A DNA stretch of 64,000 bases, from positions 1,116,001-1,180,000 of the forward strand of contig NZ_PGEX01000001.1 of the NCBI RefSeq assembly GCF_002797675.1, written 5' to 3'. The notes under the pieces are model-generated. The model made no database searches, had not been told where the DNA came from, and was given only the letters and a program-made list of their open reading frames with translations. The DNA is from Hallerella succinigenes. GTDB taxonomy: Bacteria; Fibrobacterota; Fibrobacteria; Fibrobacterales; Fibrobacteraceae. Within the stretch, counting starts at the first letter, position 1. Each line of letters begins with the position of its first letter. Both the position numbers and the translations under genes were made by a program. This document shows positions 1 to 64,000 of this stretch, in pieces.

Positions 1-717
1 AGAATCCGAAAGGGATTCCGGTTCTCCGTCAAAAACGATTTCCCCGGCATGCAGCCCGATGATTCTTGTCGAATAGCGCATGGCGACATCCACCTGATGC
101 AAATTGACGAGACAAGGGATGCCCCGTTTTTGCGCGGTCGATTTCAGAAGATCCATGATGACTTTTGCACTGGACGGATCCAGGGAAGCAATCGGTTCAT
201 CGCACAAAAGAATCTTTGGATCTTGGATGATCGCACGGGCGATTCCCACGCGCTGTTTTTGTCCACCGGAAAGGTTTCCTGCTTTGTTGTAACCGAATTT
301 TTCAAGACCCATTTCTTCTAAAAGAGTCCAAGCCTTTTCCTTGTCCGCTTCCGGATACAGACCTAAAATTCCGCGGATACCGCTCATGTGCCCCAAGCGA
401 CCGTGGAGCACATTCTGCAAAACGGAAAGATTGTAAACCAGATTGTAATTCTGAAAAATCATTCCGATTTTAGAACGGTTCTTGCGAAGCTTGCCGCCAC
501 GAAGGGCCGAAACATTTTCGCCATCAAAAAAGATGTTCCCTTCGGTCGTGGAAATTAATTTGTTGATTGAGCGTAAAAGGGTAGATTTTCCCGATCCCGA
601 AGGCCCGATGATGGAGATAAATTCTCCAGGGCGAACGGAAAGGGAAACGTCTTTCAAGGCACAAACTCCATTCCCATAGCGTTTCGTCACATGGTCAAAG
701 GTTAAAATCGATTCCAT
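1..717 (-). CDS. phnC: Phosphonate ABC transporter ATPase (partial, left edge)
   Basis: This is the ATP-binding subunit of a phosphonate importer and would power uptake at the cytoplasmic face of the inner membrane. The translation from the ATG at 717 shows a Walker A motif (GPSGSGKS), a Q-loop (FQNYN), the ABC signature (LSGGQKQR) and Walker B with the catalytic Glu (ILLCDEP). The substrate-binding gene phnD lies 17 bp upstream on the same strand, and phnX and an alcohol dehydrogenase precede it. The 3' end runs off the window, where the permease gene (phnE) would be expected. The PhnC assignment within the ABC family rests on this context plus overall similarity. 239 codons are visible. Confidence 0.93.
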   Translation of the reverse strand, partial: MESILTFDHVTKRYGNGVCALKDVSLSVRPGEFISIIGPSGSGKSTLLRSINKLISTTEGNIFFDGENVSALRGGKLRKNRSKIGMIFQNYNLVYNLSVLQNVLHGRLGHMSGIRGILGLYPEADKEKAWTLLEEMGLEKFGYNKAGNLSGGQKQRVGIARAIIQDPKILLCDEPIASLDPSSAKVIMDLLKSTAQKRGIPCLVNLHQVDVAMRYSTRIIGLHAGEIVFDGEPESLSDS

Positions 718-734
718 CTGATTTTCCAAAAGCA

Positions 735-1668
735 TTATTGGTTGATGTTGTGATTGAGAGTCACGATGGCTTCGTAATCTTCTTTGGATGTCGGAACAAA
801 TCTTGCACCGGGAACTTTGATGACCTTTGCAAAGTACGCTGCGTTATCGTATGTCGTCAAAAAGCGGACAAGCTTTGTTTTGAGTTCCGGAGAAACCGTT
901 TTGCCGATGATCATCGCCTCTGCAGGAATCGGTGATGAAGAATGGATAATCTTGACAGCACCTTCTTTCGCATTGCCGTTTGCAATTTCCGAAGCGAGAA
1001 TCTGGTCGGAAATCGGGACTACATCGACGTCCCCCTTGATAACCGCCTGCAGACCTGCCTGATGTTTGCCGGAGAAGCTGACCGCTTCAAAGAATTCCCC
1101 GTTCGTATGAATGATGTCGGAATTCAACTTTTCTGCGGGGAATGCGTTCATGATTTCCGATGTCGGTACCAGATTTCCCGATGTCGAGTTGGGATCGACA
1201 AAGGCGATCTTTTTACCCTTGGCATCGCGGAGGGTGTTGATCCTTTCATTGTCGCTTTTCGCGATAAAGACGGAGCGGTACGTGGCGAGCTTTTTGTCTC
1301 CGTTGGGAGCCTTCATTACGATCGGTTCCGCGTTCGCACGTTCCAATGGCAAGGGCGACGGAAAGTGCTCCGAGATAAGCCATATCAGCCTTGCCCGTGC
1401 GAAGTGCTTCGATGATTGCGTTATAGTCCGAAGCCTGAATTTCCTTCACTTCCATTCCGAGAGCCATACCGAGGTCTTTCGCAAGACCGTTGCGCGCATC
1501 GGTACTCTGTTCCGTGGATTCGTTCGGAGCATAAGCAATAGTGAACGTTTTTTTCGCGGACGCTTCACTGCAACCGTAAATCGAGAAGATGCAAGCCGCC
1601 AAAATGATTGTCGATTTCAGCAGGAAGATGGCGAACAGTTTTAATTGGGTAATGGGATTCAAATTCAT
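735..1668 (-). pseudogene. phnD: Phosphonate-binding lipoprotein PhnD, frameshifted
   Basis: This is the periplasmic substrate-binding subunit of the phosphonate importer. The N-terminal part, from the ATG at 1668 behind a strong AAAGGAGT site, has a signal peptide ending in a lipobox-like IYGC and the family stretch reading ADMAYLGALSVALAI. The frame then shifts: removing one of the two C bases at 1343-1344 (plus strand) joins ALAI directly to ERANAEPIVM, and the rest of a normal PhnD follows to 735. The C-terminal half is otherwise undamaged, so the mutation is recent or is an assembly error. Without correction the protein stops soon after residue 116 and the importer would lack its binding protein. 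It lies between the alcohol dehydrogenase and phnC in one operon. Confidence 0.85.
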
Positions 1669-1671
1669 CGT

Positions 1672-2808
1672 TTACTCCTTTATCCTGTTGAGGATTTGTA
1701 AAACGTTTTCGGTTGTGAGTGGAATAGGGTTGTTATCCGCGCGCCCCCGGGTCATACTTTTTTCCGCAGCTTCCTTTAAGGATGCGTCTGTTGCCCCCCA
1801 TTTGGAAAGTCGTGTTTCAAAACCCGCTGCGGAGAGGTACTTTTCAATCAAAGGCTGAATTTCGTCGATCGATTCGACGCCAAAACTTTCCAAAAGACGA
1901 GGAAGGTTTGAAATCATCGGCTCGTTCAATTTGAAAACCCCACCTAAGAGCAGAGCCACGGCGACTCCGTGCGGAATGTGATAAAGCATCGTCAGCGGAT
2001 ACGAAATAGAATGACAAGCCGTCGTGTGCGTATTGCTAAAGGCGAGCCCTGCCAAAAGGCTTCCACGGCTTAATATTTCTGCCGCAATTTTCAAATTTCT
2101 CTTTTCAATTACAGCCGGAAGAGCTGTAAACACAGCCCGAATCGCATCCAAGGCGTATATCTTGGAAATATCATTTGTCGATTTTGCCCAATAGCTTTCG
2201 ACGGCGTGGCAGACAGCATCCAAGGCCGAAGAGACGGCCAGCTTCGTCGGCAGTTTTTCGGTGAGCTTCGAGTCTGCAAAAGCGGCATAAGCATAATTGT
2301 CCGTCGTTTCAATCGAGAACTTTTTCAGATTTTCCGTATCCCAGATGGTCGCCCAGCAGGTTACTTCGCTGCCCGTTCCCGAAGTCGTCGGAACGCCAAT
2401 CCAGCGGAGGGCTCCTTTTTTATAATTCTTCTCGGCAATTCTCTTGCGCAAATCTTCGACTGACGCAATCTCTTCGTCACGGATCATGCAAAGCGATTTT
2501 CCGAGATCCAAAATGCTCCCGCCGCCTACGGCAATTACCAGTTCTATATGGAATCGTAGTGTCTTTTGGTAAATCGCAAACAAATCTTCGATTTCTGGAT
2601 TCGAAACGGAACATTCTTCCACCACGACATTCGGAAATTCTTCCATCAGTTTTTGAAAACCTTTCTGTTCCAAAACCGACTTATCCCAAACAAGAAGCAG
2701 AATCCCGGAATCCATCTCATTTTGCAAAGCCTCTTTGCAAGCTTCCGGAAGTTCCGAAAGGCAACCTCTACCTTGGTAAACGCGTACCGAATTGTAAAAG
2801 TAATTCAT
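1672..2808 (-). CDS. Iron-containing alcohol dehydrogenase of the phosphonate operon
   Basis: This is a group III iron-dependent alcohol dehydrogenase. It carries the nucleotide-binding GGGS (about residues 95-98), the PTTSGTGSE segment and the Asp/His metal-ligand region (ALDAVCHAVESYW, then CHSISYPL and HIPHG). Members of this family found beside phnX are annotated as phosphonoacetaldehyde reductases. Here it could reduce phosphonoacetaldehyde to hydroxyethylphosphonate, or reduce the acetaldehyde released by PhnX; the sequence does not decide. The ATG at 2808 is preferred over the TTG three bases upstream because a GAGG lies about 9 bases before it. It starts 5 bp after the phnX stop and ends 4 bp before phnD, so the genes are probably co-transcribed. 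Confidence 0.85.
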   Translation of the reverse strand: MNYFYNSVRVYQGRGCLSELPEACKEALQNEMDSGILLLVWDKSVLEQKGFQKLMEEFPNVVVEECSVSNPEIEDLFAIYQKTLRFHIELVIAVGGGSILDLGKSLCMIRDEEIASVEDLRKRIAEKNYKKGALRWIGVPTTSGTGSEVTCWATIWDTENLKKFSIETTDNYAYAAFADSKLTEKLPTKLAVSSALDAVCHAVESYWAKSTNDISKIYALDAIRAVFTALPAVIEKRNLKIAAEILSRGSLLAGLAFSNTHTTACHSISYPLTMLYHIPHGVAVALLLGGVFKLNEPMISNLPRLLESFGVESIDEIQPLIEKYLSAAGFETRLSKWGATDASLKEAAEKSMTRGRADNNPIPLTTENVLQILNRIKE

Positions 2809-2812
2809 CAAA

Positions 2813-3613
2813 CTACCTCAACTTTTCATCGATCTTTTTCACCAATTCCGGGAGATCCGCTATGGAATCGATTACGAAATCGGCTCCCGCTTCGAAAAAC
2901 TTTTGCTGCGCCACCTGTTTTGCATACCAACGTTCACCGCTCGAAAGCTTGTCATACTGCTCCTTCGAAAATCCAAGAACGCTTGAACCTGTCAAAACGC
3001 CCACCGACCAGGCTCCCGCATTTTTTCCTTCCGCAATATCGACAAGCGTATCGCCCACCTTGATGACATTCTTCGGCGGGTACACCTGCAAACGCTTCAT
3101 GCATTCAAAAACCATAAAAGGCTTGGGGCGACTAAAGCCGCAAACATCCGGCGTTACACAGCAATCCACTTCATAGCCTTCCCGTCTTGCCTGCTCAAGA
3201 ATCGGCTTCATGATTTCTGACGAATAGCCCGTCGTACTTCCGATTTTTACGCCGCTTTCCCGAAGCTTTTGAACCGCCTCCGGGACGCCTTCGATGACAT
3301 GGCTGTAATCTTGAACGACCATTTTCAAGTTGGCTTCAAAGAGGTCATAAATCCGTTCGACATCATTTTCGTCCCAATCCCGATTTTGGGTGTTTTTCCA
3401 AAATGTCGTGCCTTCCTCTGTGGAGAGCAGCGTACGAATATGGTCTTTCTTTTCCATGCCCATCGGACCTGCGATTTCTTCTAACGTGAACTCAAGTCCA
3501 AAATGTTGAAAAGTCTTTTCAAAAATTTGCAGCGGAGCACGGGAGCCGAAATCAACTGTGGTTCCAGCCCAATCAAAGACTATCATTTGTACGGAGTGAA
3601 CTTTTGTATTCAT
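2813..3613 (-). CDS. phnX: Phosphonoacetaldehyde hydrolase
   Basis: This haloacid dehalogenase-superfamily enzyme splits phosphonoacetaldehyde into acetaldehyde and phosphate. The nucleophile motif is FDWAGTTVD, and the cap-domain Schiff-base lysine falls in GMEKKDHI, as expected for PhnX. Motif II-IV residues include STTGYS and VGDTLVDI. The open frame extends to a GTG at 3637, but GAGG sits 5 bases before the ATG at 3613, so that start is chosen. No phnW (aminoethylphosphonate transaminase) is visible; it may lie beyond the left edge. This is the first gene of the phosphonate operon and has a palindrome about 60 bp upstream. Confidence 0.93.
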   Translation of the reverse strand: MNTKVHSVQMIVFDWAGTTVDFGSRAPLQIFEKTFQHFGLEFTLEEIAGPMGMEKKDHIRTLLSTEEGTTFWKNTQNRDWDENDVERIYDLFEANLKMVVQDYSHVIEGVPEAVQKLRESGVKIGSTTGYSSEIMKPILEQARREGYEVDCCVTPDVCGFSRPKPFMVFECMKRLQVYPPKNVIKVGDTLVDIAEGKNAGAWSVGVLTGSSVLGFSKEQYDKLSSGERWYAKQVAQQKFFEAGADFVIDSIADLPELVKKIDEKLR

Positions 3614-3671
3614 CATAACCTCATTTTCTCTTTTCACGCATGAATGTAGGTTGTGAATGTAAAGTTTCCAT

Positions 3672-3699
3672 GATTTTACAGTACGCTCTCTGTAAAATC
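3672..3699. promoter_or_regulatory. Perfect 10-bp inverted repeat upstream of phnX (putative operator)
   Basis: GATTTTACAG and CTGTAAAATC form perfect 10-bp arms around an 8-bp spacer, 59 bp upstream of the phnX start. No T-run follows on the minus strand, so it does not look like a terminator. It is a plausible binding site for a dimeric regulator of the phosphonate operon. No regulator gene is adjacent within the window. Confidence 0.5.
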
Positions 3700-3740
3700 G
3701 TTTTCCCGTTGGATGTCGATTTTTTAAGGGTTTTAAAACA

Positions 3741-3774
3741 AAAAAGGTTCCCTTCCGCAGAAGAGAACCTTTTT
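3741..3774 (-). terminator. Terminator of pta (possibly bidirectional)
   Basis: Perfect 10-bp arms AAAAAGGTTC and GAACCTTTTT flank a 14-base loop, 36 bp downstream of the pta stop. A T-rich run follows on the minus strand. Confidence 0.75.
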
Positions 3775-3809
3775 ATTTTCACGAAGCGCACCGCAAGTGC
3801 GCAAAGCGT

Positions 3810-5249
3810 TTACTTGGCAGCCTGAGCCTGGATAGAAGTCAAAGCGATCGTATAAACGATGTCTTCGACGAGAGCGCCACGAGACAAGTCGTTCACCGGC
3901 TTGGCAAGCCCCTGGAGCATCGGGCCGACGGCGATCACGCCCTGAGCGGAACGCTGAACAGCCTTGTAGCAGATGTTACCGGCGCAAAGGTCCGGAAACA
4001 CGCAAACGGTAGCCTTGCCAGCAACAGCACTGCCCGGAGCCTTGAGCTTTGCCACGCTTTCGGTCGTTGCCGCATCGTACTGCAGCGGGCCATCAATCGT
4101 GATGTCCGGACGAGCGTCTCGCACAGCCTGCGTTGCTGCCATGCAAAGTTCCACATCGTCACCCTTGCCGCTTTTGCCGGTACCGTAGCTGAGCATTGCC
4201 ACACGAGCCGGAAGATTGAAAGCCTTTGCAGTATCGTGGCTCTGGATTGCGATGCCAGCGAGTTCTTCTGCAGTCGGGTTCAAATTGATGGCGCAGTCAC
4301 CGAACACATAAACTTGGGACGGGAGACAAACAAAGAAGACCGAGCTGATGGACTTTACGCCCGGAGCGCACTTGATCACCTGCAGAGCCGGACGCACTGT
4401 GTCTGCGGTAGAGTGGACAGCGCCCGAAACGAGACCGTCGACTTCATCCTTCTTGAGCATCATCGTGCCGAGGAATACCGGGTCCTTCAAAACTTCACGA
4501 GCCTTTTCTTCGGTCATGCCTTTTGCCTTGCGGAGTTCCACGAGAAGCGGAACATACTTTTCGGCAAGTTCTGCGGTCGGTTCTATGATTTCAAAGCCTG
4601 CCGGAACCGTGAGGTTCTGGCGAGCGGCTTCGGCTTCGACGTCGGCCTTTTTCGCGATGAGGACCGGGATTGCGATTTTGCGTTCGTAGGCTTCGATAGC
4701 AGCCTTGAGAGTGCGCGGTTCAGCGCCTTCCGGGAGAACGATGCGCTTTAAGCTACGGGAAGCGAGCTTGATCAAATTGCGACGGAATTCCGCCTGGGAA
4801 ATGCGATGTTCGCATTTTGCAAAAAGGATCTTCTTCACGGCGTCTTCATTCGCCGAGTCACCGTCTGCGAGCACAAAGGCAACGCGGGTCTTTGCAGCCG
4901 CAAAGTCCGCAGCGACGATGGCTCCGTTTTCATCGGAATCGGCAACGAGAATCACGTCGGCATCGAGAGCGGCAGCGATCTGGATATTCAAAGTTTCACT
5001 GCGAACGGACTGTTCGAGCGACACACCGGTAACGACAAAAGCTTCTGCGGCAGAGTCCTGCACAGCGCCGACGAGAGCTTCCATCGAAGCGTCTGCACCC
5101 TGGGACTGCAAAACGGTCGGCACCATTTCCGTAGCGACAAAAGATTCTGCGGAAGCGACATTCTTTTTCACAACACTCAGGACAGATTCAGCAGCCTGGG
5201 CAAGATTTACACCGGCGGAAGCCGGGAGAACGAGAAATACGTGTTTCAT
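3810..5249 (-). CDS. pta: Phosphate acetyltransferase
   Basis: Pta interconverts acetyl-CoA and acetyl phosphate, the first step of acetate fermentation in the cytoplasm. The C-terminal 310 residues are a full PTA_PTB catalytic domain ([61 protein letters not shown]). The N-terminal 150 residues resemble the BioD-like regulatory domain of long Pta proteins but lack an obvious P-loop, and the protein (479 aa) is much shorter than the roughly 700-aa enterobacterial type. The ATG at 5249 has GGAG six bases upstream, whereas the longer frame to 5288 has no site. It follows the sigma-54-type activator gene at 5289 with 39 bp between, so co-transcription is likely. No ackA is present in the window. 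Confidence 0.93.
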
Positions 5250-5288
5250 AACTAACTCCATTTCGTATTCTTGCTCTAAAAATAGCAT

Positions 5289-6236
5289 TTAAGAAGGCTT
5301 TGGGCGAACGGAATTCTTCTTTAATTGGTAGCAGAGAGAACCCCGGCTGATTCCAAGGATTTGCGCGGCCCGACTCTTATTATTGTGACATTCCTGTAGC
5401 ACTTCTAAAATGTTTTTCCACGACGGCGTATTGCCTGTTCGGTAAACCGTGCGTCCTTCCCGTGCATAGCTTGCGTGCATCGAATGCAAATCCCAAGGTT
5501 CCCCGGCAAGAATTTCTTCCAAAGAGTCTCCCAGGTTCTGCAACAGTTGGTAGCGTTCCAGAACGTTCTTCAGCTGGCGCACATTTCCCGGCCATGGAAA
5601 GCGGCAAAGGCTCTTCAATTCGTCGGCAGAAAGCGGTCTTGCAGAAAGCCCCTGCCAAATCTCCACCGCAATCGCCCTGAGTTCATCTAAACGTTCCCGC
5701 AAAGGCAAAAGCCGTATCGGGAAAACGTTCAGGCGAAAGAAAAGGTCCTCGCGAAAGCGGCCCGTTTTGACCGCCGCCTGTAAGTTCCGGTGCGTCGCAC
5801 AGACAAGCCTAAAGTCCACAGAAATGCTCTGTTGCGTCCCCACGGGCGTCACCGCACGTTCCTGCAGAATCCGAAGCAGCCTCGTTTGACTTTCAAGCGG
5901 AAGCTCGCCGATTTCGTCCAAGAAAAGAGTCCCATGGTCTGCGGCCCTGACAAATCCGAGCTGATTTGCGACAGCTCCCGTGTACGCTCCGCGGCATGAG
6001 CCTTCGAACAGACTTTCGACAAGCCCTGGACTGATCGCGCCGCAGTTCACCGCGACAAAAGGACCTTTGGAGCGGTCGCTCATCGCATGCAGTTTCCGGG
6101 CCATGACCTCTTTCCCCGTCCCCGATTCCCCGCAAACAAGAACCGGAACCGAAGACCTGGAAGCGATTTCCAAAAGATGCTTTGCGTCTGCCATTCCACC
6201 TCCAAAACCAATGTTTCCAAAATGACGCGATTGCAT
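5289..6236 (-). CDS. Sigma-54-type transcriptional activator without sensor domain
   Basis: This bacterial enhancer-binding protein is reduced to an AAA+ sigma-54 interaction domain and a Fis-type helix-turn-helix. It shows Walker A GESGTGKE, a GAYTGA loop (canonical GAFTGA, with Phe changed to Tyr), Walker B GTLFLDEIGELP, sensor II FPWPGNVRQL, and a C-terminal helix-turn-helix around NNKSRAAQILGISRGSL. No receiver, PAS or GAF domain precedes the AAA+ module, since the protein starts about 30 residues before Walker A. Activity must therefore be controlled in another way, for example by expression or a partner protein. It lies just upstream of pta on the same strand and divergent from the aspartate kinase. 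I see no clear -24/-12 promoter in the short gap to that gene. Confidence 0.9.
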   Translation of the reverse strand: MQSRHFGNIGFGGGMADAKHLLEIASRSSVPVLVCGESGTGKEVMARKLHAMSDRSKGPFVAVNCGAISPGLVESLFEGSCRGAYTGAVANQLGFVRAADHGTLFLDEIGELPLESQTRLLRILQERAVTPVGTQQSISVDFRLVCATHRNLQAAVKTGRFREDLFFRLNVFPIRLLPLRERLDELRAIAVEIWQGLSARPLSADELKSLCRFPWPGNVRQLKNVLERYQLLQNLGDSLEEILAGEPWDLHSMHASYAREGRTVYRTGNTPSWKNILEVLQECHNNKSRAAQILGISRGSLCYQLKKNSVRPKPS

Positions 6237-6323
6237 TTAATAAGACGTTTGAAACCTTAAAAAATCCACCAGGGTTTGCTATTTTTTACAAAAAAACTTC
6301 TTTTTTTACAAAAGGATACTCAG

Positions 6324-7646
6324 ATGGCTGATCGTATTGTGTGCAAATTCGGCGGAAGTTCCGTTGCAGAAGCCAAGCAGTTTCAAAAGGTAAAGGCTAT
6401 TGTCGAAGGCGACAAGCGCCGCAAAATCGTGGTCGTTTCCGCTCCGGGCAAACGCAACCCGAAAGAAACGAAGCTCACCGACCTTCTCTACACCACTTAC
6501 GATCTCGCATCGAAGCATCTCGACTTTTCCACTCCGTGGAAGATGATCTGCGACCGCTATCTGGATATAGCCAAGGATTTGAATCTTGCAACAAAGATCG
6601 GCGACGACCTCGCCGCCCTCGAAAACAAGCTCAAGAATGAAATCGACACGGTCACGACGGACTTCCTCGTTTCCCGTGGCGAATACCTCTGCGCCCGCTT
6701 AATGGCTGAATATCTCGGCGCCCAGTTCGTCGACTCCTACGATTTGATAGCCTTCGACGAACGTTACCGCATCACCCCGAAGAGCTACGAAACGATCGCC
6801 CAGAAGCTCTCTGACGAAAATCAGCTGTTCGTCGTCCCGGGCTTCTACGGCGAAGGCCCGCGCAAGCAGGTGAAGACATTCTCCCGCGGGGGATCGGACA
6901 TTTCCGGTGCCGTGCTCGCAAACGGTATCAACGCCATCGTCTATGAAAACTGGACAGATGTTTCCGGTATGCTCATGACGGATCCGCGCATCGTCGAAAA
7001 TCCGAAGCCGATCAGCTACGTCAGCTACCGCGAAATCCGCGAACTTTCTTACTCGGGCGCAAGCGTTCTCCACGACGAATCCATCGCACCGTGCCGCGCC
7101 AAGAACATCCCGATCAACATTCGCAACACGAACCGCCCGGAAGACGCAGGCACAATCATCGGCCCGACTCCGGAAACCACCGACTACCCGATTACCGGCA
7201 TCGCTGGTCGTAAGGGCTTCTCCATGATCTACATCGAAAAGAGCATGATGAACAAGGAAGTCGGTTTCGGTCGTCGCATCCTCGCCATTCTCGAAGGCGA
7301 AGGCCTTTCTTATGAACTGAGCCCGAGCGGCATCGACTCCATGTCCATCGTCGTGGATACGAAGTCTTTGGAAGCCGTGCAGGAAGCCGTTCTCGAAGAC
7401 ATTCTCCTTCAGATGCACCCGGACCGCGTGAAGGTCTTCCCAGGCATCAGCCTTGTCGCTACCGTGGGTCACGGCATGACGAACAAAGTCGGTATCGCCG
7501 CGAAGCTTTTCAACGCTCTTGCCGAAAAGGAAATCAACATCCGCATCATCGACCAGGGATCTTCGCAGATCAACATCCTCGTCGGTGTGGACGAAGCGAA
7601 CATGGAAATCGCAATTCGTGCCATTTATGATGCCTTTGTGAAATAG
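6324..7646 (+). CDS. lysC: Aspartate kinase
   Basis: Aspartate kinase phosphorylates aspartate at the head of lysine, threonine, methionine and diaminopimelate synthesis. The N-terminal kinase domain starts with KFGGSSVA and includes FSRGGSDISGAVLA and ENWTDVSGMLMTDPR. The C-terminal third holds paired ACT regulatory domains (GFSMIYIEK; TVGHGMTNKVGIAAKLFNAL; IDQGSSQINI), so feedback inhibition by end products is expected. The ATG at 6324 is chosen because AAAGGA lies about 9 bases upstream and the kinase motif starts right after it; upstream in-frame codons are low-complexity. At 440 aa it is monofunctional, with no homoserine dehydrogenase fused. Confidence 0.93.
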   Translation: MADRIVCKFGGSSVAEAKQFQKVKAIVEGDKRRKIVVVSAPGKRNPKETKLTDLLYTTYDLASKHLDFSTPWKMICDRYLDIAKDLNLATKIGDDLAALENKLKNEIDTVTTDFLVSRGEYLCARLMAEYLGAQFVDSYDLIAFDERYRITPKSYETIAQKLSDENQLFVVPGFYGEGPRKQVKTFSRGGSDISGAVLANGINAIVYENWTDVSGMLMTDPRIVENPKPISYVSYREIRELSYSGASVLHDESIAPCRAKNIPINIRNTNRPEDAGTIIGPTPETTDYPITGIAGRKGFSMIYIEKSMMNKEVGFGRRILAILEGEGLSYELSPSGIDSMSIVVDTKSLEAVQEAVLEDILLQMHPDRVKVFPGISLVATVGHGMTNKVGIAAKLFNALAEKEINIRIIDQGSSQINILVGVDEANMEIAIRAIYDAFVK

Positions 7647-7707
7647 TTAATTTATATTCAGTTTGATCTGTCGGGTATGGCAGCTCTTTTCCTTCAGGGG
7701 ACATTTT

Positions 7708-8799
7708 ATGTTTGAATCTTATTATCAGGATGATATCGACGCAGTCAATGCGAAATTCGAAGCACAGAAGATTGCATTTGCGCCACTTTCTTTCCAGGCT
7801 GCCCGCGCACTCCGCGACTTTGGCATTTTGGAACTTGTGAGCAAATCTCGCCGCAAGGGCATCACCGTTAAAGAAATTTCCGAAAAGACTGGCCTTTCCG
7901 AATATGGCGTCGGCGTTCTGATGGAAATGGGCCTTGGCATGGGCATGCTCAAGCTGAAAAAAGATTCCCCGGAAGACAATCTTCTATACACGCTCAGCAA
8001 GGTCGGCTTCTTTGTGATGACCGACGACATGACTCGCGTGAATATGGACTTTTCGGAAGACGTCTGCTACGCAGGTGCCGACGACCTCGCCGAATCCATC
8101 AAGAACGGCAAGCCGGAAGGTTTGAAGCATTTCGGCAAATGGACGACCGTTTATGAAGGCCTTTCCCAGTGCAGCGACCAGTTCAAAAAGAGCTGGTTCG
8201 GATTTGACCATTTCTATTCCGACCTCGCCTTCCCGGAAGCCCTTCCGATCGTTTATTCGAAGCCGGTCAAGCGCCTTTTTGACATCGGCGGCAACACGGC
8301 AAAGTGGGCTATTCAATGCTGCAAGTACAATCCGGATGTTCAGGTTTCGATTATCGACCTTCCGGGTCAAACGGCTGTAGCCGAAAAGAACGCGAAGGCA
8401 GCAGGCTTTGAAAATCGCATTTCCACAATCCCTTGCAACGTTCTCGACAGCACCACGGAATTTCCGAAAGGCGCCGATGCCATTTGGATGAGTCAGTTCC
8501 TCGACTGCTTCTCCTTGCATCAGATCACCAAGATCTTGAAGAAGATTCACCCGGCTGCCAGTTCCGAAACCGACATTTACGTACTCGAACCTATTTGGGA
8601 CAAGCAACGTTTTGAAGCCGCAGCCTATTCGCTCCAAGCGACTTCGCTGTACTTCACCTGTATTGCAAACGGCAATAGCAAAATGTACCGCTTCAATGAA
8701 TTGAAGAACGCCATTGAAGATGGCGGCTTCGAACTGAAGGAAGCCCACCACAACTTGGGCATCAACTGCTACACCCTTTTCCGTTTCCGCAAAAAATGA
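7708..8799 (+). CDS. SAM-dependent O-methyltransferase of the aryl-polyene cluster
   Basis: This is a class I methyltransferase of the hydroxyindole/caffeate type: an N-terminal winged-helix dimerisation region (residues about 15-100) and a Rossmann SAM domain with FDIGGNTAKWA and SIIDLPGQ. In aryl-polyene clusters such a gene methylates the aryl head group, and its position beside the ketosynthase-like gene fits that role. The ATG at 7708 has CAGGGG about 7 bases upstream. Its stop overlaps the next start as ATGA, indicating translational coupling. It heads a three-gene plus-strand operon converging on the main APE operon. The exact substrate hydroxyl cannot be told from sequence. Confidence 0.85.
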   Translation: MFESYYQDDIDAVNAKFEAQKIAFAPLSFQAARALRDFGILELVSKSRRKGITVKEISEKTGLSEYGVGVLMEMGLGMGMLKLKKDSPEDNLLYTLSKVGFFVMTDDMTRVNMDFSEDVCYAGADDLAESIKNGKPEGLKHFGKWTTVYEGLSQCSDQFKKSWFGFDHFYSDLAFPEALPIVYSKPVKRLFDIGGNTAKWAIQCCKYNPDVQVSIIDLPGQTAVAEKNAKAAGFENRISTIPCNVLDSTTEFPKGADAIWMSQFLDCFSLHQITKILKKIHPAASSETDIYVLEPIWDKQRFEAAAYSLQATSLYFTCIANGNSKMYRFNELKNAIEDGGFELKEAHHNLGINCYTLFRFRKK

Positions 8800-9401
8800 G
8801 CCTCTACGTCAAAAAATTCTCCGCATGGACAGATGCAGAAAATCCGCCAAAGATCGCCTTTGTGCCGATGCTCTTCCGCAGGCGTTTGAGCGCAGCGACC
8901 AAGATGGTCGTCTATACGGTTCACGAAGTTTCGGAAGGTCTTCCTCCCGTGCACATAACGTTCGCCTCCGAATTTGGAGAAATCCAGCGTCAGTACAAGA
9001 TTTCGGAAGGCATTCTCGCCACGGGTGAAGTTTCACCGGCGCAGTTCAGCCTTTCGGTTTTCAACGCTCCGGTTTCTGCCGCGTCGATTACCGAAAAGAA
9101 CATGGTTGGCTACAGCGCGGTCTTTGCGGGTAAAAAATCCTTTGAAAACGGCTTGAAGGAAGCGGCAGCGCCTCTTCTTTCGGGTCGTGAAAAGGAACGC
9201 ATTTTTGTCTTTGCAGACGAACGTTTGCCAGAAACCTACGCTTCTATTTCGAACTATCCGAATGCCGTATGCGCGATTGCACTGCGTCTTTCGACAGACG
9301 CGCAAGATGCGATTTGCGAACTCGATTTGTCGCCACTCCCTGAAGGTAATTCTGCAGCTGATCAAGCCTTGACTTTTTTGAAGACTCGACTGCCACAATG
9401 A
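8796..9401 (+). CDS. Beta-ketoacyl synthase-like N-terminal domain protein (APE cluster)
   Basis: This 201-aa protein resembles the stand-alone ketoacyl-synthase-like N-terminal domain proteins (Ketoacyl-synt_2 type) found in aryl-polyene clusters. I see no Cys-His-His catalytic triad and the length is half that of a true ketosynthase, so it is not an active condensing enzyme alone. It may partner one of the two ketosynthases at 10194-11420 and 12603-13787; this is inference from context. It overlaps both neighbours with ATGA junctions and so is made in step with the methyltransferase and the acyltransferase. Confidence 0.65.
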   Translation: MSLYVKKFSAWTDAENPPKIAFVPMLFRRRLSAATKMVVYTVHEVSEGLPPVHITFASEFGEIQRQYKISEGILATGEVSPAQFSLSVFNAPVSAASITEKNMVGYSAVFAGKKSFENGLKEAAAPLLSGREKERIFVFADERLPETYASISNYPNAVCAIALRLSTDAQDAICELDLSPLPEGNSAADQALTFLKTRLPQ

Positions 9402-10207
9402 AACTTATTCAAAGACTCGTCTATGTTTGGCGGTTGTTCGCCAAGGTAATTTCGTACGCTTCGTTTGGCGGAGCAAGCGCCCTGTTCTCCTGCATCTTCC
9501 CGATTATCTTTGTGCTTTCGGGCTTTAACAAAGAGCGTTTCAAGACGATGTCCCGTGCGGTGAACTTGCGCTGGTTCAAACTATTCGTTTGGGAAATGAC
9601 AGTCCTCGGCATTTTGAAGCTGAACGTAAAACACTCGGAACGCATTAAGGATATCCATTCCTGCGTCGTCGTAGCCAATCACCCGTCGCTGTTAGATGTC
9701 GTGATGCTCTTTTCGATTATTCCGAACGTGAACTGCATCGTCAAAGGTTCACTCGGAAAAACGTCGTTCATTCACAACGTGATAAACACGCTCTTTATTC
9801 CAAATTCGCTTTCTTTTGAAGAACAGATGGCTCGTGCCTCGGAAGGAATGGAATGCGGAGAATCGCTGATTATTTTCCCCGAAGGGACGCGCACGCGTCC
9901 GGGAGAACCGTTGCAGTTGAAAAAGGGGGCCGCTCGATTCGCTTTGCACAGCTACCATAAAGTGCAACCGATCTACATCGGCGGAAACGAAAAAATCGGG
10001 CTTCGGAAGCATGACAAATACTTTAGCTTCCACCCGACCGAGCGTTACCACTACAATCTCGACATTCTCGAACAGATCGATACAAAAAAATATAGCTCCC
10101 ATCCGAACCCCGCAGCGGTCAATCTCTTGACCGAAGAACTGCGAGAAATCTTTGAGAGCTATCGAAAGAACGATCCGGAAAATCCGGCGAATCTTACACG
10201 CGCTTAA
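9398..10207 (+). CDS. 1-acylglycerol-3-phosphate acyltransferase-like protein (APE cluster)
   Basis: This is a PlsC/LPLAT-family acyltransferase. The hallmark HX4D is present as NHPSLLD and the acceptor-binding motif as FPEGTR. A hydrophobic N-terminal segment around residues 20-45 suggests attachment to the inner membrane. In aryl-polyene clusters such enzymes are thought to help attach the polyene to a lipid carrier. It is the last gene of the short plus-strand APE operon, and its 3' end overlaps by 14 bp the end of the convergent ketosynthase gene, leaving no space for a terminator. Confidence 0.85.
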   Translation: MKLIQRLVYVWRLFAKVISYASFGGASALFSCIFPIIFVLSGFNKERFKTMSRAVNLRWFKLFVWEMTVLGILKLNVKHSERIKDIHSCVVVANHPSLLDVVMLFSIIPNVNCIVKGSLGKTSFIHNVINTLFIPNSLSFEEQMARASEGMECGESLIIFPEGTRTRPGEPLQLKKGAARFALHSYHKVQPIYIGGNEKIGLRKHDKYFSFHPTERYHYNLDILEQIDTKKYSSHPNPAAVNLLTEELREIFESYRKNDPENPANLTRA

Positions 10208-11420
10208 AAATCAGCGACGTGTTGATTCCGCCGAACGCGAAATTATTCGACATCACATATTCGGTGTCGATTTCGCGACCTTCGCCCACAATGTAATCAA
10301 GCGGTGCGCAAGCCGGATCCACATTCTTCAAATTCAGGTTCGGAGCAAACCACTTGCGATTCATCATCATAATGGAGAGCCAAGCTTCGATACCGCCGCA
10401 CGCACCGAGCGAGTGACCAATGTAAGTCTTCAAGCTGCTAATCGGCACTGCGCGGCCCTTGAAGGCACCGAACGTCGCCTGGGATTCTGCGACGTCACCG
10501 TTCTTTGTCGCCGTACCGTGGCCGTTCACATAGCCGACCTGTTCCGGACCGATTCCCGCTTTCTTCAAAGCGATTTCGAGAGCGATCTGCATGGTTTCCT
10601 TCTTCGGATTCGTCAGATGGTTGCCATCCGTATTCGTGCCGAATCCGACGAGTTCTGCGTAAATATGAGCGCCGCGAGCCTTGGCGTGTTCATATTCTTC
10701 AAGGATCACGGTACCAGCGCCTTCACCCACCACAAGGCCGTCACGATCGCGGTCATAAGAAGCCGGGGTAATCTTCGGCGTGTCATTCTTGACGCTCGTG
10801 GCAAAGAGAATGTCGAACACGGCAGAATCTGTCGGGTTCAATTCTTCTGCACCACCAGCGATCATCACATCCTGTTCGCCACTTGCAATCGCTTCTGCGG
10901 CATAACCAATGGAAAGACTGCCTGCCGTGCAAGCGGTATTCGTCGTAATCAAACGGCCCGTTAATCCGAGAAGCACGCTGATGTTCACCGCGCAAGTCTG
11001 CGGCATGCAGCGGATGTAAGAGGTTGCCGTAATCTTTGTCGAGTCATTCTCCATAATCATCGACATGAATTCTTTAATCGCATCGAAGTTGCCCATGGAA
11101 GAACCGTAGGCAACGCCCACACGGCCCGCTTTGAGTTCCGGGTCGTTCAGGTCGTAACCGGACTTGATCAAAGCCTGTTCCGCAGTCATATAAGCCATCT
11201 GAGCGACACGGCCCATGCCGCGCGTCATCTTACGCGGTAATTCCGGGAGGTCGAATGGAATCGGTGCGGCAAGACGTGTATTGATTTGCTCGTATCTGTC
11301 CCAGTCCGGCATGCGGACAACACAGTTTTCATACTGATGCAATCTTTCGAAGATGGCTTCGTCATCCATACCGAGAGGGGAAAGAGTTGAACCACCCGTA
11401 ATCACAACACGACGGGTCAT
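10194..11420 (-). CDS. Beta-ketoacyl-ACP synthase (APE cluster, last gene of main operon)
   Basis: This is a full-length FabF-type condensing enzyme (408 aa) with the nucleophile Cys in NTACTAGS and the two His in HGTATKNGD and IGHSLGACGG. It should extend the polyene chain by decarboxylative condensation of malonyl-ACP. The second ketosynthase at 12603-13787 also keeps Cys-His-His, so both look catalytically competent, unlike a classical KS/chain-length-factor pair. Its start overlaps the ketoreductase stop by 4 bp. It is the distal gene of the 13-gene minus-strand operon and converges with the acyltransferase gene. Confidence 0.92.
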   Translation of the reverse strand: MTRRVVITGGSTLSPLGMDDEAIFERLHQYENCVVRMPDWDRYEQINTRLAAPIPFDLPELPRKMTRGMGRVAQMAYMTAEQALIKSGYDLNDPELKAGRVGVAYGSSMGNFDAIKEFMSMIMENDSTKITATSYIRCMPQTCAVNISVLLGLTGRLITTNTACTAGSLSIGYAAEAIASGEQDVMIAGGAEELNPTDSAVFDILFATSVKNDTPKITPASYDRDRDGLVVGEGAGTVILEEYEHAKARGAHIYAELVGFGTNTDGNHLTNPKKETMQIALEIALKKAGIGPEQVGYVNGHGTATKNGDVAESQATFGAFKGRAVPISSLKTYIGHSLGACGGIEAWLSIMMMNRKWFAPNLNLKNVDPACAPLDYIVGEGREIDTEYVMSNNFAFGGINTSLIFKRV

Positions 11421-12136
11421 GCGAGACCTCCATTCACAGAAATAACCTGGCGCGTAATGTAGGCAGCGCCTTCCGAAAGCAGGAATACAACCGTTGCTGC
11501 CACTTCTTCCGGCTTACCGACACGGTGCATCGGGATCGACGGCAAGATCATATCGACCGGAGCGTCCTTGATCATTTCCGTTTCTATCACGCCCGGAGCA
11601 ATGCTGTTCACGGTAATGCTGCGGCTGCCGAGTTCCACGGCAAGTGCCTTGCTCGCCGCGATAATGCCGCCCTTACTTGCGCTGTAATTGACCTGTCCAC
11701 GGTTGCCGATCACGCCCGAAACGGAAGCAATCGTAATGATACGGCCCTTGCGCTTGCGGCACATCGGCATCACGAGCGGGTGCAAAACATTATAGAAACC
11801 GTTCAGGTTCACATCGAGAACCTTATCCCAGTATTCATCCGTCATCGCCGGGAATGCGGCGTCACGGCAAATGCCCGAAGAAAGGACCACGCCGAAGAAA
11901 GCGCCGTTTTCCTTCACATCCTTTTCAAGAATCGTCTTGCAGTTTTCACGATCTGCGACGTTGAACTGAATCAGCTGAATCTTGTCGCCGTATTCCGCCT
12001 GAAGTTCCTTCAGGGATTCTGCATGGCTGTTGTAATGCGCCACAACCTGATATCCCGCCGCGAGAACCGCTTTGACTATCGCAAGTCCAATGCCACCGCT
12101 TGCACCGGTGACGAGAACGCGTTTTACATCATCCAT
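11417..12136 (-). CDS. 3-oxoacyl-ACP reductase (APE cluster)
   Basis: This FabG-like short-chain dehydrogenase reduces the keto group after each condensation. It has the TGASGGIG cofactor loop at residues 11-18, the catalytic Ser in IASVSG, the YSASKGG Tyr/Lys pair and the IAPGVIETEM segment. It sits 2 bp after the dehydratase gene and overlaps the following ketosynthase, as in other APE operons, where reductase and dehydratase act in turn to build the conjugated chain. Confidence 0.93.
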   Translation of the reverse strand: MDDVKRVLVTGASGGIGLAIVKAVLAAGYQVVAHYNSHAESLKELQAEYGDKIQLIQFNVADRENCKTILEKDVKENGAFFGVVLSSGICRDAAFPAMTDEYWDKVLDVNLNGFYNVLHPLVMPMCRKRKGRIITIASVSGVIGNRGQVNYSASKGGIIAASKALAVELGSRSITVNSIAPGVIETEMIKDAPVDMILPSIPMHRVGKPEEVAATVVFLLSEGAAYITRQVISVNGGLA

Positions 12137-12138
12137 TC

Positions 12139-12603
12139 TTATACTCCTAAAGTCTTTTTCGGATCGTCCACTTCGACCGTATTCATCGTAGCGGTAGCGA
12201 CCAGGTTATCATTCACAAAAATCTTTCCTTCAAACGTTACCGCCATATCCATGCGAACCGTCTGATGCACCCAAATGTGGACCGTCGAACCGACCGGGAA
12301 AACATTCGTTTCCGACTTGAAATTCGTCACGCTCAAAATGAAGCCCATCTTTGGAGGGGTATTTGTTTTGAGTCCGACAAGGCCCATCATTACGGAAACG
12401 CTCTGAGCCATATATTCAAAGCCAATCCAGACAGGGACGCCGCCGTAGGATTCTTCAAAGAACATACTCTTTTCGGTAATGTCCACTTCCGTTTCGACTT
12501 CCGTTTTTTCAAAATCATAAGAAATCACGCGATCCAGCAAATGCATGTGTCCCTTATGCGGAACAAGCGCTGCTACTTTTTCGTGAGTATCAAATTCAGT
12601 CAT
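12139..12603 (-). CDS. Hotdog-fold 3-hydroxyacyl-ACP dehydratase (APE cluster)
   Basis: This 154-aa hotdog protein resembles the FabZ-like dehydratases of aryl-polyene clusters: LVPHKGHMHLLDRV near the N-terminus, then GVPVWIGFEYMAQSVSVMMG. It lacks the standard GHFP loop, so it may need the second dehydratase domain, which is fused to the ligase at 19415-21724. Heteromeric dehydratases are known in APE systems; pairing here is inferred. Its ATG overlaps the stop of the upstream ketosynthase by one base, and the ketoreductase follows after 2 bp. Confidence 0.85.
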   Translation of the reverse strand: MTEFDTHEKVAALVPHKGHMHLLDRVISYDFEKTEVETEVDITEKSMFFEESYGGVPVWIGFEYMAQSVSVMMGLVGLKTNTPPKMGFILSVTNFKSETNVFPVGSTVHIWVHQTVRMDMAVTFEGKIFVNDNLVATATMNTVEVDDPKKTLGV

Positions 12604-13787
12604 TAGACATTCCTCGATAAAATGAGCGAAACATTACAACCGCCAAAGCCAAAGGAGTTGCTCATGCAAATATTCAAACGTTTTGCCGTTTCACCGTTTT
12701 TCACCAAGCGAATTTCCGGAATCGAAGGATCGCGTTCGCCATCAAAGACGTGCATCGGAAGCACGTGTTCCGTATTTTCATCCGAAAGGGTGAGGCAGCA
12801 GAAAGCGGCTTCGAGAGCACCCGCAGCGCCGAGCGTGTGGCCGGTCAATCCCTTTGTTGAACTTGCCGGAGTATCGTTGCCAAAAACGCGGTTCACAGCT
12901 ACGCTTTCCATCGCATCGTTCAGCTTGGTACCAGTTCCGTGCAAATTGATGTAGTCGATATCGGCAGCGGAAAGTTCTGCGTCCTTCAAAGCCTTATCGA
13001 TCGCCTGCACAGCGCCTTCACCGTCTGCACGCGGAGCCGTCACATGGTCCGCATCCGCGCTTTCGCCAATGCCGACTACCTTGAATTTTGCCTGACCCGG
13101 CTTTTTAGAAACGAGGAAATAAGCGGCACCATCGCCGATCGTAAGACCGGTTCTATTCTTGCTGAACGGAATCGTCGGAGAAAGCGAAACCGCTTCCAAA
13201 GAATCAAATCCGAGGACGACCGTTTCCGTCGCAATGTCCACGCCGCCGACAATCGCCGCATCACAGAAACCCGCTTCAAGCCAATTTCTTGCCGAAGCAA
13301 AGGCGCTCGCACTCGAAGCGCAAGCCGACGAATGCGTAAAGATCGGACCCGTCAAACCGAAACGCTTTGCAATGTATTCCGCAGCGAAATCCGCCTGTTG
13401 CATTTTAAGCTCGTACTTCTTTGGATAGGAGCCCGTCTTTTGAAAAGAATCGAGACCTGCAAGAGAAGCTTCCGAACCATTATCACTAGAACCGATAAAT
13501 ACGCCGATACGATCTGCACCGAATTCCTTTACCGCTTCACAGACCGAAGTTTCCATCTGCGAAAGAACCACTTCCGAAAGGCGGTTCACATGGTTGTCGT
13601 AATAAGCGTCCTTTACCTGCGGCAAGGAGCTCTGCGGAATTTCGACCACATAGCGTTCCTTTTCACGGAACTTCTTTTGGACAAACGCGGGGCGGGTACC
13701 GTTCTTTAACGCCTGCCAAATGGTCTTTTTGTCAGAACCTAAAGCAGAGCAAAGTGCAAAGTCATGAATGTACAAGGGAGCGCTCAT
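12603..13787 (-). CDS. Beta-ketoacyl-ACP synthase (APE cluster)
   Basis: This is the second FabF-type ketosynthase (394 aa). The catalytic residues are all visible: Cys in HSSACASSAS, His in LHGTGTKLND and His in TGHTLGAAGA. It may form the elongating complex with, or provide the starter step for, the ketosynthase at 10194-11420. It overlaps the lipoprotein gene start region by 4 bp upstream and the dehydratase by 1 bp downstream. Which of the two handles the aryl starter cannot be decided from sequence. Confidence 0.92.
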   Translation of the reverse strand: MSAPLYIHDFALCSALGSDKKTIWQALKNGTRPAFVQKKFREKERYVVEIPQSSLPQVKDAYYDNHVNRLSEVVLSQMETSVCEAVKEFGADRIGVFIGSSDNGSEASLAGLDSFQKTGSYPKKYELKMQQADFAAEYIAKRFGLTGPIFTHSSACASSASAFASARNWLEAGFCDAAIVGGVDIATETVVLGFDSLEAVSLSPTIPFSKNRTGLTIGDGAAYFLVSKKPGQAKFKVVGIGESADADHVTAPRADGEGAVQAIDKALKDAELSAADIDYINLHGTGTKLNDAMESVAVNRVFGNDTPASSTKGLTGHTLGAAGALEAAFCCLTLSDENTEHVLPMHVFDGERDPSIPEIRLVKNGETAKRLNICMSNSFGFGGCNVSLILSRNV

Positions 13788-14380
13788 TCTTTGATCTCGG
13801 ATTCAATTTGATAACTGTAATGGCGAAGTAGATTCTGCAACACGATTTTGTTGCCTCTCTTTTCCATTTTTAAGATTGCGGTCTTGCCGTCAAAAAGGGT
13901 GCGGTGTAAAGCATCCCCATCTTGGGACTCTGCAAACGTGAATCCTGCGGCATCAAAATTTTTCTGCAAGACCGAAGCAGGATAATAGCAGAACTGAATG
14001 TCTGCAATTATATATTCGGGCTTCATCTTTTCCGCGTTCATCCATTTGCTGTTGAAAGCCAAGGAATCTTTCGTGTAAACGAGTTCCGCGATTGTGTTTC
14101 CCATGGAGCTAAAGAGCATCATGTGCACAGTCGTGTCATTCAAGAGCATCCAGGATTCACCGGAGAATTTCTTTTCGCCGTAAGAGCCTGTCATCAGCTG
14201 ATTTTCTTCGACAGAAATTCCGCTGTTTTGCGGTTCGATCAGCTGAATGTAGCGGGCGTCCGAGTAGTAAATTTTCGCAGAATTCCCCGCCACCGCAGAA
14301 TGCGATGTACACGCCGTCAGAACCACCGCTCCCAACGCAGCCAAAGCTTTCACGCTATGATGAATCTTACTTACCCACAT
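13784..14380 (-). CDS. DUF3261-like lipoprotein (APE cluster)
   Basis: This is a predicted outer- or inner-membrane lipoprotein with a signal peptide ending in the lipobox LTAC (mature Cys about residue 24). Genes of this size and type accompany the MMPL exporter and LolA-like protein in aryl-polyene clusters, where they probably help move the pigment-lipid to the outer membrane. The ATG at 14380 is chosen because the signal peptide begins there; the longer frame to 14437 would overlap the exporter gene and add a hydrophobic aromatic stretch. No catalytic motif is seen. Confidence 0.7.
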   Translation of the reverse strand: MWVSKIHHSVKALAALGAVVLTACTSHSAVAGNSAKIYYSDARYIQLIEPQNSGISVEENQLMTGSYGEKKFSGESWMLLNDTTVHMMLFSSMGNTIAELVYTKDSLAFNSKWMNAEKMKPEYIIADIQFCYYPASVLQKNFDAAGFTFAESQDGDALHRTLFDGKTAILKMEKRGNKIVLQNLLRHYSYQIESEIKE

Positions 14381-14403
14381 TTTGTTGCAATATAGAAAGT
14401 GAA

Positions 14404-16719
14404 TCAATCTCGCGTAAACGGTGAAAGGAGGAAACAAGCAGAAATCCCAAGCAACACGGCAAGGCCTAAAACCGATACAGGAGCAAATCCGCTGAGCGAA
14501 AGAGTTCCGAACGAAATCAAGGTCGTCGCCGCCGAAAGCATCACGGCTAAAGCCGTTGAATCCGCATGATTTTGCGCATCCTTAAAGAAAAGGGCATAAT
14601 CGATACCGATGCCGAGAACAAGAATCAAACCAGTGATTGCAAAGAAATTCACCGGGATTTGCAGATAACCGAACATCGACAGCGTAAAGAAGCAACCGAG
14701 CACCGGAGCACGGACAATGCGCAAAGAATTTCGCCAAGAAAATACGAACGAAAGAATAAAGCAGACCGCAAAATACGCAAAAGCGACAAGCGAAAGCGCC
14801 GTGAGTGAAAGTTCCGTCAAGGCGGCGTTCACTTCCTGAATCTTGTTCACCGCGTAAATGCCGTTCGACGGGTCCGCATAATCCTTCGGATTGAACATTT
14901 CGGACGCGTGCATCGGAAGGACGGCGCTGTAATACTTGCCCGAAATTTCTCCGATCCAGAGCATGTCACGGACGCTCGAAAGCTGTTCCGGAAGATCTTC
15001 GAATTCCGCTGTATTTTCATCCATTTCGACAGCGGCAAAAAGCGTCTTGCCCGGATTTTTCACAGGATGGATTTTGAGCTGTTTGCAAAGGTCCTTATAG
15101 CGGAGAGGAAGTGCTCTCGAAAGCAGAGAATCCAGAGCGGTCCGTTTTGCCGAAGACGGTGAAAATTCCGAGAAGGCGAGGTGCGACTTCAAAAGAGAGT
15201 CCCGTTCCGCTTCACGGAGCTTTTCCGTCAGCGTTTCTTCCTTTTGCAGCACTTCTTCGACCGAGTTTCCGCTCACAATAAAGTACGTCGGAGCGATTCC
15301 CGAATTCATCCACTTCGCGACCTTCATTTCCGAAGCGCCGAGTTCCGGAGCGACCGTGTACATGGAACGGATATCCGTCTGCACGTTCAGCTGCACAATG
15401 CCCGGAATAAGAGCGCCTGCCGCCATCACGAAAATGATATAACGGGCGATCTTCGGAATGCGCTCCAGTTTAGAATAGCCCGCAAGAATCACCTGGGCGA
15501 CCTTTAACGAGAACTTCTGTTCGTTCCGCAACCTTTCCGACACAAACGGGAATACGAGCAAAACAGAAAGGAGCGCACTCGCAAGCCCCACCATCGAGAA
15601 GAACGCCATCTGACGGAGGATCGGGAAGTCCACAATCATGAGCGCGATGTAGCTGAGTTCCGTTGTCATGAAGCCGAGGAGCATGCTCTTGACCTGAGCT
15701 TCCTTGTCAGCAAAATGGTGCAGTGCGTAGTCAATGCTCACACCGATCACGCTCGTTCCAAAGATGAACGTAAAGACGTGGATTTCATGGAAAGTCGCAA
15801 GCGTTGCGCCCATTGCCGCAAGAATCGCTACGGCGATCGAACTGAGAGTCGTTACAATGGGAACTGCCGAACGGAAGACGAGCAAGAGCAACAGCAGTAC
15901 CGCCGCAGTCGAGATTCCTGAAATCCAGCCGATTTCAACTTGAGCCTGTTTTGAACTCGAATAGCTGTGGAACGGAACGCCGGACTTTTCTACACGCAGG
16001 TTGGGGAACTCTTCCTGCAATTCTTCGATTGTGTCGTCTAAAATGCCAAGAATATGATCGCCCGAAGCAAACGCCGAAGCGTCCTTGGAAAGTTCCGCAT
16101 TGATGAACACATAGGTTCTGCCGGAATCTTGCACGGTCAGCATGTCATCTCGGAGAGTCAAGTGGCTGGAAGCCATCGGCGTCATCGAAAGCATACGGTC
16201 CTGCGCCGACTGTGAAAGCAAATACGGATCTTCTTCCAGGCGCGAAAGATCGGTCATCGGGAAAGCGCCGAATACACGGGAAAGAGCCTTGTTATAAAAA
16301 TAGTCTGCGACTTCAGCGTCTTCCATCGCAAGGATCACCGGATCCTGCATCGAAAAACGTCTATCAAAAAAGAACTTGGAAATCTCGTCCATCGACGAGG
16401 CGTCCACCTTCCAAGAAGCAGAACGGATCTGCTTGTTCGCTAGCAGCGTATGACCGATGCGGTCCGCAGCCGTCTTCGCCACCGAAAAATCCGAATCCCC
16501 CACAAAGATCATCATCCGAGAAGAAGTCCGAGCCGTGAGCTCATTTTCCGCCGCATGGATTTCCGGAGTCATCTCGGATTCCGGAACGATCGAATACAAG
16601 TTCTTATCGACCTTCCACGGGTACGCAATTACCACCGCAACCATCAGTGCGATATGCAAAAGTACCCAAAGGCCTACGTTAAAGAAACGCTTCTTACTTT
16701 CCGGACTGCTTGAATTCAT
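14404..16719 (-). CDS. MMPL/RND-type exporter (APE cluster)
   Basis: This 771-aa RND-superfamily membrane protein has the usual duplicated layout. One N-terminal helix is followed by a large periplasmic domain, a block of about five helices (around residues 255-400), a second periplasmic domain (about 430-620) and a final helix block (about 630-760). It is the expected exporter of the aryl-polyene lipid from the inner membrane. It overlaps the LolA-like gene upstream by 26 bp and ends 23 bp before the start of the lipoprotein gene. No drug or lipid specificity can be read directly. Confidence 0.88.
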   Translation of the reverse strand: MNSSSPESKKRFFNVGLWVLLHIALMVAVVIAYPWKVDKNLYSIVPESEMTPEIHAAENELTARTSSRMMIFVGDSDFSVAKTAADRIGHTLLANKQIRSASWKVDASSMDEISKFFFDRRFSMQDPVILAMEDAEVADYFYNKALSRVFGAFPMTDLSRLEEDPYLLSQSAQDRMLSMTPMASSHLTLRDDMLTVQDSGRTYVFINAELSKDASAFASGDHILGILDDTIEELQEEFPNLRVEKSGVPFHSYSSSKQAQVEIGWISGISTAAVLLLLLLVFRSAVPIVTTLSSIAVAILAAMGATLATFHEIHVFTFIFGTSVIGVSIDYALHHFADKEAQVKSMLLGFMTTELSYIALMIVDFPILRQMAFFSMVGLASALLSVLLVFPFVSERLRNEQKFSLKVAQVILAGYSKLERIPKIARYIIFVMAAGALIPGIVQLNVQTDIRSMYTVAPELGASEMKVAKWMNSGIAPTYFIVSGNSVEEVLQKEETLTEKLREAERDSLLKSHLAFSEFSPSSAKRTALDSLLSRALPLRYKDLCKQLKIHPVKNPGKTLFAAVEMDENTAEFEDLPEQLSSVRDMLWIGEISGKYYSAVLPMHASEMFNPKDYADPSNGIYAVNKIQEVNAALTELSLTALSLVAFAYFAVCFILSFVFSWRNSLRIVRAPVLGCFFTLSMFGYLQIPVNFFAITGLILVLGIGIDYALFFKDAQNHADSTALAVMLSAATTLISFGTLSLSGFAPVSVLGLAVLLGISACFLLSPFTRD

Positions 16720-17293
16720 AAGTCAAAATGTTTCCTTCACCGTCGACGAGTTCCACCTTTTTCAAATCCTTGTCCCCTTCGAGGACAATCGAAGCAATCG
16801 CTTTCCGAATGGTCTTTTCCTTGGGAAGCAGACCGACCGACCAACCTTTTTTCTGTTGCAAAAAGAACAGATCAAAACGATTCTCTAAAACAGCGATGTT
16901 CCCACTGAGAACGGCGCGCATCGAAGTCGCAATTTCACGGAAAATCACATTATCCGCAGAAGCCATTTTCGTTTTGGAACCATCCGCATTCGTCTGAACA
17001 ACGCCCGAATCCGAAATCACAAGCTTGGACGCAAAAGGCTTTTCCATGTCCCACGTGATACCGTTCTTCTGCGAAATTTCAAATTTGCCCGAAGATTCAA
17101 AAGTCCGTTTGATCTTGACCACGGTACGCTTTTGCGTAAAGGTTCCATGGACCGTTTCCGCAGCAGAAAGGGCCTGCATCACCTTTTGCACTTCCGGAGA
17201 TTCCAAATTCGCCGGAGACTTCCAAATCGATGCGTCCACGGCAAAAAGCGCCGTTCCGCAAATCAAGAGAGCCATAAAAAAAGACTTATACAT
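16694..17293 (-). CDS. LolA-like outer-membrane lipoprotein carrier protein (APE cluster)
   Basis: A signal peptide (MYKSFFMALLICGTALFA) is followed by a LolA-like domain with VHGTFTQKRTV and GITWDMEKPF. APE clusters usually carry such a carrier, thought to ferry the lipid-linked pigment across the periplasm between the MMPL exporter and the outer membrane. The ATG at 17293 is chosen for its signal peptide and the GGAAG just upstream; the longer frame to 17332 adds a basic tail. It overlaps the thioesterase gene end and the exporter gene start. Confidence 0.82.
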   Translation of the reverse strand: MYKSFFMALLICGTALFAVDASIWKSPANLESPEVQKVMQALSAAETVHGTFTQKRTVVKIKRTFESSGKFEISQKNGITWDMEKPFASKLVISDSGVVQTNADGSKTKMASADNVIFREIATSMRAVLSGNIAVLENRFDLFFLQQKKGWSVGLLPKEKTIRKAIASIVLEGDKDLKKVELVDGEGNILTYEFKQSGK

Positions 17294-17723
17294 TTTCTTC
17301 CTTTGCCAAAGCCATTTTGACTTTTTCCACAAAATCCGGCGGCGTCGAGAACATGGATTCCTTCGTCGAAATCTTGACCACCATCTGCGTGCTTTCCGCC
17401 TTGGTAATCACCTTGCCCGTTTCGAGGTCAATGAATCTGTACTTGAGCTTCATGCAAACGTCATATTCCACAAGGGAGACTTCCACGCGCACCTTCTGCA
17501 TAAAGCGGAGCGGTCGAATGTACTTGAGGTTCATTTCGACGACAGGCCAAGCGTAGCCCGCCTTTTCCATTTCATAATAGTCGTACTTGATTTTTGTAAG
17601 CAAAGCACAACGGGCTGTTTCCATGTACTTCACATAGTTTCCATGCCAAACGACATTCATCGGATCCAAGTCATAAAACTGAACTTCGATATCCGTGTAG
17701 GCTTTCAAGATCTTTTCGCTCAC
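17286..17723 (-). CDS. Acyl-ACP/acyl-CoA thioesterase (APE cluster)
   Basis: This 145-aa 4-hydroxybenzoyl-CoA thioesterase-like hotdog protein has the typical start EVQFYDLDPMNVVWHGNYVKY, where Asp is the expected catalytic residue. It would release the polyene acyl chain or proofread mis-primed carrier protein. It overlaps the acyltransferase upstream by 4 bp and the LolA-like gene by 8 bp. Confidence 0.88.
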   Translation of the reverse strand: MSEKILKAYTDIEVQFYDLDPMNVVWHGNYVKYMETARCALLTKIKYDYYEMEKAGYAWPVVEMNLKYIRPLRFMQKVRVEVSLVEYDVCMKLKYRFIDLETGKVITKAESTQMVVKISTKESMFSTPPDFVEKVKMALAKEENV

Positions 17724-18682
17724 GTCGATTCTCCTTTCTGCCAGAAGTTGTAAAAATTATACCACTGATACGGATGTTCCAAGCAAAACTTTTCGAGGTG
17801 AGAAGCGTATTCCGCAGCGAGATTTGCCATCTGCTGTTTTTGTTCGAAACGTTTGCCACCGAGTACTGTTTTGGAACGGATAATGTGGAATTCATAGGGC
17901 GACGTAATGTCCAAATCTTTTTTGCGGAACGCAAAAATGAAGTAGACAGGCGCCTTCAAAATATTCGCGAGCGCAAAAGAACCTTCCGGGAACTCGGCGG
18001 CATCCCCTAAAAAGTTCAGCGGAATAAAACGGTTCTGCGAATTTGCCGAAGTTCTATCGCCTGCAATCGCAACGAGGTTTCCCGCCTGAATTTTTTCACG
18101 CATGCTGATCGCCGTATCGACGCCGATCGAGTTTGCATCAAAGCTGTTTGTCATCAGCTCGGGATTCAGTTCACGGAGAAGTGCGTTAAAGCACTTCGTT
18201 CCCGAAAAATCAACAACCGGAAAAACCTGAAAATTCCGCTTCGTATGTTCCTTGCGATAGCCTGTCAAGGAACGCATCGCTTCGATGTTTCCAAGATGCG
18301 AGCAAAGGATAAAAGCTCCCTTGCCGCTGTCGAGCAGGTTCACCAAATCGTCGATGTCGTCGTTCTGGGTTTCGAGTTCCGAAAGCGACATCTTTCCAGC
18401 CCAGCCTCGAATTTTTTCAATCATCGAAAGGGCAAAGGCGAGAATGTGACGGTACACGGCAAACGGCGGAATCTTTTTTCCCTTCATCTTGGAAACATGT
18501 TCCAAAAAAAGTCGCGAGCGTTTGCGGACCGGAGCCGCCCCCAAGTAAAAGAAGAACACCACTATAGCAACAATCAGTTCCACAAGTTTACGCGGCAGGT
18601 GAATCGTCACCCACAGCATAAAACGGAATTTCCACGCCGTCTTCGACGCTTCTTCAATTTGTGACCAATGTTCTTCAGCCAT
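17720..18682 (-). CDS. LpxL-like lipid acyltransferase (APE cluster)
   Basis: This 320-aa protein belongs to the LpxL/HtrB acyltransferase family: an N-terminal membrane helix (VELIVAIVVFFFYLGAA), the HX4-type motif around CSHLGNIEAMR, and the later GDRTSAN and NFLGDAAEFPEG segments. It probably transfers the aryl-polyene acyl chain, or a partner fatty acid, to a lipid acceptor. The ATG at 18682 overlaps the glycosyltransferase stop, consistent with coupling; the longer frame to 18799 is only a shadow of that gene. Confidence 0.85.
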   Translation of the reverse strand: MAEEHWSQIEEASKTAWKFRFMLWVTIHLPRKLVELIVAIVVFFFYLGAAPVRKRSRLFLEHVSKMKGKKIPPFAVYRHILAFALSMIEKIRGWAGKMSLSELETQNDDIDDLVNLLDSGKGAFILCSHLGNIEAMRSLTGYRKEHTKRNFQVFPVVDFSGTKCFNALLRELNPELMTNSFDANSIGVDTAISMREKIQAGNLVAIAGDRTSANSQNRFIPLNFLGDAAEFPEGSFALANILKAPVYFIFAFRKKDLDITSPYEFHIIRSKTVLGGKRFEQKQQMANLAAEYASHLEKFCLEHPYQWYNFYNFWQKGEST

Positions 18683-19415
18683 GTTTTTTCTTTTGAAGCA
18701 ACAGTTTAGGCAAACGGACAAGCATTCCACAGCAAAGGCGCGTGTGCAGCCAAGAAATTTCCAAATTGTCATGCAACATGCGGAAGTTCGAGACGCCATT
18801 TTCCGGATAAATGACCTTCACCGGATAAAAATGCATTTTGACTCCAGCCCATGCAAGACGCACAAGGATTTCAATATCGAATCCCATGCGGAACGTCAAA
18901 ATTTTATCCAGTACAGGGACGGTCGCCTGGAGCGGATAAACGCGGAATCCGCACATCGCATCCGGAATGTCTTTAGAAAGCGTTTCTACAGCCACCCAAA
19001 AGTTCGTGATCTTTCGACCGACTTCACGTCCCTTAGGAACGCTTGCATCATACTGAGGAAATCCGCCGACCAAGGATTCGGGGTGTTTCCGAGCCGTCTT
19101 CAGCAAAAACGGAATCATCGAGGGATCGTGTTGACCATCCGCATCGATTTGCAGCGCATGGGTAAATCCCGCTTTTAAAGCTTCTTTGCAACCCGTGCAA
19201 ACAGCACCGCCCTTTCCCATATTGACGCTATGCGAAACAACCATCACGTTCGGGATTTCTTCTGCCACCTTTTGCAGCACCTGCAACGCTTCGGGAGTAT
19301 TTCCGTCATCGACAATGACCACGGGTAAATTTTGAGAGTTCAACTTTTGAACAACTGTACGGACCGTATTTTCATGACGGTATACCGGGACAATGGCACA
19401 AGGCTTAAATTCCAT
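18675..19415 (-). CDS. Family 2 glycosyltransferase (APE cluster)
   Basis: This 246-aa GT-A fold glycosyltransferase begins CAIVPVYRHENTVRTVV and has VVIVDDGN and the metal-binding DADG within LQIDADGQHDPSM. Dolichol-phosphate-mannose-synthase-like enzymes of this kind occur in most aryl-polyene clusters and may glycosylate the lipid carrier. It overlaps the upstream ligase fusion gene by 1 bp. The sugar donor is unknown. Confidence 0.87.
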   Translation of the reverse strand: MEFKPCAIVPVYRHENTVRTVVQKLNSQNLPVVIVDDGNTPEALQVLQKVAEEIPNVMVVSHSVNMGKGGAVCTGCKEALKAGFTHALQIDADGQHDPSMIPFLLKTARKHPESLVGGFPQYDASVPKGREVGRKITNFWVAVETLSKDIPDAMCGFRVYPLQATVPVLDKILTFRMGFDIEILVRLAWAGVKMHFYPVKVIYPENGVSNFRMLHDNLEISWLHTRLCCGMLVRLPKLLLQKKKHG

Positions 19416-21724
19416 TAGGCATTTTCCTTTTTCAGCACGATCGTGCCTCCAGAACAGTTTTTATCGTCTTCACCCGTGATTTTAAAAGCAAGCTTTCCCG
19501 TATCCGGAGAATAAGTCTCTTCGATCGTCACCGGATGTTCTGGGAAAATCGGGTTCGAAAATTTGATGCGTTGCATTTTTTCGATTGTCGTCGGAAGCTT
19601 CATAAAGCCGCGGAAGAAGCGAAGGATCAAATCGATTTGTACAACCGCCGGAAGCAGCTTGAATTCCGGGAAGTGACCGTCGTAATAATCACTTGTCGCA
19701 GGAATCACTATTTTTACTGTCAGTTTGTTGCCTTCCAGATGATACTTGAGAATTTTAAAATTCGGAGATTCGGGAATTTCGAACAAAGCCTGTACCTCAC
19801 GCGTTTTGATTTTTCCCATTGCATCTTGCGGAAGTTCTTCCAGATAGCGCCATTTTTTGGGCTGCACTGTATTTTCAAGAAATCCGGAAAGATGCTGCTT
19901 AAAAAATGCATTCACGTCTTTCTTTTCTACGCCGTGGAACTTGGCAACGCCTTCATCGTTCAGCACGATTGCAGCAGCGAGGAACTGACGCTTGCCCGTC
20001 ATCGGCACCACGCGCACATCACGCACGACACCCGTCTGACGCAAACGGTTTTCCACTTCCGGAAGGGAAATGCGCTTTTCTTCGATCTTCACAATCGAAT
20101 CTGCACGGCCCATCAACTGGAACGTTCCATCGTCTTCAATCTTTCCCAAGTCGCCCGTCACAAAGCCGCCGATATCCGTGTAAGAGGAATCGATTTTCAG
20201 ACAACCGTTTTCCGCAAACGAGATCTTATTCGGCGGAACGGGCGTCCACAATTTCTTTTCCCGAATGCGACGCGTTGCAATCGCACCGGTTTCCGTGCAG
20301 CCGTAGATTTCCTGCACGCCGTTCCCCGAAAGTTCTTCAACCCTATTCGCCACTTCATCGGGCAAAAGTCCACCGGCAGAAAGCCAGAATGGCGGTTTCT
20401 TGAACGGCAAGGGTTTCTTGCGGTTTGCGGCAAGACGTTTTAAGAAGGCGGGGCTCGCCACGATTACGGCCGGTTCCTTTACAATCTGTTCGAGTTCTTC
20501 CGGGAATTCAAAACGAACGCGGCGAATCGGAAGACCTGCAGAAATCGGCACAAAGATCGAGAAAGCCATGCCGTAAATGTGGTGATGGTTCACCGTCATG
20601 TAAAAGTTGCGGTTCGCAAATCCGGCAGCAAAGCGTTCGGCAAGAGCATTCGCTTCGTTTTCATATTGCCAGCCTTCCTTCGGGATTTCTTTTGGAACGC
20701 CGGTCGTGCCGGACGTGTACATCGCCGCCTTCGCCTGGTTAATATCGAACGGCGTCCACGTACTTTTAGCCGTGTAGGTTTCGATAATCTTCGGAATCTG
20801 CAAAGCGCCTTCGGCACCGGTATCGTTCAAAAAGCCGACGTCCGGCTTGCGAATTTCACGAATGAATTCCGGCTGGCGATTGGCGGAGAACAAAATTTTT
20901 TTCTGGCTCTGGAAAAGGGCAAAGATCGCAACGAGGAAGTAGTAGACGTCGTCCGCGTTCAAGATCCAAGCTGTGTAAGGTTCCGCTTCAACCGCCTGGC
21001 GCACCTTGGAAACGTCCGCCTTAAAGTCCGCCCACGTTTTGACGTCGCCGGAAAGTCCTGCGCCACTGAAGCAGACAACGGAATCGTCCGGGCGAGAGTC
21101 CGCTTCAATTTTCGAAAACGGAATGTAAGATTGTAATTGACTTTGTTTCATTTTACGAACTCCAATTTCAGACACAAAAAGAAGTCCCATCAAGATGTAT
21201 GAAATCAGACCGTTGTACAGCGACCAGATCTTTTCGTCTGCACACAGTACCGTCCACAGCGCAACGGATCCGTTCAGAATAAAAAAAATGCACCAGGTGA
21301 GCGTTACCCGGTCGCAGTAGCGTTCGACAGAAGTTCTGTCCGCTGTCTGCAGGATTCGCTTGTCGGCAAAAGTCGCCAAGCGAAAAACAAAGCTCGGCTT
21401 TCGAAAGAGAGTCGCGCCAAAAAAGAAAAGCATCCCGACGTTCACAAGAACCGGATAGAACTTGAGAACGAGGGCGTTATCCAGCGCAAAAGCGGCAACA
21501 CCACAAGCCAAAAGAAAGGCTACAAAGCAGCCTTCCTTCAGTCGCGATGCCGCTCCCGGCTGTTTTTTTCGCGAAGCTGATATTAAATGAAACGCCGCGA
21601 GAAGAAGCAACAAAATGCTCAACTTGCGCGGCGAAAGTCCCCAGAAGCGGAGACCGCAGAATACCAGAATCGGATAAAGAACAGAAAGAACGGCGAAGAG
21701 AATCTTCCCCGCTACAGTTTTCAT
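19415..21724 (-). CDS. Three-part fusion: membrane domain, AMP-ligase, hotdog dehydratase (APE cluster)
   Basis: Three modules usually encoded apart in APE clusters are joined in 769 residues. Residues 1-190 hold about six membrane helices like the small membrane protein of these clusters. Residues about 195-640 are an acyl-/aryl-ligase with AMP-binding P-loop YTSGTTGVPKEIPK, EIYGCTETGAIATR and GDLGKIEDDG. Residues about 645-769 are a FabA/FabZ-like dehydratase with YYDGHFPEFKLLPAVVQIDL. It should activate the aryl starter acid at the membrane and also dehydrate elongation intermediates. Its start overlaps the second carrier-protein stop (ATGA). The continuous frame over 2.3 kb excludes a simple stop-codon read-through artefact. 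Confidence 0.88.
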   Translation of the reverse strand: MKTVAGKILFAVLSVLYPILVFCGLRFWGLSPRKLSILLLLLAAFHLISASRKKQPGAASRLKEGCFVAFLLACGVAAFALDNALVLKFYPVLVNVGMLFFFGATLFRKPSFVFRLATFADKRILQTADRTSVERYCDRVTLTWCIFFILNGSVALWTVLCADEKIWSLYNGLISYILMGLLFVSEIGVRKMKQSQLQSYIPFSKIEADSRPDDSVVCFSGAGLSGDVKTWADFKADVSKVRQAVEAEPYTAWILNADDVYYFLVAIFALFQSQKKILFSANRQPEFIREIRKPDVGFLNDTGAEGALQIPKIIETYTAKSTWTPFDINQAKAAMYTSGTTGVPKEIPKEGWQYENEANALAERFAAGFANRNFYMTVNHHHIYGMAFSIFVPISAGLPIRRVRFEFPEELEQIVKEPAVIVASPAFLKRLAANRKKPLPFKKPPFWLSAGGLLPDEVANRVEELSGNGVQEIYGCTETGAIATRRIREKKLWTPVPPNKISFAENGCLKIDSSYTDIGGFVTGDLGKIEDDGTFQLMGRADSIVKIEEKRISLPEVENRLRQTGVVRDVRVVPMTGKRQFLAAAIVLNDEGVAKFHGVEKKDVNAFFKQHLSGFLENTVQPKKWRYLEELPQDAMGKIKTREVQALFEIPESPNFKILKYHLEGNKLTVKIVIPATSDYYDGHFPEFKLLPAVVQIDLILRFFRGFMKLPTTIEKMQRIKFSNPIFPEHPVTIEETYSPDTGKLAFKITGEDDKNCSGGTIVLKKENA

Positions 21725-21981
21725 TTCTTTTCTTCAGTACCCTGGGCGAGATCGTTGATTCCGTCCACCACGTCCTGCAGTGTACGCATGCTCTTGAACA
21801 CTTCTGGATCGATGTTGCGCGGAATGAACGTTTTGAGCTTCACAATCAGGTCTACGGCGTCGATGCTGTCGAGGTTCAGGTCTTCGTAAAGACGAGCTTC
21901 CGGGACAACCTTTTCCGGATCCAGTTCAAAATCTTCGATGAGGGCTTCACGGATTTTATCATAAATCTGTTGTTTTTCCAT
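21721..21981 (-). CDS. Acyl carrier protein 2 (APE cluster)
   Basis: This 86-aa acyl carrier protein has the phosphopantetheine Ser in LNLDSIDAVDL. With the carrier at 21985-22260 it makes a two-ACP pair, as in characterised aryl-polyene clusters, where the two carriers have separate roles in priming and elongation. No phosphopantetheinyl transferase gene is seen in the window. It overlaps the ligase fusion start by 4 bp. Confidence 0.9.
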   Translation of the reverse strand: MEKQQIYDKIREALIEDFELDPEKVVPEARLYEDLNLDSIDAVDLIVKLKTFIPRNIDPEVFKSMRTLQDVVDGINDLAQGTEEKK

Positions 21982-21984
21982 GAC

Positions 21985-22260
21985 TCAGTCCTTTTTGTTG
22001 GCAGAGATGTATGCGGCAAGAGCGTCGATCGAAGCAAAATGCTTACGCGTTTCTTCGTTCACCGTAGAGAAGGAAACACCAAAGTTATCCTTGATGGCGA
22101 TACCGAGTTCAAGAGCGTCTATGCTATCGAGTCCGAGACCGCGACCTTCCTTATTCTGGCCAAACAACGGGGCATCGTCTTCGATGTCCGCCGGTGTGAT
22201 GTCCTCAAGTTCAAGTGCCTTGATCAGCACCTCCTTAATTTGTACGTTCAATTCAGACAT
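21985..22260 (-). CDS. Acyl carrier protein 1, first gene of the main APE operon
   Basis: This 91-aa acyl carrier protein has the attachment Ser in LGLDSIDALEL. The ATG at 22260 is chosen; the longer frame to 22296 adds a non-homologous leader. It starts the run of 13 overlapping or nearly abutting genes to 10194. Only 48 bp separate it from the upstream rpe gene and I see no terminator there, so the operon may be read from the rpe promoter. Confidence 0.9.
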   Translation of the reverse strand: MSELNVQIKEVLIKALELEDITPADIEDDAPLFGQNKEGRGLGLDSIDALELGIAIKDNFGVSFSTVNEETRKHFASIDALAAYISANKKD

Positions 22261-22308
22261 ACTATTTTCCGTCCCAATAAAAAAATGTGAGCTCAAATAT
22301 AAATAAAA

Positions 22309-22962
22309 TTATGCAGAAACCGTTCCAACAAACTCACGGCAAGTCAATTCTGGAGAATTTGTCTTAAAAATCGCACTGCCGACGACAAAAATATTTGCAC
22401 CGGCCTTCTTCGCTTCCAGAATGTTATCGAGTTTGATACCGCCATCGATTTCAATATCCAGTTCCGGTTTCATCTCACGCAGGGCACGAATTTTATCAAG
22501 GCAATACGGGATCAGGCTCTGTCCACCAAAGCCCGGATTCACAGACATGACAAGAACCATGTCCACAGAATCCAGCACCCACTTGATATTTTCAATCGGA
22601 GTCGCCGGATTAATGCTCACGGCTGGCTTTGCGCCCAGTTCACGAATGCGATTCAAAAGGCGATCCAAATGGATTGTCGATTCCGCCTGAACGGTCACAT
22701 AGCGCGCACCGATTTTTACAAATTCGTCTACAAAAAGCTCGGGATTGTCAATCATCAAATGGCAGTCGAGAGGAAGCTTTGTCGCCTTACCGATCAAGCC
22801 CGAAATTCCGGGGCCAAAACTGATGTTCGGCACAAAGTGGCCGTCCATGATATCGAGGTGAACAAGTCCCGCTCCGCCGTTTTCAATAGCGGTGAGTTCG
22901 GACTGCAGGTTGAGGAAGTTTGCGTTCAAGACGCTCGGGGCAATGATTTGAGCTTGTTTCAT
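22309..22962 (-). CDS. rpe: Ribulose-phosphate 3-epimerase
   Basis: Rpe interconverts ribulose 5-phosphate and xylulose 5-phosphate in the pentose phosphate pathway. The TIM-barrel protein starts IIAPSVLNANFLNL and has HLDIMDGHFVPNISFGP (metal/catalytic Asp and His), MSVNPGFGGQ, and EIDGGI followed by GSAIF. At 217 aa it is a normal family length. It lies just upstream of the aryl-polyene operon on the same strand, and divergent from the CBM48 chimera. Confidence 0.95.
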   Translation of the reverse strand: MKQAQIIAPSVLNANFLNLQSELTAIENGGAGLVHLDIMDGHFVPNISFGPGISGLIGKATKLPLDCHLMIDNPELFVDEFVKIGARYVTVQAESTIHLDRLLNRIRELGAKPAVSINPATPIENIKWVLDSVDMVLVMSVNPGFGGQSLIPYCLDKIRALREMKPELDIEIDGGIKLDNILEAKKAGANIFVVGSAIFKTNSPELTCREFVGTVSA

Positions 22963-23037
22963 AATTCCAAATATAGGTATTGAGCGAAAAATGTTTTTTT
23001 GTTATTATTTGTTCACAACGAACAAGGAGGTTGATTG

Positions 23038-23520
23038 ATGTCAACACCAAAGAAAACCACAACAAAAGTAACAAAGGGTACTAAGTGCGCAAAGTGCGCT
23101 CCGAAGGCTACTGCTAAGGCAACAGCTCCGAAGGCAAGCAAGTGCGCCAAGACCACCGCACAAACCGCCACCAAGACTACAGAAAAGACCGCTCCGGCCA
23201 AGAAGACCGCTGCAAAAACCGTTGCAAAGACCACCGTGAAAAAGGCTGCTCCGAAGGCTTCCAAAAAGGCTCTCGAAGAAGTCGTGTTCAACGTCTACTC
23301 CCCGGATTCCAAGTCTGTCGAAGTCGCTGGTGAATTCAACAACTGGACCCCAGCCAAAATGAAGAAAGGCGAACAGGGCGTGTGGAGCGTCAAGCTGAAA
23401 CTCGCCGCCGGTACTTACCAATACAAGTTCGTTTTCGATGGCAGCTGGGAAATCGACCAGGCTAACCCAAACCGTGTTCCTGACGGTCAGGGTGGTGAAA
23501 ACAGCGTCAAAAATGTCTAA
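23038..23520 (+). CDS. Lys/Ala/Thr-rich tail fused to a CBM48 glycogen-binding domain
   Basis: Residues 1-80 are a histone-H1-like tail of Lys, Ala and Thr with three CAK/CAP cysteine steps (about residues 18-40). Residues about 84-155 form a complete CBM48/AMPK-type glycogen-binding domain (VFNVYSPDSKSVEVAGEFNN, then YQYKFVFDGSWEIDQANP). The second part should bind alpha-glucan; the first could bind nucleic acid or an acidic partner. No catalytic domain is present. AAGGAGG lies 7 bases before the ATG at 23038 and overlaps a 6-bp inverted repeat (TTGTTC/GAACAA). The stop overlaps the lysA start by 8 bp. Function unknown; a link between glycogen and the nucleoid is speculation. Confidence 0.8.
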   Translation: MSTPKKTTTKVTKGTKCAKCAPKATAKATAPKASKCAKTTAQTATKTTEKTAPAKKTAAKTVAKTTVKKAAPKASKKALEEVVFNVYSPDSKSVEVAGEFNNWTPAKMKKGEQGVWSVKLKLAAGTYQYKFVFDGSWEIDQANPNRVPDGQGGENSVKNV

Positions 23521-24775
23521 TCCGATTTTTTCGGAAAAAACAATTCGAGAGGGGGTCGCAAATTACGGCACCCCTTTTTGGATTTATGACCGAGCAACTA
23601 TCGAAAAGCGCATTCAGGAACTCAAGTGCTTCGATACCGTTCGCTTCGCTCAAAAGGCTTGCCCCAACCTTTCCATCCTATCGATTGTCCGCAATGCCGG
23701 CGCAGTCGTAGATGCAGTCAGCGCCGGAGAAATCATTCGAGCTCTCCGTGCGGGCTACAAGGCGTGCGAAAACGACAAACAAGTTCCGCAAATTGTCTAT
23801 TCTGCCGACATCTTCGATCACGACGCAATTGAGCTTGTGAAAAAGCACAACATCCATGTGAACGTCGGTTCTGCGGATATGATCCAGCAGCTCGCCGACG
23901 CCGGCGTTCGTTCGAACCTGACTCTCCGCGTGAACCCGGGCTTTGGTCACGGTCACTCGAAGAAGACGAATACGGGTGGACCGCTTTCGAAGCACGGCGT
24001 TTGGCATTCCCAATTGAAGGACTGCGTGAAACTCGCACAGGCAAACGGCATGTGGATTACCGGCTTGCACATGCACATCGGCAGCGGTACGGATTTTGAA
24101 CACCTCGCAACGGTCTGCGACGCCATGCGCGACGCTTCCCGTCGCCTCGGTTCCCATATCCGCATGATTTCTGCAGGCGGTGGCCTTCCGATTCCATACA
24201 AGGAAGAAGAAAAGGGCAACCGTATCGACATTCAGGCTTATTATGACCTTTGGGACAAGACCCGTAAGGACATCGCCCAGTCCGTCGGTCACGACGTGGC
24301 TCTCGAAGTCGAACCGGGCCGCTACATTGTCGCCGAAAGCGCCGTTCTTGTCGCAGAAATCCGCGCGGTGAAAAAGCAAGAAGACAAGCTCTTCTACCTC
24401 GTCGATGCAGGCTTTAACGATCTCGTCCGCCCGTCCTTCTACGGTTCCTACCACGGAATTTCGATCGTTTCCAAAGACGGTCGTGAACTCGGCCCGGAAC
24501 AAGATGTGATTGTCGCAGGCCCGCTTTGCGAATCCGGTGACGTCTTTACGCAGGAAGAAGGCGGCTACGTAGTCACACGTAAGCTCCCGACAGCCCAAGT
24601 CGGCGACTTCCTCGTTTTGCACGACGCAGGTGCTTATGGCAGTGCCATGTCGAGCAATTACAACAGCCGTCGCTTTGCTCCGGAAATTCTCCAGAACAAC
24701 GGCAAGCTGGAAGTCATCCGCGAACGCCAGACGTTTGAACAGTTAATGGAAAACGAAAAAATCGTTAGCCTTTAA
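23513..24775 (+). CDS. lysA: Diaminopimelate decarboxylase
   Basis: This enzyme decarboxylates meso-diaminopimelate to lysine, the last step of the pathway. It is a PLP fold-type III protein with the PLP Lys in [42 protein letters not shown] and the substrate Cys segment [10 protein letters not shown]. The ATG at 23513 lies inside the end of the preceding gene; upstream in-frame codons only translate that gene's shadow. The length (420 aa) is typical. A strong terminator follows at 24807. Confidence 0.93.
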
Positions 24776-24806
24776 TTTCGGATACAGCTGTTAAGCTTAT
24801 CACATC

Positions 24807-24845
24807 GCCCCGTTCCAATGCCTTTATTTGGAACGGGGCTTTTTT
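24807..24845 (+). terminator. Terminator of lysA
   Basis: Perfect 12-bp arms GCCCCGTTCCAA and TTGGAACGGGGC with a 9-base loop, followed by a run of T. Confidence 0.92.
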
Positions 24846-24888
24846 ATATTTCCAAGCGAACCATTATAATTTCATCAGGAAGGAAAAT

Positions 24889-25653
24889 ATGACTCTTCTT
24901 CAAAGATCCATTGCCGAAGCGATTGGTACATTCTGGCTCGTATTCGGTGGCTGCGGTGCAGCTGTCCTCGCTTGCGGCGTTCCAAACACCGGCATCGGCT
25001 ATGTCGGAGTTTCCCTCGCCTTTGGTTTAACCGTTCTCACGATGGCTTATGCGATCGGCCACATTTCCGGTTGCCACTTGAACCCGGCTGTAACTCTCGG
25101 CCAAGTCGCTGGCGGTCGCTTTCCGGCAAAAGAAGCTCCGGCTTACATCATCGCTCAGGTGATCGGCGGTATCATCGCTGCGGCTGTTCTTTACATCATC
25201 GCTAGTCCAGATCTTTCCGCTGGCATCGGCGCTTTTGCAACGAACGGTTGGTCTGACATGGCTAACGCTAACGGTTTGAACGCTTTCGGTGGTAAAGTCT
25301 TCGGCATGGGTTCCGCATTCCTCATCGAAATGGTTCTCACGGCTGTGTTCCTCTTTGTGATCATGGGCGCTACGGACGGTCGCGCTCCGGCAGGCTTCGC
25401 TCCAATCGCCATCGGTCTCTGCCTCACTTTGATTCACCTCATCAGCATTCCGGCAACGAACACCTCTGTGAACCCGGCCCGCTCTACGGCTGTTGCCGTA
25501 TTTGTCGGCGGTATGGCCTTAAAGCAGCTTTGGCTCTTCTGGGTCGCTCCGATTCTCGGCGGCGTAATCGGCGGTGTGGCTTACAAGGTCCTCGCCGAAA
25601 AGAAGTGCTGCTGTGGCGACAAGTGCTGCTGCGAAAAGAAGGAAGAAGCTTAA
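24889..25653 (+). CDS. aqpZ: Aquaporin (MIP family) with cysteine-rich tail
   Basis: This six-helix major intrinsic protein has both pore motifs: HLNPAVTLG in the first half and [10 protein letters not shown] in the second. The arginine after the second NPA is kept, as in water-selective channels, and the length of the channel part matches AqpZ. The last 20 residues are unusual: a basic/acidic tail with two CCC triplets (CCCGDKCCC) facing the cytoplasm in the usual topology. A metal or redox role for that tail is possible but unproven. The gene stands alone between two terminators. Confidence 0.93.
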
Positions 25654-25688
25654 ATTTTTCCGTTTTAACTTGATGTTTTCACTTGAAG

Positions 25689-25715
25689 AGCCCTGCGTGA
25701 ACGCAGGGCTTTTTT
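25689..25715 (+). terminator. Terminator of the aquaporin gene
   Basis: AGCCCTGCGT and ACGCAGGGCT form a hairpin with a tiny loop followed by six T, 35 bp after the stop codon. Confidence 0.9.
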
Positions 25716-25795
25716 GTAAGCGTTCGTTTATAAACTTGCTCAGAGCTTATCCATCAAGGCTTATTTACGCACAACGACTTTTCTATATTTTCGCC

Positions 25796-26755
25796 ATGCT
25801 CAACACGTCTCTTTGCTACATCGAACAAAACGGTTCTTACCTCCTTCTGCACCGCGTCAAAAAGAAGAACGACATCAATCACGATAAGTGGATCGGAATC
25901 GGCGGAAAGTTTGAAGAAGGCGAGAGCCCGGAAGACTGCATTCGACGTGAAGCCCGTGAAGAAACAGGCTTAGAGCTAGCCGATCTCAAGTACTGCGGCA
26001 TCATCACGTTCATCAGCGACGGCATGAACGAAGTCGAATTCATGCACCTTTTTAAAGCGACGCAGTTCACCGGTGAAATCAAGGAATGCGACGAAGGCGC
26101 CCTTGAATGGATTCCCAAGGAAAAGTTCGCAGAGCTTCCCCATTGGGACGGCGACCGCATCTTTTTAACGCTCCTCGACCGCGAAGTTCCCTTCTTCTCT
26201 CTAAAGCTCACTTACAAGGGCGACGAACTGCAAGAAGCCCTTTTGAACGAAAAACCTGTGGACCCTCACGATTTCGCCTACGGTTCGCTCGCCCCGTTTC
26301 CGGCGATGCGACGCAAGGACCGCGAAATGTCTGTGGAAGCGGCTTGCGATATTTTAAAGACCGGCGAATACGGCATCCTCGCCACGCAAAATTCCCTCGG
26401 CTACCCGTACGGCATTCCTCTGAGCTACGCCTACGACGGAAAGAACATTTGGTTCCACGGGGCGAAAGGCGTCGGCGAAAAAGTCCAGGACTTTGCAAAA
26501 GATTCCAAGGTAAGCTTCACCGTGGTCCGCGGTACGGAACTGCACCCAGAAAAATTCAGCACCGCATTCGAAAGTTGCATCGTCTTTGGGCGCGTTCACC
26601 CAGCGGAAGATCCCAAAGTCGGCCTGCGCCTTTTAATCGACAAATACAGCCCGGAATACAAGGATGCGGGCGAAGCCTACATCGAACGCGCCATTTCACA
26701 CACGGGCGTTTACCGCATCGACATTGAACACATCAGTGGCAAAAAGCACCTTTAA
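25796..26755 (+). CDS. Nudix hydrolase fused to a pyridoxamine-phosphate-oxidase-like flavin domain
   Basis: Residues 1-150 are a Nudix hydrolase of the MutT/8-oxo-dGTP diphosphatase type with an intact Nudix box (GGKFEEG at 36, then REAREETGLE ending at 60). Residues about 170-319 resemble the NimA-like pyridoxamine 5'-phosphate oxidase split-barrel family (RRKDREMSVEAACDIL; YGIPLSYAYDGKNIWFHGA; ISHTGVYRIDIEHISGKK). The pair could clean oxidised nucleotides and act as a flavin/heme reductase, but the joint role is unknown. There is one continuous frame with no stop between the modules. The ATG at 25796 is the first codon before the conserved strand. Confidence 0.85.
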   Translation: MLNTSLCYIEQNGSYLLLHRVKKKNDINHDKWIGIGGKFEEGESPEDCIRREAREETGLELADLKYCGIITFISDGMNEVEFMHLFKATQFTGEIKECDEGALEWIPKEKFAELPHWDGDRIFLTLLDREVPFFSLKLTYKGDELQEALLNEKPVDPHDFAYGSLAPFPAMRRKDREMSVEAACDILKTGEYGILATQNSLGYPYGIPLSYAYDGKNIWFHGAKGVGEKVQDFAKDSKVSFTVVRGTELHPEKFSTAFESCIVFGRVHPAEDPKVGLRLLIDKYSPEYKDAGEAYIERAISHTGVYRIDIEHISGKKHL

Positions 26756-26878
26756 CAGATTATATTTGGCTACATGGGTGTTCTACAAATCAGCCGAAGC
26801 AAAGGCACTCGGTTAGATCAGCTCCGCCAAAATCAATCGACAGGCGCACGCCTTTCTTTGAACTTCTAATCTAAAATT

Positions 26879-28618
26879 TCAATGTTTTATGTTTTCACGC
26901 ACGACACGGTCATACGTGTTCATGATGGTCGAAGACGGAAGAATTCCGAGAATTTTTCCACTGGCATTTTTCACGTAAACTTCGCTCAGCGAATGTTTGA
27001 GCATGAACTTCATCGCCGTGTGCAAATCCACACTGGCCGGGAGCAGCGGAGAATACGTGACACAGTCGGCGACGAGCAGAACCGTTTTGCCGCCTTCGGT
27101 CGAGACGATGTTGCGAAGGACCAGGTTCCAGTCTAAAATGCCGATGTAGCAGCCCTTTTCAAAGACCGGGTACGAATGAACCAATGCGGAATCCGGATGT
27201 TCCACATTAAAGGCATTGATATCCCGTTCCGCTTCACAAATCGTTCGGGAAGAATCGAGTTCGAGCACCAGGGACTTTTGCATCACAGATTCAACAGGAA
27301 TGGTGCGGAGCAGGTCCGGATCCATTTCCAAGCGATGCGCAGGCGAAGAAAACTTGTTCAGCACCTGGCTCCGGTAAATGCTCCACTTGCGGCTAAATGC
27401 CACGTGCATCACCGCCGCAATCATGATTCCCGGCAAAAGCTGATAGCTGCCCGTCATTTCGCAAACCATCACAACACCCGCAAGCGGCGCCTTCGCAGAG
27501 CCCGCAAAGAACGCTCCCATGCCCACCAAGGCCATCGCCCCCGGCGAAGACAAAGTCCCAGGCGCCACCGTTTCAATCGCCACGGCAAAAGCGGCGCCGA
27601 TCACCCCGCCCAAAAAAAGCGAAGGTCCAAAAACACCGCCGGCGCCACCGCTACCGACCGTAAACGACGTCGCCAAAATTTTTGCAATCACCAACCCGAG
27701 CAAAAAGAGAACCGAAGGAGCGCTCGCCGGATCCGCCAGGCGCGTCATGCTTTCTACGTAATCCCAGGTTCCGCCCATCGCCTGCGGAATCAAAATCGCC
27801 ACGGCACCGCAAAGAAGTCCACCGATTGCCGGCTTTGCCCAGTTCGGAATTTTCCAGGCGGAAAAAAAGTCTTCAACCTTGTAATAGCACTTCACGTACA
27901 GATACGAAAACGGCACGCACAAAAGTCCGAGAACCGCGCAACAGAAGAGTTCCGTTCCGTTCGCAAAATAAAACTCAGGCACGTTGAACGCGGGCGCCGT
28001 CCCAAAGACACTCGTGTACACCGTAAAGCCGACAACCGATGCAATGATCGATGTTCCAAAGGAACTGCTTTCAAAATCTTCACGGTAAAGGATTTCGACC
28101 GAAGTCAAAGCGCCGGCAAGCGGGGCCTTAAAAATCGAGCCGAGACCCGCTGCCATTCCAGCAAGACCAAACTGGCGACGTACCGATCGCGTCATCTTAA
28201 AAAAGCGGCAAATCGTCGAAGCGAGCCCTGAACCGATCTGCGAAACCGGGCCTTCATAGCCCGCGCTACCGCCACTGCCGAGAGTGATCGAGCTCGCGAG
28301 CAATTTCACAGGAGCCACACGATTGCGAAGGGCTCCGCCATGATGATGGAAGTTATAAATGGACCGGTCGGTTCCCTGCCCTGCCGCTTCCGGAGTCTTT
28401 GCGATTACGAACAGCAAAAGACCCACGACAAGACCGCCCAGCGCCGGCGCAAGGAAAATCACAGGTCCCGAAAAAGTCCTCTGCGTTAATTCGGAAATCG
28501 ATTCGAGAAACAAACGAAAAACAATCGCAACCGATCCCGTCACTAAACCGATAAATGCCGCCAAGAGCATTTTCGGCATGTAAGAATTGATAATGAAAAT
28601 TCGGGACAGCTTTCTCAT
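26879..28618 (-). CDS. ClC-type chloride channel/antiporter with CBS domains
   Basis: This 579-aa ClC protein has ten or more membrane helices in its first 420 residues. The ion-path motifs are recognisable: GSGGSAGYEGP, GSGGAGGVFGPSLF and GAFFAGSAKAPLAG...CEMTGSY. The C-terminal 150 residues hold a CBS pair (IPVESVMQKS; DLHTAMKFMLKHSLSEVYV) for nucleotide or ionic-strength sensing. It starts 6 bp after the corA stop, so the two ion transporters are probably co-expressed. Whether it is a channel or a proton exchanger cannot be decided with confidence here. Confidence 0.92.
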   Translation of the reverse strand: MRKLSRIFIINSYMPKMLLAAFIGLVTGSVAIVFRLFLESISELTQRTFSGPVIFLAPALGGLVVGLLLFVIAKTPEAAGQGTDRSIYNFHHHGGALRNRVAPVKLLASSITLGSGGSAGYEGPVSQIGSGLASTICRFFKMTRSVRRQFGLAGMAAGLGSIFKAPLAGALTSVEILYREDFESSSFGTSIIASVVGFTVYTSVFGTAPAFNVPEFYFANGTELFCCAVLGLLCVPFSYLYVKCYYKVEDFFSAWKIPNWAKPAIGGLLCGAVAILIPQAMGGTWDYVESMTRLADPASAPSVLFLLGLVIAKILATSFTVGSGGAGGVFGPSLFLGGVIGAAFAVAIETVAPGTLSSPGAMALVGMGAFFAGSAKAPLAGVVMVCEMTGSYQLLPGIMIAAVMHVAFSRKWSIYRSQVLNKFSSPAHRLEMDPDLLRTIPVESVMQKSLVLELDSSRTICEAERDINAFNVEHPDSALVHSYPVFEKGCYIGILDWNLVLRNIVSTEGGKTVLLVADCVTYSPLLPASVDLHTAMKFMLKHSLSEVYVKNASGKILGILPSSTIMNTYDRVVRENIKH

Positions 28619-28624
28619 TGGGCG

Positions 28625-29545
28625 TTATTTGCGCTTACGCCAAACAAGGAGAACACCAGCCACAGAAAGCACAAAGATCGCGACAATAATCCAGAACGAG
28701 AACGGATTTCCTTCGCCAAGGCCAAAGGGGAACTTTACGTTCATGCCGAAGATACTCGCCACAAAAGTCGGAATCGTAATGGCAATCGTGACAATATTTA
28801 AGGTTCGCATCAACTCGTTCATGTTGTTGTTTACGACACTCGCACGCGCGTCCATCAAGGATGCAAGAATGTTTGCGTAGATTTCAGCCTGTTGCAGACT
28901 CTGGCGGTTTTCAATCACGACGTCGTCAAGGAGTTCTCTTTCATTTTCATCGAACTGCATGCCACGTCCCATTTGGAGTTTTTTCAAAAGGGCTTCGTTC
29001 GAGTTCAACGCGCTCACGTAGTAAATCAAGCCCTTGTTCAAGGTGAACATGTAGAGCAGGTACTTATTGTCGAGCGTGTTCTGCAACTTGTCTTCGAGTT
29101 CTTCACTGATCCGATTGATAATCTTCAAGTGTTCATTGAAGTGGTACACGGAATAGTTCAAAAGCTTGACGACAAACGTATTCAAGCTGTCAATCTTCGA
29201 AAAGCGGCGGCTGTCCATCAGCGGAATTTCCGAGTCCGAAAGAAGCAAGACCCAGTCTTCAAAAACAAAGATTCCGAAGGATTCCACGCGGAATTCAAAG
29301 TTGTCTTCCGCGGTATAATTGCGAGGCTTCTTAAACACGATCGTCGTAAAATCGTCGTCGTATTCCACACGCGAAAGTTCGTCATTATCGAATGCAGAGG
29401 CAATCGTGTGTTCCGCAATTTCGTACTTCTTCACAAGGGCACCCCGCTGTTCCTGGCTGGGGCTATCCATCAACACGATATCCGCGGAATCTTCGTCCGG
29501 GGCCTTCGTGATGCGACCGTTTTCGATTTTGTAGTACTTAAGCAT
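28625..29545 (-). CDS. corA: CorA-type magnesium transporter
   Basis: This is a CorA family divalent-cation channel (306 aa): a long cytoplasmic N-terminal domain and two C-terminal membrane helices, the first ending in the signature GMN (SIFGMNVKFPFG). The loop after GMN is acidic-glycine (GLGEGN), as in Mg/Co transporters. AGAGAGG lies before the ATG at 29545. It is followed at once by the ClC gene. No Mg-sensing leader could be recognised upstream, where the secDF terminator lies. Confidence 0.92.
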   Translation of the reverse strand: MLKYYKIENGRITKAPDEDSADIVLMDSPSQEQRGALVKKYEIAEHTIASAFDNDELSRVEYDDDFTTIVFKKPRNYTAEDNFEFRVESFGIFVFEDWVLLLSDSEIPLMDSRRFSKIDSLNTFVVKLLNYSVYHFNEHLKIINRISEELEDKLQNTLDNKYLLYMFTLNKGLIYYVSALNSNEALLKKLQMGRGMQFDENERELLDDVVIENRQSLQQAEIYANILASLMDARASVVNNNMNELMRTLNIVTIAITIPTFVASIFGMNVKFPFGLGEGNPFSFWIIVAIFVLSVAGVLLVWRKRK

Positions 29546-29590
29546 ACAAGCCTCTCTTGTATGGTGGACGCCAACGAGTGCAAAAATAAA

Positions 29591-29618
29591 AAAGACCTAG
29601 AGCAATGCCTAGGTCTTT
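29591..29618 (-). terminator. Terminator of secDF
   Basis: Perfect 10-bp arms AAAGACCTAG and CTAGGTCTTT with an 8-base loop, followed on the minus strand by a T-rich run, 20 bp after the secDF stop. Confidence 0.88.
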
Positions 29619-29638
29619 CGTTCGATTTGTTTGAAAAA

Positions 29639-32269
29639 TTACACGACGTGACGCACGTGACGGTTGAACCAGGAGACAAATGGAGAGCAGATGCATATGG
29701 ACGAATACGTACCGACAAGCACACCGAAGGTCATCACCAAGCCGAAGTCACGGATCGAGGAACCACCCATCACAGCGAGAATCACGCACACAAAGAGAGT
29801 CGTGAGAGACGTGATGATTGTACGGCTGACGCACTGGGAAATGGAATCATCAATCGTGTTATCGAAGTCTGCAGTACCCTTGAGACGGACGTTTTCACGG
29901 ATACGGTCGAAGTTCACGATAGTATCGTTCACCGAGTAACCGATCATCGTGAGGAGCGCTGCCACGAGAGCACCGTCCACCGAGAGACCGAGGAGAGAGA
30001 TAAAGCCAATCGTAATTGCCGTATCGTGGACGAGGCCAACCACAGCGCCGAGACCGAAGCCAAGACCGAGTTTGCCAAAGCGGAACCACACGTACAAGCA
30101 GATTGCAATCCATGCGAAGATAACGGAGAGGAGTGCGTTGAAACGGAGTTCATCACCGATTGTCGCACCGACTTCGTCCTGGGAAAGAATCGTGACACGA
30201 TCGTCGGAGTTGATAGCCTTTATCACGTCTGCACCCTGTTCGCTCTTCACGGAAACTTCGTAAGCGTTAGCGAGAGAAGTACCGCCGACGACGCGAACCG
30301 AACCATCCTTCACATTGAACTTGGCGAGGATATCGTTCAAGTCCTTGATGTGATCCTGCGTATCATTGTACTGAACGCGGAACACAGTACCACCGGTGAA
30401 GTCAATGCTGAAGTTGAAACCCTTTGTCAAAGCGAGAGCGACGGAAGCGACAATCAAAATGATCGAAACAAGACGGAACTTGCCAGCGTGCTTCATCACG
30501 GAGAACTTGGCGTTGTTCAAAGCACGAACGCCGGAACCGATTGAAATCGTGTTGGAGTCCTGCTTAGCCAGCTTGATATCAAAGATAGCGTGGGTCACCG
30601 TGAGAGCGGTGAACATGGAAGCGGCGATACCGATCATCAAGGTGAGACCGAAACCCTTCACCGAGCCCGTACCAATCTTGTAAAGGATAAGGGCGGTGAG
30701 GAACGTTGTCAAGTTGGAGTCAAAAATCGCGCTGAAGGCACGTTCATAACCCTTCGTGATAGCGGCGCGAGCCTTGTTGCCAGCACGGAGTTCTTCACGG
30801 ATACGTTCGAAGATAATCACGTTAGCGTCGATTGACATACCAATCGTCAAAACCATACCAGCGATGCCCGGAAGAGTCAGCGTCGCGTTGAACGCCGAAA
30901 GAACTGCAGCCGTGATCAGAGCGTTGCAGATAAGACCGGCACTAGCGACGAGACCACCGAAGCGGTAGTACATTATCATGAAAATTACCGTAATCAGAAT
31001 ACCGATCAAGGCAGAACCAAAGCCGGACTTGATGTTGTCTTCACCGAGAGTTGCACCGATCGTGCGGCTTTCAATGATGTTCATCGGTGCCTTGAGAGCT
31101 CCAGAACGGAGAACGACAGCGAGGCGGTTGGCTTCAGCCATGTCGTCGAGACCCGTAATCTGAGCTTCGCCGTTCGGGATGCGGTCGCGGATCACCGGAG
31201 CGCTGATCACCTGATCGTCGAGGACGATGGCCATCTGCTTGCCGATGTTTGCAGCGGTCACGGCACCGAAACGCTTCGGACCGATGCCGGAGAACTTGAG
31301 GCTCACAGCGACTTCGCCGGAGTTCGTTCCATCGCTTACGCGGTACGGACGAGCATCGGAGACATATTCACCGCTCATTTCAGCGCGGCGTTTCAAGAGA
31401 TAAAGACGCTTTGCCTTGATCACGGAGCCGTTCGGGGTTTCGAAGCCCGAGCCCCATGCGAAGACCACGTCATGCGGAATGAGACTCTGGACGGTGCGGT
31501 CGTTCAAGATGCGCTTGATGGTTTCCACCTGTTCCTGAGCGACAAAGCCACCATTGCCGAACGAAAGGTAGAGCGCGGAAAGAGCCGTGCCCTGGGTGGC
31601 GGTCGGAGCTGCAGATTCTGCCTTTGCAGAGTCCGTCTTCACGGAATCCGTCTTGGCGACGGCATCCTTCTTTGCAGCGTTTCCGGCAAAGAGTTCTGCA
31701 TCCGAGAGCGTGTCAGCCTTAGCCGGAGCAGCGGCAACCTTTGCCGTATCGGCAACCGAGCTGTCTGCCTTCGTCGAATCTGCGATAGCGCCGCGGCCAA
31801 GGAGGTAATTGTCGATCATCGAAATGACCTGACCGAACTTTTCCTGTTCTGCGAGAATCTTAAATTCGAGCTTAGCCGTAGAACCGACGAGAGCCTTCGC
31901 CGTGGAATCGTCCACACCTGCCAGTTCGACATTGATACGGTCGTTGCCGGACGGAGAAATCTGCGGTTCGGAAAGACCGAACTGGTCAACACGGTTACGG
32001 ACGATTTCAAGCGACTGTTTCTGAATGTCCTTGACGTCTTCATCCTTGAGACCCTTGCCGTCGATCTGGAGCGTGATGCTCGTACCGCCAGCGAGATCTA
32101 AGCCGAAGTTCATCGCCTTACTGGCAACCTTCGGGTTTTGCTTGATGTATTCCTTCTTTGCGTCACCCGATTTAGAGTGAACTCGAATGGACGGGATAAT
32201 CGACCATGCGGCAATAAGGATGACTGCGAGAATGATAATCTCGCGCATTCCAAATAATTTTTTCTTCAT
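29639..32269 (-). CDS. secDF: SecD-SecF fusion, protein export membrane component
   Basis: SecDF uses the proton gradient to help SecYEG complete protein export. The 876-aa protein joins SecD (about residues 1-570; DLAGGTSITLQID near 59, a large periplasmic domain, then GMSIDANVIIFERIREEL) and SecF (about 580-870; FNFSIDFTGGTVFRVQY, GYSVNDTIVNFDRIREN). Between about residues 150 and 225 lies a long Ala/Lys/Asp/Ser stretch that looks like an extended periplasmic linker. The start has AAGGAAAA upstream. Fused SecDF also occurs in other phyla, so this is not by itself unusual. Confidence 0.95.
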   Translation of the reverse strand: MKKKLFGMREIIILAVILIAAWSIIPSIRVHSKSGDAKKEYIKQNPKVASKAMNFGLDLAGGTSITLQIDGKGLKDEDVKDIQKQSLEIVRNRVDQFGLSEPQISPSGNDRINVELAGVDDSTAKALVGSTAKLEFKILAEQEKFGQVISMIDNYLLGRGAIADSTKADSSVADTAKVAAAPAKADTLSDAELFAGNAAKKDAVAKTDSVKTDSAKAESAAPTATQGTALSALYLSFGNGGFVAQEQVETIKRILNDRTVQSLIPHDVVFAWGSGFETPNGSVIKAKRLYLLKRRAEMSGEYVSDARPYRVSDGTNSGEVAVSLKFSGIGPKRFGAVTAANIGKQMAIVLDDQVISAPVIRDRIPNGEAQITGLDDMAEANRLAVVLRSGALKAPMNIIESRTIGATLGEDNIKSGFGSALIGILITVIFMIMYYRFGGLVASAGLICNALITAAVLSAFNATLTLPGIAGMVLTIGMSIDANVIIFERIREELRAGNKARAAITKGYERAFSAIFDSNLTTFLTALILYKIGTGSVKGFGLTLMIGIAASMFTALTVTHAIFDIKLAKQDSNTISIGSGVRALNNAKFSVMKHAGKFRLVSIILIVASVALALTKGFNFSIDFTGGTVFRVQYNDTQDHIKDLNDILAKFNVKDGSVRVVGGTSLANAYEVSVKSEQGADVIKAINSDDRVTILSQDEVGATIGDELRFNALLSVIFAWIAICLYVWFRFGKLGLGFGLGAVVGLVHDTAITIGFISLLGLSVDGALVAALLTMIGYSVNDTIVNFDRIRENVRLKGTADFDNTIDDSISQCVSRTIITSLTTLFVCVILAVMGGSSIRDFGLVMTFGVLVGTYSSICICSPFVSWFNRHVRHVV

Positions 32270-32317
32270 CTGATCATTTTCCTTAAAGGCGTAAGAAACC
32301 TAAAGTTGCGCTCAAAT

Positions 32318-33757
32318 TTAGTAAGTGACAGTGCTTTTTGTGAGGACAATACCGTCTTTTGCCACGAAATAGCCTGCAACTCCCTCGATCGGAGTGCGTC
32401 TGCGTTCATAAACAATTTCGGTTCTCGCCGAAATGCCCGGCAGAGGCACGGGTCCCGGGTACCCCAGGCGGAGTTCAACAAGCGCATTACCCTTGCGACG
32501 GCAAAGGAGAATTCCCTGCCCTTCGGGACGAATCGTGAGTTTTCCGTCATACATCGCGGGCTCGCGCTTGCGAAAGGCGAGAATCGTCTTCACCATTCGG
32601 AAGGTTTCTGAATCTTCGGCATCGGGCATATCCTGCCACGGGAAACAGCGGCGGTTATCCGGATCCTTGCCGCCTTCCATCCCGATTTCGTCACCATAGT
32701 ATATAGAGAGAGCGCCAGGCAGGCACAAAAGAAGTGCCCATGCGAGCAGAGAACATTCCGGATTTTTTCCCGAAAGCGTGCGCATACGTGCGGTATCGTG
32801 ACTGCCGAACAGGTTCATCTGCACTCCGAACAGTTTACGGTCGAACAAGGCCTGGAAACCCCGACAGAATGCGAACAGGTCCTTTTCCGTCCCCGCCGAC
32901 GTCGTATCGCCCGTTGAAACCGCATCCTTGGAGCGCATTCCCTCCGGGAACAAAAATTCCAAAGCGAGCTTTCGCACAGGATAGTTCATAACGCCGTCAA
33001 ACTGGTCGCCCTGCAGCCAACGCGTCGGGTCTTCCCAGATTTCGCCCACAATATAAGCTTCCGGGTTCACCTTTTTCACGCGGCGGCGGAATTCCTGCCA
33101 AAAGCTGTCGTCGCGAATCTCGTTCGGAACGTCCAGACGCCAGCCGTCAATGCCACGCTTTGTCCAGTATTCGGCCACATGCAGCAGGTATTCGCGGACT
33201 TCAGGATTATCCGTATTGAACTTGGGAAGCGGGGCCATTCCCCACCAGCATTCATAATTCGGCTTGCCAGCGTAAGCCTTGACCGGGAAAGAATGAATGT
33301 GGAACCAGTTCCTGTACGGAGAGGCTTCGCCTTCTTCCATCACGCTCAAGAATGGAAAAAAACCTCGGGAGCAGTGGTTAAAGACGCCGTCCAGAATCAT
33401 GCGCATGCCACGTCCATGGACTTCTGAAACGAGCTCGTCAAAATCTTTGAGCGTTCCAAGAACCGGGTCGATTTCCAGATAATCGACCGTATGGTAGCGG
33501 TGATTCGCCGCACTTTTAAAAATCGGGCAGAGATACAGGGCGTTCGCCCCGAGCTTTTGAATGTAATCGAGCTTTTCGATGATACCGCGCAGGTTTCCCC
33601 CGCAAAATCCGTTCGTCGCCGGTTTGGATTCCCAGTTCTGGAAGCTTCCCAGGCATTCATAATGCGCACTTCTCGCGAAACGATCCGGGAAAATCTGGTA
33701 AAAGACCGCAGACTTCACCCATTCCGGGCATTCATTCAAAGATATATGTTCTGCCAT
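32318..33757 (-). CDS. GH13 alpha-amylase-family enzyme (neopullulanase/cyclomaltodextrinase-like)
   Basis: This cytoplasmic alpha-glucan hydrolase (479 aa, no signal peptide) has all four GH13 regions: DGVFNH, GWRLDVPNE (nucleophile Asp), VGEIWEDP (acid/base Glu) and FGSHDTARM. The early VKSAVFYQIFPDRFA segment is typical of cyclomaltodextrinases and neopullulanases, but the usual N-terminal CBM34 domain is missing. It probably trims maltodextrin or glycogen-derived oligosaccharides, in keeping with malQ immediately upstream on the same strand. A terminator separates the two genes, so they may have separate promoters. Confidence 0.9.
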   Translation of the reverse strand: MAEHISLNECPEWVKSAVFYQIFPDRFARSAHYECLGSFQNWESKPATNGFCGGNLRGIIEKLDYIQKLGANALYLCPIFKSAANHRYHTVDYLEIDPVLGTLKDFDELVSEVHGRGMRMILDGVFNHCSRGFFPFLSVMEEGEASPYRNWFHIHSFPVKAYAGKPNYECWWGMAPLPKFNTDNPEVREYLLHVAEYWTKRGIDGWRLDVPNEIRDDSFWQEFRRRVKKVNPEAYIVGEIWEDPTRWLQGDQFDGVMNYPVRKLALEFLFPEGMRSKDAVSTGDTTSAGTEKDLFAFCRGFQALFDRKLFGVQMNLFGSHDTARMRTLSGKNPECSLLAWALLLCLPGALSIYYGDEIGMEGGKDPDNRRCFPWQDMPDAEDSETFRMVKTILAFRKREPAMYDGKLTIRPEGQGILLCRRKGNALVELRLGYPGPVPLPGISARTEIVYERRRTPIEGVAGYFVAKDGIVLTKSTVTY

Positions 33758-33827
33758 AATGCCTCAATTCTAGATTTTTTATGCTCCAAACATTCATTTG
33801 GTAGTGAAAAACAAGTAAGGCATCAAA

Positions 33828-33855
33828 AAAAGACTCCAGAAAATCGGAGTCTTTT
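33828..33855 (-). terminator. Terminator of malQ
   Basis: Arms AAAAGACTCC and GGAGTCTTTT with an 8-base loop, with a T-run on the minus strand, 20 bp past the malQ stop. Confidence 0.88.
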
Positions 33856-33874
33856 GTAAAAATAAGAGAGATAT

Positions 33875-35845
33875 TTAACGGAGCGGACGGCGGGCGCGTT
33901 CATCCGTGAGCTTCGCAATCGTCGCCGAAAGAGCTGTATTCGCTTCTAGTTCCTCCAACGAACAAGGAAGCTTGTAAGACCAGTTCTGCGGCCCGACCGT
34001 GCCCGGCGTATTCACACGCTCATCCCCCGGATCCTTCGGCGTCCAACTCGAACTGAGCGCAAGGTAATCCTGCATCGAAGGAATCACGAAGAGGCTGTTC
34101 GCTTTATAAATATTGCGCATCACCGCTTCGACCATGTCCGGGGTGAGCGCCTGCGGAGCTTCACTCGCCATGTGCATGTGATTTTTCCAGAAGAAGTTTC
34201 TATCAAAACCGTCTTCCTGCCAAAGGCCGAGAATCGTCGAAGAGTCGTGCACGCTGGTCGTCGCCACGGAAAGGCGCGGGTATTCCGAAACTTCAAAATA
34301 CGGCTGACCCGGAGCGTCCCAATTGCGAGCCCAACGTTCCACACGGAGCGAATTGATGGATAGTTCGCCGAGAACGCTCGGAACGCAGTGCGGAACCGCG
34401 CCCAAGTCTTCGGCACAGACAACCATATCCGTTTCATTCGCAAGCACTGAAAGGAGCTTTTTACCGTTCGCATACCAGAGGCTATCTTGCGCAGCTTCGT
34501 TCGCATGCAAAATTTCGCCGAGCTTCTTCTGCTCTTCTTGCGGAAGGGTTCCGAGGACCTGGGTGTTGTACCAGTACCAATACGGATAATATTCCCCTTC
34601 CGGAGTTCCCGGCACAAAGATACGGTTCCAAAGAACCTTGAGAAGCCCATCCTTGATCCACTGTTCTTCGGCGGTATCGAGGACCGCACTTTCGCAGTTG
34701 AATTCCGGCTTCAAAATGTAGCGGTCATTTGTACCCGGAAGCAGCTCAAAATACTTGGAGACGCAGGCATCCGTCGCATCGCCGAGGAACGCGCGGAGCT
34801 GATTCTTCGACATATTAGGGTTCTGCAGATATTCGATTGTTTCCTTTTTGAAGCCAGCGGAAGTCAGCGTGGAAAGGGAAACCGGAATCGCCGGAGAGAA
34901 GTGCCCGAGGATACCCGTGCGCTGGTTCTGCGGAATCGCCCAAATGCGGAAGAATCCGAGAACGTGGTCAATACGGTAAGCGTGATAAAACTTGCTCGCC
35001 TGAGCGAGACGGTCGCGCCACCATTTGAAATTTTCCTGTTCGAGGACGTCCCAGCGGTACGTGGGGAATCCCCAGTTCTGTCCGCTGTAGCTGTACATGT
35101 CAGGAGGTGCGCCCGCACGATCGTCCAGGGAGAAGTACTGGCGGTTGCACCAAACATCGGCGCTGTCTTCATTGATCAGGATAGGAATGTCGCCTTTAAT
35201 GCGAATTCCCATTTCCGTCAGCTTATTCGAAGCGACCTTGAACTGGGCTTCGGCCTCAAACTGCATCCAGCACTGGAACAGCGCGTCCTTGTGGGACTTG
35301 CGCAAAAGCGCGCTGATGCGGAGAGCGGTCGGATCCCGGTCTTCGCTCCAGCTGCGCCAGCTCGCTTCGCCATTCTTTTCCTTGAGCATGGCGTACACAG
35401 CGTAAGGCTTGACCCACGGATTCGCTTCGATCCATTTAGAAAGAGCCACGTTGCGGTTCAGCTGGGTGTAATTTGCGTCAAAAATCTTGCGGAGAATTTC
35501 ACGTTTTTCGCGTGCGATGTCCGAATAGTGAACCTTTGAAGTCCCTGCATATTTTTTTTGCAGAGCCTTGATATCGGAATCAAAAGCCTCGGCTCCGCGA
35601 ATGATCTGCAAGCGGATAAACGCCGGATTCAAGGCGAAAGCGCTGCGAGCGCTGTACGGGGAAGACTCATAGCCGGTATCGTTTACCGGAAGAATCTGTA
35701 TGACGTTCAAGCCACACTTCTTTGCCCAGTCTCCGAACGGAACGAGGTCCAAAAATTCGCCGATACCGACGCTATCCTTGGAATGAAGCGAAAAAACGGG
35801 AACGGCGACGCCGCTCTGAAAACAAGAAATATCTCCAAATCTCAT
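33875..35845 (-). CDS. malQ: 4-alpha-glucanotransferase
   Basis: This GH77 amylomaltase transfers maltosyl and longer units between alpha-1,4-glucans in the cytoplasm. It shows the family landmarks QILPVNDTGYESSPYSARSA, YRIDHVLGFFR (nucleophile Asp), VVCAEDLGAVP (acid/base Glu region) and ATTSVHDSSTILGLW. At 656 aa it matches the MalQ class without extra starch-binding domains. With the GH13 enzyme downstream it can recycle glycogen or imported maltodextrins. Confidence 0.94.
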   Translation of the reverse strand: MRFGDISCFQSGVAVPVFSLHSKDSVGIGEFLDLVPFGDWAKKCGLNVIQILPVNDTGYESSPYSARSAFALNPAFIRLQIIRGAEAFDSDIKALQKKYAGTSKVHYSDIAREKREILRKIFDANYTQLNRNVALSKWIEANPWVKPYAVYAMLKEKNGEASWRSWSEDRDPTALRISALLRKSHKDALFQCWMQFEAEAQFKVASNKLTEMGIRIKGDIPILINEDSADVWCNRQYFSLDDRAGAPPDMYSYSGQNWGFPTYRWDVLEQENFKWWRDRLAQASKFYHAYRIDHVLGFFRIWAIPQNQRTGILGHFSPAIPVSLSTLTSAGFKKETIEYLQNPNMSKNQLRAFLGDATDACVSKYFELLPGTNDRYILKPEFNCESAVLDTAEEQWIKDGLLKVLWNRIFVPGTPEGEYYPYWYWYNTQVLGTLPQEEQKKLGEILHANEAAQDSLWYANGKKLLSVLANETDMVVCAEDLGAVPHCVPSVLGELSINSLRVERWARNWDAPGQPYFEVSEYPRLSVATTSVHDSSTILGLWQEDGFDRNFFWKNHMHMASEAPQALTPDMVEAVMRNIYKANSLFVIPSMQDYLALSSSWTPKDPGDERVNTPGTVGPQNWSYKLPCSLEELEANTALSATIAKLTDERARRPLR

Positions 35846-35927
35846 AGTTCAAAGATATATTCAATTTTTTACAAAAGGGGGGTAAATCCCCGAAACTTGC
35901 GAAAAATCGCAAAAATCCGTAAATAAA

Positions 35928-35951
35928 AAGCTTCCCGGACTTAGGAAGCTT
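35928..35951 (-). terminator. Terminator of the AT-hook protein gene
   Basis: AAGCTTCC and GGAAGCTT form an 8-bp stem; TTTATTT follows on the minus strand, 9 bp beyond the stop. Confidence 0.8.
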
Positions 35952-35959
35952 CAAAACGT

Positions 35960-36607
35960 TCAAGTCGTGCTCGGTTCTTCCGGGAGCGGATTCTTACGAG
36001 GGCGTCCGCGTTTGCGCTTGACTGGAGCCACAGGAACGGTGAGCGAGAGAGCCGCAGCTGCACGTTTTTTGGCGAGTTCGCGTAAACGCTTCGCTTCTTC
36101 TTCCGCATGCTTCTTGGCAAAATCCGATTCCGAAATCAGCTGCGTCTTCGGAGCGCCGAATTTTCCGCCGAACGAACCGACGAGAACTCGGCCCGTGCTT
36201 TGACGCGGAGGAAGCGGTGCAACCGTCGGCTTCGGAATGGAAACCGTCGGAGCCGGAGCCGAAGCAACCTTTTTCATTTGGCTCGGCACAAAAAGCGTTT
36301 TCTTGGGAGCGGCAGAGCGGCGAATCGGCATACTCGGGCGACTTCCGTCGTAATCCGAAATCTTTGGCATCGGGCGGGAAAAAGACGAAATGGAATCGCG
36401 ATTTTTATACTGTTCCGCGATCATGCGAATTTTTTCCTTTTCCTTTTCGAGCTTTTTCGCAGCTCGTTCCCTTTTTGACGGACGGAAACGGTCGCGTTTG
36501 TCTGGATTCACAGGATGCAGAGCGATGATTTCCTCATCGGAAAGGCCTCGTAATTCTGGGGGAACTTCTATAATCGGAAGTTCTTCGGTCGATTTTTTAT
36601 GCGTCAT
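35960..36607 (-). CDS. Basic protein with C-terminal AT-hook
   Basis: This unrecognised 215-aa protein is low in hydrophobic residues and rich in Lys, Arg, Pro and Ala. Its end reads KRKRGRPRKNPLP, a good AT-hook (core GRP flanked by basic residues) that would bind the minor groove of AT-rich DNA. A charged helical stretch (about residues 45-70, RERAAKKLEKEKEKIRMIAE) and another near 165-185 may form coiled coils. The ATG at 36607 is preferred; an upstream ATG at 36658 has no better ribosome site and adds a hydrophobic leader. It is divergent from the AlkD-like gene. A nucleoid or regulatory role is inferred only from the AT-hook. Confidence 0.65.
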   Translation of the reverse strand: MTHKKSTEELPIIEVPPELRGLSDEEIIALHPVNPDKRDRFRPSKRERAAKKLEKEKEKIRMIAEQYKNRDSISSFSRPMPKISDYDGSRPSMPIRRSAAPKKTLFVPSQMKKVASAPAPTVSIPKPTVAPLPPRQSTGRVLVGSFGGKFGAPKTQLISESDFAKKHAEEEAKRLRELAKKRAAAALSLTVPVAPVKRKRGRPRKNPLPEEPSTT

Positions 36608-36725
36608 TTTGATTGAGAAGGGTAAAAAGCTTAAAAATTCAAAACCCGTGCTTTCCATTTAATTTAAAAATTTCCGTTTGTCAAGACCTAGAAATTATCG
36701 TTCTATAGTTGTATTTTTTACACAA

Positions 36726-37388
36726 ATGCTTCGATTTACACAAGACATTCTTTTAGCTCTCCGAGCCAGAGCAAATGAAGAAGAAGCCCACTCCATGTCC
36801 AAGAGCATGAGGGACTCCTTCGACTTCCTCGGCGTAAATGTCATTCGACGTCGTGAGGCTACCTACCCGATTTTCGACAAGTTCCCGCCGAAATCTGGCG
36901 ACGAACTGGCCGCAAGAGTTTCGGATATGTGGGTTCAGCCGTATCGCGAAGTGCAGTACGCTGCCTGCGATTATCTTTTCAAGCACAAATCCCTTCTCGG
37001 CGGACAGCATTTGAATTTTTTGAAAATGCTCATTAAAACGCGTCCGTGGAAGGATACGGTTGATACGATTTCTACAAGTGTACTCGGTGACCTTGCCTGG
37101 AGAATCCCACCGATTCGCCAAAAAGTGGCCACCTGGATTCGCGACCCGAACATTTGGGTTCGTCGTAGCGTAATCCTTTTCCAGTTGCAGTACCGCGACC
37201 ATACGGACTGGGATCTTCTCAAGTCTTGCTGCTTGCACTGCGCCAAAGATGACAACTATTACATTCGCACCGGTATCGGTCGTGCTCTTTCCGAATACGC
37301 CCGCATCAACCCAAATGAAGTTCGTCACTTTGTGATGGATACGGAACTCGCTCCGCAGACTTCTCAGGAAGTGCTCCGCAACATCTAA
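36726..37388 (+). CDS. DNA alkylation repair protein, AlkD-like HEAT-repeat family
   Basis: This 220-aa all-helical protein of the AlkD/AlkC family removes alkylated bases. It contains the HEAT-repeat pattern and the stretch TWIRDPNIWVRRSVILFQL, which holds the conserved Asp and Trp/Arg of the DNA-binding groove. FPPKSGDELAARVSDMW and FLKMLIKTRPWKDTVDTIS also fit the family. The ATG at 36726 is chosen because the conserved part begins shortly after it. It shares a bidirectional terminator with the pilin-like gene. Confidence 0.87.
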   Translation: MLRFTQDILLALRARANEEEAHSMSKSMRDSFDFLGVNVIRRREATYPIFDKFPPKSGDELAARVSDMWVQPYREVQYAACDYLFKHKSLLGGQHLNFLKMLIKTRPWKDTVDTISTSVLGDLAWRIPPIRQKVATWIRDPNIWVRRSVILFQLQYRDHTDWDLLKSCCLHCAKDDNYYIRTGIGRALSEYARINPNEVRHFVMDTELAPQTSQEVLRNI

Positions 37389-37410
37389 TTTCTCGTTTTC
37401 ATTTCCAAAA

Positions 37411-37440
37411 AAGACCGCGAATGAACGCGGTCTTTTTTTT
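37411..37440. terminator. Bidirectional terminator between alkD-like and pilin-like genes
   Basis: AAGACCGCG and CGCGGTCTT with a 6-base loop, followed by eight T on the plus strand and preceded by an A-run. It overlaps the stop codon of the minus-strand pilin-like gene. Confidence 0.9.
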
Positions 37441-39082
37441 ACCTAAATTTTCTGAACCACTCCTTTTGGTGTTGCTTGTACCAGCCTTTGTGCTTTCCAT
37501 TGTCGCACTTATTTTTTCCGTTTTTACCGCCTTTGCCTTGATTTTTCTTTCCATAGCATTTTTTTGCAGCTTCGCAAACTTCCGCCTGGATTTTCGCGTC
37601 GTACAAGGATTTAGCAAGGGCATACTTGAACGAATGGTATTTCTGAACCAGTTTTTTGTAGTCCGAAATCCACTTGTTCACCTTTTGCTTGTACTCCTGT
37701 TCCGTCATGCAGTTGGATTCTTCGGTGAGGTTGCCTTTTTTTTTGAAGGTACAGAAGTCGCCGCCCGGTCGACGTTCATTCGCCTGCAAAGACATTCTTT
37801 CTTTTAAGAGATTTCGCCAGCTTTCATTCCAGGTTTGATAGAATTCCTTCGCCTGATTGATTAGATCGTGTTTGAGATCGTTGTACGACTTTGCATTTTC
37901 GCATTTTTGAGCGTATTCCTCTTCGCTAGAAACGCTGAATTCATCTTCATCATCGGCGTTTTGTGTATGTTCGCTTTGGGAATTTGCGTTCTGGGAAGTT
38001 GGCGAATCGTTATCCGTAGCAGAAGCCGACCCGAAATCATCCAAGTCGCCTGCTATCGAGGCTACGATTTCGCCCGTTTCCATTGTGCAGATTTCATCTT
38101 CCGTAAAGCCGTTTCCGTACAAATCGCTATCCGACCAGCCGGCAACATTTTCCGCTGAAGTTTGAGCAGCGAGTTCCGTTACATAGCCTTCCACTTCCGA
38201 TTCGTATGCTTCAGCAGCAGATGCCAAAGTCGCATAATTTGCCTCCGACGATGTATTCGCCGAAGCCGCCGCGGAAGTATTTCCGGACGTTCCTGTGGAC
38301 GTATTGGTGGATACGGCAGCGCTCGTGTTAGCAGACGTATTTGTAGAAGAAGCTGTAGAGGCATTCGTAGAGGACTCCGTGGAGGTCACTGCCGACGTTG
38401 TCGGTGTCGTTGTAGATGTCGTTGTAGACGGCTCGATAACGCCCGCCATCGATTCCGCCACCGAAGAAGGGTCCGAAACCGTTGCCATCACGGTATTTTT
38501 CGTGGAGGTATTCGTTATCGTTTCGGGAGCCGCTGCAGTCGAAGTTTCCAATTCCGGAGTCGTAACAGTCGGAATGCCCGCATCAAAAATCACCCCGTTC
38601 TCCGCTCGATTGTAGGAATCACCCACCATCGCAAATTCTGGAGTCTTTGCGGCACAGTTCGCATTCGAAACCGATGCTGAATAGCTCATGGACGAGCCCG
38701 TGCTTCGTGCTACAGAAACGAACCAAAAAGTGCCAGCCGGACAATCTCCCAAGGCGACCTTATTTTTTGCCATCCAGCCAACCTTAGCGCTAGCCACTTC
38801 ATCGACGTCATAGTTCTGGGTGATTTCCCCCTGGCTGAATTCAAACACGGATCCAGTCGGAGCGGTATAGCCGATATCCGACCATTTGCTTACTGCCGCA
38901 TGTTCCTGCGCATAGGCTTCCTGCAAACGGACGTACTTTTTAGCAGCGGAAGCAACCGTTGCCGCTTTCGATTTGGAAAGTTGACTTGCAACCACGGGGA
39001 TTGCTATCACTGCCAAGATGCCGATGACAGCCACAACGGTCATAAGCTCGACCAACGTAAATCCCTTCTGATAGGCTTTCAT
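37439..39082 (-). CDS. Oversized type IV pilin-like protein with Ser/Thr/Ala-rich linker
   Basis: The N-terminus is a class III prepilin signal: short basic leader, cleavage-site Gly, then FTLVELMTVVAVIGILAVIAIP (Phe methylation, Glu5). It would be processed by PilD and either assembled in a type IV pilus or serve as a T2SS pseudopilin. Instead of ending at 150-200 aa, it continues to 547. A globular part reaches about residue 180. A linker of about 130 residues rich in Ser, Thr, Ala and Asn follows, with several NTS triplets. An acidic region and a basic, Cys-containing C-terminal module (KKCYGKKNQGKGGKNGKNK) complete it. Surface display or adhesion is inferred. No other pilus gene lies nearby. 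Confidence 0.8.
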   Translation of the reverse strand: MKAYQKGFTLVELMTVVAVIGILAVIAIPVVASQLSKSKAATVASAAKKYVRLQEAYAQEHAAVSKWSDIGYTAPTGSVFEFSQGEITQNYDVDEVASAKVGWMAKNKVALGDCPAGTFWFVSVARSTGSSMSYSASVSNANCAAKTPEFAMVGDSYNRAENGVIFDAGIPTVTTPELETSTAAAPETITNTSTKNTVMATVSDPSSVAESMAGVIEPSTTTSTTTPTTSAVTSTESSTNASTASSTNTSANTSAAVSTNTSTGTSGNTSAAASANTSSEANYATLASAAEAYESEVEGYVTELAAQTSAENVAGWSDSDLYGNGFTEDEICTMETGEIVASIAGDLDDFGSASATDNDSPTSQNANSQSEHTQNADDEDEFSVSSEEEYAQKCENAKSYNDLKHDLINQAKEFYQTWNESWRNLLKERMSLQANERRPGGDFCTFKKKGNLTEESNCMTEQEYKQKVNKWISDYKKLVQKYHSFKYALAKSLYDAKIQAEVCEAAKKCYGKKNQGKGGKNGKNKCDNGKHKGWYKQHQKEWFRKFR

Positions 39083-39552
39083 ACAATCACCCTCCGTTTA
39101 AAAGACTCTTTTACTTTAATTTATATTCGCCACAAGTTTGCCGTCTTATTTTTGCAATGGCGCAAACGCTCTTTTTTTCACAGGCTGTGAGCTAATCACA
39201 GCGAAACGGGAAAGAAAATCCCAGTCCAAAACGCAAAACCGCCAAATTCAAAACTTCTCTGGAACTTTTTTTATACAGCAATTTGGAATAATCTTTATCC
39301 GACCATAGTCAGGCTTTCGACCGTCGCACCGCCCTGGAATTTGGAAACCATTTCCTTTTGGCATTTGCGGAAAAGCCGCTTCCATACAAAAGCGTTTGCG
39401 CAGATGGGATAGCACCGATTCGATGTCAAACTTTTACTGGTTATCGTTTTTCTGATAACCGACACGATTCGAAACTGTTTAGAACCTAAACACTCCATTC
39501 CGACATTTGAAAAGCCAAACTTTGCAAACTCGTTTTCTAAATTTACGCCATC
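39083..39552. other. Intergenic region between pilin-like gene and metH
   Basis: No convincing gene is visible in 470 bp. It must hold divergent promoters. Two inverted repeats stand out: GCTGTGA-N5-TCACAGC at 39184-39202 and GGTTATC-N8-GATAACC at 39439-39460. I looked for a cobalamin riboswitch before metH and did not recognise its conserved core. Confidence 0.4.
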
Positions 39553-42500
39553 ATGACACTTCGCGAAGCTTTTGAACAAAAAATTCTGCTGCTAGACGGC
39601 GGCATGGGCTCGGTGATTCAAACCTACGGCATCCAGGGCGCCAACAACGACATGCTGTCGATTGAAAAGCCCGATGTGATTCTCGACATTCAACGACGCT
39701 ATGTGGCAGCAGGTGTTGACGTTCTGACCGCAAACACGTTCTCGAGTCAGCGCATTTCCCAGCGCGAATATCACCAAGAAAATCGTATTGCCGAAATGAA
39801 CCGCGCCGCGGTAAAAATTGCAAAGCAAGCGGCAAGCGACGCGAAGAATCGTCCGGTTTTTGTTTTAGGCGACGTCGGTCCGACAAGCAAAATGCTCTCG
39901 ATGAGCGAAGATGTGAACGACCCGGCGAGCCGCAGCATCACTTTCGACGAACTCGAAGCGGCTTACTACGAACAAATCGACGTTCTTGTGGACGCCGGCG
40001 TGGATGCGATTCTCATCGAAACGATTTTCGATACGCTGAATGCCAAGGCGGCTCTCAGCGCTTACCAGAAAGTCAAGGATAAAACGTCCCGACCGCTCGA
40101 AGTGATGCTTTCGATGACGGTGAGCGATGCTTCGGGAAGAACGCTTTCCGGTCAGACGGTCGAAGCTTTTGTGGTGAGCGTCATGCACGCCAATCCTTTG
40201 TCAATCGGTTTGAATTGCGGCTTAGGCGCAGACGGCATGCTGCCGTATTTGCGTCGCATGTCCTCGGTCGCACCATGTTACATTTCTTGCCACCCGAACG
40301 CGGGTCTTCCGAACCAGTTCGGCGGTTACGACGATACGCCGGAAGATATGGTGAAGATGATTCAGCCCTATCTTAAAGAAAAACTGGTGAACATGATCGG
40401 TGGCTGCTGCGGAACGACCCCGGAGCACATGGCCGCCTTCCGCAAGGCGATCGATTCCCTCGCTCCGGATTACGAACGTCGCAAGCCTGTTCACCGCTCT
40501 CCGATGCTCATGCTCAGCGGTCTTGAACCTCTCGCTGTCGCCCCGATTCAGAAGCACGACAAGTTGAGCTTCTTTGTCAAAGTCGGTGAACGTTGCAACG
40601 TTGCAGGCTCTAAAAAGTTCTTGCGCCTTGTGAACGAAAAGAATTACGACGAAGCGTTGGAAATCGCCCGTACACAAGTGGAAAAGGGAGCTCACGTTGT
40701 AGACGTGAACATGGACGACGGCCTTTTGGATGCCCAGAAGGAAATGACGCACTTTTTGAATTTGCTCGCAAGCGATCCGGCGGTGAGCTGTGCCCCGGTG
40801 ATGATCGACAGTTCCCGTTTTGAAGTGATCGAAGCGGGCCTGAAATGTGTACAGGGCAAGTGCATTGTGAATTCCATTTCGCTGAAGATGGGCGAAAAAG
40901 CGTTTCTCGATCATGCGCGGACCGTGCAGCGTTTGGGTGCAGCTGTCATCGTGATGCTCTTCGACGAAGAGGGACAGGCGACCAATTACGATCGCCGTGT
41001 GAAAATCGCAGCCCGCGCGTACAAGCTTTTGACGGAAAAGTTGAACTTTTGTCCGAACGATATCATTTTCGATCCAAACGTGCTGACCGTAGCGACGGGC
41101 ATGGAAGAACATTATGCCTACGCGGCGGACTTTATCCGTGCGACGCGTTGGATTATCGACAATTTGCCTGGAGTCCGCATTTCGGGCGGTCTTTCGAATT
41201 TGTCTTTCGCATTCCGCGGAAACAATTATTTGCGCGAAGCGATGCACTCCGTATTTTTGCATCACGCGATTCCGAACGGTATGGGAATGGCCATTATGAA
41301 TCCCGCCGCCGAAATCGAATACAAGACGATTCCGCTCGAACTTCGCATGGCGATTACAGAAGTCGTATTGAATACATTCCCCGAAGCTTCCGAAGAACTG
41401 ATCGCGATTGCCCAGCGCATGACCGAAGCGATGCTCAAGGCGAAGGAAACCGGCGAAAAGTACGATCCGAAGGCGATCTTCGCCACGTCCGTCGCAAGTT
41501 CTTCGAACGATTTCGCCGAAGTTGCAGAAGCAAAGCAAACAACTCCCGAAGAACGTTTGCAGGAAGCGCTTCTCAAGGGAACTTCCCATACGCTGAAAGA
41601 AGATTTGATGCAGCTGATTGAACGCGGAGACAGCCCGGTGGGAATCATTTCCGGGCCTTTGATGGACGGGATGAATGAAGTCGGACGTCTTTTCGGCGAA
41701 GGAAAAATGTTCTTGCCGCAGGTCGTGAAAACGGCCCGTACGATGAAAAAGGCTGTGGAAGTTTTGCAGCCCTACATTGAAGCGGGCAAGGATTCAAATT
41801 CAAGTTCCCGCGGCAAGATCGTGATTGCAACGGTCAAAGGCGACGTGCATGATATCGGAAAGAATATTGTTTCGGTGATCATGGCGTGTAACGGTTTTGA
41901 TATGGTGGACCTCGGCGTAATGGTTCCGGAAGATGTAATCGTGAAAGCAGCGATTGAACATAAAGCAGACATCGTAAGCCTCTCCGGTTTGATTACCCCG
42001 TCCCTTGAAGAAATGTGTCACGTCGCCACGGCCATGCAGGAAGCCGGTCTTCGCATTCCGATCATTGTCGGCGGAGCAACGACTTCCCCGACGCATACCG
42101 CCATGAAAATTGCCCCGTGCTACGATGGTCCCGTTTTCCATGTGCGCGACGCTGCAAGCAACCCGGGCCTTGCAGCCAAGCTTTTAAATCCCGAGACTGC
42201 GGAACAAACCATTCAAGAAAACCGCGAAGAACAGAAGCGCATTCGGGACAAGCAGAACGGCATTCAGGCGAGTACCGCAAATGCGATGGCAGCCGCAGAG
42301 AAAACTCCGGTCGAACGCCGTTACAGCCCAGACTGGAGCAAGTACCAACCGGCGCGTCCGCCATTTATGGGCGAAAGCAAGCTTCCGCCCATTCCGCTCC
42401 AAGACGTCATTTCTCTCATCAACTGGGAATATTTCTTCTACACTTGGAAGGTCAAGGCAGACTGCGAAGAAGCCCAAAAGCTTAAAGCCGACGCCGATGC

Positions 42501-43119
42501 GCTCATTCAAAGTTTGAATCGACCAGAATACGCCCTACGCGCCATTCAGGCGTTCTACGCTGCAGCAGGCACAGAAAATTCGATCAAGTTCAATACGGGC
42601 CGCACCGGCACCGAAGAAGACATTGTCGAAGTTTCGACCGCCCGCCAGCAAAAGCCGGAAGGCATCTGCCTTTCTCTCTGCGACTATGTGGCACCCGTAA
42701 ACGCAAAAACCGAAAGCGCCTTTAGTCAACCTACCGGCAATGACCTATACCGCGATATCGTCGGTGTTTTTGCAGTGACCGTGAGCGAAGCCTTTGTGAA
42801 GCGTTTGGAAAAGCTCAAAGCAGAACAGGGTGGCAGCGACTACGATGTTCTTTTAATGCAAACCGTAGCAGATCGCCTCGCTGAAGCGGGAGCGGAATAC
42901 TTGAGCAAGGAACTCGAAAAGGAAAACGATTGGAAGGGTATTCGCCCGGCAATCGGCTACCCCGTGCTCCCGAACATCAAGGAAATCTTCAACGTCGCAA
43001 AGCTCATCGATTTCGACAGTGTCGGAATATCCCTCACCGAGAACGGCGCTATGTACCCACAAGCGTCTGTCAGCGGACTCTACATCAGCCACCCGGAAGT
43101 CCATTACTTTAGCTGCTGA
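39553..43119 (+). CDS. metH: Cobalamin-dependent methionine synthase
   Basis: MetH transfers a methyl group from methyltetrahydrofolate to homocysteine through cobalamin. All four domains of the 1188-aa protein are present: homocysteine-binding with the zinc Cys pair GGCCGTTPEH (about residue 284); pterin-binding (VGERCNVAGS near 345); B12-binding with the DVHDIG base-off motif (about 763-768) and VGGATTSPTH; and the SAM-dependent activation domain (about 930-1188) with RPAIGYPVLPN. It is complete and self-reactivating, so it depends on vitamin B12. It stands alone on the plus strand and ends 125 bp before the convergent Rpn-like gene. Confidence 0.96.
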   Translation: MTLREAFEQKILLLDGGMGSVIQTYGIQGANNDMLSIEKPDVILDIQRRYVAAGVDVLTANTFSSQRISQREYHQENRIAEMNRAAVKIAKQAASDAKNRPVFVLGDVGPTSKMLSMSEDVNDPASRSITFDELEAAYYEQIDVLVDAGVDAILIETIFDTLNAKAALSAYQKVKDKTSRPLEVMLSMTVSDASGRTLSGQTVEAFVVSVMHANPLSIGLNCGLGADGMLPYLRRMSSVAPCYISCHPNAGLPNQFGGYDDTPEDMVKMIQPYLKEKLVNMIGGCCGTTPEHMAAFRKAIDSLAPDYERRKPVHRSPMLMLSGLEPLAVAPIQKHDKLSFFVKVGERCNVAGSKKFLRLVNEKNYDEALEIARTQVEKGAHVVDVNMDDGLLDAQKEMTHFLNLLASDPAVSCAPVMIDSSRFEVIEAGLKCVQGKCIVNSISLKMGEKAFLDHARTVQRLGAAVIVMLFDEEGQATNYDRRVKIAARAYKLLTEKLNFCPNDIIFDPNVLTVATGMEEHYAYAADFIRATRWIIDNLPGVRISGGLSNLSFAFRGNNYLREAMHSVFLHHAIPNGMGMAIMNPAAEIEYKTIPLELRMAITEVVLNTFPEASEELIAIAQRMTEAMLKAKETGEKYDPKAIFATSVASSSNDFAEVAEAKQTTPEERLQEALLKGTSHTLKEDLMQLIERGDSPVGIISGPLMDGMNEVGRLFGEGKMFLPQVVKTARTMKKAVEVLQPYIEAGKDSNSSSRGKIVIATVKGDVHDIGKNIVSVIMACNGFDMVDLGVMVPEDVIVKAAIEHKADIVSLSGLITPSLEEMCHVATAMQEAGLRIPIIVGGATTSPTHTAMKIAPCYDGPVFHVRDAASNPGLAAKLLNPETAEQTIQENREEQKRIRDKQNGIQASTANAMAAAEKTPVERRYSPDWSKYQPARPPFMGESKLPPIPLQDVISLINWEYFFYTWKVKADCEEAQKLKADADALIQSLNRPEYALRAIQAFYAAAGTENSIKFNTGRTGTEEDIVEVSTARQQKPEGICLSLCDYVAPVNAKTESAFSQPTGNDLYRDIVGVFAVTVSEAFVKRLEKLKAEQGGSDYDVLLMQTVADRLAEAGAEYLSKELEKENDWKGIRPAIGYPVLPNIKEIFNVAKLIDFDSVGISLTENGAMYPQASVSGLYISHPEVHYFSC

Positions 43120-43195
43120 TTGTGAAAACGTCAGTCTCGTGCGGAAGGGTTTACGTCCAACCGCACTTCATAGAATTTCTCTGTTGCAATAAAAA

Positions 43196-43219
43196 AGACC
43201 CTTTCCGGAGAAAGAGTCT
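43196..43219 (-). terminator. Terminator of the Rpn-like gene
   Basis: GACCCTTTC/GAAAGAGTC arms with one wobble position and a T-run on the minus strand, 25 bp after the stop codon. Confidence 0.65.
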
Positions 43220-43243
43220 AAAAACAGAAACACGCTTAAAAAG

Positions 43244-44356
43244 CTAAATGTTTTCCAATTCTTGTTGAGAAAGTTGGAAAATACTCGCTAGTTCATTCAA
43301 CGGAACTCCGCTCATTTTAAGACGCTTTGCAAGCTGCAACTTTTCTTTCTGCAAATTCAACTTCATTTCGTCCAATTGAGCCTGTTTTTCACAAATCAGA
43401 ACATTTTCATTGCGAAGGCGAGCGGCTTCCTTCTGCTGGCGGGAAATTTCCTCTTGAATGCGAACGGTCTCTTCTTGAAGGCGAGACTTTTCCTTTTGGA
43501 TGCGGGCCTCCTCCTCGCGAACGCGGGCGGATTCCTCGCGAACGCGGGCTTTTTCGGCGCGGAGTCTAGCGGCTTCCTCACGGATGCGGGCGTCTTCTTG
43601 TTCGCGGTAACTCTGTATCGCGTAAGCGTCCCACTTGGCTTTCTGTGCTGCGTCAATCATCTTCTGTTCCTCTTTACTGAATTTAGCTAATTCAGCGGTA
43701 CGGAACAAGAGCTCGAAAGAGGAGCCTGTATACTTCGAAGGCATCTTCCGCAATTCCTTGATATGGCATAGCGCGTAAAGGCACTTGTCCAGGTTCGTTT
43801 CCAGTTCCTCGAGCTTCTTTCTGAATTTCGGGAGTTCTACGAACACGAAGTTCAGCGTCCGTGAAATTCTTTTGCCATCCTTTTCGCGGAGCATCGCTTT
43901 CCGGAGATACTTGTCCTGTTCGTCAAATACGCTGAACTCCATGAACACCACCGTGATCACGGGATCCAGGCCGTATTTATAACCGCGTCCGCGATCCCCT
44001 TGCGAAACGACGGTCTGCGCCGCGTAATAGATCGCGCGGTTCACGATATTTTCCTGTTTCGCGATCTGGATCTCGATAATGAATTTCCGATTTTTGGAAT
44101 CCACGCAGTGCAGGTCAAAAATCGTCGTGCGGTTTTCGTTCGATCCGTCATTATGCTCCTTGTCGCGGGACTGTACGTCTTCAATCGGTTCGTCGATTTC
44201 GCCTTCGAGCAGCGCGTTCAAAAGTTCAATCAGGCACACCTTATTTTGCGTATCGGGATTGAACGCCTTTTTAAAGGTCAGATCCAGCAGCAGGTCCGCA
44301 TAAACACCCGAGCCCTTGTAATCCTCGTAATTGTCCGCTATCTTCGTTGTCTTCAT
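43244..44356 (-). CDS. Rpn/PDDEXK-type nuclease-transposase with long coiled-coil tail
   Basis: Residues 1-230 belong to the PD-(D/E)XK transposase-like/Rpn family: LLLDLTFKKAFNPDTQNKVCL at the start, the active-site Asp in IFDLHCVD, and EIQIAKQ for the ExQ motif. Rpn proteins nick or cut DNA and promote RecA-independent recombination; some act in phage defence. Residues about 245-350 are an unusually regular coiled coil of seven-residue steps (ARVREES, ARVREEE, ARIQKEK, SRLQEET), visible in the DNA as 21-bp repeats. The C-terminus (SGVPLNELASIFQLSQQEL) looks like a small helix-turn-helix. It borders the ileS-derived accessory region. Confidence 0.82.
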   Translation of the reverse strand: MKTTKIADNYEDYKGSGVYADLLLDLTFKKAFNPDTQNKVCLIELLNALLEGEIDEPIEDVQSRDKEHNDGSNENRTTIFDLHCVDSKNRKFIIEIQIAKQENIVNRAIYYAAQTVVSQGDRGRGYKYGLDPVITVVFMEFSVFDEQDKYLRKAMLREKDGKRISRTLNFVFVELPKFRKKLEELETNLDKCLYALCHIKELRKMPSKYTGSSFELLFRTAELAKFSKEEQKMIDAAQKAKWDAYAIQSYREQEDARIREEAARLRAEKARVREESARVREEEARIQKEKSRLQEETVRIQEEISRQQKEAARLRNENVLICEKQAQLDEMKLNLQKEKLQLAKRLKMSGVPLNELASIFQLSQQELENI

Positions 44357-44570
44357 TTTTCTTCTTCAACGGGAACGCCCCCGCAAAGCAGGCGAAGATT
44401 TCCTCACCTGTATTTAAAGACGCTCGGGACCGACATTTTTCTACCGGAAAGTGAAAAAAAAAACTTCAGCTTTAATTTCTTTAAAACCTGGCAGATATCC
44501 AGCCTGCCCATGCTCTAAATATTTTCGCCCTATTTATAACGTGATTGAATAATAGAAAGCACAGAAATTA

Positions 44571-44600
44571 AAAAGGCGCCCCACTTTCGGAGCGCCTTTT
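44571..44600 (-). terminator. Terminator downstream of ileS 3' remnant A
   Basis: AAAAGGCGC and GCGCCTTTT arms with a T-run on the minus strand. It lies about 58 bp past the stop codon of the ileS remnant, so it may be the original ileS terminator of this chromosome. Confidence 0.8.
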
Positions 44601-44612
44601 CAGTTTCAAGGT

Positions 44613-44643
44613 TTGCTTCAGGACTTCGTCCTTCGCAATGACA
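44613..44643. repeat. Dispersed REP-like palindrome
   Basis: On the minus strand this reads TGTCATTGCGA, then AGGAC-GAA-GTCCT, then GAAGCAA. It resembles the common bacterial intergenic repeat that starts TGTCATTGCGAGG and ends GAAGCAATC. It lies between remnant A and its terminator. Confidence 0.55.
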
Positions 44644-44657
44644 CATAATCGTATGTC

Positions 44658-44833
44658 TTAGGCTTTTACCGTTGTGAATGCAAAAGCTTCGCCATCAGCA
44701 TCATTAACTTCGAGGCCATCGGCAGCGGCAGCCCACTTGATAGCGACCGCTTGAGTTTCGCCTGCGATGTAAGCTTCGTTCTCCGCCACGGCCTGCTTGA
44801 AGACTTCGCTTGCAGAGGACAGCGTCACTTCTT
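44658..44833 (-). pseudogene. ileS 3'-end remnant A (56 codons)
   Basis: Read on the minus strand this encodes the last 56 or so residues of isoleucyl-tRNA synthetase, from EVTLSSASEVFKQAVAENEA through GETQAVAIKWAAAADGLE to TTVKA and a stop at 44658-44660. It closely resembles the end of remnant B (52256-52910) with scattered codon differences, and less so the end of the intact ileS. Its upstream edge is fused directly to the tail of a PIN toxin remnant. It has no start and cannot be functional. I read it as the oldest displaced ileS 3' end at this locus. Confidence 0.85.
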
Positions 44834-44936
44834 CAAATCCTTATCCCTAGAAACAATATATGCAGCATCGATTGTTTCTGCAAGAGTGAGCAAGTAAAGG
44901 TCTTTGGGATCACGAATTGGGGATTACTACTTTCAT
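44825..44936 (-). pseudogene. PIN-domain toxin, internally deleted
   Basis: An ATG at 44936 opens MKVVIPNS and then stops, a start typical of PIN toxins (MKVVID...). Starting at 44917 in a second frame, the end of a PIN domain follows: RDPKDLYLLTLAETIDAAYI, then VSRDKDLKK and a stop at 44825-44827. The roughly 90 central residues of a normal PIN toxin are missing between the two parts. PIN toxins are RNases of type II toxin-antitoxin systems; this one cannot be active. The ATG lies inside the antitoxin frame, as is usual in such operons. Confidence 0.75.
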
Positions 44937-44996
44937 TTTGCGTATCGGACAGCGTTGACTTCCGCCATCCAAACTTTCGGATAAGTTCACTAAACA

Positions 44997-46367
44997 GGTA
45001 ACGTATATTTTCTTTCGCAAATTCCTCTAAGGGAGTAAAAAAAATAGGATGTTCCAATTTTTAGATTTGAAATAATCACAAATCAACCTAAAAAGGACCA
45101 TCCTATGGACAACAATATAATCAAAATCGACGAAGAAGGCCTCAAGAACGACCTGAAAGGAGTCATTAGAAAGACCATCGAGGAAACCCTCAACACGATG
45201 CTGGACGAGGAAGCCGCGGAGCTGTGCAACGCGGAAAGGCATGAGCGGACTGACGAGCGCAGGAACTACCGCAGCGGTCATTACCACCGCAAGCTTCTGA
45301 CTTCCGCCGGAGAGGTCGACCTGTCCGTACCCAAGCTGCGCCTGGCCCCGTTCGAGACCGCCATCATCGAGCGCTACAGACGCAGGGAATCGTCCGTGGA
45401 GGAGTCTCTCATCGAGATGTACCTGGCGGGAGTATCCGTGCGCCGCGTGGAAGACGTCACGGAGCTCCTGTGGGGCTCTCGGGTCAGCGCCTCGACCGTC
45501 AGCAACCTGAACCAGAAGGTATACGGCAAGATCGAGGAATGGCGAAACAGGGCCATAGGCGGGGAATACCCCTACGTGTTCGTTGACGGCATCTACCTGA
45601 AGCGCAGCTGGGGCGGCGAAATGACCAGCGTCTCGGTACTTGTCGCGATAGGGGTGTCCGAAGACGGCTACCGGGAGATACTCGGAGCATGCGAGGGCGC
45701 AAGCGAAAGCAAGGAATGCTGGCGTAGCTTCCTCGTAAGCCTCAGGGAACGTGGCCTGAATGGCGTCCGGCTGTTCACATCGGACAAACACCTGGGCTTC
45801 CTGGAATCGGCCTCGGAAGTGTTCCCGGATGCGAAATGGCAACGCTGCATGGTGCATTTTTTCAGGAACCTGATGACAAAGATCCCTCGCAACAAGCTCG
45901 CTTCGGCCATGCCCCTGCTGAAGGCTACGTACGCCCAGGAAGACAAGGAGGCGACACTGAAAAAGGTTGCCGACGTAGAACAGAAACTGCGCGATATGGG
46001 GCTAAAATCCGCCGCAGACCTTTACCGCAAGGGCGTGATGGAGACGCTGACCTATCTCGACTTCCCGCACGAACACTGGCGCAGCATAAGGACGAACAAC
46101 ATCCTGGAACGCCTGAACCGGGAGATACGCAGAAGGACTCGGGTTGTGGGTTGCTTCCCGGACGGGGAATCTGCCCTGATGCTTGTGTGCGCTAGGCTAA
46201 GGCATATCGCCACGAAGGAATGGGGTACCAAGAGATACCTGAACATGAAGCATCTTTACGAGATGGAAAAGGAGAACGAGCTGAAACGGGAACAGGAAAA
46301 GGACGGAAATGTAGCCTAGATCTGATGTTGGGACAAACTATTTTTGCGAAAAACCCTTGACACTACC
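44997..46367. mobile_element. IS256-family insertion sequence, complete
   Basis: The element is 1371 bp. Its ends are imperfect inverted repeats: the left starts GGTAACGT and the right, read inward, GGTAGTGT, with a shared TTTCGCAAA at equal distance from both ends. ACTAAACA is duplicated at 44989-44996 and 46368-46375, giving an 8-bp target duplication as expected for IS256 relatives. It carries one intact transposase gene and lies inside an antitoxin gene. Confidence 0.87.
45105..46319 (+). CDS. IS256-family transposase
   Basis: This 404-aa mutator-type DDE transposase shows Asp in VFVDGIYLK, Asp in LFTSDKHLGF, the conserved CMVHFFRN segment and the final Glu in TNNILERLNREIRRR. Length and motifs are complete, so the enzyme is probably active. 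AAAGGA precedes the ATG. Codon use is richer in GC than in the surrounding remnants, as expected for a recently arrived element. Confidence 0.95.
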   Translation: MDNNIIKIDEEGLKNDLKGVIRKTIEETLNTMLDEEAAELCNAERHERTDERRNYRSGHYHRKLLTSAGEVDLSVPKLRLAPFETAIIERYRRRESSVEESLIEMYLAGVSVRRVEDVTELLWGSRVSASTVSNLNQKVYGKIEEWRNRAIGGEYPYVFVDGIYLKRSWGGEMTSVSVLVAIGVSEDGYREILGACEGASESKECWRSFLVSLRERGLNGVRLFTSDKHLGFLESASEVFPDAKWQRCMVHFFRNLMTKIPRNKLASAMPLLKATYAQEDKEATLKKVADVEQKLRDMGLKSAADLYRKGVMETLTYLDFPHEHWRSIRTNNILERLNREIRRRTRVVGCFPDGESALMLVCARLRHIATKEWGTKRYLNMKHLYEMEKENELKREQEKDGNVA

Positions 46368-46529
46368 ACTAAACAGAGACCAATCCTTTTCGGGGACATC
46401 CAGATAAATTCCTTTTGCCGCTTGCTCCGCTAACATATTATACCTTTGTGTTAAAACCTACAATCAACATATATTTTCCTTCAGAAGAAATGCAAGTTGC
46501 ACCCACAGAAAAAAGCCTAGAATTAAGCA

Positions 46530-46557
46530 AAAAGACCGCAGCGGTGAGCTACGGTCT
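46530..46557 (-). terminator. Terminator T, copy 1
   Basis: AGACCGCAGC and GCTACGGTCT pair with one wobble position (46533-46542 and 46548-46557), with a T-run on the minus strand. The hairpin is base-for-base the same as the one following ileS remnant B at 52203-52230. Here it follows a palindromic repeat instead of an ileS tail. Confidence 0.8.
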
Positions 46558-46568
46558 AAATTTTTTGG

Positions 46569-46735
46569 GGGCGTTCCCCACTTTGTGGGTCGGGCTGTCG
46601 CGGTATCGCACGGCAATTTTACAAACAACAACAAGGTCGCCGTGCGTCCGTTCAGCCTTTGATTTCGTCATTCCGGCCATTGAGCCGGAATTGACTCGTC
46701 AAAGTCCGAACCCTTCGGGCTTCCATCCCTAACGC
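46569..46735. repeat. Palindromic intergenic repeat R, copy 1
   Basis: This 167-bp stretch starts GGGCGTTCCCCACTTTGTGG and ends CATCCCTAACGC, so the ends are inverted (GCGTT/AACGC). It contains smaller hairpins such as ATTCCGGC-N6-GCCGGAAT. It begins 6 bp after the stop codon of the minus-strand membrane-protein gene. Copy 2 at 52918-53037 shares the first 28 or so bases and the last 11 but differs in the middle. Confidence 0.75.
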
Positions 46736-46741
46736 GAAAAG

Positions 46742-47716
46742 CTACATTTTTGATCCTAAATTAATGGTTTCTATTAAGCTTGAAACAATACTTGTTGGAA
46801 ACAAGCCATAGGCAACCAGAATGACCGCTGTTGAAACAATTAAGATGGTGGGAATAATTCCTAACCCAAGAAGTAAGAAAACGCACAAGCTCCACTTCTT
46901 TGAAAATTGCATTGGCTCTATTTTTCTCCGACTAACAGTCCCAAAAACCTCCGAAACCAATTGTGCGGCGGTGAATTTATTTCTGCCAAATATAAATTTA
47001 TTCTGAATAACAGCGAGAATCCGCATGATATACTTAATAATACATACAATCGAAACAACAATGAGTGCAAAAAACGATATGGAATACAGCCATCCGCCAA
47101 CCGATATTTCTTGGAAGCGCAATCCAAACAATTGCGTTGATGAAAAAAGGGTGGATGTTACAAGAAGAGCGACAAAGAAGATAAAGTACCGCATCAAACC
47201 ATCGGATTGAACTTCTGTTTTTGCTCGTTCCCAGTCATATTTTAGATTATGGGACATACCTTCTTCAAAATAAGCAAGAAGTTTCATTACAGAAATCTTC
47301 TCACCATCACCCCAAAATCGATAATCTTTCCATTGCAATGAAAGTTCATAAGTTGCTGCTGCATCCTTGTGTGCCAACATATCCAATATCGCCATTAGTT
47401 TACAATCTTCTTTATCACTCAAGTTCAATCGAACTTCAAAGAATGCTTTGGCTTCTGCAGCGGAATGAAATACGATGCCGCAATTTTCCTTACCATCTGT
47501 TTCATTCCCTTTGTTACAAAAACGATCCTTATTTTCAAAATATCGCCTCAACGCAATCGTTGCACCTCGCAAGTCGTCTCGCCATTTCTTGCGTTCTTGG
47601 GTGATGTTTTCGATGGCGTTCTTTTTGTCGGCGGTTGATTTTGTGATAAAAGCCGTAATCAAGGCTGAAACAATGCCTATTAATGCTGCCGTAATTTCTG
47701 AATTCATATTTTCCAT
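46742..47716 (-). CDS. Membrane protein of unknown function in the ileS island
   Basis: I do not recognise this 324-aa protein. It has an N-terminal helix (EITAALIGIVSALITAFITK), a soluble, partly charged region of about 140 residues, then three or four helices (around YFIFFVALLVTS, LYSISFFALIVVSIVCIIKY and CVFLLLGLGIIPTILIVSTA). A small helix, a soluble sensor-like region and a cluster of C-terminal helices recall effector proteins in phage-defence loci, but this is only a topological likeness. The ATG at 47716 precedes the first helix directly. It ends 6 bp before repeat R and terminator T. Codon use is AT-rich. Confidence 0.6.
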   Translation of the reverse strand: MENMNSEITAALIGIVSALITAFITKSTADKKNAIENITQERKKWRDDLRGATIALRRYFENKDRFCNKGNETDGKENCGIVFHSAAEAKAFFEVRLNLSDKEDCKLMAILDMLAHKDAAATYELSLQWKDYRFWGDGEKISVMKLLAYFEEGMSHNLKYDWERAKTEVQSDGLMRYFIFFVALLVTSTLFSSTQLFGLRFQEISVGGWLYSISFFALIVVSIVCIIKYIMRILAVIQNKFIFGRNKFTAAQLVSEVFGTVSRRKIEPMQFSKKWSLCVFLLLGLGIIPTILIVSTAVILVAYGLFPTSIVSSLIETINLGSKM

Positions 47717-47800
47717 AATAATCATCTATTTCTTAAATTTTCGCGACCGAGCTTCGCGCAGGTTGGGGGTGGGGCTACTGCCCTTGGCGGTTGCCTACAG

Positions 47801-50800
47801 TCAGTCCCGGAGACAACGAACAGAAAACCCGTAGCGCTTGTAGTCGTAGTTCAGGCTCGCATCGTCATTGCTGTAGTACAAGTACATGATGTACGCGTAG
47901 CTGCCATTGCTCTCCGTAGAACTCCAGAAGTTCGCGCCGTAGCCGTAGTAGAAGTAGGCGTAGTTGTAGCCGCCAACAGGCAGCGCCGAAAAACCGAAGG
48001 CGTCCGTTCCATTACCATTAGAATTCCATCCGTTTGTTGCTTTGAGCATTTTTCCTGCCGTTGATTCTCCTCCTACATTCATGAAAAGGGTTTCAAATTC
48101 AGTCCTGGTCGGCAGGTGCCATCCGCTGGGGCAAATTCCACGCACAGGGTATGTGGGCGTGCAAATCTTGCCATATCCGCAGCCTTTTCCTCTGGAACTG
48201 AATGTTCCAGCACTATCCATGGCGGCAGCCCAGGTGTATACGCGGCCATATTTAGCGCAACTGTCCAAGCTGTTTTTTAAACACCAGTTCCGTTTTTGCA
48301 TTCCGGGGTAACTGACGCTATCGGAATAGTTCAGGTTTTCCGCCATCCAGGTTTGAGTTCCGATAGTGACAATTTTATACATCTTTTTATCTCTCCTATC
48401 CAACAGATACCCTTCAGGAACAATAATTTCTGAACCCTGCCATACCCCTTTTTTACAAGTATAAATGGAATCGGTTGTGCTAGATATGAGCCTTATGATT
48501 TCATTCCCTTCTGTATAGCTGACACAACCCTTATTCAGGGAAATTTCCTGTTCATTTACAGTTCTAAAGGTGTCTGCATCACAGACATATTTGTTTGTTG
48601 AAGTAACTTCTCCAAAGACAATTGAACCGTCTGTAAGACATATTTTTCCATAGGTGTCATACTCTAGCACAGTTGCAACGTTCCATTTCTCAGACTTGCA
48701 GATGTAATACACGTCGTTCATTTTTTCGACGGCACCATTCTTTGCCGTGGTGCAATATCCTAGTTCATATTCTGTAGCGGTGATCTCTTTCCAAGCTTTA
48801 TTTTCGCAGATGTAGTACTTGCCGTTGAGCGGATGTTTTTCACTTTCGCGAATGGTGACGCACGCGCCGTAGTTGTATTCCACATCGTTCTTGCTTGCAC
48901 GCCACGCCCCGTTTTCGTACACGTAATGGTTCGAGGTATCCACGCTGCCTGGCTTGACGGCTCCTTCCGTCCCGGCATCCCAGCCGTAGGTGTCGTATTC
49001 TAAAGCCGTTGATTTCGTCCAGCCGCTTGTCTTGCAGGTATAGTAGGTGTTCCCGGACTTACCCACTTCATTCAATCGGCTTGTGACGCATGCGCCCAGG
49101 TTGTTTTCGATTTCACTTGCAGATGCCCGCCACGCCCCGTTTTCGTAGACATAATACTTGTTTTCATTTACCTTGCCTATGCGGACTTCGCCGTCGTTGC
49201 CCGCACCGAACTGGTAGGTGTCGTATTCCAGCATGGTGGCCTTGCGCCAGTTCTTGCTGTCGCAAATAAAGTAGGTGGTGTCGATTTTACCTATTTCGCC
49301 ATTGCGGGCCTCGGTACATAGTCCAAGGGCCGTTTCGTTTTTCGCCACGGTCCACTTGCCGTTTTCAAACACATAGTAAGTCGCCGTCACGTTTCCTTTC
49401 TTGACTTCGCCCTCTTCACCTTCGGCCCACTGGTAGGTGTCCTTCTCGAAATCGGTCGCCTTCTGCCAACCTGTGGCCTTGCAGATGTAGTGGACTTTGT
49501 AATTCTTGCTCTTGGCGTTCCTGTTCTGGGCCACCACATCGTAGCGGGTCGAGGCGCAGCCGCCCAGTTCGTAGGCGTTGTTCCAGTAAATGGTCAGGTA
49601 GTTCTCGTAGGCGGGAATGTCCAGGATGTTCCAGCTCTTCACGTTGGCCCGCACGGAACCGCCGTCAAAACCTTCGGCCCAGTCCGCCATGTCGGCCTTG
49701 GTCTGGGCGTCGTTCCACTCGCCGTCACCGGCCATGTCCTGCTTAAAGTCGGCAATGGCCTTCTGGATTTCGGCTTCGTTCCTGTCGCCAATGAAAAGCA
49801 AAGAAATCGCCATCAGGGTGGCATTGACATCGTGGTTCGTGCTGGTGGATGGCACGAATGTTTTCAGGTCTTCGGAATACTCCACCGTCGTCGCAAAACC
49901 GAACGCCGTCATGATTTCATAATCCGCCTGTTTCTTGGCAGCAAACACGCTGTAGCCCTTGTTCACCAGTTTTACGGCGCGGTCGTATTCCAGGTGGGTC
50001 AGCAGGTTGATGTTCACCTCGGTGCGAGTGGTAAGGTCCGTCAAGGCGCGGAGCGTCATGGAATCCTTGCTCCATTCGCCGGTCACTTCGTTGCGCCACA
50101 GGCCACGGACTTCAAGCACCGCGTAGGGATAAACCAGATTTACCTTCGGAATCACGAAGTCGCCCTTGTTGCTGGAAATTTCATCGATGTATTCGCGGCC
50201 CGTGTAGGTCAGTGCGTCGTCGTGCAAAAGGACTTCGCGGAGCGTCAGGGGCGAATCGAACTTGAAAGGACCCTTCTGCGCCGCACCCAAAATGGACGCG
50301 TTCTTCACGACATAGCCGTCGGCGGTCTCGGGTACCCACTTTACGGAATCGCATCTGAAGAAGACGGAATCCTTCTTGACCAAAATGCGCTGCTTGGCGT
50401 TGCCTGCGTGGCACTGGGGCAAGTCTTCCTTGGTAGGAACGATGTCGTAACCCAGGTAGGTATCGTCCTTTGCCCAGCCATCCGCCTTGCACGTAAAGTA
50501 AGAAGAATCGGCCAGCACCAGGGCGCGTAGGCCGATGGCGCTGGAATCGCAGGCGACAAGTTTGTCTTTTGACTGCACTTCGATGTAGGACTCACGAACC
50601 GAAGAACTGGAGCCGTTGCCGCTTAGCGGGTCGTCCACTGTGGAACTGCTAGATTCCGGGTCGATGCCCGGAACGATGCTGGAAGAAGACTGCGCCGGGT
50701 CGGGATTCTCCGGCAGGGTCGTGATGTCGAGCCAGTTGTTGCCGGAACACAGGTAGTCGATGGATTGCGCCGTGACATACACGGTATCCCCTTCGCGGTC

Positions 50801-50974
50801 GGGGGTGCAGGCTCCAAGGTCGTAGATAGTGGAAACTTCGCGGACGGGGGCATCTTCTGCTCCGCTGGACTTGCTCCCGCTATCACCACCGCAGGCGGCA
50901 AGCACAAGGACCGCCATGGATCCTATCGCTAGGCTCCAGGAGGAAGACTTTTTCGGATTTGGCATGGTTTTCAT
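47801..50974 (-). CDS. FISUMP-domain lipoprotein with internal repeats
   Basis: This 1057-aa exported lipoprotein has the lipobox VLAAC near residue 28, then two poly-Ser linkers. A region of about 300 residues follows (KNASILGAAQKGPFKFDSPL onward) resembling domains of other Fibrobacter surface lipoproteins. Next come five or six divergent repeats of about 70 residues (YYVYENGAWRAS, LEYDTY, YYICKSEKWN). The end is a complete FISUMP domain (YLLDRRDKKMYKIVTIGTQT, GICPSGWHLPTRTEFETL, FWSSTES, YGFSVRCLRD). FISUMP domains are related to C-type-lectin/sulfatase-modifying folds and are abundant in Fibrobacter. It is probably a surface binding protein. It is one cargo gene of the ileS island. Confidence 0.85.
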   Translation of the reverse strand: MKTMPNPKKSSSWSLAIGSMAVLVLAACGGDSGSKSSGAEDAPVREVSTIYDLGACTPDREGDTVYVTAQSIDYLCSGNNWLDITTLPENPDPAQSSSSIVPGIDPESSSSTVDDPLSGNGSSSSVRESYIEVQSKDKLVACDSSAIGLRALVLADSSYFTCKADGWAKDDTYLGYDIVPTKEDLPQCHAGNAKQRILVKKDSVFFRCDSVKWVPETADGYVVKNASILGAAQKGPFKFDSPLTLREVLLHDDALTYTGREYIDEISSNKGDFVIPKVNLVYPYAVLEVRGLWRNEVTGEWSKDSMTLRALTDLTTRTEVNINLLTHLEYDRAVKLVNKGYSVFAAKKQADYEIMTAFGFATTVEYSEDLKTFVPSTSTNHDVNATLMAISLLFIGDRNEAEIQKAIADFKQDMAGDGEWNDAQTKADMADWAEGFDGGSVRANVKSWNILDIPAYENYLTIYWNNAYELGGCASTRYDVVAQNRNAKSKNYKVHYICKATGWQKATDFEKDTYQWAEGEEGEVKKGNVTATYYVFENGKWTVAKNETALGLCTEARNGEIGKIDTTYFICDSKNWRKATMLEYDTYQFGAGNDGEVRIGKVNENKYYVYENGAWRASASEIENNLGACVTSRLNEVGKSGNTYYTCKTSGWTKSTALEYDTYGWDAGTEGAVKPGSVDTSNHYVYENGAWRASKNDVEYNYGACVTIRESEKHPLNGKYYICENKAWKEITATEYELGYCTTAKNGAVEKMNDVYYICKSEKWNVATVLEYDTYGKICLTDGSIVFGEVTSTNKYVCDADTFRTVNEQEISLNKGCVSYTEGNEIIRLISSTTDSIYTCKKGVWQGSEIIVPEGYLLDRRDKKMYKIVTIGTQTWMAENLNYSDSVSYPGMQKRNWCLKNSLDSCAKYGRVYTWAAAMDSAGTFSSRGKGCGYGKICTPTYPVRGICPSGWHLPTRTEFETLFMNVGGESTAGKMLKATNGWNSNGNGTDAFGFSALPVGGYNYAYFYYGYGANFWSSTESNGSYAYIMYLYYSNDDASLNYDYKRYGFSVRCLRD

Positions 50975-51432
50975 GGTGTTATCCTCGATTTATAAATGCG
51001 GCAAGACGCGCCGTGCAAAAGTGCAGGCGTGTTCGTGTTGCGGAGGCTCTCCGCAAAAACTTGGACTGGGTATCGCGAATCCGCAAGGGCGAAATCGCTT
51101 ATATTATGTATAGAAAAGTTTACACGGGGGGGGTAACGCTACGCGGTCAAGGGCCGACGGGAGGTGCCCTCCGCGGCAAACAAAACCAGGCCCGCCTTTT
51201 GAAAGACAACGGCGGATTATGTAGCTCGTGCGCGACATATATACCCTAAATATAACCCAAAATTCCGCGTAACCGCATGAAATGTTTACAAAAGAGACCG
51301 GTCTTGAGATGAAAACGGCGATGCTCGCTATTTTTTAAAGAAAAAGGTATTCCAGGTTATAATGCATAAGGTTAAGCCGATTAAATCGATTGTTAAATCA
51401 CAATGAAAAATCTATCTTGTACAAGAGGTGAC
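50975..51432. other. Intergenic region with G8 tract
   Basis: No gene is seen in 458 bp. It should hold the promoters of the FISUMP lipoprotein (minus) and the acetyltransferase-like gene (plus). A run of eight G lies at 51126-51133, and a GC-rich hairpin (GGGAGG/CCCTCC) just beyond it. Confidence 0.4.
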
Positions 51433-51985
51433 ATGGCTGGATTTATTTCTGTACATATTGATGATTTTACCCCTTGTCTCAAGGACAATTCCACAGGTGA
51501 GCTTGTGGATACCGAGGTGGTGCGCATTCGTCGGTCATCCTTTCTTTCAAAATACAACAAGCAAAATGGTTGGTATGTAAATTGGGGCTCTTTGGCAAAA
51601 AACTCTGAAATCTATGCTCTTGTTGTTAAGGGAACCGTAGATATTCAAGGGTTAGTTTCTCTTCAAAACAATTCTGACGCTAAGGCAATCTACATCCAGT
51701 GGATGTGCTCCGCCCCACAAAACAACAAACTGCTAACCGAAAACATTAAGTATTCTGGTGTAGGCGGTCATTTATTTGCATAGCCGGAAAAAATCGGAAG
51801 ATTATGGATACAACGGCGATGTATTTGGGTTTGCAGCAAGCGAAAAGTTACTTGGTCATTATGTTGAAAAATTGGGAGCAATTCCAATTTGCATGTTGCA
51901 CCAATTCCATTTTGGGATTTTCAGTGAACAGATGAAAAATATTATGGAGGTATATACTTATGACTGGACTGACGAAGAAATATAA
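51433..51985 (+). pseudogene. GNAT-like acetyltransferase, frameshifted
   Basis: The first 116 codons from the ATG at 51433 (GAGG upstream) encode a GNAT-like fold: SEIYALVVKGTVDIQGLVSL, then YIQWMCSAPQNN and SGVGGHLFA, where the acetyl-CoA loop is expected. A stop then follows, and the rest (KKSEDYGYNGDVFGFAASEK and LLGHYVEKLGA) continues in another frame to 51985. The break is at about 51781. The product resembles acetyltransferase-type toxins and defence proteins more than metabolic enzymes, but this is weak. It is followed by, and overlaps, a small gene. Confidence 0.6.
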
Positions 51986-52157
51986 AGAATACCTCAACGA
52001 CAGTTATTCGCCCATTGATATCAATACATTACCCGCATTCGTTGATATGCGGGCGATGTTTGAGTATGCAAAAAAGAAGTGCGTTCAGATTTCGCAATTA
52101 ACGAAAGAAGAAAAATCAAAATTTTTAATTCCCAACACAAGGGTTTCAGTCCCCTAG
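51960..52157 (+). CDS. Small protein downstream of the GNAT-like gene
   Basis: This 65-aa acidic/basic protein is of unknown function. GGAGG lies 9 bases before the ATG, and the start overlaps the end of the acetyltransferase-like frame, so the two form a pair. It contains YSPIDINTLPAFVDMRAMFE and ends shortly after TKEEKSKFLIPN. A role as partner or antitoxin of the GNAT-like protein is possible from the layout only. Confidence 0.5.
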   Translation: MTGLTKKYKEYLNDSYSPIDINTLPAFVDMRAMFEYAKKKCVQISQLTKEEKSKFLIPNTRVSVP

Positions 52158-52202
52158 CATAAAGAACTTAACAATCTCTGATTTAGAGTGATTTTTGTAC
52201 AG

Positions 52203-52230
52203 AAAAGACCGCAGCGGTGAGCTACGGTCT
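52203..52230 (-). terminator. Terminator T, copy 2
   Basis: Same hairpin as at 46530-46557 (arms 52206-52215 and 52221-52230). It lies 26 bp after the stop of ileS remnant B and is its natural terminator. Confidence 0.82.
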
Positions 52231-52255
52231 AAATTTTTAGGTCTGGATTCTTCGA

Positions 52256-52910
52256 TTACGCTTTTACCGTCGTAAAGCTGAAAGCCTCTCCATCGGCATC
52301 GTTGGCTTCCAAGCCATCGGCAGCGGCAGCCCACTTGATAGCGACCGCTTGCGTCTCTCCGGCGATGTAAGCCTCGTTTTCCGCGACAGCTTGCTTGAAT
52401 ACGTCGCTTGCAGAGAACAGCGTCACTTCGATTTTGTCGGTGATGGCGTAGTTCTGATCCTTTCTTCTGTTCTGGATGCGGTTCACGAGTTCGCGGGCCA
52501 CGCAGGCGCGGCGGAGTTCGTCCGTGATCTTCAGGTCCAGAGCCACGGTGAAGTGCTGATTGGCTTCCACGGCCATGCCGTCGGCCACGATGCGGTTGAG
52601 CATCAGGCAGTCGGCACCGACTTCACCGAAATCGAACTTGATGGTTTGCGCTTCGCGCCCAACCTCTTCGGCTCGGTCATGAGAAGACAAGTCTTCTCGC
52701 GACTCTCGCCTTGCGTGGTTGTCGCCATTCTGCAGCAGGGCCTTGATTTCATCGACGGTCAGCGAATTCAGCTTGGCAGAAATCACCTTCATGTTCTTCG
52801 CGTAATCCGGGCCCTTCGCCTTGATGGCGAGGAAGTTCGGCTTGGCGGAGAGCTTCTCGAGCTTGGTTTGCACTTCGTGCCAACTTCATTTCGCGAACGT
52901 TGAGTTCTTC
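52256..52910 (-). pseudogene. ileS 3'-end remnant B (about 200 codons)
   Basis: Read on the minus strand this matches the anticodon-binding C-terminal region of isoleucyl-tRNA synthetase. It begins EELNVREMK at 52910, where the intact gene has EELNVEEMK at 56098. A frameshift follows, then KPNFLAIKAKGPDY, EANQHFTVALDLKITDELRR, ARELVNRIQNRRKDQNYAIT and the end TTVKA. Codon use is GC-rich, like the 5' two thirds of the intact ileS and unlike that gene's own 3' end. An insert near the middle contains a short palindrome (52681-52698). It has no start of its own. I read it as the previous native 3' end of ileS, displaced by the restriction-modification island. Confidence 0.88.
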
Positions 52911-52917
52911 TTTTTTA

Positions 52918-53037
52918 GGGCGTTCCCCACTTCGTGGGTCGGGCTATATTTTATGGGTTGCCCGATTCACTCCGTTCCCGCCCAACCTCATAAAACGGCG
53001 CCACAGCGCCGCCCCAAGGGGTCACTATCCCTAACGC
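52918..53037. repeat. Palindromic intergenic repeat R, copy 2
   Basis: This 120-bp stretch starts GGGCGTTCCCCACTTCGTGG and ends TATCCCTAACGC. Internal hairpins include GGCGC-CACA-GCGCC and CCCAC-TTC-GTGGG. It lies exactly between the stop codon of the cytosine methyltransferase (7 bp away) and the first homologous base of ileS remnant B (7 bp away). Confidence 0.75.
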
Positions 53038-53044
53038 AGAAAAA

Positions 53045-54382
53045 CTACAAATCTAGAACAGCAGCCGTTCCTCGTGAGCCTCTTTTTTGAACTAAAGATT
53101 TCCGTTCGATGTCCTCAGGGCTCATCATTTTCGAAACTTTTTTTAGTGCTTTCTCTAATCGCAGATTTATTGAGATATTCCGCTCTTTTTTTCTTCGCAA
53201 AATACCATGACAGCCAACCGGAGACAAATAAATATCTTGAGATACTTCAGATGTCACAATATCCTGCATTGTTTTAAACACACAGTGACTTGGTACAACA
53301 GACGCGTTGACTTTCTTATTATCCGCTAATTCAACTTTTCCATCACCGAAATGATACAAATACGCTTTTTTTGACAGCGTTTCATATTTTAGAAATTTTC
53401 TATTCCTTCCCGCAACAAATTCTATTTTTTTGTCGTTAATAAGTCTGTCGCCAATCCACTTTACAACAGGAACAGCCCATGAATTTCCAACAGCCTGATA
53501 TCGATTCGTTTTCCTCGCACCCTGTATATTCGTGTAATCATCGGGAAAACCCATTAAACGTTCACATTCCAATGGAGAAAGTCTTCTCACTCGTTCATCT
53601 TGCACCACAAATAATGACCCGTTGTATGCAGCAGCATTTCCATTCCATTTTGTTCCATATGCAGCATAAAGACAATCGGAATACGATCTAAATACTTCAA
53701 AATGGTGTCCGTCCTTTGAAAAGGATAGCGGAGTTACCGGATATTCATATTTTTCATTAGAACTTTCTTCAAAAAGGATTTGTTCGGGATGATAATTTTT
53801 TCCGGTTGCTAAAACATACAAGCGCCTTCTTTGCTGGGGCAATCCAAAATACTTCGCATCAAGAACTCTCCAAGCAACATTTCTATCGGGTCCTTCCAAT
53901 AATCCAGAAGAAGGCCATCTTTTTACATTCTGAATTTTTTTTAATCCTGCTAAAGAAGCTATAAGGCAACCGAAAGCATTCGTTTTATCCGTCAAAACGC
54001 CTTCCACATTTTCCCAAAAAACACAGCACCTACTTTTTCTTTTTTTTCGTCTAGCAACATCATTTGCATTGATAATATCAACGAACTTTAACGTCAAATT
54101 ACCCCTATCATCATTCAGCCCTCTCTGATTTCCCGCTAAAGAAAATGCCTGGCAAGGAGTTCCTCCGCAAATAAGATCAGGTGCTTCAATTTCACCATTT
54201 AACAACAAAGAGGGAATATTATTCATATCTCCTAAATTTTTTACAGCCGGATACTTCTCTTTTAGCACCTTTGACTGAAAATTTGCTATTTCAGAAAACC
54301 ATGAAAAAACTACACCAAAAGGCTTCCAAGCAACAGAAGCCGCTTCAATACCAGAACATATGCTTCCTACAGTTTGTATCAT
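53045..54382 (-). CDS. C5-cytosine DNA methyltransferase
   Basis: This 445-aa DNA (cytosine-5) methyltransferase has motif I SICSGIEAAS, catalytic motif IV GGTPCQAFSLAG, motif VI FWENVEGVL, motif VIII GLPQQRRRLYVLA, and IX/X LMGFPDDYTN plus YQAVGNSWAVPV. About 130 extra residues follow motif X and are rich in Lys; they may contact DNA or a partner. It sits 34 bp downstream of an HNH endonuclease gene, so the pair is probably a type II restriction-modification system. Both genes are clearly more AT-rich than the flanking core genes, a sign of transfer. Confidence 0.93.
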   Translation of the reverse strand: MIQTVGSICSGIEAASVAWKPFGVVFSWFSEIANFQSKVLKEKYPAVKNLGDMNNIPSLLLNGEIEAPDLICGGTPCQAFSLAGNQRGLNDDRGNLTLKFVDIINANDVARRKKRKSRCCVFWENVEGVLTDKTNAFGCLIASLAGLKKIQNVKRWPSSGLLEGPDRNVAWRVLDAKYFGLPQQRRRLYVLATGKNYHPEQILFEESSNEKYEYPVTPLSFSKDGHHFEVFRSYSDCLYAAYGTKWNGNAAAYNGSLFVVQDERVRRLSPLECERLMGFPDDYTNIQGARKTNRYQAVGNSWAVPVVKWIGDRLINDKKIEFVAGRNRKFLKYETLSKKAYLYHFGDGKVELADNKKVNASVVPSHCVFKTMQDIVTSEVSQDIYLSPVGCHGILRRKKERNISINLRLEKALKKVSKMMSPEDIERKSLVQKRGSRGTAAVLDL

Positions 54383-54416
54383 GAGATTCCCTGCAAAAAC
54401 AGATTCTTTCGTAAAA

Positions 54417-55382
54417 TCAATATCCTATTTCTTTTAACATCTTATTGAATTTTTCTTTCCAATCCGCCAAGTCATACCATGGACATCCAACGCATCCCTT
54501 TTCATCAGATTTGTTGTCGCCTTTCCAACTACAATCTCCTTCCGAATACCAATCTATACCAAAGAAGTCACCTCTTTTACCAGTTTGCAAACATTTTGCA
54601 CAATATCTTTCTTTTTGAAGATTTGTTTGCTGTGTCAACAACTGAAATTTACTTTTTATTTCGTCATCAGTCATTGAAGCAAAATTTGGATTTTCCCCAA
54701 CTACCCATCTTGTTGATGGAAACTTATGATCAACCACTAAATTCTTTGAGCCAGCACCATACTTTTCATTAAAACAGGCATCCGTATACTCAAAAAGTTC
54801 TTTTATTCGACGCATTAGCGATGTTGGTATAGAAAAACGTTTATTGCTATTCCCAACAAGTTTTGGAATCCTAATCAACAAATCATGCGTTGTATATTTT
54901 CCACAAACCTCACACTTAAAATCTTTTGTTGCAATGTGATATCCATGAGTTTGTTTAAGAGCCCGTATTCTACTAGCCGCCTGCGAATTTACGCTACTTG
55001 TATCAGTACATTGCCGACACATCCAATTCGTTTGATGATATTGTGTTTCTCCATTTAAAACATCAAACAAAAGTTTTGCCATATCTGCCTTGGAACGACC
55101 ACTCCAATACAAATCCTCATCAGCATTCCATGTTTTTGAATTTCGAGGATCCAAGTCGTTATAACAATTTTTTACATATTCAACAACATCTTCTTTTGGC
55201 AATTGTGTTTTATCAAGACCTTGATACTTTTCTAATATGGGTATACAGCCCTTCCATGCAGGAGTTTTAGGATACTTAAATTCAACTTCAAGAAATAAAT
55301 CCGGCATTTTGGAAACCTGAAACACTTTAAATGTTTTAATTTCAGGGCAGATTTCCAAATCTTCAAAATCAAACTTTTTCAT
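54417..55382 (-). CDS. HNH-type restriction endonuclease, zinc-ribbon rich
   Basis: This 321-aa protein has an HNH/beta-beta-alpha-metal layout: VVDHKFPSTRW (Asp218-His219), Asn254 in QQTNLQKERY, and Cys pairs that could bind zinc (MCRQC at 122/125, CEVC at 157/160, CAKC at 261/264, CVGC at 297/300). Position just upstream of the cytosine methyltransferase makes it the likely cognate endonuclease. Recognition sequence unknown. It is AT-rich and acquired. Its start lies 71 bp past the terminator of the intact ileS. Confidence 0.78.
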   Translation of the reverse strand: MKKFDFEDLEICPEIKTFKVFQVSKMPDLFLEVEFKYPKTPAWKGCIPILEKYQGLDKTQLPKEDVVEYVKNCYNDLDPRNSKTWNADEDLYWSGRSKADMAKLLFDVLNGETQYHQTNWMCRQCTDTSSVNSQAASRIRALKQTHGYHIATKDFKCEVCGKYTTHDLLIRIPKLVGNSNKRFSIPTSLMRRIKELFEYTDACFNEKYGAGSKNLVVDHKFPSTRWVVGENPNFASMTDDEIKSKFQLLTQQTNLQKERYCAKCLQTGKRGDFFGIDWYSEGDCSWKGDNKSDEKGCVGCPWYDLADWKEKFNKMLKEIGY

Positions 55383-55453
55383 ATTAAAGAGCCTTTTTTT
55401 TAAGCATTCTCATACAACGAAATATACAAATCATCAAAGACAATTTTTGACAA

Positions 55454-55488
55454 AAAAGCCCCTGAAATAAAATTTTTCAGGGGCTTTT
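55454..55488 (-). terminator. Terminator of intact ileS
   Basis: AAAAGCCCCTGAAA and TTTCAGGGGCTTTT form a perfect 14-bp stem, with a T-rich run on the minus strand, about 10 bp past the ileS stop. It differs from the terminators after remnants A and B. Confidence 0.92.
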
Positions 55489-55497
55489 GTTTCTTTT

Positions 55498-58400
55498 TTA
55501 TGCTCTCACAGCTTCAACAGCAACCTTTTCGCCGTCAGCATCTGTATCCTGCAAACCTGCTGCAGAATCCTTCCACACGATAGCATTAGCCTGAGTTTCA
55601 CCCTTGATGTAGGATTCGTTTTCGGTTACAGCCTGTTTCAGCACTTCACTTTCAGAATAAAGTTCAATGCTGATGCGATCTGTAATGGCGAAATCTTGGT
55701 CCTTACGGCGATTTTGAATACGATTAACCAATTCACGGGCAATGCACTTACGACGAAGTCTGTCGGACACCGTCAAATCAAGGGCAATCGTGAAGTGCTG
55801 GTTCGCTTCGACAGCCATACCTTCAGGGACTTTTCTTTGGATAAGTACATGTTTAGAAGTGTATTTCACATCAGAGCAGAAAGCACTTGTAACAGAGCCA
55901 CCATTCTGAAGATTAATAATATCACTTGAACTGAAGCCGGAAATTTCCTGCTGGAATTCACGCATCGGATGTTGTCCGAAAAGCGATGCAAAATCAGACT
56001 TGATGTTCAAGAAGTTAGGTTTAGCAGTACATTCAACCAAACTTGATTCGTCTTCTATGAACTTCATTTCTTCGACATTAAGTTCTTCGAGGATCAAGTC
56101 CTTCATGGCCTCAGCCACGTTCTTTTCGACCTTACCGTGAGCAACCACCGTCATGCTGGCAATCGGCATACGGTTCTTTACGTTGTTCGTAGCGCGAATC
56201 ACGCGGCCCATTTCGACCATGCCACGCACCATGGCGATGCGTTCCACGAGCTTTTCGTCCATCAGGGACTTGTCGGCGCTCGGGAATTCGCAGAGGTGCA
56301 CGCTCACCGGGGCGTTGGCGTCCACTTCACGCACGAGAATCTGGTAGATTTCTTCGGCGAGGAGCGGGAGGAACGGGGCGAGAATCTTGGAGAAGTCTAC
56401 GAGCACCTTGTACATGGTAGCGTAGGCGGCGTTCTTGTCGCCATCGTTTTCGGACTTCCAGAAACGGCGACGGCTGCGGCGCACGTACCAGTTCGTGAGG
56501 TCATCGACCGCGGCAATCACGGCGGGCACCACGTTGTACAGGCGGTAAGCCTTCATTTCCACTTCGACTTTGGCAGCGAGATCCTGCAGCGTTGCAAGCA
56601 TCCAGCGGTCAAGTTCGTTGTCGCTCTTGACTTCCTGACCTGGGCGCCAGTTGAGCTGGCCCTTGGCGGCGTCGGCGTTGTGGTTAGAAACAAAGAATGC
56701 AACAGCGTTCCAAAGCGGCAACATCACCTGCTTCACGATGCCCTTCACGCCTTCTTCGCTAAAGCGGAGGTCTTCAGCCTTCAAAGCGGCGGAGTTAATC
56801 ATGAACAAGCGAATAGCGTCAGCACCCGTGCGTTCAATAAGGTCGTTCGGGTCCGGGTAGTTGCGCTTGGACTTGCTCATCTTGGAACCGTCTTCGGCCA
56901 AGATGATACCGTTCACAATCACGTTCTTGAATGCAGGCTTTTGGAACAAAGCATTGGAAAGAACCGTCAGCGTGTAGAACCAACCGCGGGTCTGGTCCAG
57001 CCCTTCGGCGATAAAGTCTGCCGGGAAACTGGCTTCAACAACTTCCTTGTTTTCAAAGGGATAATGGCGGCTGGCATACGGCATGGAACCGGATTCAAAC
57101 CAGCAGTCGAACACTTCGGGCGTGCGGCGGTAAACCTTGCCATCCTTTTCAATCGTGAGCTTATCGACAAAGTGCTTGTGCAGGTCATCGAGCTTCACGC
57201 CGGTGAGCTGCTGGAGTTCTTCGATAGAACCCACAGCAATCATGTCGCCGTCGTCAGAGAGCCACACCGGAATCGGCGTACCCCAGAAGCGGTTACGGGA
57301 AAGGTTCCAGTCGCGGGCGCCTTCGAGCCACTTGCCAAAGCGTCCGTTCTTGATGTGGTCCGGCACCCAGTTCACGGTCTGGTTGTTTTCGACCATCCAT
57401 TCCTTCAGAGTCTTGGTCACGCCGTCCTTGCTCGTCACAGGCGCATCGATCTTCAGGAACCACGTCTTGAGGGCGCGGTAAATCAGAGGAACGCCGGTAC
57501 GCCAGCAGTGCGGGTAGCTGTGGACAATCACGTCCTGCTTGAACACGCGGCCCTGTTCCTTGAAGTAGCGGATAATTTCCTTGTCGGCTTCCTTTGCGCC
57601 CAGGCCCTTCCACATCGGGACCTTGTCGGTGAACTTGCCTTCGGTATCCAGCGGGTCGAAAAGGCCGAGGTCGAGTTCAGCACCCTTCTGGAAGTCTTCT
57701 TCACCGAAGGAAGGAGCGGTATGCACGGCGCCGGTACCGTCTTCGGTACTCACGTAGTCGGCGGGGTAAATCTTGTAGTGGCGGGACAGCTGGTCCGGCG
57801 TCACGAACGCGTCGGAAATGCGAGATAGCGGTTCGTAGTCCTTGCCCACGAGTTCAGAGCCCTTGCAGGTATCGACGATGTTCGGGTTCTTGAAGTAGGC
57901 AGCGGTGCGGCTTGCGGCAATCCAGTACTTCTTGCCATCAGTCTCCACCAGGTTGTAGTCCATGTCCGGGCCCACAACGATGCAGAAGTTGGAATAAAGC
58001 GTCCACGGGGTCGTCGTCCACACGAGAATGCTCGTGTCCTTGAACTTGGGCTCGTTGGAGTTAATCGGGAAGATGAGCGTCAGGGACGGGTCCTGACGGT
58101 CCTTATAGCCCTGGTTCGTTTCGAAGTTCGAAAGCGGAGTGGCGAGAGCCGGGCTGTACGGTTGGATGCGGTAGCCCTGGTAAATAAGGCCCTTGTCGAA
58201 GCACTGCTTGAACACCCACCACACCGATTCCATGAAGTTCTTGTCCATGGTCTTGTAGCCCTTGTCGAAGTCGACCCAGCGGCCCATGCGGCGAACGGTC
58301 TTCTTCCATTCGTTGGTGTACTTGAGCACCTTGCTGCGGCAAGTTTCGTTGAACTTGTCGACACCGAGCTTCTGGATTTCGGCAACGCCAGCGAGACCGA

Positions 58401-58698
58401 GTTCGTTCTGAACGAGAGATTCAATGGGGAGGCCGTGGCAGTCCCAACCGAAACCGCGGGGAACCTTCTTGCCCTTCATGGTCCAGTAACGCGGAACGAT
58501 ATCCTTGATGGTACCGGCAAGCAAGTGACCGTAGTGCGGAAGGCCTGTCGCAAACGGAGGGCCATCGTAGAAAGTATACGGTTCGGTTTCCGGACGGGAG
58601 TCCAGCGACTTCTTGAACGATTCATCCTTATCCCACAGGGCGAGCACGCGCTCTTCGATCTGCGGGAAGGTCTCTTCTTTCTTTACTTCACGAAACAT
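55498..58698 (-). CDS. ileS: Isoleucyl-tRNA synthetase with replaced 3' end
   Basis: IleS charges tRNA-Ile and is essential. The 1066-aa protein belongs to the longer, eukaryote-like class: PPFATGLPHYGHLLAGTIKD (HIGH motif near residue 55), GWDCHGLPIE, editing domain, KMSKSKRN near 604 and a long anticodon-binding domain. From about 56098 to the stop (200 codons) base composition and codon choice turn AT-rich. In the same region the protein diverges from remnants A and B, which fit the 5' part better. The 3' end was probably swapped in together with the restriction-modification genes. The reading frame is intact, so the hybrid must work. Confidence 0.95.
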   Translation of the reverse strand: MFREVKKEETFPQIEERVLALWDKDESFKKSLDSRPETEPYTFYDGPPFATGLPHYGHLLAGTIKDIVPRYWTMKGKKVPRGFGWDCHGLPIESLVQNELGLAGVAEIQKLGVDKFNETCRSKVLKYTNEWKKTVRRMGRWVDFDKGYKTMDKNFMESVWWVFKQCFDKGLIYQGYRIQPYSPALATPLSNFETNQGYKDRQDPSLTLIFPINSNEPKFKDTSILVWTTTPWTLYSNFCIVVGPDMDYNLVETDGKKYWIAASRTAAYFKNPNIVDTCKGSELVGKDYEPLSRISDAFVTPDQLSRHYKIYPADYVSTEDGTGAVHTAPSFGEEDFQKGAELDLGLFDPLDTEGKFTDKVPMWKGLGAKEADKEIIRYFKEQGRVFKQDVIVHSYPHCWRTGVPLIYRALKTWFLKIDAPVTSKDGVTKTLKEWMVENNQTVNWVPDHIKNGRFGKWLEGARDWNLSRNRFWGTPIPVWLSDDGDMIAVGSIEELQQLTGVKLDDLHKHFVDKLTIEKDGKVYRRTPEVFDCWFESGSMPYASRHYPFENKEVVEASFPADFIAEGLDQTRGWFYTLTVLSNALFQKPAFKNVIVNGIILAEDGSKMSKSKRNYPDPNDLIERTGADAIRLFMINSAALKAEDLRFSEEGVKGIVKQVMLPLWNAVAFFVSNHNADAAKGQLNWRPGQEVKSDNELDRWMLATLQDLAAKVEVEMKAYRLYNVVPAVIAAVDDLTNWYVRRSRRRFWKSENDGDKNAAYATMYKVLVDFSKILAPFLPLLAEEIYQILVREVDANAPVSVHLCEFPSADKSLMDEKLVERIAMVRGMVEMGRVIRATNNVKNRMPIASMTVVAHGKVEKNVAEAMKDLILEELNVEEMKFIEDESSLVECTAKPNFLNIKSDFASLFGQHPMREFQQEISGFSSSDIINLQNGGSVTSAFCSDVKYTSKHVLIQRKVPEGMAVEANQHFTIALDLTVSDRLRRKCIARELVNRIQNRRKDQDFAITDRISIELYSESEVLKQAVTENESYIKGETQANAIVWKDSAAGLQDTDADGEKVAVEAVRA

Positions 58699-58819
58699 GA
58701 TATAATAACCTCAATCGGTAATTTTTTTGGCATAAATTTAGAAATCAATAAAAGCTGACGACCCACGACAATGTTGTTTTGGGGGTATTACTCGCAACAT
58801 CCAAAACTTGACCATCAAC

Positions 58820-59095
58820 CTATGCGTTTATCCGATAAGGTCGACCGCCCAAATTATGCAATTTGAACAGATAACGGCGATTTCTTTCAAATGTGAAGCC
58901 TCTTTGGAAATACCAGTCCGACAGAGGAATTACACTTTCATCCAATGACAAGAAACCTGTTAATTCAGCCCTATCTTCCAACGGATTTAACTCAACATTT
59001 CCATACTCGTCATATAAGCTATATATATAGTGCATAGATTCATGCAATAAAGTTCCCGCAGCCTCATAAGTTTTTGCACGACGATCGTTCATCAC
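58820..59095 (-). pseudogene. HExxH metallopeptidase-like fragment
   Basis: This 91-codon open frame has TLLHESMHYIYSLYDEYG, an HExxH zinc motif, and EDRAELTGFLSLD, which could supply the third ligand. The sequence starts abruptly in what looks like the middle of a domain; in-frame codons before the ATG still read sensibly until a stop near the next gene. It is more like the C-terminal module of a larger secreted or polymorphic-toxin-like protein than a complete enzyme. It could still be expressed from the ATG at 59095. Confidence 0.45.
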
Positions 59096-59123
59096 TTCAA
59101 CATTTAATATCTATATTGAATTT

Positions 59124-59765
59124 ATGAAGCGTTTTTTTCTTGCATTACTCTTTATATCTTCAGTTTGTTTCGCTCAAGATGCGGCAAGCTCAAGTTCTGT
59201 AGAAAAAAGTTCTTCATCAGCTGCGGATTCACAAATACGCTGTCCTGAACTCGAATACCACGGAATGCAAACGACCAAATACATCCCCAACAAGCCCTAT
59301 ATCATAAATTGGGATCGAAATACCATAGATTTAGAAGGCATTGTAGACTATGTTGGTTCCGACACCTTTTTTGTTGACGGGATAATTCCGATTCTTTTTG
59401 CAGATTCCACCAAAATTGCTGCAAAACTTATAAAGCTTAGGCAAGTAACGATTAGTTCTACAGACAATTCTATGAAAACCGCATTTGATTCCAACTTCGT
59501 CTACATCCCTTTGACTTTTAACACAAATAAAGGCGACACTATTTCTGCTAACAACTATTCCGCATCCATTTTTTTAGATTGTTCATCACCTTACATCGTC
59601 CCATACGCCTTTTTTATGGGAGACTTTTCCGTCAATTCGCCATCGAATGTCACGGCAATTAAACCAATCCATCATAAGCAAAATAATATCTCGGTAAAAA
59701 CACATAACAGAAATGCGTCTGGAAGATTTCTAAATAGGAAACCTTCCAAAATAATTCGGTACTAA
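59124..59765 (+). CDS. Small secreted protein with Ser linker
   Basis: I do not recognise this 213-aa exported protein. It has a signal peptide (MKRFFLALLFISSVCFAQ) and a poly-Ser linker (SSSSVEKSSSSAA) like those in other Fibrobacter exported proteins. A domain of about 130 residues starts at RCPELEYHGMQTTKYIPNKP and has two Cys that could form a disulphide. The C-terminus is basic (GRFLNRKPSKIIRY) and may be a sorting tail. AT-rich. The start is 29 bp from the divergent metallopeptidase-like fragment. Confidence 0.6.
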   Translation: MKRFFLALLFISSVCFAQDAASSSSVEKSSSSAADSQIRCPELEYHGMQTTKYIPNKPYIINWDRNTIDLEGIVDYVGSDTFFVDGIIPILFADSTKIAAKLIKLRQVTISSTDNSMKTAFDSNFVYIPLTFNTNKGDTISANNYSASIFLDCSSPYIVPYAFFMGDFSVNSPSNVTAIKPIHHKQNNISVKTHNRNASGRFLNRKPSKIIRY

Positions 59766-59790
59766 GTATATCTGTAGCGGAACTTCTGCT

Positions 59791-59964
59791 CTACTTGTCG
59801 CTCTTTCTCCGATTGCAATCCCTGCATAACATTTGACAGTTTGTATCAATTGCCGGGCGAATGTCGAGCTTGCCACCAAAGGCGACAACGCGCCCCGTTT
59901 CGTCATCGTTGCAGGAACCTTCCACAAGGTCGCGGATTTTAATTTGCTTGTGTTCAATTTTCAT
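59791..59964 (-). pseudogene. DUF262-HNH (GmrSD-like) gene, collapsed by internal deletion
   Basis: A 57-codon frame joins the start of a DUF262/HNH endonuclease-family protein (MKIEHKQIKIRDLVEG, then VVAFGGKLDIRP) directly to the end of the HNH domain of the same family (NCQMLCRDCNRRKSDK). Full members are 350-600 aa, so several hundred residues are missing between LDIRP and NCQML. The frame is kept across the junction. Such proteins act in defence against modified phage DNA; this remnant cannot. Confidence 0.72.
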
Positions 59965-60000
59965 GATTAGGATTTAGGGATTAGGATCTAGGGGTTAGAG
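59965..60000. repeat. Short degenerate tandem repeat
   Basis: Two and a half copies of a 14-bp unit (GATTAGGATTTAGG, GATTAGGATCTAGG, GGTTAGAGG) lie directly upstream of the DUF262 remnant. Confidence 0.6.
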
Positions 60001-60138
60001 GTTTTCTTGGCGGCGGATAAGGATGCGAGCGTAAGTTGGTTTGCCGTTTATACTGTGCCTTTTTGCCCAAAGCAATTCTTCCCCATTTTCCAAATTTTCC
60101 CTTCTATCTAAATCTAATACGGTTGATACAGAAAACAT
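59995..60138 (-). CDS. Small ORF, possible gene fragment
   Basis: This 47-codon frame (from MFSVSTVLDLDRRENLENGE to RILIRRQENL) has no clear ribosome site and no known domain. Basic C-terminal part. It lies among gene debris and could be the end of a lost gene; the evidence is weak. Confidence 0.25.
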   Translation of the reverse strand: MFSVSTVLDLDRRENLENGEELLWAKRHSINGKPTYARILIRRQENL

Positions 60139-60217
60139 TTAAAAATCAGTATTCAAATTCGTCCTCTTTCTCCGTTTTTCTATATCTTTAATTTAAACCT
60201 TTTTAATAGGAGACTTT

Positions 60218-62134
60218 ATGCGCTTTCGTAACCTAGCACTCATCTCTGCAGCATCCGCATTTGCCCTGTGGACAAGCGCCTGCTCCGACGATAAATCCAG
60301 CGCGCCGGAAGAAGACGCGCCTCTTGTTTCCTCTGCAGTCGAAGAAAGCTCCTCTTCCGTAGCGGACAAAAACGATCCGGAAAGTTCCTCTTCCGACTCT
60401 ACAACCGCTTCAAGTTCGAGCATTGCCGCTCCAACAAACGGACTTTTATTAGATGACATGGAAGACGGCGACGGTGGAACTTCTATCGGTTCCGGCTGGT
60501 ACACCTATAACGACAATGACAACAAAGCCGCCTCGGTCATCACGACTCCTGTTGACGAAAGCGGCAATCCGATTGCATCCCCGACGGACAACGGTTCTTC
60601 TTATGCGTTCAAGGTGGAATTCACTTTGGACAAGGGCGATTACGCTTACGATCCGTATGTCGGCTGGGGCTTTGAAGTCCCGAGCACGGTCGACGTCAGC
60701 AAGTATGCTGGCATTCGCTATTCGTATAAAGGTGCCGCTCACTACATTCACGTAGAAACTTCCGATGTCATCGACTACGACGTGCATCTTTCCGCCGTGA
60801 AAAAATCCGACACTTGGACAACCGTCACGATCGACTTCAACAACCTCGTCCAAGGCGGTTGGGGCGAAGCAGTCGCATTCGATCCGGCACATGTCACCAA
60901 CATCAGCTTCCAGGTTAAGGGCAACGGCAAAGTGGATTCCGTGATGATTGACGACGTTTACTTCATCATGGAAGAAGATCTTCCGCCGAAGACCGCCGAC
61001 ATGACGATTCACGCACCGCAAGTGATTAGTCCGAACATCGGCGATATCACCATCAGCACTCCGCTCCAAGAAAAGGCGATGAAGTATTTGGACAAGGGCG
61101 TGAACTTTACCAACTGGCTCGAAGAAGCGGACGGCAAGTTCACCGGTAAATTTGAACTCGGCGAAAATGATGTTAAGATCCTTTCCGAAAACGGTTTCAA
61201 GGCTCTTCGCCTTCCGATCGACTTGGACCTTTACGTAGACAACCGCGCCGAATATCTCGCCGACACGACCGGCACCGTGAAGCTCCAGATGAACGATTCT
61301 ATCTACATCGTACTCGACTCCTTCGTGAACTGGACGAAGCGCTACGGCATGTCGCTCACAATCGACTACCACGAATACGACAACAGCTACAACGTAACAA
61401 CGTCCACCGACGCAAAGTACCTCGCCATGATGGCAAATGTTTGGAAAGCTGTCGCCGCCCACTACGCTTCGAACGAACGCGAAGACCTCTTCTTCGAACT
61501 TTTGAACGAACCGGATATGAAGGACGGTAAGGTGACCCAGGCGAACTGGACGATTGCCGCTCAGGGTATGATCGATTCCATCCGCACGGTCGATACCAAG
61601 CACACGATTATCTTCGGTGACGCCCAGTGGTACTCCATCGCTCTCCTCGCCAAGCGTACTCCGTTCACCGATGACAACATCATCTACGCGGTACACTCTT
61701 ACGAGCCGTACATCTTTACGCACCAGGGCGCCTCTTGGACGGAAGCCTCTTCCATCAAGAACCTTCCGTTCCCGTACGACACCACCAAGTGGTCCGTCTA
61801 CTCTTCGGATTTCGGCGTGAACGCTTCGACGGCTAGCTGGATCAAATCCGCAGTCAAGAACTATTACAAGACCGGTAGCAAGGGCTACATCCTGAACCAA
61901 ATCTACACCGCCAAGAAGTGGGCTGTTGAAAATCAGGTTCCGATCATCATCAACGAATTCGGCGCTTACAACGTCGCTTCCACGGCAGAAGACCGTTTGA
62001 ACTACCTCACCGCTGTCCGCGAATCCTGCGATTCCCTTCAGGTTCCGTGGCAGCATTGGGGCTACACCGGTGGCTTCGAAGTCATCCGCGATGGAAAGCT
62101 GATCAACGGCATGGACAAGGCTCTGGGGCTCTAA
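60218..62134 (+). CDS. GH5 endoglucanase lipoprotein with CBM11-like domain
   Basis: This exported cellulase has a signal peptide with a lipobox-like TSAC (Cys about 23) and a poly-Ser linker to residue about 70. An N-terminal beta-sandwich follows (about 75-255; LLLDDMEDGDGG and SYAFKVEFTLD), resembling family 11 carbohydrate-binding or related CIA30-like domains. The GH5 catalytic domain spans about 280-638, with LLNEPD (acid/base Glu about 430) and IINEFGAY (nucleophile Glu about 579). It would cut beta-1,4-glucan at the cell surface. AATAGGAG precedes the ATG. Base composition returns to the core type here. Confidence 0.92.
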   Translation: MRFRNLALISAASAFALWTSACSDDKSSAPEEDAPLVSSAVEESSSSVADKNDPESSSSDSTTASSSSIAAPTNGLLLDDMEDGDGGTSIGSGWYTYNDNDNKAASVITTPVDESGNPIASPTDNGSSYAFKVEFTLDKGDYAYDPYVGWGFEVPSTVDVSKYAGIRYSYKGAAHYIHVETSDVIDYDVHLSAVKKSDTWTTVTIDFNNLVQGGWGEAVAFDPAHVTNISFQVKGNGKVDSVMIDDVYFIMEEDLPPKTADMTIHAPQVISPNIGDITISTPLQEKAMKYLDKGVNFTNWLEEADGKFTGKFELGENDVKILSENGFKALRLPIDLDLYVDNRAEYLADTTGTVKLQMNDSIYIVLDSFVNWTKRYGMSLTIDYHEYDNSYNVTTSTDAKYLAMMANVWKAVAAHYASNEREDLFFELLNEPDMKDGKVTQANWTIAAQGMIDSIRTVDTKHTIIFGDAQWYSIALLAKRTPFTDDNIIYAVHSYEPYIFTHQGASWTEASSIKNLPFPYDTTKWSVYSSDFGVNASTASWIKSAVKNYYKTGSKGYILNQIYTAKKWAVENQVPIIINEFGAYNVASTAEDRLNYLTAVRESCDSLQVPWQHWGYTGGFEVIRDGKLINGMDKALGL

Positions 62135-62156
62135 AGACTTCTTTCCCCTAATAATT

Positions 62157-62187
62157 AAAAAAGCTCCCGAGAAATCGGGAACTTTTT
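62157..62187 (+). terminator. Terminator of the GH5 gene
   Basis: AAGCTCCCGA and TCGGGAACTT (one mismatch) with a GAAA loop and a T-run, 26 bp past the stop. Confidence 0.82.
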
Positions 62188-62307
62188 GTTTTAAATAGAA
62201 GTTTTGGATTTTTCCAAAGCGTGTGACCATGCCGCCTGCAAACTTTTTGTCATAAAATGACATTTGGATAAATGTATATTTGTTTCGTATGAAATAGGAA
62301 GATTTTT

Positions 62308-64000
62308 ATGACCCAAAAGAAATCTTTTTTGAAAGGGAAAAAAGCGGTCGCTTTTTTAGATCTTTTTGCTGGTGCAGGTGGTATTAGCGAAGGCTTTCTT
62401 CAATCCTATACGGACGAAAAATATTATGATTTCATTCTAGCTAGCGATATCAATTCTAATTGCGAATTGACGCACCGAGCAAGATACAATAATGTGCTAG
62501 GCTTAGACACGGACTTTTTGTGTGAAGACATTATGTCCGAAACTTTTGTCGAGCATTTGAAGAAAAAAATTGGTTCCCGGGAAATTGATGTTGTTACAGG
62601 CGGTCCGAGTTGCCAATCTTTTAGTTTATCGGGACGTCGTCGCAAATACGACAAGCGAGACAACTTGTTTGAACATTATCTCAAGGTGATAACTGAACTT
62701 CGTCCGAAGTATTTCGTAATGGAAAATGTCAAGGGAATTTTGACGAAGGATCATGGGCGATTCAAAGATGAAATCATGAGCCAGATCCGCTCCATTATTG
62801 ATATAACGAAAGTTCGTGAACTTTATGATTACCTTAATTCATTGCTAGGTAAAACCGTATCGAACTTTGAGAAAACTTGCTTGATTGCTAAGGTTCGGTT
62901 GGAAATTGAAGATGATTCCAAAACAGAAAGGTTTGTTAAGAATTTCTTTGATTGTATCGAAGAAAAATTCAAGGAAATGACTCGTGGAATAGATTATCGG
63001 GCCAGCAAATCTGATGCAAACGTGGCAACTATTCGCCACGGCATAAGCCTTTTGAAACACAGTGCATCTCGAAATAAAATAAGGTCATTGATAATTCAAG
63101 AAAAATCGTCTTCGGATATCGATAATGACGCTTTTGTCGATCCGATGAATAAGTTTATCGAATCGCTTGAAGACGATTCCATTGTGCAAAGAATTGTAAT
63201 CGCTTTAGAGAACATCAAAGAATTTGATAAACAAACAGATGATGTTGAAAAATTCAAATCGATGCTTCGAGTTTACGCGATGACTTTGGACGAATGTTTT
63301 GTTGAAATATCAAAGTTGTCTGAAAAAGCAGGGTCGAAGGATAAGTTCGATTCTATTTTAGACGCGGTTCGCTTGTATCGTATCGATAAGCCGATTGTGG
63401 TTCTTTCGTCTAATTATGGCGTACCGCAAAATCGCGAAAGAGTTCTTTTTATCGGTTGCCGAAACGATCAGGAACTGATTACCAACATTCCCGCGACAGT
63501 TTCCGACAAAGAAAAAGTAACAGTTTACGAAGCGATTTCAGATCTTGATTTTATTGGTAATGGAGAAACTTGCACTGAATATGGAACTCCTAAGAAAAAT
63601 AAGAAGTTCGATTTGCTTGTTAAAAAACGTGATGTTGCAGGCCCTTTAAAATCAGCAGGAGATTCGCGGACTTATGCGGAATGGTCTCGTGAAGGGCGGT
63701 TGGAACATCGATTTGTTTTTGATACAAAACCATTCTATGTCAAGAATAATGAAGATTTAGCAAATCCGTCTGCACATGCGAAATATGTTTTGTTCAACCA
63801 TCAGACAAGTTCTCAAAATCCTGAGGTTAAGCGTCGTCTTGAAATTATTGCAAAGCATGGGGATTATGACGATGCTTGCAAGGCGGAGCTGAAAAAAGAA
63901 AACCTTGAATCGAATAAACGAAATTATACGGTTCTAAATCCAACAGGACAAAGCCCAACCGTTGTGACTATGCCGGATGATTTTGTTCATTATTCTGAAT
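62308..64000 (+). CDS. Second C5-cytosine DNA methyltransferase (partial, right edge)
   Basis: From the ATG at 62308 (ATAGGAAG upstream) the frame is open to the edge (564 codons). Motif I is FLDLFAGAGG (18-25), motif IV is GGPSCQSFSLSG with catalytic Cys102 but Ser in place of the usual second Pro, and motif VI is VMENVKG (about 138). Between motif VI and VIII (NYGVPQNRERVLFIG, about residue 370) lies an unusual insert of about 200 mostly helical residues. Motif IX/X should lie beyond the edge. AT-rich, so probably part of a second defence locus; a restriction enzyme may follow outside the window. Confidence 0.9.
   Translation, partial: MTQKKSFLKGKKAVAFLDLFAGAGGISEGFLQSYTDEKYYDFILASDINSNCELTHRARYNNVLGLDTDFLCEDIMSETFVEHLKKKIGSREIDVVTGGPSCQSFSLSGRRRKYDKRDNLFEHYLKVITELRPKYFVMENVKGILTKDHGRFKDEIMSQIRSIIDITKVRELYDYLNSLLGKTVSNFEKTCLIAKVRLEIEDDSKTERFVKNFFDCIEEKFKEMTRGIDYRASKSDANVATIRHGISLLKHSASRNKIRSLIIQEKSSSDIDNDAFVDPMNKFIESLEDDSIVQRIVIALENIKEFDKQTDDVEKFKSMLRVYAMTLDECFVEISKLSEKAGSKDKFDSILDAVRLYRIDKPIVVLSSNYGVPQNRERVLFIGCRNDQELITNIPATVSDKEKVTVYEAISDLDFIGNGETCTEYGTPKKNKKFDLLVKKRDVAGPLKSAGDSRTYAEWSREGRLEHRFVFDTKPFYVKNNEDLANPSAHAKYVLFNHQTSSQNPEVKRRLEIIAKHGDYDDACKAELKKENLESNKRNYTVLNPTGQSPTVVTMPDDFVHYSE

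Follow-up and report, generated by a model that had tools for sequence, protein, structure and literature searches.

A hairpin repeat with conserved ends borders cargo genes and displaced core-gene 3' parts in Fibrobacter genomes

Background

Insertion of restriction-modification genes with long target duplication is familiar from the work of the Kobayashi group, and a related paper is available (PMC3031569). In such insertions, as in the units described here, the restriction-modification genes are flanked by a long direct duplication of the neighbouring gene. Unlike them, our units always have one edge formed by the same repeat, which we call R, carry varied cargo, and can bring along a foreign gene tail. 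A long direct host repeat on both sides of the inserted genes is present at our locus; the copies of ileS in the window (the whole stretch of 64,000 nucleotides that was analysed) are only distantly similar to each other.

Genomic islands in which the 3' end of a protein-coding gene is replaced resemble R units in two respects: the target gene retains its full length, and the far edge is marked by a displaced 3' fragment. They differ from the R units, which have long tails, many insertion points per gene and a constant R, and whose example in the window contains no integrase. Of the features of such islands, an intact target and a displaced resident 3' end are thus met, but an integrase in the unit is not.

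Integron cassettes end in attC sites, which, like R, are hairpins with conserved ends and a variable interior located directly behind the cargo gene. However, attC needs RYYYAAC on its 5' side and GTTRRRY on its 3' side, a requirement that R, both strands of which begin with GCGTT and end with AACGC(C), does not meet; unlike in integrons, no integron integrase was found in the genome. One-ended rolling-circle transposition (IS91/ISCR, Helitron-like) is characterized by a fixed hairpin-bearing end, a variable other end and the capture of neighbouring genes. R units have these features in common with it, and no such transposase was identified (no systematic search was made).

As a motif, R overlaps with Flavo-1 (Rfam RF01705), which Weinberg et al. 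(2010, PMC2864571) described as an RNA whose function was unknown. Flavobacterial/Bacteroidota relatives with the same R ends score above the gathering threshold of this family on the strand that reads GCGTTAGGG...AACGCCC. The gathering value of the covariance model, 42 bits, was exceeded by L081, L054, L099, L072 and L103; there was no match in the window at E<=1, and none for L003, L007, L008 and L050. In the transcriptome of F. psychrophilum, Flavo-1 is found on either strand and often outside transcripts (PMC9723704). Unlike the described Flavo-1 RNA, R looks like DNA and sits at cargo boundaries. No earlier description of R was found in the literature, which was searched by sequence strings and topic.

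Results

Two R copies at the ileS locus

The features of the locus are collected in Table 1. The first unit in the window holds a restriction endonuclease and a methyltransferase only, i.e. a type II restriction-modification pair (a match of the endonuclease to PF05315, at 0.0017, was below the cut-off). The methyltransferase stop at 53045 is separated from R copy 2 by 7 bp, and 7 bp beyond R copy 2 the ileS sequence resumes with the codon at position 52910. The sequence that follows R copy 2 on the ileS strand is GAAGAACTCAACGTTCGCG, with the ileS codons from EELNV onward. In the second unit, 6 bp lie between the cargo stop at 46742 and R copy 1. The exact R ends occur only twice in the window, and the interiors of the two copies differ. 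Both copies fold well as single-stranded DNA when compared with shuffled sequences (z -2.9 and -4.6).

Table 1. Features of the ileS locus in the window
Feature	Position	Strand	Remark
R copy 2	52918..53037	-	52918 (GGGCGTTCCCC) to 53037 (CCCTAACGC)
R copy 2 terminus			GGGCGTT end (AACGCCC on - strand) is the unit terminus
A-rich filler TAAAAAA (ileS strand)	52911..52917	-	between R terminus and resident ileS codon
R copy 1	46569..46735	-	terminus abuts second ileS terminator copy
Functional ileS (hybrid)	55498..58698	-	identity comparison with relatives
Foreign 3' part of functional ileS	55498..56088	-	begins within 8 bp of point B
Displaced 3' part of resident ileS	52256..52910	-	starts at codon EELNV (point B)
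Cargo: type II restriction endonuclease (IceA-like)	54417..55382	-	PADLOC REase_II, 1.6e-35
Cargo: C5-cytosine DNA methyltransferase	53045..54382	-	PF00145, 1.1e-40; stop 7 bp before R
Q hairpin insertion core	52673..52708	-	inside displaced ileS tail
ileS terminator, copy beside displaced tail	52203..52240	-	
Second unit, cargo: Fib_succ_major lipoprotein	47801..50974	-	PF09603, 9.3e-28
Second unit, last cargo gene (membrane protein)	46742..47725	-	stop 6 bp before R copy 1
ileS terminator, copy abutting R copy 1	46529..46566	-	same joint in L050
Third ileS 3' remnant	44661..44828	-	older event

The original prediction, made from the sequence alone, had placed copy 2 between a cargo stop and a displaced ileS tail with about 7 bp on each side, had let copy 1 start 6 bp after another cargo stop and end beside an ileS-type terminator, and had described R as having conserved ends and non-conserved interiors. 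All of this held. The third remnant of an ileS tail at 44661-44828 had been overlooked.

The functional ileS of the window was compared with that of related species. Over the 150 bases that precede the joint codon, identity to G029 is 96.7%; over the 150 bases that follow, it is 49.3%, and a similar fall at this codon is seen against other close species. Because identity to relatives falls there, the window ileS is a hybrid with a foreign tail from the joint onward. This tail starts no more than 8 bp from the position at which, behind R, the resident sequence picks up again. The joint, consisting of R, A-rich bases and the same codon, is identical in four species (G000, G001, G005 and G022), with A-rich filler equivalent to that of the window behind R in G001, G005 and G022. 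ileS, cargo, R and terminator also form a similar array in L050, from another Fibrobacter assembly. The second unit with its duplicated ileS terminator, together with the third ileS remnant, indicates that the locus was hit repeatedly.

Two further observations concern ileS. A gene for a Mutator-family (IS256-like) transposase at 45105-46319 adjoins the third remnant, and in G005 (L291, C78), near 4657, a further R is located ~180 bp upstream of the ileS start, besides the R at the displaced tail.

Occurrence and structure of R

A search of the 3.13-Mb genome for GGGCGTT-N-GGTCGGG yielded 10 matches, versus 0 for the reversed control. One match (222949) has no 3' end and is not an R; subtracting it and adding one copy that is split by an IS gives 10 R copies in the genome. 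R is also found in sister genera, many Bacteroidota, Treponema and viral/phage contigs. Written as GCGTTAGGG...AACGCCC, it has conserved ends and a hairpin beside the AACGCCC end, the arms of which covary; its length ranges from 86 to 234 bp, and several copies in a row occur. R preferentially sits behind the stop codon of a co-oriented gene: for 42 of 62 copies, the gene upstream has its 3' end facing R, and in 19 of those this end is at most 28 bp away.

The stems of Fibrobacter R contain 252 Watson-Crick, 4 GT and 4 AC pairs, those of other R 301, 6 and 14. Without an excess of wobble pairs there is no clear RNA signature, and this tips the balance slightly towards a DNA hairpin rather than an RNA. 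R has short inverted ends (GCGTT/AACGC); when it was tested as a MITE, scans of viral sequences gave only R-bearing contigs, without an empty site.

Shared cargo ends at the AACGCCC end of R

Where the same cargo and R are found at unrelated loci, similarity stops at the AACGCCC end, with a deviation of 0 to +3 bp. L310 and L353 (from G016 and G021) share 2962 bp in this way, and L094 and L313 (the latter from G016) share 629 bp; in the shorter shared pairs of cargo and R, L310/L317 and L311/L318, homology is likewise lost at the R end. In two pairs with shared cargo, similarity starts only ~60 bp inside the cargo gene, and the other edge therefore looks like recombination within the gene. A homologue of the cargo gene of R copy 1, again followed by R, is present elsewhere in G031 (L358) with 85.8% identity over 961 bp, in an alignment that ends inside the variable part of R.

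The cargo directly before R in five Fibrobacter loci (L320, L335, L345, L348 and L352) includes the PADLOC candidates PDC-S15 (FRG) and PDC-S01 (AAA/DUF4143), as well as a type I specificity subunit, an LlaJI-like nuclease and a YafQ toxin. Among the viral contigs, L181/L243 and L223/L229/L235 are related phages with different genes beside R, and there similarity restarts 2 bp from the other (GCGTTAGGG) end of R.

R adjoins displaced 3' parts of core genes

Six of the 10 R copies in this genome adjoin displaced 3' parts of core genes; at the other four there is no displaced gene part or duplication. Many of the 71 R matches from Fibrobacteraceae precede a 5'-truncated part of a core gene, namely thrS (in four species), PFOR and carB (in several places each), ugd, leuS, ileS and others, and G001 has one further thrS copy pair. 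For many copies, the full-length core gene lies 2-15 kb upstream of R with the cargo in between. For several Fibrobacter copies with a core-gene-like flank, a search of the 18 kb upstream did not turn up a full-length copy. ORF calling followed simple rules, and, ileS apart, the core genes were named from recognisable sequence rather than by a family search.

Direct upstream duplicates of the R flank were found at carB, thrS, PFOR, ugd and ileS. At the DNA level, 9 of 22 R copies had such a duplicate upstream, versus 6 of 329 random positions (20-kb loci, Fisher p ~1e-8; the loci were partly picked for gene-like flanks). In the reciprocal test, R stood at the start of nearly all displaced tails of ileS, thrS, carB and PFOR, cuts at contig ends being excluded; of the two seeming exceptions, one had an R of variant sequence and the other an R interrupted by an IS. 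A few short core-gene fragments stay without R (G005 C33:63790 and G022 C32). Among 118 R loci from Bacteroidota and viruses, 2 duplications were counted versus 1 in the mirror control, and the link to duplications is thus absent there.

Between the end of R and the core gene there are 0-14 mostly A-rich bases; one filler is C-rich. The insertion points share no motif or core sequence, and they differ within carB and within PFOR. In thrS, the last ~40 codons are diverged in most pairs, and no jump in divergence is seen at the R joint; a foreign-tail boundary at this joint was rejected, since identity does not jump there. An empty site for thrS, ileS, carB or PFOR could not be demonstrated in the species compared, because gene order around these genes is not conserved between species. 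Most of the comparison genomes are fragmented assemblies, often broken at these repeats. At the thrS, carB and PFOR loci (L427-L442), the genes are up to ~95% identical between species, with essentially no shared downstream DNA.

It had been proposed that R marks the boundaries of cargo as the terminal or attachment sequence of a mobile unit. This is supported for a terminus, and only for the GGGCGTT end: R marks one side of the cargo and does not flank it on both, and no evidence shows that an enzyme uses it as an attachment site. The suggested check, that R copies abut stop codons and partial 3' duplicates of core genes, was fulfilled by many Fibrobacter copies. The finding that would have refuted the prediction, R copies scattered without a link to 3' gene duplications, was not borne out in Fibrobacter; outside Fibrobacter this link is absent.

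A second hairpin repeat, Q, is cleanly inserted in displaced gene tails. It is ~66-80 bp long, sometimes 130-158 bp, and often has its first copy 30-50 bp from the R joint, with further copies at intervals of a few hundred bases. Q was seen downstream of R in L302, L306, L310, L324, L331, L363, L369 and L372; the strict Q motif occurs only 3 times in the whole genome, always within displaced tails. It is conceivable that Q breaks up homology and in this way stabilises the duplication.

Search for the moving enzyme

No integrase, reverse transcriptase or Y1 transposase could be linked to the R units of the window: the two-gene unit has no integrase, and Y1 transposases are absent from the window units. 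The genome encodes five tyrosine recombinases (PF00589), all located away from R. Three that are not Xer-like scored 43-73 bits versus the cut-off of 265 for the integron integrase TIGR02249. A reverse transcriptase (RVT_1) was not found in the genome. For units outside the window, the analysis was limited to ORF calls and a partial Pfam scan.

Discussion

Proposed mechanism

The order of the parts in the window units, the precise terminus, the ileS joint in several species, the foreign ileS tail beginning at this joint and the ending of cargo at R are observed directly. Our interpretation, that R is the terminal sequence of mobile cargo units which move as follows, has in our judgement as much chance of failing as of holding. 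A unit would consist of a core-gene 3' part, the cargo genes and R, in this order. On insertion, its GGGCGTT/AACGCCC end would be joined, via 0-14 mostly A-rich bases, to an internal codon of a resident core gene, and its left side would be joined in frame within the same gene. Due to this in-frame join, the gene would stay full length, and the resident 3' part would be left as a dead fragment behind R. Strains would later swap units by homologous recombination in which the gene body and the dead fragment serve as the two arms, and new cargo could thereby stack at the same spot.

That R acts as a DNA hairpin which is cut or joined by a trans-acting enzyme is an inference, and so are one-ended insertion with homology on the left and the use of the fragments as recombination arms. 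At the PFOR gene of G005, the fragment behind R is 94-95% like that of the sister genus and the functional copy 76-82%, and in G006 the functional and displaced tails are nearly identical over the last 600 bases. These patterns suggest that units carry the fragments along and that recombination takes place between fragments and resident genes.

In a bolder reading, which we put forward as a possibility only, R would be the DNA terminus of a one-ended system for moving genes whose units carry no enzyme. A host or phage enzyme would act on the folded strand, the core-gene piece would, through its homology, direct the unit to the corresponding gene in a new host, and the relatives in Bacteroidota, Treponema and phages would be the same kind of end. 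The phage group in which the gene beside R is swapped, with the edge 2 bp from the other end of R, is in line with the last of these points.

Such a role would be a concrete one for a widespread orphan (Flavo-1-like) motif that has so far been filed as an RNA of unknown function. It would also point to a route by which defence and accessory genes can join essential genes without an integrase in the unit, a poorly understood kind of gene movement. As exact edges are predicted in any Fibrobacter genome, R could be used to delimit cargo, and its presence might flag hidden gene exchange among Bacteroidota, Fibrobacterota, spirochaetes and the phages of these groups.

Alternative explanations

Ordinary recombination remains a possible alternative. 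It would suffice that foreign DNA entered through homology within a conserved gene at one edge and through an illegitimate join at the opposite edge, either by homology-facilitated illegitimate recombination or by insertion with long target duplication, and R would merely be a common hairpin after genes and a frequent point of breakage or stalling rather than a dedicated terminus. Several observations are in line with this: the insertion points are scattered and without a motif, R is often found just behind stop codons anyway, no enzyme is linked to it, and restriction-modification cargo is the classic case of long target duplication. However, across many genes and species the junction always falls on the same base of R, and the switch to the foreign ileS tail coincides with the R joint. 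Random ends would not always hit the R terminus, which argues against this explanation.

It is unlikely that the units are remnants of integrative elements which entered gene 3' ends by a site-specific recombinase, carried a replacement gene end and then lost the integrase, R being part of the attachment region. Foreign replacement of a gene 3' end at a fixed point is typical of such islands, and the same ileS joint is present in four species. On the other hand, the two-gene window unit has no integrase, and insertion points vary within carB and PFOR without a core sequence whereas R is constant.

We likewise doubt that R is a regulatory or terminator RNA (Flavo-1) and that the joints are secondary. 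Relatives do score as Flavo-1, and R follows stop codons. However, its stems show no wobble excess, the Flavo-1 matches of F. psychrophilum are on either strand and often untranscribed (PMC9723704), and the exact joints and duplications would be left unexplained.

An integron-like system, with cargo gene plus R as cassette and R as an unusual attC site, seems very unlikely. Conserved ends, a variable interior, the hairpin, a length of 86-234 bp, the location behind a stop codon and copies in a row would fit; but the order of GTT and AAC, read from the sequence, is inverted compared with attC, none of the three recombinases that are not Xer-like comes near the integron integrase cut-off, and attC does not account for displaced gene tails. 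Target-primed reverse transcription of a read-through RNA ending in R and a poly(A)-like tail would explain the A-rich filler directly behind R at most joints, but it is just as improbable, given that the genome has no reverse transcriptase, larger units carry genes on the opposite strand and one filler is C-rich.

Two further models were rejected. RNA-guided homing by the sequence behind R is contradicted by functional copies that often match the supposed guide perfectly (PFOR 28/28), and Campbell integration of a circle leaves unexplained that the ileS tail is foreign from point B onward.

Other settings of R

In L305 (G000:C1:2501000-2518000) and L311, several R copies of the same orientation are located beside genes with an 'ESLEPRMM' N-terminus, and a repeat, CACACTACACACTTCACACC, is present upstream of R. 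In L051, L062, L133 and L147 (Chitinophagales MAG-366), R is contained in a larger repeat that extends ~75 bp to its left and ~46 bp to its right.
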